DNA of 40,606 nucleotides from a virus: positions 1-40,606 of the IMG/VR virus record IMGVR_UViG_3300020185_000107; one strand, 5' to 3'. Below, piece after piece: positions 1-40,606 of the stretch. The notes under the pieces were generated by a model. It was not told the DNA's origin, made no database searches, and worked only from the letters and a program-made list of their open reading frames with translations. A program made the translations under genes and the position numbers. Within the stretch, counting starts at the first letter, position 1. Each line of letters opens with the position of its first letter.

Positions 1-3000
1 GTGTAGGTTTCTATTTTCGCAAATTCTGTTCCGACTAATAATTGATCATCACCGCCAAGAAAACTTTCAGTTCTCGTTACGGTTATAAAGTCGCCTATGA
101 ACGGAGTATCTTCTATGTACGATATGTTATCAATAAACGGAGTATCTTGAATGAATGGAATATTATCGATATATTCTTGGGTGTCGATTGTTGGTGTATT
201 TTGAATAAAAGGTACTGTCTCATTAGTGTTAGCAATGAAAGGGATTTGATCAGTGGTAACGGTATTTCGAATGAAAGGGGTATTCCTATCAAAGTTGGTA
301 TCCCCTATGAATGGAACATTTCCTATGAATCCACCAGGTATATCAATATTGTCTTGGAAGTTATTATTACCGATGTAATCTATAGTAGTGTTGTAATCGA
401 AGTTAAAAATAAAATTGGAAGTAAAGTTTATATTACCTAAAAAAGAGACGTTCTCGATGTAATCCTTCTCAAAAATGAAACTTAAAAACCCTTCTACATC
501 TCTAATATAATCACGATCAGTAATAAAATCACCGATATAATCCGGAGTTGTAATAGTATCTCTAATATAATCCGGAGTTGTAATAACGTCACCAATAAAT
601 GGTGGCGTTGTAATAACGTCACCAATAAATGGTGGAGTTGTAATAACGTCACCAATAAATGGTGGCGTTGTAATAATATCTTGAATATAATCCGGAGTTG
701 TAATAGTATCTCTAATATAATCCGGAGTTGTAATAGTATCTCTAATATAATCCGGAGTTGTAATAGTATCTCTAATATAATCCGGAGTTGTAATAGTATC
801 TCTAATATAATCCGGAGTTGTAATAACGTCACCAATAAATGGTGGCGTTGTAATAATATCTTGAATATAATCCGGAGTTGTAATAACGTCACCAATAAAT
901 GGTGGCGTTGTAATAACGTCACCGATAAATGGTGGAGTTGTAATAGTATCTCTAATATAATCCGGAGTTGTAATAGTATCTCTAATATAATCCGGAGTTG
1001 TAATAACGTCACCGATAAATGGTGGAGTTGTAATAGTATCTTTAATATAATCCGGAGTTGTAATAGTATCTTTAATATAATCCGGAGTTGTAATAACGTC
1101 ACCAATAAATGGTGGCGTTGTAATAACGTCACCTATAAATGGCGTATTGCGAATAAAGGGATTACGAACTTCTTGAATGTATTGCTGTTGAACGTTATCA
1201 ATAAAATCTGCTGTACCTTTCGTGTTGCCAATGTAGTCAATTTCTGTATTGATATTGTCAATGTAATCGATATTGTCAATATAATTACCAATGAAAGGTA
1301 TATTATCAATATAATTTACGTTCCGGATATAATCTACATTTTTAATATACGGCGTTGCAGTATTAACGTTATCGATGTAGTCAATGTTGTCTTGATAATT
1401 AATATTATCAATGTAGTCAATATTATCAGTAAACTCCGCAAGACCTTTCGTGTTGCCAATGTAGTCAATATTATCTTGATAGTTAATATTATCAACATAA
1501 TTTACGTTCCGGATATATGGCGGAGTTGTAATAACGTCACCAATGTAGTCAATATTATCTACATAATTGATATTATCAATATAATCTACGTTTCTAATAT
1601 ACGGCGTTTCAGTATTAACGTTATCGATGTAGTCAATGTTGTCTTGATAGTTAATATTATCAATATAATTTACATTTTTAATATACGGCGTTGCAGTATT
1701 AACGTTATCGATGTAGTTAATATTATCTTGATAGTTAACATTATCAATATAATCTACGTTTCTAATATATGGTGTAGTAGTATTAACGTTATCGATGAAG
1801 TTAATGTTGTCTTGATAGATAACATTATCAATATAATCTAGGTTGGCAATATACGGCGGAAACGTAATGGCATCACCAATGTAGTCAATATTATCAATAA
1901 AAGGTTGAAGACCCTTCACGTTATCGATGTAGTCAACGTTCTCTTGATAGTTAACATTATCAATATAATTTACGTTGTAGATATATGGCGTTGTAGTATT
2001 AACGTTATCGATGAAGTTAATATTATCTTGATAGTTAATATTATCAATATAATTTACATTTTTAATATACGGCGTTGCAGTATTAACGTTATCGATGAAG
2101 TTAATGTTGTCTTGATAGTTAATGTTGTCTTGATAGTTAACATTATCAATATAATTTACGTTCCGGATATACGGCGGAAACGTAATGGCATCACCAATGT
2201 AGTTAATATTATCTTGATAGTTAATGTTGTCTTGATAGTTAACATTATCAATATAATTTACGTTTCTAATATATCCTATATCGTCTTTCAACCCGCCGAT
2301 GAAGTTGATGTTGTCTTGAAAGTTGACATTATCAATAAAATTTACGTTGTAGATATAATTTACGTTGTAGATATACGGCGTTGAAGTAAGAACGTTATCG
2401 ATGTAGTTAATGTTGTCTTGATAGTTAACATTATCAATATAATTTACGTTGTAGATATAATCTAGGTTTTGGACATATGGCGGAGTTGTAATAACGTCAC
2501 CAATGTAGTTAATATTGTCTTGATAGTTAACATTATCAATATAATTTAGGTTTTGGACATATGGCGGAAACGTAATGGCATCACCAATGTAGTTAATATT
2601 ATCTTGATAGTTAACATTATCAATATAATTTAGGTTCCGGATATACGGCGGAGTAGTTGTGGTATTAGCAACATAAGAAATATCGTTAATATACGGCGTT
2701 GCAGTATTAATGTTATCGATGTAGTCAACGTTGTCTTGATAGTTAACATTATCAACATAATCTAGGTTTTGGACATATGGCGGAGTTGTAATAACGTCAC
2801 CAATGTAGTTAATGTTGTCTTGATAGTTAACATTATCAATATAATTTACGTTCCGGATATACGGCGGAAACGTAATGGCATCACCAATGTAGTTAATGTT
2901 GTCTTGATAGATAACATTATCAATATAATCTAGGTTTTGGACATATGGCGGAAACGTAATACCATCACCAATGTAGTTAATGTTGTCTTGATAGTTAACA

Positions 3001-6000
3001 TTATCAATATAATTTACGTTGTCAATATATGGCGTTGCAGTATTAACGTTATCGATGTAGTTAATGTTGTCTTGATAGATAACATTATCAATATAATCTA
3101 GGTTGGCAATATATGGTGTAGTACCTGTGGTATTACCAATAAAAGGAATATCATCTATAAAAGGAATATTATCAATAAAATCTAGGTTGGCAATATATGG
3201 CGGAAACGTAATGGCATCACCAATGTAGTTAATATTATCTTGATAGTTAATATTATCTTGATAGTTAACATTATCAATATAATCGGGTGTATTCGGAATA
3301 TCAGCTATAAACGGCGGGGTTGTAATAGTGTCACCTATGAAAGGAGTTTCAATTACTTGAGGCGTTATAACAGGAGTATTAGTAATAAAATTCCCGACAA
3401 AATCTATGTTTTGAATGAAATCTAAATTTTCTACGTAATTAGTTTCCGTATTGACATTATCAATGTAATCAGTTTCCGTATTGACATTATCAATGAACGG
3501 TGTTTCCGTGTTAATATTATCAATGAACGGTGTTGTCGTATTGACATTATCAATGTAATCAGTTTCCGTATTGACATTATCAATGAACGGTGTTTCCGTG
3601 TTAATATTATCAATGAACGGTGTTGTCGTATTGACATTATCAATATAATCAGTTACCGACTTGACATTATCAATGTAATCAGTTTCCGTATTGACATTAT
3701 CAATGAACGGTGTTTCCGTATTGACATTATCAATGTAATCAGTTTCCGTATTGACATTATCAATGAACGGTGTTTCCGTGTTAATATTATCAATGAACGG
3801 TGTTGTCGTATTGACATTATCAATGAACGGTGTTGTCGTATTGACATTATCAATGAACGGTGTTTCCGTGTTAATATTATCAATGAACGGTGTTGTCGTA
3901 TTGACATTATCAATGAACGGTGTTGTCGTATTGACATTATCAATGTAATCAGTTTCCGTATTGACATTATCAATATAATCAGTTGCCGACTTGACATTAT
4001 CAATGTAATCAGTTTCCGTATTGACATTATCAATGAACGGTGTTGTCGTATTGACATTATCAATGAACGGTTTTTCCGTGTTAACATTCTCTATGAACGG
4101 TGTTGTCGTAACTACGTTGTCTTGGTAATCGATATTTTGTATGAAGGGAACAACACCAGTAACATTCGCAATGAATTCGACGTTTTCAATATAGTCAACA
4201 TTTTGAATGAAAGGAACAACGTTATCACCAGTTATAATTGTATCGCCAATGAAATTTACATTATCAATAAAAGGTACTGATTTTATTACGTCTGTTACTT
4301 CGTTCCTAATAAAATCGCCAATAAAATCGGCAATAAAGGGTGTTATTATACTAATATTACTAATGAATTCAACGTTTTGGATAAACGGCGTTGTTACAAT
4401 GCCACCTTTAATAACGTCAACTTCCTCGTTGACTGCAGCCGGAGAATCTATTTCTGAAGTAACATCAACGTTTTCCAAGAAAGATTGAGGACTATCAATA
4501 ATAGTAATGATATCTTGTATAAAAACAGTATCTTTAATAAATTCTACATTATCAATATAATCCACATTTTCAATGTAAGGGACATTATCGATAAAAGGCA
4601 AAACATTATTGATATTCTCTATGAACGGTGCAGGTTGGTCACTCTCTGTGTTAACCGCAGCAGGTTGGTCAATAGTACCAGGCACTGCCGTCACATTGAT
4701 ATAAGAATCGATAGTGTCAGTCTCAATATTAATATTATCTACATAATTAATATTATCGATGAAATTTTCATTTCGTATAAATTCACCGATTACGTCATTT
4801 ATAATTATGGTGTCTTGAATAAATTCGCCAGCAACTTCAGGTAATACCGTGACAGTTGCCAATAATTTTGTCACTGCTTGAGATTGCGGAGTACGGTCGT
4901 CGTCAATAGTGCTAACGTCTATTTCGACGCTAAGACTTCCGGTTGCTGTTGGCGTAAAATAATATTCTACTTCATAAGTGCCGCCGGGAAGATATGCCCC
5001 TCGTTCCTCGGAGCGCCACGAAACGAGGCGTCCCCCGATTTCTGCACTTGCCCCTGGATTATTGAAGTTGTAAATAGAACCATTCGCTCGGGCCCCACCT
5101 AGATTCCAGTCAAAACCAATCAAGATATTGTTGAAAAGTTCTGCATCCAGTGAAACAACTAATTTCATTATGTCATTAACTCTAATGGTCGATTGCCAAC
5201 CAGTTGGACTACCATTCACAGGATTGAAAGTAATCCCAGTGGTATTTGCATCGACTAACAACGTCCCAAAGTCTTGCTCGGTTGAAGTCACTATGACAGG
5301 AGTTGTAGTATTAGTGTTTGAAATGAACGGTACTGATACCGGTGTGACCACTGGATAGTTTACTGTTCCCGGATTAGCAGGAGTCACAATAATATCATTA
5401 ATAAATGGCGCTGTGTTTTCTGTGTTAGAGATAAAAGTTACGTTGTCAATAAAAGGTTGAATCGTAATAATATCTTGAATAAAAGGTACAATATTATCAA
5501 TATTTTCAATAAACGCTGCTGGCGAATCTTCTTCTTTTAAAACGTCAATGTTATCAATATAAAACGGAAAATCGATAGTAGGTGTTTCTACATTCTGAGG
5601 AGAAGTTGCATTTGTATTAGATATGAATGGTACTATTTCATCAAAATTTCTAGTAAAAGTTACGTTGCCAATAAAAGGTTGAATCGTAATAATATCTTGG
5701 ATAAAAGGTGCAGTAGTATCCACATTTTCAATATAATCAGTGATAACAATATTCGGAGTTGAGATAAAAGTATCATCTGTAAAAACCACTTCTCTGTTGG
5801 GTTCACCCGCAAAATCCTCATTTCTGATAAAAGGAATATTAGCAGGTTGATCAATTGTAGTAGGATTTTCATTTGCTATATTAATGTTTTCAATAAAAGG
5901 AGTTATTACATCAATATTCGATATAAACGGTGTTATAACAATGTTAGGAGTTACCTGAACATACTGTCCTATAAAATTTATGTTTGAAATAAAAGGAACT

Positions 6001-8009
6001 AACGTTACGATTGCAGTAAGAAAATCTACGTTCTCTAAAAACGGAGTTTGGATAACAGTTTTAGTATCTTCAACGAAATCACCAGTGAAGTTAATATTCT
6101 GTTGATAGTTAACATTATCTACATAATTGATATTATCAATAAAGTTTAAATTTCTTACGAATACCTCAGATTGTTTAACATTAGAAATATAATTAATATT
6201 GTCTATAAAAGGAAGATTTTCAATATAATCAACATCGCTAATAAAAACCTGATCATCAATGAAATCAACATTATCGATAAAATCGCCAATAAAATCAAGA
6301 GTACGAATAAATTCTATGTTGTCAATGTAATCGATATTGTCTATAAAGTCTATGTTGTCAATAAAATCTACATTGCTTATGTAATCAATGTTATCAATAA
6401 AATCGAAAGTATAATTAGAAGTATACTCAGTAATAAATGATTCTAAATCACTAGAATATGAAATATCGTTTCGAGTGTCTAATGCAATTCCTCTTGCAAC
6501 CCATACACCGCTATCTGTTGGCGCACCCTGCACAGACGATCTAAGTTGATAGGTTCCTATTCCAGTACTTTTGATAACTTCTTTTGCACGTTCACCGAGG
6601 GTCGTAGATAATACGTTTTCACTACCCTCCTTTATTCCAGCAAAGATACCTTGGTTACCACCATCTCTTTCAACGGTCATCGCTTTTACGGGAGTCGGAA
6701 CCGTTCCGGTTACACGAACCCAAATTGAATACGCTACATTCGCTCCGTCTGATCGAGTGTCAGAAAAAACGTTAGAAAGATACTCCGACCAATCAGATCC
6801 TGGCGATGATGATGCCAATCTGAATACACCTGGGTATTCGTTATGCATGATAGTCTTAACTAGACGCTCAACCATAACGTCTAGTTCAGAATCTGACATT
6901 TCTTTCAAACCGGGTGGAGATTGTGTTTTATCCCACTGTAAGATACCACGCCAATTCGTTTGGTTTCTTTGCGATGCTACGGAAGTCAAATTTTGATAAA
7001 GATTTGTCTGATTAGAAACCAGAGTTAATCCGCCAGTATTAGCAGAAATACCAGTAAAAGTTAAAGTGTCTCGGTCTCCGCTAGTAAGTTCATCAAACCT
7101 TAAAGTTGATTGCCCTGTGCCAGTGACAATAACGGTTCCTCTTAAAGCATAGGGTTGCGGAAACGGTATACGATTGAACGACCAACTCGATGAATTCGTG
7201 GATGCCCCTTGGTTGAAAAAAACACTTTCATTACCTGAAACATAAACATTAATTACGGTATCAATAGGAACCGAACCTAAATTAATGTTGGCAGGTGTGT
7301 CAGTATCTAAAAATACATCGGTAGTCGATCCTTCCCCATTACCCACTGTGATAGTCGGTAAAGCAAAGGATTGGAATTCATACTCTGAACCTAATGATGT
7401 CTGATCGTTTATGGTAGACACCAGTAACGATATATTCAATTGCCCTTCTGCTTGTGCGATAAACTCCCAGTCTGTATATCGAACACTAGTTGCATCAACA
7501 TTAAACCATTGTACTGATCCACCGATGCTTGCATCGGACTGTGGGTTACTTTCAGTAGCATAAACTGTTGCGCCTACTGATTGAGTTCCGTCTAAAGACC
7601 ATACTACCTGAGATAGAACGTTTTCATAACTCTTTCCAGCAGCAACAGTCGATTCAATAACTGTTCTAAATTGTAATTTATCACCAACATTAATATTGGT
7701 AGGAATATTAGAAAGAGGTGAAGCTTCCCAATTAACTGTATGAGATTCGTCTGACAATAATTGAATAAAATTATCAGCGGATCCGCAATCATAAGTTCTG
7801 GTGTTAATCTCGTTACCGGTACCATCATAGGCGGTATCGACATATGCTCCGATTAATGTTTTGGTAGAATCTAATGTTAATGCGGAAGCGTCACTACTAG
7901 AAATAGCGCCCAAATGAATGCCAGCACGATACGCAAGATAATCCTCTTCTGTAAGAGTTAACTCGCGTAATGCTCCGTTGCCTATACTTTTTAGAGGTCG
8001 TGATGCCAT
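1..8009 (-). CDS. Giant repetitive tail-fibre-like virion protein (3' end outside window)
   Basis: The frame beginning at ATG 8009 is open to the left edge, at least 2669 codons, and no in-frame stop was found when it was read through. Residues 1 to about 525 are non-repetitive; the segment GTYQLRSS near its end resembles motifs in structural proteins of marine T4-like phages (recollection, not a search). From about residue 530 the chain is mainly repeats of [NPD][YF]I-x-[ND][VIT] in units of 6 or 10 residues, interrupted by a non-repeat domain at about residues 903-1056 (DNA 4840-5300). The last visible stretch after position 85 is again unique. It is the last gene seen in the baseplate operon, where T4 phages place fibre and pin genes, so a long fibre or adhesin is the likeliest role. 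The fold and receptor are unknown. No clear Shine-Dalgarno precedes the ATG; a late promoter lies at 8040-8047. Confidence 0.85.
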   Translation of the reverse strand, partial: MASRPLKSIGNGALRELTLTEEDYLAYRAGIHLGAISSSDASALTLDSTKTLIGAYVDTAYDGTGNEINTRTYDCGSADNFIQLLSDESHTVNWEASPLSNIPTNINVGDKLQFRTVIESTVAAGKSYENVLSQVVWSLDGTQSVGATVYATESNPQSDASIGGSVQWFNVDATSVRYTDWEFIAQAEGQLNISLLVSTINDQTSLGSEYEFQSFALPTITVGNGEGSTTDVFLDTDTPANINLGSVPIDTVINVYVSGNESVFFNQGASTNSSSWSFNRIPFPQPYALRGTVIVTGTGQSTLRFDELTSGDRDTLTFTGISANTGGLTLVSNQTNLYQNLTSVASQRNQTNWRGILQWDKTQSPPGLKEMSDSELDVMVERLVKTIMHNEYPGVFRLASSSPGSDWSEYLSNVFSDTRSDGANVAYSIWVRVTGTVPTPVKAMTVERDGGNQGIFAGIKEGSENVLSTTLGERAKEVIKSTGIGTYQLRSSVQGAPTDSGVWVARGIALDTRNDISYSSDLESFITEYTSNYTFDFIDNIDYISNVDFIDNIDFIDNIDYIDNIEFIRTLDFIGDFIDNVDFIDDQVFISDVDYIENLPFIDNINYISNVKQSEVFVRNLNFIDNINYVDNVNYQQNINFTGDFVEDTKTVIQTPFLENVDFLTAIVTLVPFISNINFIGQYVQVTPNIVITPFISNIDVITPFIENINIANENPTTIDQPANIPFIRNEDFAGEPNREVVFTDDTFISTPNIVITDYIENVDTTAPFIQDIITIQPFIGNVTFTRNFDEIVPFISNTNATSPQNVETPTIDFPFYIDNIDVLKEEDSPAAFIENIDNIVPFIQDIITIQPFIDNVTFISNTENTAPFINDIIVTPANPGTVNYPVVTPVSVPFISNTNTTTPVIVTSTEQDFGTLLVDANTTGITFNPVNGSPTGWQSTIRVNDIMKLVVSLDAELFNNILIGFDWNLGGARANGSIYNFNNPGASAEIGGRLVSWRSEERGAYLPGGTYEVEYYFTPTATGSLSVEIDVSTIDDDRTPQSQAVTKLLATVTVLPEVAGEFIQDTIIINDVIGEFIRNENFIDNINYVDNINIETDTIDSYINVTAVPGTIDQPAAVNTESDQPAPFIENINNVLPFIDNVPYIENVDYIDNVEFIKDTVFIQDIITIIDSPQSFLENVDVTSEIDSPAAVNEEVDVIKGGIVTTPFIQNVEFISNISIITPFIADFIGDFIRNEVTDVIKSVPFIDNVNFIGDTIITGDNVVPFIQNVDYIENVEFIANVTGVVPFIQNIDYQDNVVTTTPFIENVNTEKPFIDNVNTTTPFIDNVNTETDYIDNVKSATDYIDNVNTETDYIDNVNTTTPFIDNVNTTTPFIDNINTETPFIDNVNTTTPFIDNVNTTTPFIDNINTETPFIDNVNTETDYIDNVNTETPFIDNVNTETDYIDNVKSVTDYIDNVNTTTPFIDNINTETPFIDNVNTETDYIDNVNTTTPFIDNINTETPFIDNVNTETDYIDNVNTETNYVENLDFIQNIDFVGNFITNTPVITPQVIETPFIGDTITTPPFIADIPNTPDYIDNVNYQDNINYQDNINYIGDAITFPPYIANLDFIDNIPFIDDIPFIGNTTGTTPYIANLDYIDNVIYQDNINYIDNVNTATPYIDNVNYIDNVNYQDNINYIGDGITFPPYVQNLDYIDNVIYQDNINYIGDAITFPPYIRNVNYIDNVNYQDNINYIGDVITTPPYVQNLDYVDNVNYQDNVDYIDNINTATPYINDISYVANTTTTPPYIRNLNYIDNVNYQDNINYIGDAITFPPYVQNLNYIDNVNYQDNINYIGDVITTPPYVQNLDYIYNVNYIDNVNYQDNINYIDNVLTSTPYIYNVNYIYNVNFIDNVNFQDNINFIGGLKDDIGYIRNVNYIDNVNYQDNINYQDNINYIGDAITFPPYIRNVNYIDNVNYQDNINYQDNINFIDNVNTATPYIKNVNYIDNINYQDNINFIDNVNTTTPYIYNVNYIDNVNYQENVDYIDNVKGLQPFIDNIDYIGDAITFPPYIANLDYIDNVIYQDNINFIDNVNTTTPYIRNVDYIDNVNYQDNINYIDNVNTATPYIKNVNYIDNINYQDNIDYIDNVNTETPYIRNVDYIDNINYVDNIDYIGDVITTPPYIRNVNYVDNINYQDNIDYIGNTKGLAEFTDNIDYIDNINYQDNIDYIDNVNTATPYIKNVDYIRNVNYIDNIPFIGNYIDNIDYIDNINTEIDYIGNTKGTADFIDNVQQQYIQEVRNPFIRNTPFIGDVITTPPFIGDVITTPDYIKDTITTPDYIKDTITTPPFIGDVITTPDYIRDTITTPDYIRDTITTPPFIGDVITTPPFIGDVITTPDYIQDIITTPPFIGDVITTPDYIRDTITTPDYIRDTITTPDYIRDTITTPDYIRDTITTPDYIQDIITTPPFIGDVITTPPFIGDVITTPPFIGDVITTPDYIRDTITTPDYIGDFITDRDYIRDVEGFLSFIFEKDYIENVSFLGNINFTSNFIFNFDYNTTIDYIGNNNFQDNIDIPGGFIGNVPFIGDTNFDRNTPFIRNTVTTDQIPFIANTNETVPFIQNTPTIDTQEYIDNIPFIQDTPFIDNISYIEDTPFIGDFITVTRTESFLGGDDQLLVGTEFAKIETY
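541..1140 (-). repeat. 20 tandem 30-bp units coding a decapeptide repeat
   Basis: Exactly 600 bp divide into 20 units of 30 bp inside the giant gene. On the minus strand they encode two alternating kinds of decapeptide, PDYIRDTITT (with K or Q variants at the R) and PPFIGDVITT. Many differences between units are silent: the Thr codon switches among ACA, ACG and ACT, and the Ile before Gly-Asp is ATT, ATC or ATA. This points to selection on the peptide as well as recent duplication. There are no spacers, so this is not a CRISPR array. Confidence 0.9.
1370..3290 (-). repeat. Hexapeptide-based higher-order repeat (84-bp supercycle)
   Basis: This part of the giant gene is built from six-residue units of the type NYIDNV, NYQDNI and PYIRNV, mixed with ten-residue units that add four residues (ITFP, NTAT or similar). 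Several copies share a 28-residue period made of 6+10+6+6 residues; for example the same DNA phrase starts at 2520 and again at 2604, 84 bp apart. Variants insert or drop a single hexapeptide while keeping the frame. Confidence 0.85.
3451..4110 (-). repeat. 22 tandem 30-bp units coding a second decapeptide family
   Basis: The 660 bp divide into 22 units of 30 bp. The encoded decapeptides follow DNVNTTTPFI, with the variants DNINTETPFI, DNVNTETDYI and DNVKSATDYI. Neighbouring units are often identical. The unit length matches the 541-1140 array, but the spacer sequence differs (NTTT or NTET instead of ITT). Confidence 0.9.
4111..6420 (-). repeat. Degenerate copies of the [YF]I-x-[ND][VIT] repeat
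   Basis: On both sides of the non-repeat domain at 4840-5300 the giant gene carries older, diverged copies of the same core, such as PFIDNV, DYIENV, EFIRNE and PFIQDI. Spacing varies between about 6 and 12 residues, and proline- or aspartate-containing linkers occur. The segment nearest the N-terminus (about 6200-6420) returns to strict hexapeptides such as DFIDNI and DYISNV. Confidence 0.75.
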
Positions 8010-8029
8010 TTACAGATAAATCAAAATAC

Positions 8030-8056
8030 AGTATTCCTTTATTTATAAGGAATACT
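8030..8056. repeat. 10-bp inverted repeat enclosing a late promoter
   Basis: AGTATTCCTT at 8030-8039 and AAGGAATACT at 8047-8056 are perfect reverse complements separated by 7 nt. Nearly all of the TATAAATA late promoter octamer forms the loop. The element fills the space between the stop of the GNAT-like gene (8056) and the start of the giant gene (8009). It could terminate read-through transcripts or fold their leader, but no strong U-tract follows. Confidence 0.75.
8040..8047 (-). promoter_or_regulatory. T4-type late promoter TATAAATA for the giant gene
   Basis: The minus strand reads TATAAATA, a perfect match to the T4 late -10 octamer recognised by gp55-type sigma factors with gp33. Initiation about 6 nt downstream would give a leader of roughly 25 nt before ATG 8009. 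Confidence 0.7.
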
Positions 8057-9114
8057 CAAAAGAACTTTGAGTCTACCCATTCGATGTTATTGGTTTCGGT
8101 TAAAATTAATTTTTTTATACTTCTTTGCTCTGAGGTATTCGGTTTCCATGCAACTAAACCGTCACTATTTTTACCAATTTCTGTCGGGTTTGTCCAGTTA
8201 GCGAAGTACCCACGTATCGCCATAGCAGCATATGCCGCCTCTTCACCCACTGCGTCAATAATATTTTGACGATGAATAACACGTTCATGTTCTTTGAAAG
8301 CACGAATACCTGCCCATTCAATTGCTGCTCCGCCTCGTTTTTTGAGATCCTGTTGGTTAAGACGAACAGGATAATAGTACTCAGAAGTTGCTGATACAAT
8401 TGGATCTCCGCCGAACGCATGCTTAATATCACTTTGAGTTCCCTGCTGTAACGTCTTTTTTATCGCATCAACAGCGGTTATCGCAGCGGCCGCTGGATTT
8501 GCCAAATCCGTGGCATGATACTTATTACGAGACATTTTTACAGGGCGGTTTTCTAAATCCCAATTATGTTTCATAGTTAATGACGAATGTATTTTAAAAG
8601 CAGGAAAGGTATTAGTCATTACGGAATGTAAGATATGTCTGAGAAAAATCATACGTTTATCTCCACGATGATCTGGATGGAGACCGGCAACATCAGTTTT
8701 CCCTACCCATTTATTCATCGCATCCAGTGGCATTCCGTAATTAGCATGAGTACCCTTTTCCATTCTAATATACTTATTAGAAAAGAAACCTACATCTTGA
8801 CCAGTTTCTAAATCCGTAAAAATCATGCAAGGACGAAACATGTTATACCCTGCCCTAGCAATAACAATGTCATCGTGGTTTCTATGTTTTGCATGCATAG
8901 CTGCATTATCAATTACTTCTTCTGGGAAAAAATCTTGGTTCAACCAAAGAAAAAACTCGGAATTCATTATTAAATTCTCAGCAGAAGCAAGAGTGAATTC
9001 TGGTTCGACTGTTGTATCGTTTGGATCTGGTGCTATTGTTTCCGCAATAAACGATAAATCTTCCGCACGAGCAAACCGCCAAGAATATAATGATCCCGCG
9101 TTATATTTAACCAT
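8056..9114 (-). CDS. GNAT-like acetyltransferase-fold protein in the tail operon
   Basis: A 352-residue protein. Residues 141-165 look like motif A of the GNAT N-acetyltransferase fold: a hydrophobic strand (DVAGL), then HPDHRGDKR in place of the usual P-x-x-R-G-x-G acetyl-CoA loop, then a hydrophobic helix. The second glycine of that loop is replaced, so cofactor binding is uncertain. The start directly follows the 79-residue gene, and the stop lies within the hairpin upstream of the giant gene. A fibre-modifying or fibre-assembly role is only inferred from position. It could instead be a structural protein with chance similarity. Confidence 0.5.
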   Translation of the reverse strand: MVKYNAGSLYSWRFARAEDLSFIAETIAPDPNDTTVEPEFTLASAENLIMNSEFFLWLNQDFFPEEVIDNAAMHAKHRNHDDIVIARAGYNMFRPCMIFTDLETGQDVGFFSNKYIRMEKGTHANYGMPLDAMNKWVGKTDVAGLHPDHRGDKRMIFLRHILHSVMTNTFPAFKIHSSLTMKHNWDLENRPVKMSRNKYHATDLANPAAAAITAVDAIKKTLQQGTQSDIKHAFGGDPIVSATSEYYYPVRLNQQDLKKRGGAAIEWAGIRAFKEHERVIHRQNIIDAVGEEAAYAAMAIRGYFANWTNPTEIGKNSDGLVAWKPNTSEQRSIKKLILTETNNIEWVDSKFF

Positions 9115-9115
9115 G

Positions 9116-9355
9116 TTATTTTCCTAGTAATTGTGTTAACATTTTTTTAATATCCTGCATATCCGTCTCTAATGCAGTAACTTTATTTATCATATCCTTA
9201 TCATCTTGTATTCTTTTGAGAGCATTTTCATGTTTTTGTTTAGCCAATGAAAACCCTTCAAAGTCCATATTAATTATGGCACCAGATTTTTTGTCTCTGT
9301 AAAGATGACTGAAACCTTCAACAGGTTGATAATTGTCCCAATCAATATTTGCCAT
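9116..9355 (-). CDS. Small protein with C-terminal coiled coil, unknown function
   Basis: 79 residues. The N-terminal half is aromatic-rich (around GFSHLYRDKKSGAIINMDF). From about residue 38 a charged helix with heptad-like hydrophobics follows, ending MLTQLLGK. The start codon overlaps the stop of the preceding 1776-residue gene by one base (TAATG), a typical coupled arrangement. Similar small proteins occur beside baseplate genes of marine T4-like phages (recollection). The coiled coil suggests oligomerisation, perhaps as a chaperone or connector. Function is not known. Confidence 0.7.
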   Translation of the reverse strand: MANIDWDNYQPVEGFSHLYRDKKSGAIINMDFEGFSLAKQKHENALKRIQDDKDMINKVTALETDMQDIKKMLTQLLGK

Positions 9356-12300
9356 TAGTTCAAGAACACTCTATGTTGGATCTTGCCGAGTCTAGGAACT
9401 AGTGCCATATTGTCAGACTTCATGACAACCTTTACCTGAGATTCGGTAAACTTAGGAATATCAAGTGCTTTGAGTTCTATATTCCTAAAACTTTGATTGT
9501 CATCGTCTTTAACAATTGGTGTGACACTGTTCAACTGTGTCCAACTTTTATCTAAAATATTCTGACCAGTCATAACTGCTCGATAGTAAAAGTCTAAGTT
9601 TGCAACTTTGGGGACATTTGCATCAATTTTGACTTCCAATGTTTTAGAAGGTTCAACCGTTTTAACCGGTGCAGTCACATGCTTAGATGGACTTGAGGTG
9701 CCATATGGTTCCGTCTCAGGGACGTTCTCGATATAATCAGAAGATCCTGCGTCAAAATTATCAATACAATTCTGGACCAAAGTCATAGATGCTCTTTGAA
9801 GATCTACGATAGGCGAAACAAAATCAGATGCAGATTTTAAATCAACTTTAACATCGAGAGAAAAACCGCCGTTTGCATTAATAGATTGATTATTATATGG
9901 TCTAAGATTACCTGCACCAGCGTATTCTTCTTCTGCTCTTTGTGCAACCATTTTAGGAACATCGAAATCAAGATTTTGATCAGGAACAATTCGAGTATAC
10001 GAAGTTTGTTTGATGAATTTAGTTTCACTACCACCAGCAGATTTACCAGACGTGAATCTAGCAGTCATGTCAACAGAACACTTGTTAGGTAACACCGTTT
10101 CTATTTGTGGGTTAGCAGTAGTAAAGTGGAGGTTTCTTCCGCACAACACTTCGTCACCGCCGACATTGAAATTGCCTGAGATCGTTGGAACGGTAAACGT
10201 AAACCCTTTCGGGTCTGCTTTTACGACAGTATGTGTTCCATTGAGATCTGTATCTGCTACGCCGCCCCACGTTCCTGCTTCTACACCGGAAATTGTTACT
10301 AGTTCTCCTGCGTGTAAACCATGACAATCATGTATAACGTGTGCAACAGTGGTATTATTCTTCAATTTAATAGGATTATTATCCAGAAGTTTAGCAGGAA
10401 GTGTCGCATTACGCAATATTAAACTTGCGTTAGTTTCAAACACTGCTCTTTTAAGAACAAACGAAAGATCAAGTTCTTTGGACCCTGATGCTTTACCTGT
10501 TTGAGGCAAGAACAGTTTACCGTTTGCTGCTTGTGTTGAAACAGTTTTACCTGTCGAACCTACCGCATAACCACCAGATTGTGCGACCCAAATCTTATAA
10601 GCAGGGGATGACGTTTTAACTACGATAGCATATTCCTGACCCGGATCTAGATAAGCAGGTTCTTCGAAGGTAAACGTAGTGCTTGCTGAAACATCTGTTG
10701 AAGTAAAAACAAGACCTTTTGATAAGGTAACCGAAGTTCCCGGAACCGTAGCAGTTCCTGGTTTCCCGTTTTCCATATTAACAATTTCTACGGAAACAGG
10801 AGAATCTTCGTCTGCCCCAGGTTTTGCAGAAAAATAAAGGTCTACTGCTGTTACTACTACCCCATATTGATTATCTACGGTAAAACTTTGTGCAAACGGG
10901 TATGACACATCTTGATCGGGTAACACAGAAGATCCTGCTTGAGTATTCTGATCTACCGAAATGTAATCTGATAAGACCGTTGACAACTGTGGAACATTAG
11001 CAGGAATAACGATTCCAGAAAAATCACCACCCCAACCACCAGAAATATGTGGTTCGATCAAGTTAACATTTACGGGAGCAATATTATTCAAATAGTTTTG
11101 AATTTCATGTGCGTTGAAAGGTTTGTTAATTTTATCAGTATTACGATTCCTAACCTTAGCAGGGATTCGTGTGGTAGTGAAACCTTGTTGTCGTGTATCA
11201 ATCATACCAGCAGCGTTATAGGTTGCGATAGCATAACTTCCTGCCTGATTAATATCATTAACATTAATATCAAGAAGTTTAAACTCTTTTTTACCTGCTT
11301 TAAATCGGAAGGGAAGATTGTTCACAATATTCGGCAGACCTATACCGGATACCGAAATTGACTCTCTAATATTTGGAATATAAAACGATCCTATTACCTC
11401 ACCAGACGAACTAGAGATTAACTCACCCGTACCATCCGGATGTCCAGCAAGATATTTTTGCCCTTGGTTACCTTCATCGTCAGTTCTTGCTGAGAATCTA
11501 GTGAAAGAAGATTCTGTTTTACACCAAGCAGCAACATTAGTTCCGTCGAAATACGGAATAAACTTTGTGTTAGGTTTCAAACCCGTTGCTTTGAAAAATA
11601 TTTTTCTTGAACGAATCCAAGGTAAAATAGCAGCATCAACTACGCGACCACGAGCAGTTACTCTACGAATAGTTTCGTTAGTAATTACACGACTTACGTG
11701 TCCACCAGAACCGGTAACTCTTGACTTAGCTTTGGCAACATTGATTCGTTTTTCGAATATAGTCTGTCTTCGACGGTTTTGACCTCTTTGTTGTGTAGGA
11801 GCAACTTCAAGATCTTCGATTGCTCGACCACCCCAGTTCCATTGCCATGCATTATATAACAATGCTTCTTTCGTGTCAAGTCTTGATCCGCCGGTTACAA
11901 CTCGTGTACCTCTTTGTTCTGATTTCCACTCATCAGAAGACGGACTCAATTCTAAATTTCCTACGTAATCAGATTTACTATTAGGGTTAATAGATACTGC
12001 TTGTGTACCAAGAGGTTGGGAAATCCAATTCGATTCAGTATGATTAATATATGCATTATCGCCTTTAATCAAAACGTTCTTAGAACTATACGTTGCTGCA
12101 CCCGCACCAGAACCTTCATCTGCACGATACACCAAACGCAGGTTATCGCCGTTATAACATGGACGAATTTCTTTATTCTCTGGATCTAACGATGCACAAT
12201 AATCTGAGTATAGCGTGTCCGATTGAGTCTGATCAGTTGCTTCATCAATGAGAATACCCGTTTCAATCTTAGGATCACCAGTAGTCGGATCTAACGAAGG

Positions 12301-14685
12301 ATTAAGTTTTGCTTCTAATTCTGCAAAACTTAACGAATATAATTCTTCAAGATTATCTAATTTCCTTTCAAGTTTAGCAATGTCTGCCATTGTATAACGT
12401 TTATGCTCGATAAACGTAGTGTTAATATCATCCGGACTAAGGGTATTAGGATTCATAACAATCTTATATAATTCCAAAGCATTCTCCGGAGTCTTTTTGA
12501 ACAACGGTTGTTCATCTTGCTGACCCATAAGAATTTGGAACTCGCCGTCTTCTGTGGCAATAAGTTTATCTGCCCTAGAAAGATAGTATGATGATTGTAA
12601 TTGAATCGGAAACCCTTCAATTGCTTGACGAGTTTTAATGTAATTGCCTTCCTTCTTGCCTCTAAAATCCACGTAGTCTCGTAGATTGATGACTGTACCA
12701 TCTGACATTCGGTGTTCTGGAATTTTAGTATAATCGACATTATAAGATGTGAAATCAAAGAAAAGACCTGAACCGGTTCCAGCAATTTCGTCATCATCCC
12801 ACTCAAAATAACGATACGTAACTACTACTTGAACTCCTTCATATGTTCCATTGCTATTATCGATAATCTTACCAAGAGAATAATGAGTATCTCTCTGACC
12901 ATTATCAATTATAAAAGCATTAGTGATGTTATTGCCGCCAGCGGTAACCGAAGTTAAATCGTACAAATCGTATTCTGTTAAAGCAGCGGATCCCGAAGAT
13001 ATGGTAACAGTATCCGTACCAGTAACAAGATCTTTGGTTCGTCGAACTGCGTTGTTACGACTGATTTCAGCAACTACAACATATACCCCATCACTAACTC
13101 CGGAGAGTGTAAAGTTACCTGCCCCAAGAGTAATAGTACGAGATGTCTGAATTACACCGCTTGATTTAAGAGCAACTAACCATGTAGTCGGATTTACAAA
13201 ACCACCGCCGCCAGGAAGCGAAATAGAAGAGGTACCGCTTCCACCAGAGACAGTGATTTCATCACCTTGTTGATAGGTGTATTCATAATTTGTTAGTTGC
13301 TGAGGACGAGTTTTAGAGAGCGGATATAATGACGTTCCTTTATTACCCTCGAACAACAACCCTGCTGTTTGTAAACGGAACCAATTTGTGCTGCTGGTAC
13401 CTATCGACGCAACTGAATCAAAAGAATTGGAACCAGTCATTTCTATTCTATCAAGATATGCACGATAAAGACTAGTTGTTTCTTGTGCTATCGATTTGAC
13501 ATAAGCAGTACCAATACTAGTTGTTCCAGATGTCCCACTATAAAGTTGAACCAGTCTACCTCCGGAGGTTGACCCAAATTCAGTAAATCTGCTGACAGTA
13601 AATTTGACATACGAACCATAATCGGTGGGAACAAAATCGGTAGCGGCTGCTGTGTATGCTTGTGGTCTCGGTGTTTTTAATCTAAGAGGGTATTCGTTTT
13701 CAACGCGATAACCTCGTACATACGCGAGACCAGGTCCGACGATAGCAAAAATATCTGAGTCAACACTTGTATCGTCTTCGAAAGTTAACTGAAAAGGTTC
13801 AGCAAGATAGTTGCCAGACTCTTCATAAGTGCGGCGAGCAATCATATCGTTAATCGTGTTATAATTATCTAACTCGTCTACCTGTTCAACAACCTTCGAA
13901 TTAATAATTCGACATAAAAAGATAAACGAATCATCAGAAGTGATATCGTCTTTATCGATTAAGGTTAGACGAATTCTCCAACGATCTGCGCCGGGTGCTG
14001 CAACGTTAGGGTTATCGCCACTATTATCATAAAGTGCAGTGGTATCATTTACCGTTATGACATCTTGATCAATTCTAAAACCAATCGTCCCGCTAAAATT
14101 ACGACTCGTAGGATTTAGAATTAACCCCTGTTTCTTAGCATATACGAATCTGCCTGATGCAAAAAAATCTCCTGCATCGACGAATAACTTAACACCTGCT
14201 CCAATAGAATTAGCATTAGAACTTACTGTATAGTTTCCTGAATTTAACGAAGCACCGGTAGTAAAGGTTGTTTCAGTAGAACCAGGTGTAGCACCACCAG
14301 AAGCAATATATCTAATATACACTCTCCAAGTACTATTAGCAACTACTTCAATAGGAAGTTCGGTTACGACAGCTTTAATACCCGTTGTTGTTTCTAGTAA
14401 TGAACCAATAGTGATATCAGTGACTTGTGCGCTACCATTTTCAAGAACGACAAATTTATAATTATTATTGATTTCCATTGCACCCGATGCAACGGCAGCG
14501 CCCTCTTTAAATATGTTGCGCCCGAATCGAGTGATCTCTTCTTGTATAATAGTTTGCATCTGAGTAAGTTCTCTTCCTTGAAGAGACCTACCAGAATTAA
14601 AAAGAATTTTATGATAGCCGTCAGAATCTACCCAATCGTCCTTATAGGTGGTTGCGAGAGTAGTGCTGTTAAATGTATTTGGCAT
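9355..14685 (-). CDS. 1776-residue baseplate/tail protein (DUF4815-like, gp10 region)
   Basis: The N-terminus has the look of the DUF4815 family of phage tail proteins: DDWVDSDGYHKILFNSGRSL followed by ELTQMQTIIQEEI in the first 50 residues. A predicted helical hairpin around KLERKLDNLEELYSL follows at about two fifths of the length, and long beta-rich, Ser/Thr/Gly-rich domains make up the rest. AGGATAAG lies just upstream of the ATG. In the operon it follows gp8, where T4 has gp9, gp10, gp11 and gp12, so a wedge-pin or fibre-anchor role (gp10-like) is plausible. It is about three times the length of T4 gp10, which suggests added surface domains. Confidence 0.75.
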   Translation of the reverse strand: MPNTFNSTTLATTYKDDWVDSDGYHKILFNSGRSLQGRELTQMQTIIQEEITRFGRNIFKEGAAVASGAMEINNNYKFVVLENGSAQVTDITIGSLLETTTGIKAVVTELPIEVVANSTWRVYIRYIASGGATPGSTETTFTTGASLNSGNYTVSSNANSIGAGVKLFVDAGDFFASGRFVYAKKQGLILNPTSRNFSGTIGFRIDQDVITVNDTTALYDNSGDNPNVAAPGADRWRIRLTLIDKDDITSDDSFIFLCRIINSKVVEQVDELDNYNTINDMIARRTYEESGNYLAEPFQLTFEDDTSVDSDIFAIVGPGLAYVRGYRVENEYPLRLKTPRPQAYTAAATDFVPTDYGSYVKFTVSRFTEFGSTSGGRLVQLYSGTSGTTSIGTAYVKSIAQETTSLYRAYLDRIEMTGSNSFDSVASIGTSSTNWFRLQTAGLLFEGNKGTSLYPLSKTRPQQLTNYEYTYQQGDEITVSGGSGTSSISLPGGGGFVNPTTWLVALKSSGVIQTSRTITLGAGNFTLSGVSDGVYVVVAEISRNNAVRRTKDLVTGTDTVTISSGSAALTEYDLYDLTSVTAGGNNITNAFIIDNGQRDTHYSLGKIIDNSNGTYEGVQVVVTYRYFEWDDDEIAGTGSGLFFDFTSYNVDYTKIPEHRMSDGTVINLRDYVDFRGKKEGNYIKTRQAIEGFPIQLQSSYYLSRADKLIATEDGEFQILMGQQDEQPLFKKTPENALELYKIVMNPNTLSPDDINTTFIEHKRYTMADIAKLERKLDNLEELYSLSFAELEAKLNPSLDPTTGDPKIETGILIDEATDQTQSDTLYSDYCASLDPENKEIRPCYNGDNLRLVYRADEGSGAGAATYSSKNVLIKGDNAYINHTESNWISQPLGTQAVSINPNSKSDYVGNLELSPSSDEWKSEQRGTRVVTGGSRLDTKEALLYNAWQWNWGGRAIEDLEVAPTQQRGQNRRRQTIFEKRINVAKAKSRVTGSGGHVSRVITNETIRRVTARGRVVDAAILPWIRSRKIFFKATGLKPNTKFIPYFDGTNVAAWCKTESSFTRFSARTDDEGNQGQKYLAGHPDGTGELISSSSGEVIGSFYIPNIRESISVSGIGLPNIVNNLPFRFKAGKKEFKLLDINVNDINQAGSYAIATYNAAGMIDTRQQGFTTTRIPAKVRNRNTDKINKPFNAHEIQNYLNNIAPVNVNLIEPHISGGWGGDFSGIVIPANVPQLSTVLSDYISVDQNTQAGSSVLPDQDVSYPFAQSFTVDNQYGVVVTAVDLYFSAKPGADEDSPVSVEIVNMENGKPGTATVPGTSVTLSKGLVFTSTDVSASTTFTFEEPAYLDPGQEYAIVVKTSSPAYKIWVAQSGGYAVGSTGKTVSTQAANGKLFLPQTGKASGSKELDLSFVLKRAVFETNASLILRNATLPAKLLDNNPIKLKNNTTVAHVIHDCHGLHAGELVTISGVEAGTWGGVADTDLNGTHTVVKADPKGFTFTVPTISGNFNVGGDEVLCGRNLHFTTANPQIETVLPNKCSVDMTARFTSGKSAGGSETKFIKQTSYTRIVPDQNLDFDVPKMVAQRAEEEYAGAGNLRPYNNQSINANGGFSLDVKVDLKSASDFVSPIVDLQRASMTLVQNCIDNFDAGSSDYIENVPETEPYGTSSPSKHVTAPVKTVEPSKTLEVKIDANVPKVANLDFYYRAVMTGQNILDKSWTQLNSVTPIVKDDDNQSFRNIELKALDIPKFTESQVKVVMKSDNMALVPRLGKIQHRVFLN

Positions 14686-14693
14686 GACTTATC

Positions 14694-16115
14694 CTAGAAA
14701 GTGATAACAATTTTTATATCTTCGGTTTGATTTACATCTCGTTGAATAGGTTCGATATTATCTATGTATAGCAATTCGCCAGAGAAAATATCAATACCCG
14801 GATTCGTTTGGTTTGCGGGTGTCGTTCCATCGTTTGTTCCAGTAAGAACAAACTGAGCGGTAGATTGAGTAACGTTTTCGCCTCTGAGAAACGTTCCATA
14901 TCCAGTATCAGAAGTTTGGTGATAATATAAGTTATTAGTAGCAGGATCGTAGTAATCAAGAATACCTTTTGCTAGACTAGTTCCGCCTGTAATCAAGTTA
15001 TCTTCTACTACGGTTCCTGTAAGTGATGCTGTTATTAATGCAGAGTTACCCTTAGACGTGTTGCCGCTAAAAGAAACAGAAGAACCGTATTGTTTGGGAT
15101 CTTTGATAAGAATAATCTGTCTAAAATCATTTTCTGTTAATAAAGTAGTGAACTCGTCGTTTTCAAAATCTGTGGTGACGATAACAGAGTTTGCTCTTAA
15201 AGTATTAACAGGATCTTTTTCTACACCTTCACTTGGACCTATAACCGCACGAACTTTTGCTTCTTCAGTGGGTATTTGACTATCGTCTAAACTTACAGAC
15301 GCATAATCGTAACCAGAACCAAAATTAGTAATTCGAATAGACTTGATAACACCACCAACCGTGTCAACTGCTGCTGTTGCGCCGGTACCGTTTCCAAGGA
15401 TAGTGGCAGTAGGTCCACTAGCAGAATAACCAGCACCGCCATCATCTACTTGTATATTAAGTATTTGTCCTGCGGTAGGTTGTCCTGTCGGCGGTATGGG
15501 ATTTGCAGTAGTTGCTAATTCTTGTATTTGGAATTGCTGAGTCTGAACACCACCATCTACTGGATCAGAAATAAATGTAGTTACCGGCATATAGGTAAGA
15601 GTCAGAAATCTATTGATAGCAACCTGACTTAAAGTAAACAAGTATCTCCACTTATAACCTGTGGTGCAAAAAGCGTCTGCGGTTGTAAGTTCATTTTCTT
15701 GCGATAGAACAGGATTGCTAATATTTAAAGCTGCTACTGTGGGTTCAATTGTACTGTCCTGAGTAATACCAGCAGCATTAACGCCTTTCTGAATACAGAG
15801 AAACACTTCGTAGTTGCTGTTCATCACGTATGGTAAAACCGTTTGACTAACATCATCATAAGCAGGATAGATAACATTAGCAACCCAATCTTGACGAGGA
15901 ACAGCAGGGGAAACTCCTGTTACGATCTTAACATGCTGACAAGCAGAACGTGCTTCTCTGCCATACTCAAAATCTGCACGAGGAGTTTCAGGAAGTTCAG
16001 CGCCTCCGGGCCAAGGGGTCGATCTACCCAACCCGATATAAAGACCAGTGTTAAACGTGTCTTTCGTATCTTTAATAAGTTGGTTAATAAATTGTCTTGT
16101 TACTGTTGCAGTCAT
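14694..16115 (-). CDS. gp8: Baseplate wedge subunit gp8
   Basis: 473 residues. The N-terminus (ending NTGLYIGLGRSTPW) and the segment TTGYKWRYLFTLS at about residues 150-163 are typical of the gp8-like wedge protein of marine T4-like phages. In T4, gp8 joins gp10 and gp7 in the wedge and contacts gp6. The order gp25-gp6-gp8 is conserved. A good Shine-Dalgarno (ACGGAAACCAGA before the ATG) and a perfect late promoter (16138-16145) precede it. It is longer than T4 gp8, with Gly-rich beta sequence in the middle. Confidence 0.8.
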   Translation of the reverse strand: MTATVTRQFINQLIKDTKDTFNTGLYIGLGRSTPWPGGAELPETPRADFEYGREARSACQHVKIVTGVSPAVPRQDWVANVIYPAYDDVSQTVLPYVMNSNYEVFLCIQKGVNAAGITQDSTIEPTVAALNISNPVLSQENELTTADAFCTTGYKWRYLFTLSQVAINRFLTLTYMPVTTFISDPVDGGVQTQQFQIQELATTANPIPPTGQPTAGQILNIQVDDGGAGYSASGPTATILGNGTGATAAVDTVGGVIKSIRITNFGSGYDYASVSLDDSQIPTEEAKVRAVIGPSEGVEKDPVNTLRANSVIVTTDFENDEFTTLLTENDFRQIILIKDPKQYGSSVSFSGNTSKGNSALITASLTGTVVEDNLITGGTSLAKGILDYYDPATNNLYYHQTSDTGYGTFLRGENVTQSTAQFVLTGTNDGTTPANQTNPGIDIFSGELLYIDNIEPIQRDVNQTEDIKIVITF

Positions 16116-16137
16116 TCTGGTTTCCGTTATCTTACAT

Positions 16138-16145
16138 TATTTATA
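16138..16145 (-). promoter_or_regulatory. T4-type late promoter TATAAATA for gp8
   Basis: A perfect TATAAATA on the minus strand overlaps the last codons and stop of gp6 and lies about 22 nt before ATG 16115. Initiation about 6 nt downstream would leave a leader of about 17 nt that keeps the GGAAAC ribosome-binding site. Confidence 0.7.
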
Positions 16146-17916
16146 GCGTTGTTGTTTCAATAGCGTCCACAGTAATAGCAGTTATATCCTTACCGAGTTT
16201 GTTTTCTCGTATCGTAGAAACATATCCTTGATTCGAAGGAGTAACCGAAATCTTGATTGTAATTGCCGATGCACCGGATGGTCGAAATCCAGACAGATCT
16301 ACGGATCCGGTAGAAGGATTATAACTTCCTATATTATCAACTACTACTTTACCACTAGTAGTTGAAATAACCTGAATGATATTAGACCCTAATTTGTTAC
16401 GTAGAATACATGTCAATCCAGGTGGGTAATTAAACTCTGAGGATTGTAAAGTATAAACCGTTGACGAAGGTGAAGCAAGAGTTGTTGGAAAAACAATCTG
16501 GTATGCCTTAGACTCCCCTAAACTTGGATTGAATCTGCGTTGAATTTTAATAGATGCCTGACTTGAAAGAACACCGGGATCAGAAGCATCAATAAGTGTT
16601 AACAAATTGGATCGACGGAATGTTTCGCTAAACTCATCTGTAACAGTATCCAAATATGAACTAACAACACCTGTAACTGCTTGCTCGATTGCAGGTATAG
16701 TAGAAAAGGAGGATAGCGTTTGATTGTATTGAAATGCTACCGAAACTTCAATGTAGGTCACAATCGGATCAACAAATTCTACGTCGAACGAAACAACAGA
16801 CAGATTTTTAACCAGACTACGTATAGATGCTCGGAAAGATTCGTCTGGTGACGGTGTTATAGAAACATAAACGGTTCCAAACTTAGCAGGAATGTTATCT
16901 TCGCCGCCCCATGCGAGAATATCAGAAATTTTATTAGAAAAATTCCTTCGTATAAGCGCAGCATAATCCGAAGCAGTTACCATTCTATTCTGTGATGCGT
17001 ATAGGAAGGGTGCTGATTTACGAATAGACTCGATGCTTTCTTTATTAGAACCACCCGAAGAGTTCACAATAGTAATCGGGATAATAGAAATGTTAGAACC
17101 AGCACCGTTAGGTATAGTTGCAGTGGTTGTAAAAGTTTTTGCTCCGTTTGCTGACACACCAGCGGTAGAGTTATAAGCAACTACAATTTTATCACCAGCA
17201 AGAGGTATCTCACCTAATCCAGCTCCATTACCAAAAGCAAGTTCGTAATAACCGTTAGGTGTTTCTTTGATAACATAAATTCTAGATTTTTCGTTAATTT
17301 CGGATACAGTGCTCACATTATAAAATGCTTTATTAGTAGCACCAACTGAAACCGTAACTGTATTAATATCCATATCAGGATTAGGGATAATGTAGGTATC
17401 AGTTTCACTGTAAGGTCCAGCAACAAACGTTTTTTGTTTTTCCGTACCTTCTCGTACAACTACGTTTTCCCATGTGTAAGAGTAAGGATCGGAACCTTTT
17501 TTGAACGTAGTGTATTCGGTTATTGTTTCGAAGGTGTAAGCAATGTCATCGACAGTAGTTGTGAACTTAGTTCCTGCTGGCAAAGGCAAAATATCGGAAG
17601 AAGTTTGAGACCCCTGTGCAGTCACGTTAATCGTAGCAGTTGATGAAACTTTTGAATTAGGAATATAACCAATTGCTGTTGATAAACCTATGACAGAAGA
17701 GCGTAATTGAGCAGTACTTAGAAAAGACTCGTTCAGAGCAAAGTTAGCAGTCAATGCATTATAATGTGTATTGTAAGCAAGAACATCTAATAAATTAGAA
17801 AGACCTGATGCCTCGAAGTTATAATCGGCAAATTCTGGTTTTTGTTCTATCCAAGTTTTTAAATTATTACGAATCGCATTAAAGTCTAAACCTGTACTAT
17901 TAATTGTTGTTGCCAT
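16141..17916 (-). CDS. gp6: Baseplate wedge subunit gp6 (baseplate J-like)
   Basis: 591 residues. The N-terminus (SGLSNLLDVLAYNTHYNA) is the conserved start of gp6/J-like wedge proteins, and the middle segment (ASDYAALIRRNFSNKI) followed by AWGGED is also characteristic. In T4, gp6 dimers form the inner ring that holds the wedges together. Its ATG directly follows the stop of gp25, the usual gp25-gp6 pair. Confidence 0.88.
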   Translation of the reverse strand: MATTINSTGLDFNAIRNNLKTWIEQKPEFADYNFEASGLSNLLDVLAYNTHYNALTANFALNESFLSTAQLRSSVIGLSTAIGYIPNSKVSSTATINVTAQGSQTSSDILPLPAGTKFTTTVDDIAYTFETITEYTTFKKGSDPYSYTWENVVVREGTEKQKTFVAGPYSETDTYIIPNPDMDINTVTVSVGATNKAFYNVSTVSEINEKSRIYVIKETPNGYYELAFGNGAGLGEIPLAGDKIVVAYNSTAGVSANGAKTFTTTATIPNGAGSNISIIPITIVNSSGGSNKESIESIRKSAPFLYASQNRMVTASDYAALIRRNFSNKISDILAWGGEDNIPAKFGTVYVSITPSPDESFRASIRSLVKNLSVVSFDVEFVDPIVTYIEVSVAFQYNQTLSSFSTIPAIEQAVTGVVSSYLDTVTDEFSETFRRSNLLTLIDASDPGVLSSQASIKIQRRFNPSLGESKAYQIVFPTTLASPSSTVYTLQSSEFNYPPGLTCILRNKLGSNIIQVISTTSGKVVVDNIGSYNPSTGSVDLSGFRPSGASAITIKISVTPSNQGYVSTIRENKLGKDITAITVDAIETTTL

Positions 17917-18360
17917 TTATCTTAACCTCGAAACAGTAGTTTCTAATGTTACATTTTCATCTGTGTTTAAAACTTCAAATTCAATTCGAACCTTTAAAGT
18001 ATTGGTATCCAAAGATACATTTAAATCCAAATCTGTTATTTTTGCTCTCGGTTCGTAACGAGAAATAGAACCTTGAACTTGTTCTATTAAATCTTGTTCG
18101 GTGCCATCATCTGCCAATTCGAAAAGCATCCCTCTCAGGTCTGCTCCGAAGTCAGGTCGAAATGGTTTTTCCATTCGATTAGTCTGTAATAGATTCTTGA
18201 CTGCTTGTTTCACCGCCGCAGCATCTTTCTTTTTAAAGATATCGCCTGAACTGGTATTTACTGCAAAACTTAGATCAAAGTCCGAGTATAAGCGTGATCT
18301 ACTCGTAGTGAGAGATGCCCCCTGTAAATTACCGTCTTCTGCTGAAAGTATCTTTGCCAT
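17917..18360 (-). CDS. gp25: Baseplate wedge subunit gp25 (sheath initiator)
   Basis: 147 residues, the family's normal size. The hallmarks of the GpW/gp25 family are present: RPDFGADLRGMLFE in the middle and the YEPRAKI segment (EPR motif) near residue 105. gp25 nucleates the sheath and sits at the core of each wedge. A perfect TATAAATA lies only 7 nt upstream of the ATG, and no convincing ribosome-binding site is visible. Confidence 0.92.
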   Translation of the reverse strand: MAKILSAEDGNLQGASLTTSRSRLYSDFDLSFAVNTSSGDIFKKKDAAAVKQAVKNLLQTNRMEKPFRPDFGADLRGMLFELADDGTEQDLIEQVQGSISRYEPRAKITDLDLNVSLDTNTLKVRIEFEVLNTDENVTLETTVSRLR

Positions 18361-18366
18361 GCAACT

Positions 18367-18374
18367 TATTTATA
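18367..18374 (-). promoter_or_regulatory. Candidate late promoter TATAAATA immediately before gp25
   Basis: A perfect octamer on the minus strand overlaps the end of the upstream coding sequence (its TAA is part of it). Initiation about 6 nt downstream would fall 1-2 nt from ATG 18360, giving a nearly leaderless message. It may therefore be used weakly, or be a chance match in AT-rich DNA. Confidence 0.45.
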
Positions 18375-18954
18375 AGAGAATTTCAACCAATTCGTTTGCA
18401 GATTGTAGATTAGTGTTAAATCTTGTCTCTATTCTGCCTTGAAAGGTTATATCGAATGATGTGGGAACAGTTGGCATGATTACAACAATTTGACTAGATG
18501 CTTGACCAGAAGGGTCGTATGTATCATAATCTAATATCAGTTTGTCGTAATCGCAATAATCTTTCCAATAGACTGCCAAATCATATGTCTTCGAGAAATC
18601 TACTTTACCATTAGTTCCTATTAATTGATAAACTATTGCTTTCCCAGTTTGTCTATAATCGTTGATACTATCAACGGAAACGGTTTCGTCTATTGCGGGA
18701 ACATATATACCTTCCGAAACAACAAGACGGTAATCATCAAATTCTGAATTAGCAGAAGTTTTCTTAATGAGTTCAGCATGTAAATAAAGATTACGTGCAA
18801 TCTGTGCTTTATCAGCAGACACCCTTTCAAATTGATTTCTACTTCCTCGCGCACCCAAGAATTTAGCAACCGATATTCCTGGTGCCAGCATGGTAGTGTT
18901 AGTTATCTCATCTACAAAGTTTGGATTGTAGGAAGGATCTACAAGATATATCAT
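18370..18954 (-). CDS. Conserved baseplate-operon protein, unknown function
   Basis: 194 residues, beginning MIYLVDPSYNPNFVDEI. No enzymatic motif, signal peptide or membrane segment is visible; the composition suggests a compact alpha/beta structural protein. It sits between the needle gene (4-bp ATGA overlap at 18951-18954) and gp25, which supports a tail role such as a needle, wedge or assembly factor. I do not recognise a T4 counterpart. Confidence 0.7.
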   Translation of the reverse strand: MIYLVDPSYNPNFVDEITNTTMLAPGISVAKFLGARGSRNQFERVSADKAQIARNLYLHAELIKKTSANSEFDDYRLVVSEGIYVPAIDETVSVDSINDYRQTGKAIVYQLIGTNGKVDFSKTYDLAVYWKDYCDYDKLILDYDTYDPSGQASSQIVVIMPTVPTSFDITFQGRIETRFNTNLQSANELVEILL

Positions 18955-20414
18955 ACCCAGAACCTTTTACTTTTTTGGTCAGCAGGATTGTTACCCAACG
19001 GTTTCAAACCAAACTTCTTCTGTCTTCTTGTGCTAGATGATCTTCCGACTTCGCCATCTGTAATTTTAGCAAAGTCGGAAGAAAGTAAACCAGCACCAAC
19101 AAGTTTGCCCGTAAATTTGTCGTTGTCGTAATTTGCAGGGTCTCTCAACTTAGATCGAATTTCATCGATGGTAGGATCACGATCAAACAATTTTTCATAG
19201 TCATCCGTTTTTAGTATTTTCGCAATCAACGAATCAGGATCATCAATGTCTGTATCTATAATCACTTTACGGATACCGAAATTACTGACGGCAAGGTGAG
19301 GAACGATAAGTTCCGATGTTGGTTCCGGTGCCGATGGTGCGGTTTCAATGAACGGAAAAATGGTTTCGTATTTCTTAGGTTCTCCTGATGCTGTCGCACC
19401 TTCAGCAGTGCCCATTTTCGCAGGTGCTACTTTAGCATAAGCAGAATTCCCTGCTAAATTTGCGAAGTCTGCCGTGATTGCTTCTGCTGCTTTACCTACC
19501 AGAGTTCCATAAAACGTTGTGCCGCCGTTTCCTTCTCCGTCTGGTGGTCCTGAATATGCTTTGCCATAGTGATCTACCAAAGTTCCACCAATGGTGCCTT
19601 TGGTGCCAAGAACAGATACAGTAAGACCTGTGATATTAGTTGTTTCGGATGATGCTGCCCATTCTTTTTCAGCAGTGGTGATAAGTGATCCACCCGAAGT
19701 AAGTTCAACATCACCTTGAACCCAATTTTTCTGAGTTCCTTTAACGAATAGGTTGTTGTCACCTAAAATAGTGTCAGAATTAGTTTTAACTATCTTAGTA
19801 CTTTTAGACCCTTTGATCGTTGTATTATCATTTTTGTCAATTGTTTTAGTATGACTTCCGTGTATGACATCTTCTTTGTTACCCGCAACATCTAAATTGT
19901 AATTCCCGTCAACGGTTACATTATAGTCGCCGGTTACTCGCACGTTTAAGTTTCCTTTGTAAACGAGGTTCCCTTCGCCTTCTACAATAACAGTATGGTC
20001 ACCACCAGTAACCTCAACTTTTTTATTTACTGCTGAAAACAAAATAGAGCCGTCTGCGCGTAATTCTAATCCAGCACCAGAACGATGTTTCATTAACATT
20101 CTTTCTCCACCAGGAGTATCATCTATTTCCCAAGAATGTCCCGATGCGGTTTGCTGCACTTGGTTATAAGGATACTGTGAAGGTTTCTGATCTGATAATT
20201 CAATCGACACACCTATATCACCACCACTATTATATAATTTAGAAGTAGTCTCACCTTTGGCGGATTTATTAGTTGAGGATCCGAAAAAATAATCTTGTTT
20301 AGGAAATTCTCCGCTGGCGTCACTAAACCCTGTGCGAGAAACGCCTTCGGTTTCTTCTTTACCTTCGCCTATAACTTGAATACGTTTAGATATATTATCT
20401 TTATTGGTTGTCAT
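18951..20414 (-). CDS. gp5: gp5 C-terminal-like beta-helix needle protein
   Basis: 487 residues. From about residue 120 to 270 the chain has short beta-strand repeats of alternating V/I/L with G, N and D (for example VTGDYNVTVDGNYNLDVAG). This matches the triple-stranded beta-helix of T4 gp5 and VgrG spikes. In T4 this needle is the C-terminal part of gp5; here it is a separate gene. The C-terminal 200 residues are not repetitive and could form the tip or attach a tip protein. Start and stop codons overlap those of the neighbours. Confidence 0.75.
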   Translation of the reverse strand: MTTNKDNISKRIQVIGEGKEETEGVSRTGFSDASGEFPKQDYFFGSSTNKSAKGETTSKLYNSGGDIGVSIELSDQKPSQYPYNQVQQTASGHSWEIDDTPGGERMLMKHRSGAGLELRADGSILFSAVNKKVEVTGGDHTVIVEGEGNLVYKGNLNVRVTGDYNVTVDGNYNLDVAGNKEDVIHGSHTKTIDKNDNTTIKGSKSTKIVKTNSDTILGDNNLFVKGTQKNWVQGDVELTSGGSLITTAEKEWAASSETTNITGLTVSVLGTKGTIGGTLVDHYGKAYSGPPDGEGNGGTTFYGTLVGKAAEAITADFANLAGNSAYAKVAPAKMGTAEGATASGEPKKYETIFPFIETAPSAPEPTSELIVPHLAVSNFGIRKVIIDTDIDDPDSLIAKILKTDDYEKLFDRDPTIDEIRSKLRDPANYDNDKFTGKLVGAGLLSSDFAKITDGEVGRSSSTRRQKKFGLKPLGNNPADQKSKRFWV

Positions 20415-22285
20415 TATGGTATCTTCGCTGTAATTAGTTCACTAGGAGAAAAAGGTCCACGTGCAGACGGATCTTCGAATAGACTTTTCTTACCGAACAG
20501 ATCTTCTACATAATCCCTAACATCGAATCCTGGGTCTTGTTCGAACTGATCCACGTCATTATGTCCTAGTATTTGACCACCTGGAAAACGATTATAGAAT
20601 GCCTGACAAAACTCTCGGAAAGTATTCATCTGAGATAAGGTAAGAGAAGAAGCGCTTCGATACGTGGTAGGAAAATCTGTACCAGACGGCGCATTAATAC
20701 CACCAACAAAAGCAAGACCTATGCTATATTCGTCATGCCCATTTTCTGATGCATGGTCACCTTTCACATTAACAGGTCGCCCTCTCTGTAAGGAACCATC
20801 TCTGCGTATAACGTAATGATATCCTATTCCGTTTATACCTAGTTCGATATGAGTTCTATTAAGTTCTTCTGATCCTATATTTTTATTCGAATATGTATCA
20901 GTCCAGTGCACAACTACTTCTGTTACCTCACGATTAATTTTAGCAATTTCTGCTTCAAGTTCTTCAACCGAAGACACATATGTGAAAACTGATTGTGCAT
21001 TCGTGTATTTCTCAGTGGATTCCATTTCAAAAGGATTAGCAAAAGCAGATTCTTCGTTCTCTGACAAAACCGTTCCAGCAATAGTAGTATCCAAATCATT
21101 TAAACTTGCTTTTATTTCTTCAACGGATTTTCCCGATGCTTTTGCAATAGCATCCGTTGCTTTATCTTGTTCTTCCTGAGTTCCTTGTGACCATGCAATT
21201 ATTTGATCACGTTCTACTGCGTCTAATGTAGGAGCAAGTTCTAGAATTTTAGAATTGCCAGCATTTGATAATTTTTCTGTGGCAGCTTGTAATACACCCG
21301 ATTTCGAACCACCAAGAATATTAGTAGCAATGAAATTAAAACCGGTTTTACCTTCAATCAATTTATCGAGTTTGTCAACGACCCCGCCCTTAACCGCGTC
21401 AAATACGGCATCTCCTAATTTTCCAGTCTGCCCCGCAAAATCTGTTTTTAATTTATCAGAGTTAATACTAATACCCGTAGTGATTCTGTTCGAAACCTCA
21501 TTGACACTGCCAGATACGGCACCTGTAATTGAATCTCCTAACGTACCTAATGCGGCGTTTCCACCAGAACCTGCTGCTACACCCGCTAAGTTCTTACCCA
21601 CATCCGCCTGCACTCCGCCAGGCAAAGCGACTTTCGCTGCTGCACCTGCAACAGCACCTTCAATACCTGCCTTTGCAGTATCAGCAATATCGTTTGCTTT
21701 GGCGGTAAGTTCATTTAGTTTATCGACAGAAGGAAAAGCACCTATACCACCTTTCATTTTTTCTAAAAGACTCGACGCACCTTTGGGCATAACATTACCC
21801 GCAACCTTCTGTACGTATCCACTAAAAACGTTCAACCCTGTTACTTTGGCAAGAACAGCATTTATAGATTCATCGACTTGAGATGATACATCGGCAGATG
21901 CCTGTTCCAAACGTACATTTCCGTCAGAATCCGGTTCGCTCCATGTTAGAGCAAGTTTTATACCATCGGTTTTTTTACTCATCCCAGATAAAATACCTTC
22001 ACCGGCATCGTTAATCGCGCCATCTAATGCTGTCAATTTATCTGTGATGACACCTTCGACTGCTCCTGAATTTAATTTTCCCGTAACATCTTTTGATAGT
22101 GAACTAATACTTTCAACACCACCGTTAATTTCACCTACGACTTGTCCAACCTTAGTTTCGACAGCGTTTTTAGTGGAGGATTTCAAAGCATCTGCTTTAG
22201 AAGTAACACTTGCCTGATAATTCGCAGCAGTTGTTTTTACGTCATTTTTAATAGATGATTGCACATCACTTTTTTTAATACTCAT
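20414..22285 (-). CDS. Tail hub protein with C-terminal N-acetylmuramoyl-L-alanine amidase
   Basis: 623 residues. Residues 1 to about 430 are Ala/Gly/Lys-rich, low in aromatics, and probably helical with amphipathic or weakly hydrophobic stretches. From about residue 450 an Amidase_2/PGRP (T7-lysozyme-like) domain follows. Zinc ligands are predicted at H460 (VVHWTDT), H575 (GHNDV) and D584 (QDPGF), with the conserved GYHYVIRRDGS at about 488. The domain would cut the MurNAc-L-Ala bond of peptidoglycan during injection. It lies between the OB-fold gene and the needle gene, the place occupied by the lysozyme domain within T4 gp5. It starts with an ATGA overlap. Confidence 0.85.
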   Translation of the reverse strand: MSIKKSDVQSSIKNDVKTTAANYQASVTSKADALKSSTKNAVETKVGQVVGEINGGVESISSLSKDVTGKLNSGAVEGVITDKLTALDGAINDAGEGILSGMSKKTDGIKLALTWSEPDSDGNVRLEQASADVSSQVDESINAVLAKVTGLNVFSGYVQKVAGNVMPKGASSLLEKMKGGIGAFPSVDKLNELTAKANDIADTAKAGIEGAVAGAAAKVALPGGVQADVGKNLAGVAAGSGGNAALGTLGDSITGAVSGSVNEVSNRITTGISINSDKLKTDFAGQTGKLGDAVFDAVKGGVVDKLDKLIEGKTGFNFIATNILGGSKSGVLQAATEKLSNAGNSKILELAPTLDAVERDQIIAWSQGTQEEQDKATDAIAKASGKSVEEIKASLNDLDTTIAGTVLSENEESAFANPFEMESTEKYTNAQSVFTYVSSVEELEAEIAKINREVTEVVVHWTDTYSNKNIGSEELNRTHIELGINGIGYHYVIRRDGSLQRGRPVNVKGDHASENGHDEYSIGLAFVGGINAPSGTDFPTTYRSASSLTLSQMNTFREFCQAFYNRFPGGQILGHNDVDQFEQDPGFDVRDYVEDLFGKKSLFEDPSARGPFSPSELITAKIP

Positions 22286-23151
22286 GATAAGACCTCATCA
22301 AATGCCGCTTCGGATTTAGACAAAGGATTATTTAATTTTCCTTGTATATAATATTTAGTGATTGCTTCGGATGCCTCTTGTATAGTCTTCGATTGTTTCA
22401 ATTTCTTATTAGCAAGATTTTGGGTCGTGCGTAATTCGTATACAACAAATTGCAATTGTGTCGAATATGTTTTCCAAGTATCTTTTGGATCGAACAAAGA
22501 ACCAAATTTAATTAATTGTTGATAGCGATTACCTTTCTTAACATCCCATTTACCTATACCTTCTTCATCACCGTCACTCTCATCCGAAGAATACGTTTCA
22601 AAATTCGATGCTGATTCTAAGTTTCCAGTAATCGCTGCGCTTTCCATAGGAGTATAACCGTTGTCAATAAAAAACTTCAATGCTTGACTTCGTCTTCTTG
22701 CAACACTTCTGCCTGTTCTAGAATCGTCATCATCAATAAAAACATTAACCACGTTTTGTTGTTTCTCTTGTTCTGTACTAAAAGAAAATTCTTTTTGACC
22801 ATCTCTTCTTTGAACCTCCGTAGGAAGTTCGATCCGAGGGAAACTTCCCATGACCAGAGGCAACTGAGACGTTTTCCCATCAAGAAACATACCGAACACA
22901 AAACTGCCCGAAGTTAATTGTGATATTCTACCGAGTCCTGATATTCCACCTTCTGTATTAGGTATAAGCACTTGCGCCCATGGCAAATCACTTTCGCTGA
23001 TATCGCCCGTATATTGATTATGAACACCATATATTCGTATTCTAACACGTCCCTCAAATCCTGCGGGGGGTGTTGAGTTAACTACCGTTGCTACAAACCA
23101 ACGTATATCGTCCCCATAATATTCTTTGGGTAAAGAATTAGGAAAAATCAT
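22282..23151 (-). CDS. gp5: gp5 N-terminal-like OB-fold protein with tail-lysozyme domain
   Basis: 289 residues. The first 110 residues resemble the gp5 OB-fold domain that docks on gp27: GFEGRVRIRIYGVHNQYTG, then PWAQVLIPN, then GSFVFGMFLDG. Residues about 150-270 resemble the phage tail lysozyme family (a helix, then AAITGNLESASNFE, then GIGKW). At the expected catalytic glutamate (G-N-x-x-x-E-S) this protein has A181, so this domain may be inactive. The 4-bp overlaps with gp27-like upstream and the amidase downstream support one assembled hub. Confidence 0.75.
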   Translation of the reverse strand: MIFPNSLPKEYYGDDIRWFVATVVNSTPPAGFEGRVRIRIYGVHNQYTGDISESDLPWAQVLIPNTEGGISGLGRISQLTSGSFVFGMFLDGKTSQLPLVMGSFPRIELPTEVQRRDGQKEFSFSTEQEKQQNVVNVFIDDDDSRTGRSVARRRSQALKFFIDNGYTPMESAAITGNLESASNFETYSSDESDGDEEGIGKWDVKKGNRYQQLIKFGSLFDPKDTWKTYSTQLQFVVYELRTTQNLANKKLKQSKTIQEASEAITKYYIQGKLNNPLSKSEAAFDEVLS

Positions 23152-24473
23152 GATATAGCCTCAGCAGGTCTGTTAAGTTTCGTCAACTCACAAGTAACGG
23201 TATGTGTCGTTTCCCGAAACACGTGTTTAGTTTTATACACAAGGTAATCTCCCGTCCAACGTTCATCATATATTTTTTCAGAACTTTCTTCGGGAGACAA
23301 CACATTCAATCTACATTTATCGCCTACTGATGCTTTCGCTAATAGAAAAGCAATTCCAGGAACAACAATGGTTATCATATTACCAAGAAGTGCTTGACGT
23401 ATAATATTGTTTTTAACCTTTAACGCAAAATCTGCGTTTGATATATCATCGTGGTATGTTTTATAATCTGGGTACATATTAGACGATGTTACCTGATGCC
23501 AATAGATCGAATTAAAGTCATCCAAATCTCGATCTTCAATTTCTTGGTTTTCGTCATACACGTCTTGCTGAGAACTAGGATCAATAATTTCGTTCTGTTG
23601 TAGACTTTGTAGTATCGAATGTATCGAAACACGTGATCGATATGAGATTCCAGTTGCAACGTCTGTGTTAGTGTAAAAGCTACCATGAACACCTTCTTCA
23701 ATTTGTAACATACTGTCAACGGGTGAACCAAAATCCATGTGTAAAACCGTTGTTGAAGCACTGGCAGGATCTAACGAAGTTGCTGCATTAGTTGCTGCTT
23801 GTGAGTATGTGTAAGGCACCTTAGAATTAAATGATTCTTGCACTAACATCGCGTCTAAATCGCCCAACCGTATATTATCATCGTGTATGGACGCATATAG
23901 AAAAAACGGTGATCCGAAATCAGTAGTTGCTCGATCCACTAAAACTTCGCATGCTTCTAACGGTGTGAGATATGGAACGATATATTTACGCTCACCTTGT
24001 GCACTAATACCATTAGTCAAGTATGACAAATCAACAGTTTTGTTTAATTCACTATTTAAAATTTGAGTAATGGTTTTTTCAAGTGATCCGGTATATGCTC
24101 TACTAAATGGTTTTAAAGCATTTACATACGCATGAAGTTCAATCATATCGAACAGATATGTTGAGGAAGTATCATTAACACGAACATTTTTTCTCAAAGA
24201 ATATAATAAGAAAGTTTTATCTATTATAGGATCTGAGTTTTCTTCTGCACCGGCAATACGTATGGTAAGATACTCTGTGCCCTTAAACGAAATTTTACTA
24301 AAAAATCCAGTGTCATCCGTAATGACAACAGTACCCGACAACGAAGATGCTTCTAAGTCTTCGTATATAATGATTTCGAAAATATTAGCACTAACTTCAA
24401 TTTCTTTTTCGAGGAAACGATCAGCAGTGATAAATGCTTCAACAATCTTAAATTGTTGGTCTTGTCCTGCCAT
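23148..24473 (-). CDS. gp27: gp27-like baseplate hub protein
   Basis: 441 residues, close to T4 gp27 (about 390). It starts with a short polar stretch, then alternating beta-strands (EIIIYEDLEASSLSGTVVIT), and later segments such as PYLTPLEACEVLVDRA and the C-terminal DYLVYKTKHVF expected for the tube-like domains of hub proteins. It sits immediately upstream of the OB-fold gp5-like gene, its direct binding partner in T4. Assignment rests on position and overall character more than on a strict motif. Confidence 0.7.
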   Translation of the reverse strand: MAGQDQQFKIVEAFITADRFLEKEIEVSANIFEIIIYEDLEASSLSGTVVITDDTGFFSKISFKGTEYLTIRIAGAEENSDPIIDKTFLLYSLRKNVRVNDTSSTYLFDMIELHAYVNALKPFSRAYTGSLEKTITQILNSELNKTVDLSYLTNGISAQGERKYIVPYLTPLEACEVLVDRATTDFGSPFFLYASIHDDNIRLGDLDAMLVQESFNSKVPYTYSQAATNAATSLDPASASTTVLHMDFGSPVDSMLQIEEGVHGSFYTNTDVATGISYRSRVSIHSILQSLQQNEIIDPSSQQDVYDENQEIEDRDLDDFNSIYWHQVTSSNMYPDYKTYHDDISNADFALKVKNNIIRQALLGNMITIVVPGIAFLLAKASVGDKCRLNVLSPEESSEKIYDERWTGDYLVYKTKHVFRETTHTVTCELTKLNRPAEAIS

Positions 24474-24475
24474 AA

Positions 24476-25729
24476 TTAACCTTTAACCAATCGCTGGAAT
24501 TCCGAAGTCAGTCGTGCTATTAAACTGGGTTTTATGATTCTAATTTTAGATGCTGCTTCATTAGATGCTTTGACGTAATCATAATTAGAAATAATCGCAC
24601 CAGAAGGTGCGGAAATATTTATAGTGCCTCCATCAGGGTAAGGGGGAGGTGCAATATCTACACCGTCTACTATATTAACAGGATATACGGCATCTAACCA
24701 CTCACCGGCAGAGTTTTCATAATGATGAAGAGCATCCGGTTCGATAACTATACTGCTTATAGAAACGGTATTAACTTCATCTTGGGATTTAATTTCAGTA
24801 ATGCTAGGAACCAAAGGATGAAATTCTTTACCTGTTCTGACCTCATCTCTGATAGTTATTTGCCCATAATCAAAGTTTCGAAAAACATCCAGACCACCCC
24901 AGAAAGTAAAAGTTTCGTTAGTGAAAGGTTGGGTTGTCGGTTTATCGATTGTAATAACACTGTCTGTTATTTTAGTAATCTTACTGCCTGATTGAATACC
25001 GGTTCCAGTCACATAATCATTAATTCTAAGATCCAATCCTGCATGTGAGTCAACATATAGATCATAGGCACTGCCGCCCCAAAAGGTGAAAGTTGTAGGG
25101 AAAGAACCATCAACAGTTTCATAGTCATCTTCGGTAATAGCAGACAATGTTAAAATGTTAAGGTCTCGGTCTATTGCAGTTACCGTAGTTCCAACAGTTA
25201 TATGCAAACCCGATATATTCATTCCTTCAACAATACCATCAGTGCTGTTAACGGTTATGGTATTACCTGGTTGATTAAGTTCTACACTAGTGGCAGTTGA
25301 AAGGGTAGAGGTAAACGTGCTGGCAACAGTCCCAGAACTAGTAGTTGATCCTAAAACATATTTCCATTTGCTACCTTCAACAAAAAGATTAAAATCATCA
25401 GTAGCGGGAGGATAAAATACAGCACCTTTAAATAATTTTACTACATAAGACTCAAACCTTTCTTGATCCAATGGCCACCCCGCCTCTCTAAGAGCAGGGT
25501 TCATTAAGTAGAACGTCCAATAATGATCAGTAGATCCGTAAATTTTCTGAGACAACGTATCTGGTCGTTCACCGTTTTGGATATAGTAATAATCGTAAAA
25601 TGATATCAGGTCATCAACTTGGTCTAGGAGATCAACGTAAATAGATAAGTCTTCTACTAGAATTCGTGTGGACTCATCTTCGTTGCCAAAGCGATATTCG
25701 ACTAAGGAAAAGTTTTTAAAATAAGACAT
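24476..25729 (-). CDS. gp53: Baseplate wedge subunit gp53 with beta-rich extension
   Basis: 417 residues against about 196 in T4. Residues 1-100 match the gp53 family: FYDYYYIQNGERPDTLSQKI at 44-63, then YG and HYWTFYLMNPALREAGWPLD around 69-88. Residues 150-290 are an inserted beta-rich region with an internal duplication: FTFWGG occurs at 214-219 and again at 274-279, exactly 60 residues apart. The stop overlaps nothing, and gp27-like follows after 2 nt. gp53 stabilises wedge-wedge and hub contacts in T4. Confidence 0.83.
   Translation of the reverse strand: MSYFKNFSLVEYRFGNEDESTRILVEDLSIYVDLLDQVDDLISFYDYYYIQNGERPDTLSQKIYGSTDHYWTFYLMNPALREAGWPLDQERFESYVVKLFKGAVFYPPATDDFNLFVEGSKWKYVLGSTTSSGTVASTFTSTLSTATSVELNQPGNTITVNSTDGIVEGMNISGLHITVGTTVTAIDRDLNILTLSAITEDDYETVDGSFPTTFTFWGGSAYDLYVDSHAGLDLRINDYVTGTGIQSGSKITKITDSVITIDKPTTQPFTNETFTFWGGLDVFRNFDYGQITIRDEVRTGKEFHPLVPSITEIKSQDEVNTVSISSIVIEPDALHHYENSAGEWLDAVYPVNIVDGVDIAPPPYPDGGTINISAPSGAIISNYDYVKASNEAASKIRIIKPSLIARLTSEFQRLVKG
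24616..24623 (-). promoter_or_regulatory. Possible intragenic late promoter TATAAATA before gp27-like
   Basis: A perfect TATAAATA on the minus strand lies in the 3' part of gp53, about 140 nt upstream of the gp27-like start. An internal late promoter for the hub genes is possible, but a chance match in AT-rich coding DNA cannot be excluded. Confidence 0.35.
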
Positions 25730-26877
25730 TAGTAACCCTGCTTCACGAGTTTACGTGTAAGTGCTTTACTTTCCGAGAACTGCAATTGAATACTAACATC
25801 GGAAGGATATCCATCTTCGTGGAATCCCATACCTTGTTCATTATAGCTTGTAGTTACGGTAGTTAAATATGCATCAAGAAATTTATTCCCCACAGTTTTA
25901 CCTTTGTAGGTCGTTGTTATTTCGAAAGGATCAGGAAATTTATACCCCAGTGCTACCTCTGCACCACCAATAGTTCCTGTAATTTCATCTGGGTATAATT
26001 GATACCGGAAAAAATTAATAATACTTTGTATCTCTCGCGCCTCATCTCGTGATTGTGCGATCAGTCTAAACGAAAAAGGAATAGTTCTAACAGGAACACT
26101 TTCCAATAACATTCTTAAATTCGGATTAGTTGCCACACGAGTCGCAGATTTGACTCCTGCTCCAATTTCTTGTGTACCTAATGCTTCGGCAGTTCGTGTT
26201 AGTGCTAACGCGGCAGCATCTTTATCTACGCCAGCACCGTCAAACAAACTTGTAAAGGAATCAATTCCCTGAGTCAAACCAGCACCTACTGCGTTCAGAG
26301 CACTTGCACCGTTACTTAATCCTGCTTCTACACCAGCGCCAATAGTCCCTAGTGGTACACCTCTGTAGTCAACTGCATCTGACACCACATGATTAGTCGG
26401 AAGATATAGTGTCACGGACCCCGCATATTTTTTTTGGGCAGCAGGATTTTCGTAACTGTTCTGTCCTGATCCTTTTAATTTTTGTGCGCTTTTGTTTGCA
26501 AGTTCGGTTCGCTTTTTAGATTCGATAGGGGACGTATCCGTTTTTTTATCGATCTTGTTATCTAATTTTGATAATGTTTCTTTGCTCAACAATTCATCAA
26601 CAAAATTTAAATTCCCTAATGTTGCCCCTGTTAATGGACTTAATTCAACAATACGAAATCTAACCTGCCCTTGATAAAGATCCTGGTCTCTTTTTGGGTA
26701 TCGTAGTTTATCTGTCTTATTACTGTTAAAACCAGTTGACTGAGATGCTGTAACAGCAGCAGGAGTCGAAGATTTAGTCGAAATAGTTTTACCGTCAGAC
26801 AAAGCATCACGGGTTTTCTGTTTTCCCTCTTCTAATGCTTTTTGTGCTCTTCTTTTTAATGTCCCACGTGTTGCCAT
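25729..26877 (-). CDS. gp48: Baseplate tail-tube cap gp48 (gp48/gp54 family)
   Basis: 382 residues. The C-terminal third carries the family signature: ATNPNLRMLLESVPVRTIPF, then FRLIAQSRDEAREIQ, then FFRYQLYP. The N-terminus is basic and disordered, and the middle (about 190-240) is Gly/Ala-rich with hydrophobic character. In T4, gp48 and gp54 link hub and tube and start tube polymerisation. It is the first gene of the leftward late operon, and a perfect late promoter lies 37-44 nt upstream. Assignment to gp48 rather than gp54 is by position. Confidence 0.8.
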   Translation of the reverse strand: MATRGTLKRRAQKALEEGKQKTRDALSDGKTISTKSSTPAAVTASQSTGFNSNKTDKLRYPKRDQDLYQGQVRFRIVELSPLTGATLGNLNFVDELLSKETLSKLDNKIDKKTDTSPIESKKRTELANKSAQKLKGSGQNSYENPAAQKKYAGSVTLYLPTNHVVSDAVDYRGVPLGTIGAGVEAGLSNGASALNAVGAGLTQGIDSFTSLFDGAGVDKDAAALALTRTAEALGTQEIGAGVKSATRVATNPNLRMLLESVPVRTIPFSFRLIAQSRDEAREIQSIINFFRYQLYPDEITGTIGGAEVALGYKFPDPFEITTTYKGKTVGNKFLDAYLTTVTTSYNEQGMGFHEDGYPSDVSIQLQFSESKALTRKLVKQGY

Positions 26878-26889
26878 TATTACTTTCCA

Positions 26890-26897
26890 TCTAAATA
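26890..26897 (+). promoter_or_regulatory. Candidate late promoter TCTAAATA for the rightward block
   Basis: TCTAAATA matches the T4 late octamer at 7 of 8 positions and lies 33 nt upstream of gp4. Initiation would be near 26903. No other late octamer was noticed ahead of the rightward genes. Confidence 0.5.
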
Positions 26898-26913
26898 GAA
26901 TTTACTATGGTTT

Positions 26914-26921
26914 TATTTATA
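26914..26921 (-). promoter_or_regulatory. T4-type late promoter TATAAATA for gp48 and the leftward operon
   Basis: A perfect octamer on the minus strand. Initiation near 26908 would give a leader of about 30 nt before ATG 26877. It faces the plus-strand TCTAAATA at 26890, so the two start sites lie within a few bases of each other. Confidence 0.75.
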
Positions 26922-26929
26922 GCGAATTA

Positions 26930-27421
26930 ATGGCATATTCTGGAAGGTATCGGATTAAAAACTCCGAGAAGTATAAAGGCGATCATACTAAGGTTGTGTA
27001 TCGTTCTTTGTGGGAAAAATCGTGTATGATGTATTTTGATACTTCTAGTGATGTCAAATCATGGTCTAGTGAAGAAACCGTTATACCTTACATATACGAT
27101 GTTGATAAAAAAATACACAGATACTTCATGGACTTCAAAGTAACGTGGAAAAATGGTAAAACTGTGTTGATCGAAGTTAAACCTAAAAAAGAAACCACAC
27201 CCCCTAAAAAAGTCAATGTGCGTAATAAAAGATACATGACAGAAGCATTAACTTATGTTAAAAATATGAATAAATGGGAAGCAGCAAACAATTTTGCCAA
27301 AGATCGAGGATGGGATTTTGTAATTTGGACTGAAAATGAATTATATGACAAAGGAATCATGAAAAAACCACTTAAAAAATTAAAACCCATGAAACCATAT
27401 GCCAGAAAAAAGACTAAATAA
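26930..27421 (+). CDS. gp4: Head completion nuclease gp4
   Basis: 163 residues, close to T4 gp4 and strongly similar to it by eye: MAYSGRYRIKNSEKYKGD, YRSLWEK and YFMDFKV followed by LIEVKPKKET. These give a PD-(D/E)XK active site with E29, D68, E82 and K84. gp4 is needed to finish DNA-filled heads so that tails can join. It is the first gene of the rightward late block. Confidence 0.93.
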   Translation: MAYSGRYRIKNSEKYKGDHTKVVYRSLWEKSCMMYFDTSSDVKSWSSEETVIPYIYDVDKKIHRYFMDFKVTWKNGKTVLIEVKPKKETTPPKKVNVRNKRYMTEALTYVKNMNKWEAANNFAKDRGWDFVIWTENELYDKGIMKKPLKKLKPMKPYARKKTK

Positions 27422-27425
27422 GCAC

Positions 27426-28007
27426 ATGAGCAATTTATTTAAAACCGTAGAACAAGAAGCATTTCGTGCTGGTATTACACCGCGCACTAGGCAGTCTCGT
27501 GACTGGTTCCGCAGAAAAGTGTCGAATATGTCGGTAAATAGGCGCAGTTTAATGCGTGAAGAAGAAATTATTTTACGTAACCGTGGTGGTGTAGGCGGGA
27601 TGTATATGTTTTTCTATGATCCAAAGACAAAAGATAAACTTCCTTATTGGGATAACTTTCCTTTAATCATTTTTGTCGAAGGAACCAAAGGCGGTTTCTA
27701 TGGTTTGAATCTTCATTATCTTCCTATGACATTGAGAGCAAAATTTTTAGATGGATTAATGGATCAGACTAATAATAATAAATTTGACGAATCGACAAGG
27801 TTCGACATTACATATTCTTATTTAAAATCCGCAGCAAAAACAAAGTATTTCAAACCGTGTTTTAAAAAGTATCTTACCTCTCATGTCGAAGGTCGATTAG
27901 CAATGGTACCCGCGCCAGAATGGGAAATAGCAACGTTCTTACCAACACAAAGTTTTAGTCGCGCAAGTCAGAGTACGGTTTGGGCAGATTCGAGGGAAAT
28001 GATATGA
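27426..28007 (+). CDS. Conserved T4-like virion-region protein, unknown function
   Basis: 193 residues from ATG 27426. That start is preferred because it follows the gp4 stop by 4 nt; an in-frame ATG at 27399 would overlap gp4. Recognisable segments are RQSRDWFRRKV, GMYMFFYDPKTKDKLPYWD, and GGFYGLNLHYLP. I recall such proteins beside gp4 and gp19 in marine T4-like phages, but no function. It is basic at the N-terminus with no membrane segment. It overlaps the tail-tube gene by 4 bp (ATGA). Confidence 0.8.
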   Translation: MSNLFKTVEQEAFRAGITPRTRQSRDWFRRKVSNMSVNRRSLMREEEIILRNRGGVGGMYMFFYDPKTKDKLPYWDNFPLIIFVEGTKGGFYGLNLHYLPMTLRAKFLDGLMDQTNNNKFDESTRFDITYSYLKSAAKTKYFKPCFKKYLTSHVEGRLAMVPAPEWEIATFLPTQSFSRASQSTVWADSREMI

Positions 28008-28723
28008 CATATAGTGTCGATAAGTTTCAAGCGGAAGTTATAGGTCGTGGTGGTCCAGCACTATCTAATTTGTGGAAAGTTACCTTACCGTCACTGGGGG
28101 TATACGATACTAAAAGTATTGATTTGATTTGCAGGTCTACGGGAACACCCGGAAGAAACATTAATCAAACAGAATTAACAATAGGAATGAGCAGAAAACA
28201 AATTGCTAACGGTTATGGAATTACTCCGATTCCTATGACATTTCTGGTGTTAAACGACCCATACATTTTAGAATATTTTGAAGTATGGCAAAATCTTTGT
28301 ATCAATCAACAAACTTATGAAGTCGGTTATTATTCGGAGTATACTTTTCCAGTAAAAATCGATATTCTAAAAAAAGGACTTGCCTTTCCATTATACAAAA
28401 AAGATTTCAATGTTCCGTTACCGACTGCAATTAAAAATCGTCTTCCAACTATTGGACCGATAAACTTTGCACAAGGACAAATAGATCTTAATATCTTGAC
28501 AGACGATAAAATTGTTTATCAATACGAATTAATAGAAGCATACCCATCTGCCTTTACGGGTATGTCATTAACCAACGATCCTAACTCGAATTTACTCGAA
28601 CTAAACGTCGAGTTTTCGTATAGGGATTGGAGATCAGCAGCACTTAGTGAAAAAGGCGAAAACATTTTCGGTGAAATTGTAGACAACCTCACCGGTGGAC
28701 TATTTGATAAATTAGGATTTTAA
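28004..28723 (+). CDS. gp19: Tail tube protein gp19
   Basis: 239 residues from ATG 28004, chosen for the ATGA overlap and the GAGGG about 9 nt upstream rather than the in-frame ATG at 27980. Family features include the early LPSLGVYD, CRSTGTPGRNI and YGITPIPMTFLVLNDP, with a C-terminal beta sandwich strand pair (LLELNVEFSYRDW). gp19 hexamers stack to form the inner tube. It is longer than T4 gp19 (163), as is common in marine relatives. Confidence 0.85.
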   Translation: MTYSVDKFQAEVIGRGGPALSNLWKVTLPSLGVYDTKSIDLICRSTGTPGRNINQTELTIGMSRKQIANGYGITPIPMTFLVLNDPYILEYFEVWQNLCINQQTYEVGYYSEYTFPVKIDILKKGLAFPLYKKDFNVPLPTAIKNRLPTIGPINFAQGQIDLNILTDDKIVYQYELIEAYPSAFTGMSLTNDPNSNLLELNVEFSYRDWRSAALSEKGENIFGEIVDNLTGGLFDKLGF

Positions 28724-28725
28724 TA

Positions 28726-29436
28726 ATGGCGTTACCAAAACTGAATGATGTACCCAAGTTTAATATAACAATACCATCAACTGGTAAAAAAGTTCGTTTC
28801 AGACCTTACTTAGTTAAGGAAGAAAAGGTTTTATTAATGGCGGTTGAATCAGGAGATACCGGAGCAGCAATTGATGCAATGGTCGATACGATTGAATCGT
28901 GTATAACTGAGAAAATTAACGTAAGCGAACTTACCACATTTGATGTTGAGTATCTGTTCACGCAGATCAGATCTAAGTCTTCGGGCGAGTCTGTTAAATT
29001 GGGGTTAAAATGTAAAGGGTGCGAGGTTCCGAATGAAACGGAAGTTAAACTCGACGATCTAAAAATTAAAATGCCTAAAATAAAGAAAACAGTAGAATTG
29101 AATGAAGATGTGTCTATCGAGTTAAGATATCCACCGTTTAGCGTATTGACAAAATATGATTTTGCAGATGATACGATTTCTGATGCTGTTAGGTCTTTTC
29201 AGTTAGCTGGCGAATGCATTCAAGCAGTACTCTTTGATGACGAAAGAACCGATAACGAAGATATTACAAATGAAGAAATGCAAGAGTTTTTAGAATCAAT
29301 GACAACCGAACAATTTAAAGTGGTGTCTTCGTTTGTTGAATCTATGCCTAAACTTTCGCACACAATAAAATTTAAATGTGTTAGTTGTGATCATGACAAT
29401 TCAATAGTATTGGAGGGAATGCAAAGTTTTTTTTAG
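28726..29436 (+). CDS. gp26: gp26-like baseplate hub/tail assembly chaperone
   Basis: 236 residues. The T4_baseplate (gp26) family is indicated by KVRFRPYLVKEEKVLLMA near residue 22-39 and by two CxxC pairs (C96/C99 and C218/C221) that could form a zinc ribbon. It lies between the tail tube gene and the tape-measure candidate, the site of lambda-type tail assembly chaperones. It ends CAA AGT TTT TTT TAG, a T TTT TTT slippery heptamer directly before the stop, with an open -1 frame beyond. T4 itself has gene 51 after gene 26. Confidence 0.85.
   Translation: MALPKLNDVPKFNITIPSTGKKVRFRPYLVKEEKVLLMAVESGDTGAAIDAMVDTIESCITEKINVSELTTFDVEYLFTQIRSKSSGESVKLGLKCKGCEVPNETEVKLDDLKIKMPKIKKTVELNEDVSIELRYPPFSVLTKYDFADDTISDAVRSFQLAGECIQAVLFDDERTDNEDITNEEMQEFLESMTTEQFKVVSSFVESMPKLSHTIKFKCVSCDHDNSIVLEGMQSFF
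29427..29433 (+). promoter_or_regulatory. Slippery heptamer T TTT TTT (-1 frameshift site)
   Basis: A run of eight T (29427-29434) provides the canonical X XXY YYZ heptamer in the correct register of the gp26-like frame, followed immediately by TAG. Slow termination at the stop would favour slippage to the -1 frame. Downstream only a weak possible hairpin (TCAC...GTGA, loop 9) is seen. Confidence 0.7.
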
Positions 29437-29618
29437 TATCCCTTTCTCACGATAATTTAGTGAATCATTATAAGACAAATTTCGAGTTAATGTATGCTGA
29501 CAAATACACGTTAACAGAACTGGACCAAATGATACCTTGGGAAAGGGAAATTTACATAACAATGCTTACTCAACGAATTAAAGAAGAAAACGAGAAGAGA
29601 AAAAATGGCAATCGATAG
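29433..29618 (+). CDS. gp26 frameshift extension (GT-like), or small gp51-like ORF
   Basis: The -1 frame after the slippery site stays open for 61 codons. It includes SLSHDNLVNHYKTNFELMY, then LTELDQMIPWEREIYITMLT and a charged helical tail. Joined to gp26 it would give a 297-residue protein. A separate start is possible at ATG 29490 (42 residues) or GTG 29460, but neither has a good ribosome-binding site, and both would drop the coherent sequence upstream. The end overlaps the tape-measure start by 14 nt. Position and mechanism parallel lambda G/GT; T4 gene 51 is the positional counterpart. Confidence 0.75.
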   Translation, partial: LVSLSHDNLVNHYKTNFELMYADKYTLTELDQMIPWEREIYITMLTQRIKEENEKRKNGNR

Positions 29619-30891
29619 CGCAATTGCAAGTATGGGTTCATCCAACGCTGGTATGGTGTTAGCAGACATCAATACTTGGAGCGAAATCCAAGCAGAGTAC
29701 TCTGAGAAGTCTACCGAATATCTTTCGAGTATCAACGATACCTTGTTAGAAATTTGGGTTGGAATAACAGATTATTTTGAAGGGATGGAAAAAAAGTCAG
29801 CATTTGCTGCTGGCGAAGCGACTGATCCAGGTGACCTGGTGGGCGGTGGACCCAGCACACCAACCGCAAAGGAAGGTAGTGATGCATTCTCTCTTGTAGA
29901 TTTCTTTAAAGCACTTGCAGCAGCACTTGCAGGTTTTGTAGGTACAATTCTTCCCGCAATCATTGCATCATTAAGTTTATCAAATATGGGGTTCACCGGT
30001 TTAGAATTCAAAGCATTAGATAAAATTAAAGGATTCTTTTCAGGAAAATGGTGGACTGAGAAAGTAGATAAGTTAGCAAAAATATTTCGGGAAAACAAAG
30101 CAGTAATCGCAATCAAAGAGTTTTTCGAAGGTGGTAAGATTCAAAAAGTTTTCACCAATGCGATGAAAAATATTAAAATGTTCTTTTCACTAGAAGGTGA
30201 TGGAATCATAGGAAAAATCTTTCGGGGTATCAAGGGTATGGGAGGTAAGATTGTCGCGGTGATGGGTAAGATTTTTTACCCTATCAGTTTGTTGATGTCT
30301 GCTTTCGATGGGTTCATGGTAGCATCAGAGGATTTCAAAGAAAACGAAAGTGTTGTTTCTGCTGGGGTCAATTTTATAACAGGGTTCTTTGCTTCTTTTA
30401 TAGGCACGTTTGCAGACATGATCAAAGACGGTATCATGTGGTTGATAGCAAAGATGTTTGGTATTGAAATGGACGATGAGGGTAACTTTGATAAATCTAA
30501 AAATCCGATTATGGCAGCAATCGATAATGCTTCATTTGCAGATGCTATCTTAGATATCGGTGCGAAATTTAGTGAGTTCTGGTCTAGCATAACGGATTCT
30601 TTTTTCGAATGGTGGGAAAACTTTTCTTTCATGGATTTTATCAGTGGTGATGCTAGTGCTGACGATTTCAAAATGAGTAACGGAAAAACTTACGGTAAAA
30701 GAGAAGACCAAACGGAACAATTAACTGATGCTGCTGCGGAAAATGTTGCTGGTAAAGGAGGCGGTGGTGTGGTCCAAATAAACGCACCCCAAAATTCTAG
30801 TACCACGACTAATGCAAATCAATCTGTATTAGTCGGAGCAACCGCATCTGCTGGTAATCCTATTTGGAAACCCAAACGTAGTCGTGGATAA
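29605..30891 (+). CDS. Putative tail tape measure protein (gp29 analogue)
   Basis: 428 residues. Residues about 95-130 and 225-290 are hydrophobic and probably helical, including GTILPAIIASLSL and PISLLMSAFDGF, and much of the rest is Lys/Phe-rich helix. The C-terminus (from about 380) is Gly/Asn/Gln-rich and flexible. Tape measures have such hydrophobic segments and follow the chaperone genes, as here. It is shorter than T4 gp29 (590); a fully helical chain at 1.5 angstrom per residue would span at most about 64 nm. It could instead be another hub protein. Confidence 0.65.
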   Translation: MAIDSAIASMGSSNAGMVLADINTWSEIQAEYSEKSTEYLSSINDTLLEIWVGITDYFEGMEKKSAFAAGEATDPGDLVGGGPSTPTAKEGSDAFSLVDFFKALAAALAGFVGTILPAIIASLSLSNMGFTGLEFKALDKIKGFFSGKWWTEKVDKLAKIFRENKAVIAIKEFFEGGKIQKVFTNAMKNIKMFFSLEGDGIIGKIFRGIKGMGGKIVAVMGKIFYPISLLMSAFDGFMVASEDFKENESVVSAGVNFITGFFASFIGTFADMIKDGIMWLIAKMFGIEMDDEGNFDKSKNPIMAAIDNASFADAILDIGAKFSEFWSSITDSFFEWWENFSFMDFISGDASADDFKMSNGKTYGKREDQTEQLTDAAAENVAGKGGGGVVQINAPQNSSTTTNANQSVLVGATASAGNPIWKPKRSRG

Positions 30892-30902
30892 GGACCAGCA
30901 TA

Positions 30903-31169
30903 ATGCCTAAAAAAATTAAAGTAAGAAGACAGCGAGTTCCTAAATCTGTATCACTAATACAGTTTGATGATCTTCCGTCTTCTGCCAAAAGTAAAGGAAA
31001 ACACAAACTTAATAGAAGTGATCTTAATTCTTCTCAACGAAATAATTTTGATGGTAATGATATTACTGCGATCATAGACGGCACCAGTGTTTCAATCGTA
31101 GAACCTACTGGAAATTTGACAGATGCTCTTTTGTCTATTAATGATCAAAGAGAAATAGAAGGGATATAA
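30903..31169 (+). CDS. Small basic protein, last gene of the rightward late block
   Basis: 88 residues starting MPKKIKVRRQRVPKSVSLIQ. The N-terminal third is strongly basic and the C-terminus neutral to acidic. No cysteine, signal peptide or membrane segment is present. It follows the tape-measure candidate by 11 nt, so it is probably co-transcribed and may be a tail accessory protein. Family not recognised. Confidence 0.65.
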   Translation: MPKKIKVRRQRVPKSVSLIQFDDLPSSAKSKGKHKLNRSDLNSSQRNNFDGNDITAIIDGTSVSIVEPTGNLTDALLSINDQREIEGI

Positions 31170-31191
31170 AAAAAGCACCCGAAGGTGCTTT
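31165..31191 (-). terminator. Rho-independent terminator after gp32
   Basis: Inverted repeat AAAGCACC (31172-31179) / GGTGCTTT (31184-31191). On the minus strand it forms an 8-bp stem with a UUCG tetraloop followed by a T-rich run, a classic terminator downstream of gp32. On the plus strand the same stem with a CGAA loop and a weaker T tract could also stop the rightward late transcripts. Confidence 0.88.
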
Positions 31192-31230
31192 AGTGTTGTT
31201 TTGCGGCAGAAGCACGAAGGAACAACGGTC

Positions 31231-32115
31231 CTAATCTTCCTCTGCCAATTTAGCAAAGTATGACATTGTGTCATCTTCGTCTGCTGCCGATACTGAGGGA
31301 GCAGGTGCTTCCCTAACAGGTGCCGGTGCTTGGACTTCTTCTACTGCACGAAATGCTTGGACTGCCGGTGCTGATTCACCTAACACCATTTGCAAACGAG
31401 CAGATAGTTCTTCATATGACTTATACTGTGCTGGGTCAGTAAACTCACCAAGATCATACAGTTTAGAATACGTTTCTTCAAGAAACGATTCGTCTGCTGA
31501 AAGTTCTGACGGAGAGTCAAACTCAGACTTATCGTAGTTTCGATAACCTTCGAATTTACGAATTTTTAGTTTGAAGGATGCACCAGACCAAAAATCAAAA
31601 GGATTCATTGGCTTCTCATCTGGGTATTCTGGATTCATTACATCCATAATCTTATCATGGATCTTTTTACCATAGGTAAATAACATTACCTGACCTTCGT
31701 TTGCTGGATTGCTAGGATCCGATTCAATGAGTACGTTAGAGACATAGTGTAATCGACGCTTGCGTTCACGTGCGATATCCTTATCTCGATCATCGCCAGA
31801 GTTCCACAGTTTAGTGTTTGCCTCTGATACTGGGTCTTGCTGACCGAGTGAAGTCAATGACTTCTCGATGTACCATTGTCCGGTTGGACCTTTGAACCCA
31901 TGATCCCAAAACTTTGCCCATGGAAGATCAGTGCCTTCTGGTGCTGGTAAGAATCGTAGAACAGCATAACCGTTTCCTGCTTTATCTACTGTGGGTTTCC
32001 ATTGACGCTCATCGACATAGGATTTCGTTGTTTTTTGCTGATCGGTATCAGCAGCAGCAGCGACTAGGCGAGAGAGATCGTTTGCGCGATTGCGCTTGAG
32101 TGCTTCAAATGACAT
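31231..32115 (-). CDS. gp32: Single-stranded DNA-binding protein gp32
   Basis: 294 residues. The N-terminal basic LKRNRANDLSRL (LAST-like, self-cooperativity) is followed by the OB-fold core (GNGYAVLRFLPAPEG, WYIEKSLTSLG) and an acidic C-terminal tail (ADEDDTMSYFAKLAEED) that in T4 recruits replication proteins. There is no cysteine anywhere, so the zinc module of T4 gp32 is absent. Pro/Ala-rich linkers precede the tail. It is flanked by its own sigma70-like promoter and a strong terminator, as expected for a highly expressed early gene. Confidence 0.93.
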   Translation of the reverse strand: MSFEALKRNRANDLSRLVAAAADTDQQKTTKSYVDERQWKPTVDKAGNGYAVLRFLPAPEGTDLPWAKFWDHGFKGPTGQWYIEKSLTSLGQQDPVSEANTKLWNSGDDRDKDIARERKRRLHYVSNVLIESDPSNPANEGQVMLFTYGKKIHDKIMDVMNPEYPDEKPMNPFDFWSGASFKLKIRKFEGYRNYDKSEFDSPSELSADESFLEETYSKLYDLGEFTDPAQYKSYEELSARLQMVLGESAPAVQAFRAVEEVQAPAPVREAPAPSVSAADEDDTMSYFAKLAEED

Positions 32116-32182
32116 ATATTTTTTCCTTGTATAGTCAGAGTATTACAGTGTATTTCAAAGTATTTTCATAATGTAGTAGTAT

Positions 32183-32210
32183 ATAGTACCACAAATATTT
32201 CAAATGTCAA
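32183..32210 (-). promoter_or_regulatory. sigma70-type promoter for gp32
   Basis: On the minus strand TTGACA (32205-32210) and TACTAT (32183-32188) are separated by 16 bp, about 68 nt upstream of ATG 32115. The AT-rich leader between them may carry translational autoregulation, as known for T4 gp32, but no specific pseudoknot was established. Confidence 0.6.
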
Positions 32211-32213
32211 GTA

Positions 32214-32978
32214 TTAATCAGCATCGAATAAATGCCATGGGTCTGCATGCGGAATACCCAGACCATAACCAGCGCGAGCTGTACCAAGACGAATAATCAA
32301 TCTTCGAATATAGGTATCGGTTGTTTTATGCCAACTATGAGGTTGCCACGTATTCATCATCACTGGTTTGTTTTTAGCATCCAGTTCTTCAAAAACCATT
32401 TCAACGTCTCTTGAGTCGTATACGCCATGCCCATCAAACTCAAAACCAAATTGTGACACTGCGACTTGTCGTGCTGGTGGATTTCCGTAACTATATGATC
32501 TTAGTGCATAAAAACCATCGTTATCGTCTAATGGTATGTTTATTGTCACTTTGGGATCGGGAAATGAATCCCTTGCTTTTGAATGATCATGTTCAAGTTT
32601 TTTATCCCAATCCCATTGCGTATCAGTATGAATAGTTAAGGACTGTTTAAAATCGTCGGGCACATTGATAGGATCTTTAAATATTATATTATCTGCTGAT
32701 TTGGTAGTAAGCTCATTAATAAACCAATAACTAATTTCAGCATTGTTTTCTTTTAACCAATTGTTTAAAGATGGGAGCAAATGAGAAATGGGAGTATATC
32801 CTTCCCAGTACATTTTCCACAAAAGACTGTAACCGTTAAGAGCAGTAGCATTAGGTGTACCGTTATCATATAACTCCCACAATGTATTAGCATTTTCTTT
32901 TGCTTCTTTTACCCACTCAGGATAATCCAAGGTCTTAGCAAACCATCTGTCTAATTCAAATCTTTGTATATCGCTCAT
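32214..32978 (-). CDS. Putative 2-oxoglutarate/Fe(II) oxygenase
   Basis: 254 residues. An HxD pair at H117-T-D119, the strand VTINIPLDD at about 144, and a distal WQPHSWHK with H214 or H217 followed by RRLIIRLG (R225-R230) match the HxD...H...R facial triad layout of 2OG-Fe(II) oxygenases. Such enzymes are common in marine T4-like phages. The substrate cannot be told. It starts with an ATGA overlap with gp33 and ends just before the gp32 promoter. Similarity is at motif level only. Confidence 0.5.
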   Translation of the reverse strand: MSDIQRFELDRWFAKTLDYPEWVKEAKENANTLWELYDNGTPNATALNGYSLLWKMYWEGYTPISHLLPSLNNWLKENNAEISYWFINELTTKSADNIIFKDPINVPDDFKQSLTIHTDTQWDWDKKLEHDHSKARDSFPDPKVTINIPLDDNDGFYALRSYSYGNPPARQVAVSQFGFEFDGHGVYDSRDVEMVFEELDAKNKPVMMNTWQPHSWHKTTDTYIRRLIIRLGTARAGYGLGIPHADPWHLFDAD

Positions 32979-33211
32979 TCTAATTCTATACTTTTATTTT
33001 TAACTTGCATTAAATTAAGTTTAGTAGCTTCACTTTGAATTTTAGATTTTATAGCAGGGGAAATATATTTGGTCATATCTTCAACCTCTATATTAATCTT
33101 TTCACATAAATGAATAACTGCATCAAGATAACTAATACGTTTTTCTTTAACGACTACTTCTACCATTTTACTAAATTTTTGTTTAGTTAACATTAAACCA
33201 TCAAGATCCAT
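32975..33211 (-). CDS. gp33: Late transcription co-activator gp33
   Basis: 78 residues, mostly helical. The pattern LTKQKFSKMVEVVVKE, then ISYLDAVIHLCEKINIEVED and a C-terminal basic/Leu-rich end is typical of gp33 in marine T4-like phages. gp33 bridges RNA polymerase and the sliding clamp, activating late TATAAATA promoters. AAAGGAATTAG precedes the ATG. It overlaps the upstream gene by 11 nt and the downstream gene by 4 nt. Location near gp32 matches T4 order (32, 59, 33). Confidence 0.75.
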   Translation of the reverse strand: MDLDGLMLTKQKFSKMVEVVVKEKRISYLDAVIHLCEKINIEVEDMTKYISPAIKSKIQSEATKLNLMQVKNKSIELE

Positions 33212-33944
33212 TTTCTAATTCCTTTGTCCATATCATACCTATATCGGGGTAGTATGTTCCTACCGTCCGTTTGACTACACCGTTTTCATCATATGCTAAT
33301 GATTTACAAACCCACAAAGTTTTCTTCTCTCTATTCTCACCATAGAAAAGATCGTTCCATACTCCAGTCCTAAGATATGTTCGAATATTAGCAAGGTAGG
33401 TCTCGGCATTTTGTAAAGCAAGTCTACGGTGCGGATCTTTACCTTCAGCATCTTTCTTGTTAGCAGAAATATACTTCTTTGCCGTTTCTGCCCATTCTCT
33501 AACCTTTTCCTCTGAAAGGAAATGATCTTTGTCTAATGCAACGATATCGGAATGCAACAACGGATCTGAATGAACCCTGCTACGTAAAACTTCTGCACGT
33601 AAAAGTAGAGGTTTTAAATTCTTCTCTAAACTTGAAAAGATTATTTTCGGCATGTATCCTAATTCAACTGCGATAAAACCATACTTTGCAAACGGTAACA
33701 TGAAAGTGTCTGGCAGAGTTTTAGTCTCTTCATGAAGATTCCATCCCGACTGTTTACGAATCCAAACTTTTAAACTAGCAAGAGCATCTTTATCGGACAC
33801 TTCATAATGAACAAAATCGCTCGCTTGCTTATAAGCATCCAACTGTTTTTCTTCATCAGTAAACTTAGAAAACTTTTCCCAGTTGGGTTCAGGAATAAGA
33901 GTTTTGATTTTCTTAGGTGTAGGTTTTTTCTTAATCTTCGCCAT
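33201..33944 (-). CDS. Conserved T4-like protein of the gp32-gp33 cluster, unknown function
   Basis: 247 residues. A very basic N-terminus (KIKKKPTPKKIKTLIP) is followed by WEKFSKFTDEEKQLDAYKQA and HYEVSD, then a helical region with KVWIRKQSGW. Comparable proteins occur beside gp33 in marine T4-like phages (recollection). T4 has the helicase loader gp59 in this neighbourhood, but I see no sequence resemblance to it. The basic tail suggests DNA or RNA contact (inference). Confidence 0.65.
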   Translation of the reverse strand: MAKIKKKPTPKKIKTLIPEPNWEKFSKFTDEEKQLDAYKQASDFVHYEVSDKDALASLKVWIRKQSGWNLHEETKTLPDTFMLPFAKYGFIAVELGYMPKIIFSSLEKNLKPLLLRAEVLRSRVHSDPLLHSDIVALDKDHFLSEEKVREWAETAKKYISANKKDAEGKDPHRRLALQNAETYLANIRTYLRTGVWNDLFYGENREKKTLWVCKSLAYDENGVVKRTVGTYYPDIGMIWTKELENGS

Positions 33945-34767
33945 ATCGATACTCTTCGTTAGCGTCTACGATTGCGTCTAGCAAAGGAGAATTTCTAGTG
34001 ATGAATCTTAAAGCTGCCATGTCTTTCGGCAGACAATGCCCACCGTACCCAAACTTACCATCTGGTCCTGGCACCTGTGAGTGCGACTTACCAATGCGAG
34101 GATCAAGTGCGATAGCATCGATCATACCATCGAAACCCTCAAACCCACACTCTTTATATATGCTATACATCTCGTTAAAGAAAGTGACTCGGGTTGCTAA
34201 GAAACAATTCTCCACGTACTTAGAGAATGCTGCTTGTTCTAATGACAGGTAACGAACTTCTTTCAATTCAGGCAAGACCGGTTTGAACAACTCGTCCCAG
34301 AACCGACAGTCATCGCCACCGTAGATCGCAAACGTCTGACCCATAAACTCATCTTGAGTAGACCGATGCATATTAGACGAACCAAGAAACTCGGGCGAGT
34401 ATGTCAGGCGATAATGTACATCAAGAACAGAATCCATCGTACCAGACGCGATTATAGCAGTCTCGTGAATATCACTCAACCACAAAGGATCAACCGCAGA
34501 CTTGATTAGAAACTTAGTGTCTGGGTTACACGAGTAGTATTTGTCTAGCACTGCGGCAACATTAGACGTGTCGCACTGACCGTCAGGACGAGCCGGTGTC
34601 GCAACACATACTACAACAGCATCAGGAGGATCGATCTGTTCATCTCGATAATAGTTAAAACCCTTTGCAGGATCATCAATAAAGACATTCTGCTCACTAG
34701 GCAGTTGTTCTAGTGCATGGTGTACTGCTTGCCCAACGGGACCATAACCCGCAACTACGATTTTCAT
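33931..34767 (-). CDS. Short UDP-glucose/nucleotide-sugar dehydrogenase-like enzyme
   Basis: 278 residues from ATG 34767, preferred for its ATGA overlap; an in-frame ATG lies 18 nt further upstream. The family motifs appear in order: NAD-binding GYGPVG at 7-12, TPARPDGQCD, KSAVDP, YSPEFLG, EQAAFSKYVEN with the catalytic lysine, and GYGGHCLPKD with catalytic C245. The chain ends 33 residues after that cysteine, so the C-terminal UDP-binding domain of the usual 390-430-residue enzymes is missing. It may act on another activated sugar, as part of a dimer, or feed surface-sugar modification. Confidence 0.8.
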   Translation of the reverse strand: MKIVVAGYGPVGQAVHHALEQLPSEQNVFIDDPAKGFNYYRDEQIDPPDAVVVCVATPARPDGQCDTSNVAAVLDKYYSCNPDTKFLIKSAVDPLWLSDIHETAIIASGTMDSVLDVHYRLTYSPEFLGSSNMHRSTQDEFMGQTFAIYGGDDCRFWDELFKPVLPELKEVRYLSLEQAAFSKYVENCFLATRVTFFNEMYSIYKECGFEGFDGMIDAIALDPRIGKSHSQVPGPDGKFGYGGHCLPKDMAALRFITRNSPLLDAIVDANEEYRYGED

Positions 34768-35063
34768 GATAACATTCCCAAACAAAAGTTCTCCGCAACA
34801 TCTTCGGCATAAGGCAGCGACTTGTCAAAACATTCCACCGTTCTGATATACCGCGACTGTTCATACAGTTCAACCGAATAACCTGATTCACTCTTCATCA
34901 CGATTGCTTCTTTCTTGCCGTTCTCTGACCAATGATTAGATATCTTTTCATTGATGTTCACAGTTGTTTTATGTTCTTTCATACCAAATATCCTATTCCA
35001 ATTATCTTGGAAATCATCCTTCGAGACTGACAGGGGTCTCGGTTTCGATCCTTTCCCGTTCAT
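34764..35063 (-). CDS. Small conserved phage protein (GKGSKPRP family), unknown function
   Basis: 99 residues from ATG 35063; a longer start at 35102 is possible. The first 26 residues, MNGKGSKPRPLSVSKDDF followed by NWNRIFG, are a signature I recall from many phage small proteins of unknown function. The gene overlaps the upstream gene by 50 nt and ends in an ATGA overlap with the dehydrogenase. Confidence 0.7.
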   Translation of the reverse strand: MNGKGSKPRPLSVSKDDFQDNWNRIFGMKEHKTTVNINEKISNHWSENGKKEAIVMKSESGYSVELYEQSRYIRTVECFDKSLPYAEDVAENFCLGMLS

Positions 35064-35604
35064 TCCACCACTCCGGTTTGTCGCGTTTAGTCCATTTAGC
35101 AAAATCTCGTTTTGCTTCCCAATAATAATTACGATAAGATGTTATAGAATCACCTTCTACGATACATTCAGGAAATGCTTGCATAGCTGGGGTAGGTTGT
35201 GTAAACCCGCCACCACCAATTTTTTGTGGAGGCAACATAAGATATAGTTCTAGATCAACATACGATTTATGTAGTTTACCATATCGGTACTTGAATTCAT
35301 CACATAAATTTACCCACATTTCATACAACCACTCGTAGTTGTCTTGACTCTCCCGCAACCATTTATTTGACGGGTGATTGATATGGGATGCTTTATACAG
35401 CGTACTATTCATTTCACCGTCTTCTAAAAAGTATCTTGCAATTTTTCTACCGTTGATTGTTCGACCATACCATAACTCACCATCGATTACACGATGGGCA
35501 GTAGATAATAGCTGAGCGTACTCGACACACATTTTAGAGGCATGTGTATCACAATGCATTTCTGCACATGTTTTAGGGTCTTCTGAAAGATAGAACACGT
35601 TCAT
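35014..35604 (-). CDS. Conserved large-DNA-virus/phage protein, unknown function
   Basis: 196 residues. Starts MNVFYLSEDPKTCAEMHCDT, followed by KMCVEYAQLLSTAHR, HINHPSNKWLRES and NYEWLYEMW. This pattern of conserved His, Cys, Trp and Tyr residues is found in T4-like phages and some large eukaryotic DNA viruses (recollection). The invariant HCDTH-like motif could bind metal. No function is established to my knowledge. Confidence 0.75.
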   Translation of the reverse strand: MNVFYLSEDPKTCAEMHCDTHASKMCVEYAQLLSTAHRVIDGELWYGRTINGRKIARYFLEDGEMNSTLYKASHINHPSNKWLRESQDNYEWLYEMWVNLCDEFKYRYGKLHKSYVDLELYLMLPPQKIGGGGFTQPTPAMQAFPECIVEGDSITSYRNYYWEAKRDFAKWTKRDKPEWWNERERIETETPVSLEG

Positions 35605-35611
35605 AATAAAA

Positions 35612-35983
35612 TTATTTACCTTCTGTAATTACATCTGCTAAATTTTGTTCTGCTATTTGAACACGTTGATTTTCGAACTCTTCGTTCATTTTATCAGCAA
35701 TGATCTCGCTCATCATTCTAGGTGTCTGCTGCATTTTAGCAGCTTGATTTCGTTGCTTACGATTTAAACCGGAAGGATGAATAGAATTAATCTGCGGTTC
35801 CTTTTTACCTTTGGGCGTTTTTTTCTGGGCGGCAATTGCTTCCGCATTATTCTCTACGATATGTTTATAGAGACCAGATAGAATACCACTTTCTACATGA
35901 TTTAAACTATTATACATCTTTTTTTCTTTCTTGTCAATAATTTTCCCGACTTTGCGGAACAACTTTGCTTTTTTACCATTCAT
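35612..35983 (-). CDS. Basic helical protein, unknown function
   Basis: 123 residues from ATG 35983 (AGAG 9 nt upstream); an in-frame ATG at 36019 would overlap the methyltransferase. The N-terminus MNGKKAKLFRKVGKIID is strongly basic. The middle has a Lys/Pro/Gly-rich segment and the C-terminal 40 residues are predicted helical with heptads. A nucleic-acid-binding role is possible but unproven. Confidence 0.65.
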   Translation of the reverse strand: MNGKKAKLFRKVGKIIDKKEKKMYNSLNHVESGILSGLYKHIVENNAEAIAAQKKTPKGKKEPQINSIHPSGLNRKQRNQAAKMQQTPRMMSEIIADKMNEEFENQRVQIAEQNLADVITEGK

Positions 35984-35999
35984 TATATTAATCTCTTTA

Positions 36000-36611
36000 T
36001 TAAGGTGTGTATTCAACAAGTGCTATACTTGTCTTTTCGGGGCGGTTTTTAAAATTATCGGTATAAATCCATTCTTTTACCTTACGATAACCTGCTTCCT
36101 CAAATGCCTGAGTAACTTCAGGATTATTATAATTATCAGCTAATAAACAATGAATGCCTAATCTTAGACACAATTGAACATCTTGGACAACATAAGGATA
36201 GAAATGAGATCCATCTACTAAAGCAAAATCAAATTTTATGCTAATTTGATCATTCCATTCTACAATCGCATTCGCTACTTCCTGGGTTTTTCCTGATATA
36301 AATCCAAATCTATTACCATAAATTTCTTTCATGGTCTCTATCATTTGTTGCCTATCAGAAGGTGGTACATAATTGCCTTCTAATAAAGTCTTTGGGCGAT
36401 ACTGTTCTGGATGAGGAGATATTGACTTGATTTTTGCGTTTTTATATATCTCTAACTGATACGTAGTCGAGTGCCCCATATGAAACCCAATTTCTAAAAC
36501 TTGAGTAGGATTATAGTTTTCATAGCAATATCGAAACGCATCAAAAATACTTTCGAGAGGATGCATATAACCCCACCCTAACTTTGGATATTTTAGATGA
36601 TCAAGATTCAT
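36000..36611 (-). CDS. Class I SAM-dependent methyltransferase-like protein
   Basis: 203 residues from ATG 36611, chosen for the AGGAAAGG just upstream. LEIGFHMGHST at 39-49 is the glycine-rich SAM-binding loop, and FDFALVDGSHFYPYV resembles the D-G-x-H motif of the Methyltransf_24 group that often modifies sugars or small molecules. The start overlaps the end of thyX by 11 nt. Substrate unknown; pairing with the nearby sugar dehydrogenase is only positional. Confidence 0.7.
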   Translation of the reverse strand: MNLDHLKYPKLGWGYMHPLESIFDAFRYCYENYNPTQVLEIGFHMGHSTTYQLEIYKNAKIKSISPHPEQYRPKTLLEGNYVPPSDRQQMIETMKEIYGNRFGFISGKTQEVANAIVEWNDQISIKFDFALVDGSHFYPYVVQDVQLCLRLGIHCLLADNYNNPEVTQAFEEAGYRKVKEWIYTDNFKNRPEKTSIALVEYTP

Positions 36612-37287
36612 GATTCCTTTCCTCAACTGCTCCTGTCACATCCGGAAAGTGTTGTGCTAAAATATCCCAAGCAATCTTAGCAACTTCCATATGTTCTTTT
36701 TGTGTACCATGACCCATTCGCAACTCACAGTAATGTACCCATGACCGGAGAGTACCAGACATATACAATGTGGTCTCTGTCAATCCTTCGGGTAACAACG
36801 CACGTGCTTGTTCCTTGGCGATACCTGTGTTGAGTGCCATCTCATAGTAGTCTTTTGCTACCCTAGACACTTCGCTCTGCATCTCGCTGAAGACCTCTTG
36901 TGCCTTCCTCTGTCGCTCCGCATCATCATCTACTGTACTCAACTGCCTATTAGTAGGGTGTTGCTTACGTGCCTCACGATTGGTCGTAAAGGACTCTGAG
37001 ACCGCATACCGTTGACTAAACTCCTGAAACGAGAAGGACCGATGCCGTAGGATCTGCCGACTGATATCACGAGTCGTGGTGATCTCCATGGTAATCGAAA
37101 CCATCTCGAACGGTGACCAGTGACCCTCTTTGATCAGATACCCCAGCAACTTCTTTGCCGTCTTGGTATTGTTCTGATTATTCGGATTACTGACACGCGC
37201 AGCATAAGCAATCAACTCAGCAGCAGATTTACAACCGGTGCTTGCGCTTGGTGTGGTCATTCCAACTAGACTAACCTTGGGTATCAT
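36601..37287 (-). CDS. thyX: Flavin-dependent thymidylate synthase ThyX
   Basis: 228 residues from ATG 37287, preceded by AAGGAAGG; an in-frame ATG at 37329 lies inside the upstream gene. The ThyX signature RHRX7S is perfect (R81-H82-R83 to S91, RHRSFSFQEFSQR). It makes dTMP from dUMP with FAD and methylene-tetrahydrofolate, supplying phage DNA synthesis. Length is normal for the family. Confidence 0.95.
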   Translation of the reverse strand: MIPKVSLVGMTTPSASTGCKSAAELIAYAARVSNPNNQNNTKTAKKLLGYLIKEGHWSPFEMVSITMEITTTRDISRQILRHRSFSFQEFSQRYAVSESFTTNREARKQHPTNRQLSTVDDDAERQRKAQEVFSEMQSEVSRVAKDYYEMALNTGIAKEQARALLPEGLTETTLYMSGTLRSWVHYCELRMGHGTQKEHMEVAKIAWDILAQHFPDVTGAVEERNHES

Positions 37288-37462
37288 GTTTGCCTTCCTT
37301 ATATTCGCCGGGTACACTAAACCATGCAATCACTCTATGAAATGCGCGTTGCAATTCTGCATTGGGTTCATCATTGTCTATGCATTCAAGTTCTTCTTCT
37401 AAATATTCACGCACCAAGATATCAACATCTTCGTTCATGAATTCTGTCAATCTACTAATCAT
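37271..37462 (-). CDS. Small acidic protein, unknown function
   Basis: 63 residues, acidic and helical: MISRLTEFMNEDVDILVREY followed by LEEELECIDNDEPNAELQ. AGGA lies 7 nt before the ATG. The 4-bp overlap with the nuclease gene and the 17-bp overlap with thyX indicate a genuine coupled gene. No motif recognised. Confidence 0.65.
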   Translation of the reverse strand: MISRLTEFMNEDVDILVREYLEEELECIDNDEPNAELQRAFHRVIAWFSVPGEYKEGKHDTQG

Positions 37463-37926
37463 ACTAATCCTGCTTGCTCCATTGTCATTTTCACAACACC
37501 TTCTTGGATCAACTTGCGTCGATTGTTCATATGTGCTGCCTGAGTTTCTTCTTTACTGCCACCGAAGTATGGTACACAATGACCTTCTTCTGCCATCACA
37601 ACAGTAGCAGGTCGCCACGCATCGGTTGCAGCATCGTACACATCAAAGTCACCAAGGATACGTCCAAACTTACCCTTCTTGTCTTCGCCGCTTCGATCTA
37701 CCTGTGTTTTGAGAACAGGACTTTTACCTAGCAACTCTTTCAATCTTTTCTTTGCTGCTAGACCAAACACCTTCTCAACCTTATCACGAGTTCTGCTTTC
37801 GGGTGTATCAATACCCATGATGCGTACTCGCTCCTTCTTCAACCAGATACCGAAACCTAAATCGATATCCACGTCAACTGTATCACCATCAACTACTTTT
37901 ACTAACTTTGTTTTATATTCGTACAT
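37459..37926 (-). CDS. Staphylococcal-nuclease-like (thermonuclease) protein
   Basis: 155 residues from ATG 37926 (GACGGAAG at good spacing, better than the in-frame ATG at 37947). The active-site pattern of SNase is present: VVDGDTVDVDIDL with D13, VRIMGIDTPESRT with R35, D40 and E43, and KFGRILGD with R89. The enzyme family cleaves DNA or RNA with Ca2+. No signal peptide is seen, so it should act inside the host, for example on host DNA for nucleotide recycling alongside ThyX. Confidence 0.88.
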   Translation of the reverse strand: MYEYKTKLVKVVDGDTVDVDIDLGFGIWLKKERVRIMGIDTPESRTRDKVEKVFGLAAKKRLKELLGKSPVLKTQVDRSGEDKKGKFGRILGDFDVYDAATDAWRPATVVMAEEGHCVPYFGGSKEETQAAHMNNRRKLIQEGVVKMTMEQAGLV

Positions 37927-37956
37927 TATAATACTTCCGTCTATCAAAGGGTAGAC

Positions 37957-37964
37957 TATTTATC
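37957..37964 (-). promoter_or_regulatory. Weak late-promoter-like site GATAAATA
   Basis: GATAAATA (7 of 8 to the T4 late octamer) lies 31-38 nt before the nuclease start and overlaps the methyltransferase stop. It could give late expression of the nuclease and thyX group; one mismatch makes this tentative. Confidence 0.3.
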
Positions 37965-38712
37965 ATATTCCTAATGGATGAGCATCTGCTATCCATTCCT
38001 TTGCGCGATCAAAGTATTCTTTGTTCTGCTCGATGCCGATATACTTTCGATCAGTATTCGTACACGCAATACAGGTTGATCCGCTACCCATACAGTTATC
38101 TAATACGGTGTCACCCACATGAGTATATGTTTTTATAAAATACTCAATGAGTTTTACGGGTTTCTGAGTCGGATGAAACTTATTGGGATCGTCATTGTTT
38201 ATGACCGGAAACGTCAGCACGTCTCTCGGATATCGCTGCGTCTGACCGCCCTTGTTACCAAGTCTCACTGGCACATGATTATAGTTACGCTTCTCGTCGG
38301 GTTCAGGCATGTTCTCACGTGGCAACACGGCATTCATGGGTTTATGACCCGTTGTCATTTGAGGATTGTAGACCGGCAACTTACGATAGAATACGAGTAT
38401 GTTTTCATGACACTTCATCGGCATACGTTTTGCGTTTAGATGACCGCTAGCTTTATTCTTCTCCCAGATCCACTCGTATCGAAAATTCTTCAAGTTACTC
38501 ATCGCAAGTACTTTGTCAAAAGGTGATTGTGAGGTAAGCACAATTGCACCATTCTCTTTTACAACACGATTGTACTGTTCCCACAACTCATCAAAGGGTA
38601 TGATCACATCCCATGAATTCTGAGTCGTACCATATGGTAGATCGCAGAACACCATATCTACCGAATTATCCTCAATCTCATTACGCATGATCTCTATACA
38701 GTCACCATGCAT
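37963..38712 (-). CDS. DNA adenine-N6 methyltransferase (beta class)
   Basis: 249 residues from ATG 38712 (GAAGGTAG upstream). Motif order is that of beta-class amino-methyltransferases: the catalytic DLPYG (24-28) first, then a target-recognition region with HENILVFYRK, then FHPTQKPVKLIEY, and the SAM-binding LDNCMGSGSTC at about 204-214. It would methylate adenine in a short recognition site that is not predictable here. It directly follows a nuclease-like gene, so this may be a restriction-modification-type pair or a self-protection enzyme. Confidence 0.87.
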   Translation of the reverse strand: MHGDCIEIMRNEIEDNSVDMVFCDLPYGTTQNSWDVIIPFDELWEQYNRVVKENGAIVLTSQSPFDKVLAMSNLKNFRYEWIWEKNKASGHLNAKRMPMKCHENILVFYRKLPVYNPQMTTGHKPMNAVLPRENMPEPDEKRNYNHVPVRLGNKGGQTQRYPRDVLTFPVINNDDPNKFHPTQKPVKLIEYFIKTYTHVGDTVLDNCMGSGSTCIACTNTDRKYIGIEQNKEYFDRAKEWIADAHPLGI

Positions 38713-38722
38713 TATTCTACCT

Positions 38723-39334
38723 TCACTCAATTCGCATTGCCTCCATCTCAATATTATCAATATCAATTGAATAAAAATCGTCAACACAACTCATACTCTC
38801 GATATTCCGAATATCATAAGGAACATCAACAACTCTTACCACATCGTTGTATTGACTATTCAGTATATGATCAATCTTTGGTTTGTTCATTGCACTGCGT
38901 TCAAGACCTTTCACAACACCGTTCTTATCAAAGATGGGTGCAACTCTTGGGTAGAACGATACAAACAATACCTTCTCTACACTACGCGCAATCTCAGGAC
39001 TGAACATGACTCTTGCTGCCTCACCAATCGTTGTGTTGGTGTAGTTCTGAAAGTTCTTACCTATGGAACTGTTCATTGCCTTTGCAAGTACACAAATCTT
39101 TACATCATTTGTCTTCTTACATCTTCCCACAATATCAATCTTAAACTTCTTCTTGCGTTTGTTCTCCTTTGGTAATTGATACCCATCCTCAACTCCGATT
39201 TCAACTTCCCACTTATAATCCTTCATATAGGGATTCATCGTAGTCAAACTGTCAATAATTGCATCGTGCAATACATCTGTACGTTTACTACTTCGTACAT
39301 CTTTAAATGATTCTGCGAGAAATTTTTTAATCAT
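38723..39334 (-). CDS. Possible PD-(D/E)XK-fold nuclease-like partner of the methyltransferase
   Basis: 203 residues. Residues 63-86 read KKFKIDIVGRCKK, then VKICVLAKAM, resembling the D-x(n)-(E)xK core of restriction-endonuclease folds with D67 and K85, but the acidic residue expected at 83 is leucine. A flanking Lys-rich N-terminal segment and a downstream strand (VEKVLFVSFYPRV) fit the fold. It lies 10 nt upstream of the methyltransferase and shares its consensus promoter. It may be an endonuclease with a shifted acid, an inactive DNA-binding relative, or something else. Confidence 0.4.
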   Translation of the reverse strand: MIKKFLAESFKDVRSSKRTDVLHDAIIDSLTTMNPYMKDYKWEVEIGVEDGYQLPKENKRKKKFKIDIVGRCKKTNDVKICVLAKAMNSSIGKNFQNYTNTTIGEAARVMFSPEIARSVEKVLFVSFYPRVAPIFDKNGVVKGLERSAMNKPKIDHILNSQYNDVVRVVDVPYDIRNIESMSCVDDFYSIDIDNIEMEAMRIE

Positions 39335-39360
39335 GGGACTCTATCCGTGTTTATTCATTC

Positions 39361-39388
39361 ATTATAGTGTACTGGGGGTGAATGTCAA
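39361..39388 (-). promoter_or_regulatory. Consensus sigma70 promoter for the nuclease/methyltransferase cluster
   Basis: Perfect TTGACA (39383-39388) and TATAAT (39361-39366) on the minus strand with a 16-bp spacer, 27 nt before ATG 39334. This is as strong as host-type promoters get and points to immediate-early transcription. Confidence 0.85.
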
Positions 39389-39549
39389 TTGAAATAAATT
39401 CATGTTGGGGGGAAAAAATTGTGTGGGGAAAATTTTTAAATAAAGTGTGCGTCATAACTATACCCCACTGGTTCCATCGATCTTGGGTCAAGGAAACGGG
39501 ACTCCCAACCTCATTTCTCTACAAAAGGGGGGGGGGGTCTTCCTGAACC
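39389..39549. other. Intergenic region with homopolymer tracts, no gene seen
   Basis: Between the early promoter and the 53-residue gene lie an 11-nt G run (39527-39537), two similar G4-A-rich patches (GGGGAAAAAATT and GGGGAAAATTTTT near 39410-39440), and a short possible stem TTGGG...CCCAA (39484-39509). No convincing terminator or ORF was found. Confidence 0.6.
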
Positions 39550-39711
39550 CTACACAAAATGTGCTAAGAATATCGTACCGATACCTACTATCACACATAT
39601 AATGAAACCACATATAGTTTCGAGTTCTGACTCATATAACACGCACTCACACGCTCTCTCGTGCTCTGTGGGACGTTTATATACTTTACCTACCCCATTG
39701 CCTATACCCAT
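39550..39711 (-). CDS. Small single-span membrane protein
   Basis: 53 residues from ATG 39711. AAGGAG with 7-nt spacing lies inside the last codons of the upstream gene, which supports a real coupled start. The N-terminal half is charged (YKRPTEHERACECVL). The C-terminal part, ICGFIICVIVGIGTIFLAHF, is one strongly hydrophobic transmembrane segment reaching almost to the end, as in tail-anchored proteins. Possible roles are membrane modification or superinfection exclusion; function is unknown. Confidence 0.6.
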   Translation of the reverse strand: MGIGNGVGKVYKRPTEHERACECVLYESELETICGFIICVIVGIGTIFLAHFV

Positions 39712-39712
39712 A

Positions 39713-40090
39713 CTAAAACTCCTTAGAAAAATCAATATGTGACCAACCCTCACCATCAACCATCCATGCAGTACCGCACTTCTCATTCACGACGATATCA
39801 CCCACAGAAACAGAATGCATACGAGTAAATTTCTGTATACAGGAACCTTCTGGTCCATATCCGTTACCAACATGAAACACGTCTTCGAGGGTATCAACAC
39901 CGGTGACACGAGCGACTGAGGTGAAGTGCTCCTCCATCCAAGATTCATAGTGCTTAGATCCACCCATGAATTTTACGTCACGCTGAATTTTGATCTCAGG
40001 AAAATCTCCGAAGTCACCATCCCAACCAACAGAATTCAGATGATCTGAGGCTTCGTTACTGAGATGAAACTGGTGAATTAAGTAAGACAT
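39713..40090 (-). CDS. Small early protein, unknown function
   Basis: 125 residues from ATG 40090, chosen because AAGGAG lies 9 nt upstream; an in-frame ATG at 40120 has no such site. Acidic and aromatic, with conserved-looking segments VGNGYGPEGSC and VGDIVVNEKCGTAWMVDGEG, suggesting a small beta-rich fold. It has its own consensus promoter about 120 nt upstream. Confidence 0.7.
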   Translation of the reverse strand: MSYLIHQFHLSNEASDHLNSVGWDGDFGDFPEIKIQRDVKFMGGSKHYESWMEEHFTSVARVTGVDTLEDVFHVGNGYGPEGSCIQKFTRMHSVSVGDIVVNEKCGTAWMVDGEGWSHIDFSKEF

Positions 40091-40157
40091 GGTATCTGCT
40101 CCTTCATTTGATGTAACCATTATGGCATACTATATGGGGTTTGTATAGTGAATTCTT

Positions 40158-40174
40158 GGAATACGTTCTATTCC
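40158..40174. repeat. Short inverted repeat in an early leader
   Basis: GGAATA (40158-40163) and TATTCC (40169-40174) flank CGTTC, a 6-bp stem with a 5-nt loop. It lies in the long leader between the early promoter and ATG 40090. It could be an operator or mRNA structure; no U-tract follows. Confidence 0.35.
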
Positions 40175-40217
40175 TGTTATTCATGATTGAATATGTGCTA
40201 ATCGCATTATAAAGAGC

Positions 40218-40246
40218 ATTATACCGCGAATACTCTATCCTGTCAA
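40218..40246 (-). promoter_or_regulatory. Consensus sigma70 promoter for the 125-residue gene
   Basis: Minus strand TTGACA (40241-40246) and TATAAT (40218-40223) with an optimal 17-bp spacer. The -35 hexamer is formed by the last Leu-Thr codons of the upstream gene. The leader to ATG 40090 is about 120 nt. Confidence 0.85.
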
Positions 40247-40453
40247 GCCTTTTATTTCTTTGATTTCTTTCTTCGTGAGATCTCGGAATTTCCTTCGAGA
40301 AACACTCCACTGCTTCTTAGGTGTGGAAAACATAAAGGCTTCCTTTGTACCGGTCGGAATAACTCCGAGTAGGTAGGAACCTTCTGTAATGTAAGTGTGG
40401 TTGGGTGTCGTGGGTGCTTTGTCCCACACAGTGATTTCTTCGCGTATTCTCAT
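40235..40453 (-). CDS. Small early protein, unknown function
   Basis: 72 residues from ATG 40453. The in-frame ATG at 40489 is excluded because it lies upstream of the predicted transcription start. The sequence begins MRIREEITVWDKAPTTP, with SYLLGVIPTGTKEAFMFS in the middle and a Lys/Arg-rich helix at the end (RKFRDLTKKEIKEIKGL). It probably folds as a small beta domain with a basic tail. Confidence 0.65.
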   Translation of the reverse strand: MRIREEITVWDKAPTTPNHTYITEGSYLLGVIPTGTKEAFMFSTPKKQWSVSRRKFRDLTKKEIKEIKGLTG

Positions 40454-40479
40454 AACATAATTCCGATTGGGGAGTGCAC

Positions 40480-40508
40480 ACAATAGCACATTCTCGGAAC
40501 TGTGTCAA
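40480..40508 (-). promoter_or_regulatory. sigma70-type promoter for the rightmost small gene
   Basis: Minus strand TTGACA (40503-40508), 17-bp spacer, TATTGT (40480-40485) with a TGC extended -10. Predicted start near 40473, 20 nt before ATG 40453. The remaining 98 bp to the window edge (40509-40606) show no gene. Confidence 0.7.
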
Positions 40509-40606
40509 GCATTATTTTGGGTGTGTGGGGTTTTTATTTGGAAATAGATCGAGCACTAGACTGACCGATATGTTCTCAACACATATATACCCATATTGAG
40601 ATATCC

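Follow-up and report, generated by a model that had tools for sequence, protein, structure and literature searches.

A predicted programmed −1 frameshift joining gp26- and gp51-type tail assembly chaperone domains in an uncultivated marine T4-like phage lineage

Introduction

Frameshifting reportedly occurs in several groups of T4-like phages, and genes 26 and 51 of T4 itself are said to be separate genes for a short and a long form. A 2016 review had described G-T frameshifting as conserved 'except T4' (PMC5009743). The study of Vladimirov, Gautam & Davidson (2022, Virology 566:9-15) is cited in PMC12846349 as a source on poly-T slippery sequences in the TAC-N genes of T4-like phages, and in PMC10885494 with regard to some T4-like phages whose short and long genes are separate. 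As far as it is represented in those two citing papers, that work concerns the same gene families, and the same short and long forms, as the locus described here.

Comparable systems are known from other phages and from bacteria. In the G/GT system of lambda and other long-tailed phages, the gene located just past a tail-tube gene undergoes a −1 shift at its end, so that a minority of the product carries a C-terminal extension (Xu, Hendrix & Duda 2004). The TAC locus of the Vandenendeviridae and Andersonviridae, exemplified by phage Adele, has a conserved −1 extension and a T-rich site at the end of TAC-N (PMC12846349). In dnaX of E. coli, the slippery heptamer is preceded by a Shine-Dalgarno (SD)-like element ∼10 nt upstream; a spacing of 8-11 nt is reported to stimulate −1 shifting (PMC6321510). 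In the same organism, U_UUU_UUU is far less shifty than A_AAA_AAG (PMC5009743).

Here, we describe a locus in IMG/VR virus record IMGVR_UViG_3300020185_000107, of which positions 1 to 40,606 were analysed (the window, 40,606 nt; all features are on the plus strand). The locus is very probably a new, uncultivated example of this known type of frameshifted chaperone. The original prediction, made from the window alone, had presented frameshifting in a T4-type gp26 gene as undescribed; this was mistaken, as the general idea had already been published, according to the citations in PMC12846349 and PMC10885494. The value added here lies in breadth, in codon-level evidence and in a candidate upstream stimulator. 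With respect to the T4-like systems cited above, the window belongs to an uncultivated marine lineage with the stop codon placed directly after the heptamer. It shares with lambda the position and the predicted outcome of the shift, but its T TTT TTN heptamer is not that of lambda, its gp26 is larger and has no clear sequence kinship, and the binding of partners is proposed by analogy only. Phage Adele, by contrast, carries a GTTTTT motif in place of the complete T TTT TTN heptamer and belongs to different phage families. Finally, the window resembles dnaX in its upstream element but differs in that no conserved 3′ stem-loop was found and in that shifting would yield the long product, whereas in dnaX it yields the short one.

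Results

The gp26-type gene spans positions 28726-29436 and encodes a zero-frame product of 236 aa, a putative short tail assembly chaperone (TAC-N). The protein matched PF12322 with 200.9 bits against a curated cut-off of 24.5, over profile positions 2-218 of 219, and phrog_150 (5e-63). No second PF12322 match was present in the 40.6 kb record; the record may be a fragment. As originally described, the gene ends in T TTT TTT TAG, its last codons being TTG GAG GGA ATG CAA AGT TTT TTT TAG. The slippery heptamer T TTT TTT, the predicted shift site, occupies 29427-29433 and is abutted by the zero-frame stop codon TAG (29434-29436); the run of eight T residues extends from 29427 to 29434. The window contains 63 stop-to-stop ORFs with 100 codons or more; gp26 is the only one of them in which T TTT TTN occurs in frame no more than four codons from the stop.

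An open −1 frame spans 29397-29618. From the heptamer, it continues for 61 codons, the length originally given, and a stop (29433-29618) through a gp51-type C-terminal domain (TAC-C), such that a −1 slip at the heptamer is predicted to yield a GT-like product, TAC-NC, of 236 + 61 = 297 aa. The extension matched phrog_634, 'baseplate hub assembly catalyst', with 87 bits over profile positions 54-115 of 121 and is therefore real coding sequence, in agreement with its earlier description as protein-like. In profile alignments, it aligned with residues 200-244 of T4 gp51.

The AlphaFold model of gp26 (mean pLDDT 90.9) matched models of viral gp26 proteins, with E values as low as 1e-16 against named baseplate hub subunits. 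Its top PDB match by probability (0.69) was the HK97 tail assembly chaperone, 2ob9_A, with a TM score of 0.50 on the target and 4.1 Å over 90 columns; the E value of 1.2 is not significant alone, and the resemblance of the modelled fold to the HK97 chaperone is suggestive only. The C-terminal domain was modelled as helical (pLDDT 82.8). A fold search with this 63-aa domain yielded no match, and searching solved structures by sequence yielded chance-level matches only.

Upstream of gp26 lies a gene for a tail-tube family protein (27980-28723; phrog_45, 3.4e-28). Downstream, an ORF of 428 aa (29605-30891) overlaps the −1 ORF by 14 nt. Its product has long hydrophobic stretches and is a candidate tape measure or tail-interior protein; neither PHROG nor Pfam gave a convincing match for it (lowest phrog E value 0.053). 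In the annotation of phage Cr30, the tape measure is located just beyond the chaperone locus. That the 428-aa protein is a divergent tape measure is plausible but unproven. Thus, of the predicted setting between tail tube and tape measure, the former neighbour was identified and the latter is a plausible assignment.

We then compared the end of the window gp26 gene with those of its relatives, comprising GenBank phage isolates and two sets of 80 viral-contig loci. The contig loci were found using N-terminal gp26 motifs, which introduces no bias towards the gene end. Scanning viral contigs with the window gp26 as a single protein found no relatives, and an alignment of nine sequences was too divergent for scanning; closer alignments retrieved the relatives. 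Of 153 distinct junctions, 148, including the window, end in T TTT TTN. The third codon position varies among these (109 TTC, 33 TTT, 5 TTA and 1 TTG), and in all 148 the −1 frame runs into the gp51 domain. The remaining five junctions are those of T4, three Ackermannviridae-type phages and locus L133. The last was considered as an exception to the heptamer rule and rejected: its heptamer and −1 extension are intact, and the zero-frame stop is merely displaced downstream, lengthening gp26 by about ten codons. Six further loci with short flanks also carry the heptamer. The alignment of gp26 ends that had been suggested with the original prediction therefore returned the heptamer in all 148 full-flank relatives and in seven partial or displaced-stop cases; outside T4 and the Ackermannviridae, none of the ∼155 relatives lacks it.

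This conservation exceeds that expected from the encoded amino acids. Clustering at 70% protein identity gave 54 clusters; with amino acids fixed and the codon usage of the gene body, the probability of NNT TTT in all 54 is ∼1e-16 (log10 P = −16). As a control, internal Phe-Phe pairs of the same genes, mostly encoded by TTC TTT, were in a heptamer context in 1 of 112 instances. Two layouts occur among the 148 junctions: a direct one in which the stop abuts the heptamer (31, including the window) and a spaced one in which it follows one codon later (117). On a maximum-likelihood tree, the layout changed about nine times, at least seven of these changes being forced by well-supported branches, and the heptamer was constant throughout. 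The stop thus moved while the heptamer stayed, indicating that it is the heptamer, and not the position of the gene end, that is conserved. Judged from these sequence comparisons, the junction pattern is neither chance nor sequencing error.

Separate initiation of gp51 was evaluated from the available start codons. In the window, the −1 frame contains no start 5′ of the heptamer; the first candidates are a GTG at 29460 (SD energy +0.3) and an ATG at 29490 (−2.5), as compared to −3.7 for the gp26 start. The earlier remark that the −1 part lacks a good start is thereby borne out. In all but one of the 31 direct loci, no ATG occurs in the −1 frame upstream of +50, and in the window and the direct class the first one falls ∼20 codons inside the conserved domain. 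The SD energy at this ATG averaged approximately −0.1 in the direct loci and was never −6 or lower, versus a mean of −5.71 and 55% at gp26 starts. The −1 frame stretch that precedes the first ATG displays coding-type conservation, with pairwise differences of 0.35, 0.25 and 0.55 at the three codon positions. In 11 of the 31 direct loci, a −1 frame stop lies immediately 5′ of the heptamer; in these, the change of frame is therefore confined to the heptamer.

These data bear on the possibility that the gp51 part forms a gene of its own, whose translation would begin by re-initiation or at an internal start such as GTG 29460 or ATG 29490, with the T run incidental. GenBank records annotate gp51 alone, from an internal start in S-RIM8 and from an ATG just past the stop in P-SSM2, and 77 of the 117 spaced loci, many of them from cyanophages, have an in-frame ATG 2 nt after the stop. 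The SD energy at that ATG (mean −1.39) is, however, no better than random (−1.47). Moreover, separate initiation leaves unexplained both the invariant T TTT TTN and the fused form of T4 gp51, and, in the direct class, the candidate starts sit inside a domain whose 5′ part is conserved as −1 coding sequence. We consider this explanation very improbable overall, and it was rejected for the class of the window, which has no start near the beginning of the domain and no SD. Nevertheless, independent initiation of gp51 may coexist with slippage in many cyanophages of the spaced class.

Transcriptional slippage, in which the T8 run changes the number of U residues in the mRNA and thereby generates fusion-coding transcripts, is equally improbable. 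Poly-T can cause RNA polymerase to slip, with runs of 9 A or T cited (PMC5009743), and the window has eight consecutive T residues; by contrast, 109 of the 148 relatives have T TTT TTC, with only 6 T, in the same architecture, for which reason this explanation was rejected. In addition, the phase of the heptamer with respect to the zero frame is invariant, a property of consequence for ribosomes but not for RNA polymerase. Least probable, to the point of being negligible, is that the gene truly has a single frame, obscured by decay or by a sequencing or assembly indel among the T residues. The window is an IMG/VR virus record and homopolymers are error-prone, but the same stop and −1 continuation are present in the isolates S-RIM8, P-SSM2, Cr30, ValKK3, DLP_6 and RHph_N34 and in more than 130 other contigs, many with 6 T, and no in-frame gp26-gp51 fusion at this junction was found among the relatives compared. 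An error of this kind cannot recur in independent contigs, and it was rejected on the basis of the recurrence of the pattern in isolates.

The sequence around the heptamer includes candidate stimulators of ribosomal frameshifting. GGAGGG at 29412-29417 is the strongest SD-like site in the gp26 gene (duplex energy −9.8), unequalled in 224 windows of the gene body, and its spacing of 9 nt from the heptamer is within the 8-11 nt range. We therefore regard it as a candidate 5′ stimulator. Across the relatives, the SD-like energy was lower than upon synonymous resampling in the spaced (−7.31 versus −5.04) and direct (−4.80 versus −4.10) layouts, a comparison in which shared ancestry partly remains. 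Using one sequence per cluster, which reduces shared ancestry but does not remove it, the energy was −5.50 versus −4.44 for resampled sequences (sd 0.17). None of ten control windows had a comparable SD excess. TAG is also over-represented as the gp26 stop, occurring in 30 of 54 cluster representatives versus 22 of 161 other long ORFs of the same loci; this excess may help slippage or may merely reflect coding constraint in the −1 frame. According to RNAalifold, there is no conserved 3′ stem-loop in either layout. The 3′ folding z-score of the window was ∼0, indicating no significant structure, and a mild folding tendency was seen in the spaced class only (mean z −1.4 to −2.0).

Discussion

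The comparative evidence supports the prediction of a programmed frameshift joining the gp26 and gp51 domains, and we consider it highly probable that −1 ribosomal frameshifting yields TAC-N and TAC-NC tail assembly chaperones from this locus. In the proposed mechanism, the majority of ribosomes would terminate at the TAG at 29434, releasing gp26. In a fraction, the Phe-tRNAs that occupy the P and A sites, paired with TTT TTT, would slip back by one base on T TTT TTT, and the slipped ribosomes would read through the gp51 domain to produce TAC-NC. The anatomy of the locus, its conservation, the lack of starts and the homologies are observed, whereas the slip and its rate are inferences. The slip would probably be aided by pairing of GGAGGG with the 16S rRNA, and perhaps also by the abutting stop codon. 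Two observations speak against the mechanism: the low shiftiness of U_UUU_UUU relative to A_AAA_AAG in E. coli (PMC5009743), and the absence of significant or conserved 3′ structure at the window. If the two forms act as G and GT do in lambda, the tape measure might be coated by many copies of the short form and few of the long one, which would also recruit subunits of the tail tube; this is the presumed chaperone function.

More tentatively, and with somewhat more doubt than confidence, we suggest that the shift could depend on a minimal signal: an internal SD ∼9 nt upstream, T TTT TTN and, 0-1 codon further on, a stop codon with a preference for TAG, without conserved 3′ structure. Such a signal would have been kept across the marine T4-like radiation while the stop drifted; its SD and TAG parts may be undescribed.

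In most marine T4-like phages, including cyanophages, the neighbouring gp26 and gp51 annotations very probably represent the two parts of a single frameshifted chaperone. Many gp51 entries in databases, some of which start inside the domain, would therefore be incomplete. In S-RIM8 (L003 1962-2099) and other cyanophage records, the public gp51 annotation begins within the conserved domain and omits the start of that domain. Annotations of this type should probably be replaced by a joined frameshift product.

The window displays a one-gene arrangement, with a heptamer and a −1 extension; in T4, two separate genes correspond to it. T4 gene 26 ends in TTC TTT GAG TTA CTA TAA, without a slippery heptamer. 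T4 gp51 (249 aa) spans phrog_150 nearly end to end as well as phrog_634, and its profile alignments cover both gp26 (E 2.4e-5) and the −1 domain (E 6.9e-5); T4 gp26 and gp51 share weak BLAST similarity (2e-6). On the basis of these matches, T4 has one gene for the short form and a second, encoded in one frame, for the long form. The proposal that T4 genes 26 and 51 are the counterparts of G and GT accordingly stands with respect to short and long forms, but not with respect to slippage, which T4 does not use here.

In the three Ackermannviridae-type phages (L011, L012 and L013), the −1 frame enters a gp51-like domain and there is no canonical heptamer. Their gp26 genes end in CTT TTC, GTT TTT and ATT TTC, followed by one codon and TAA. 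Phage Marshall (L013) is also without a start codon for the gp51-like part. These phages possibly use a weaker or different slip site, akin to the GTTTTT of phage Adele.

The gp26 protein of the window also contains two CxxC pairs (CKGC and CVSC), zinc-knuckle-like in appearance. CxxC pairs occur in T4 gp26 and gp51 as well (CPEC and CPKC).
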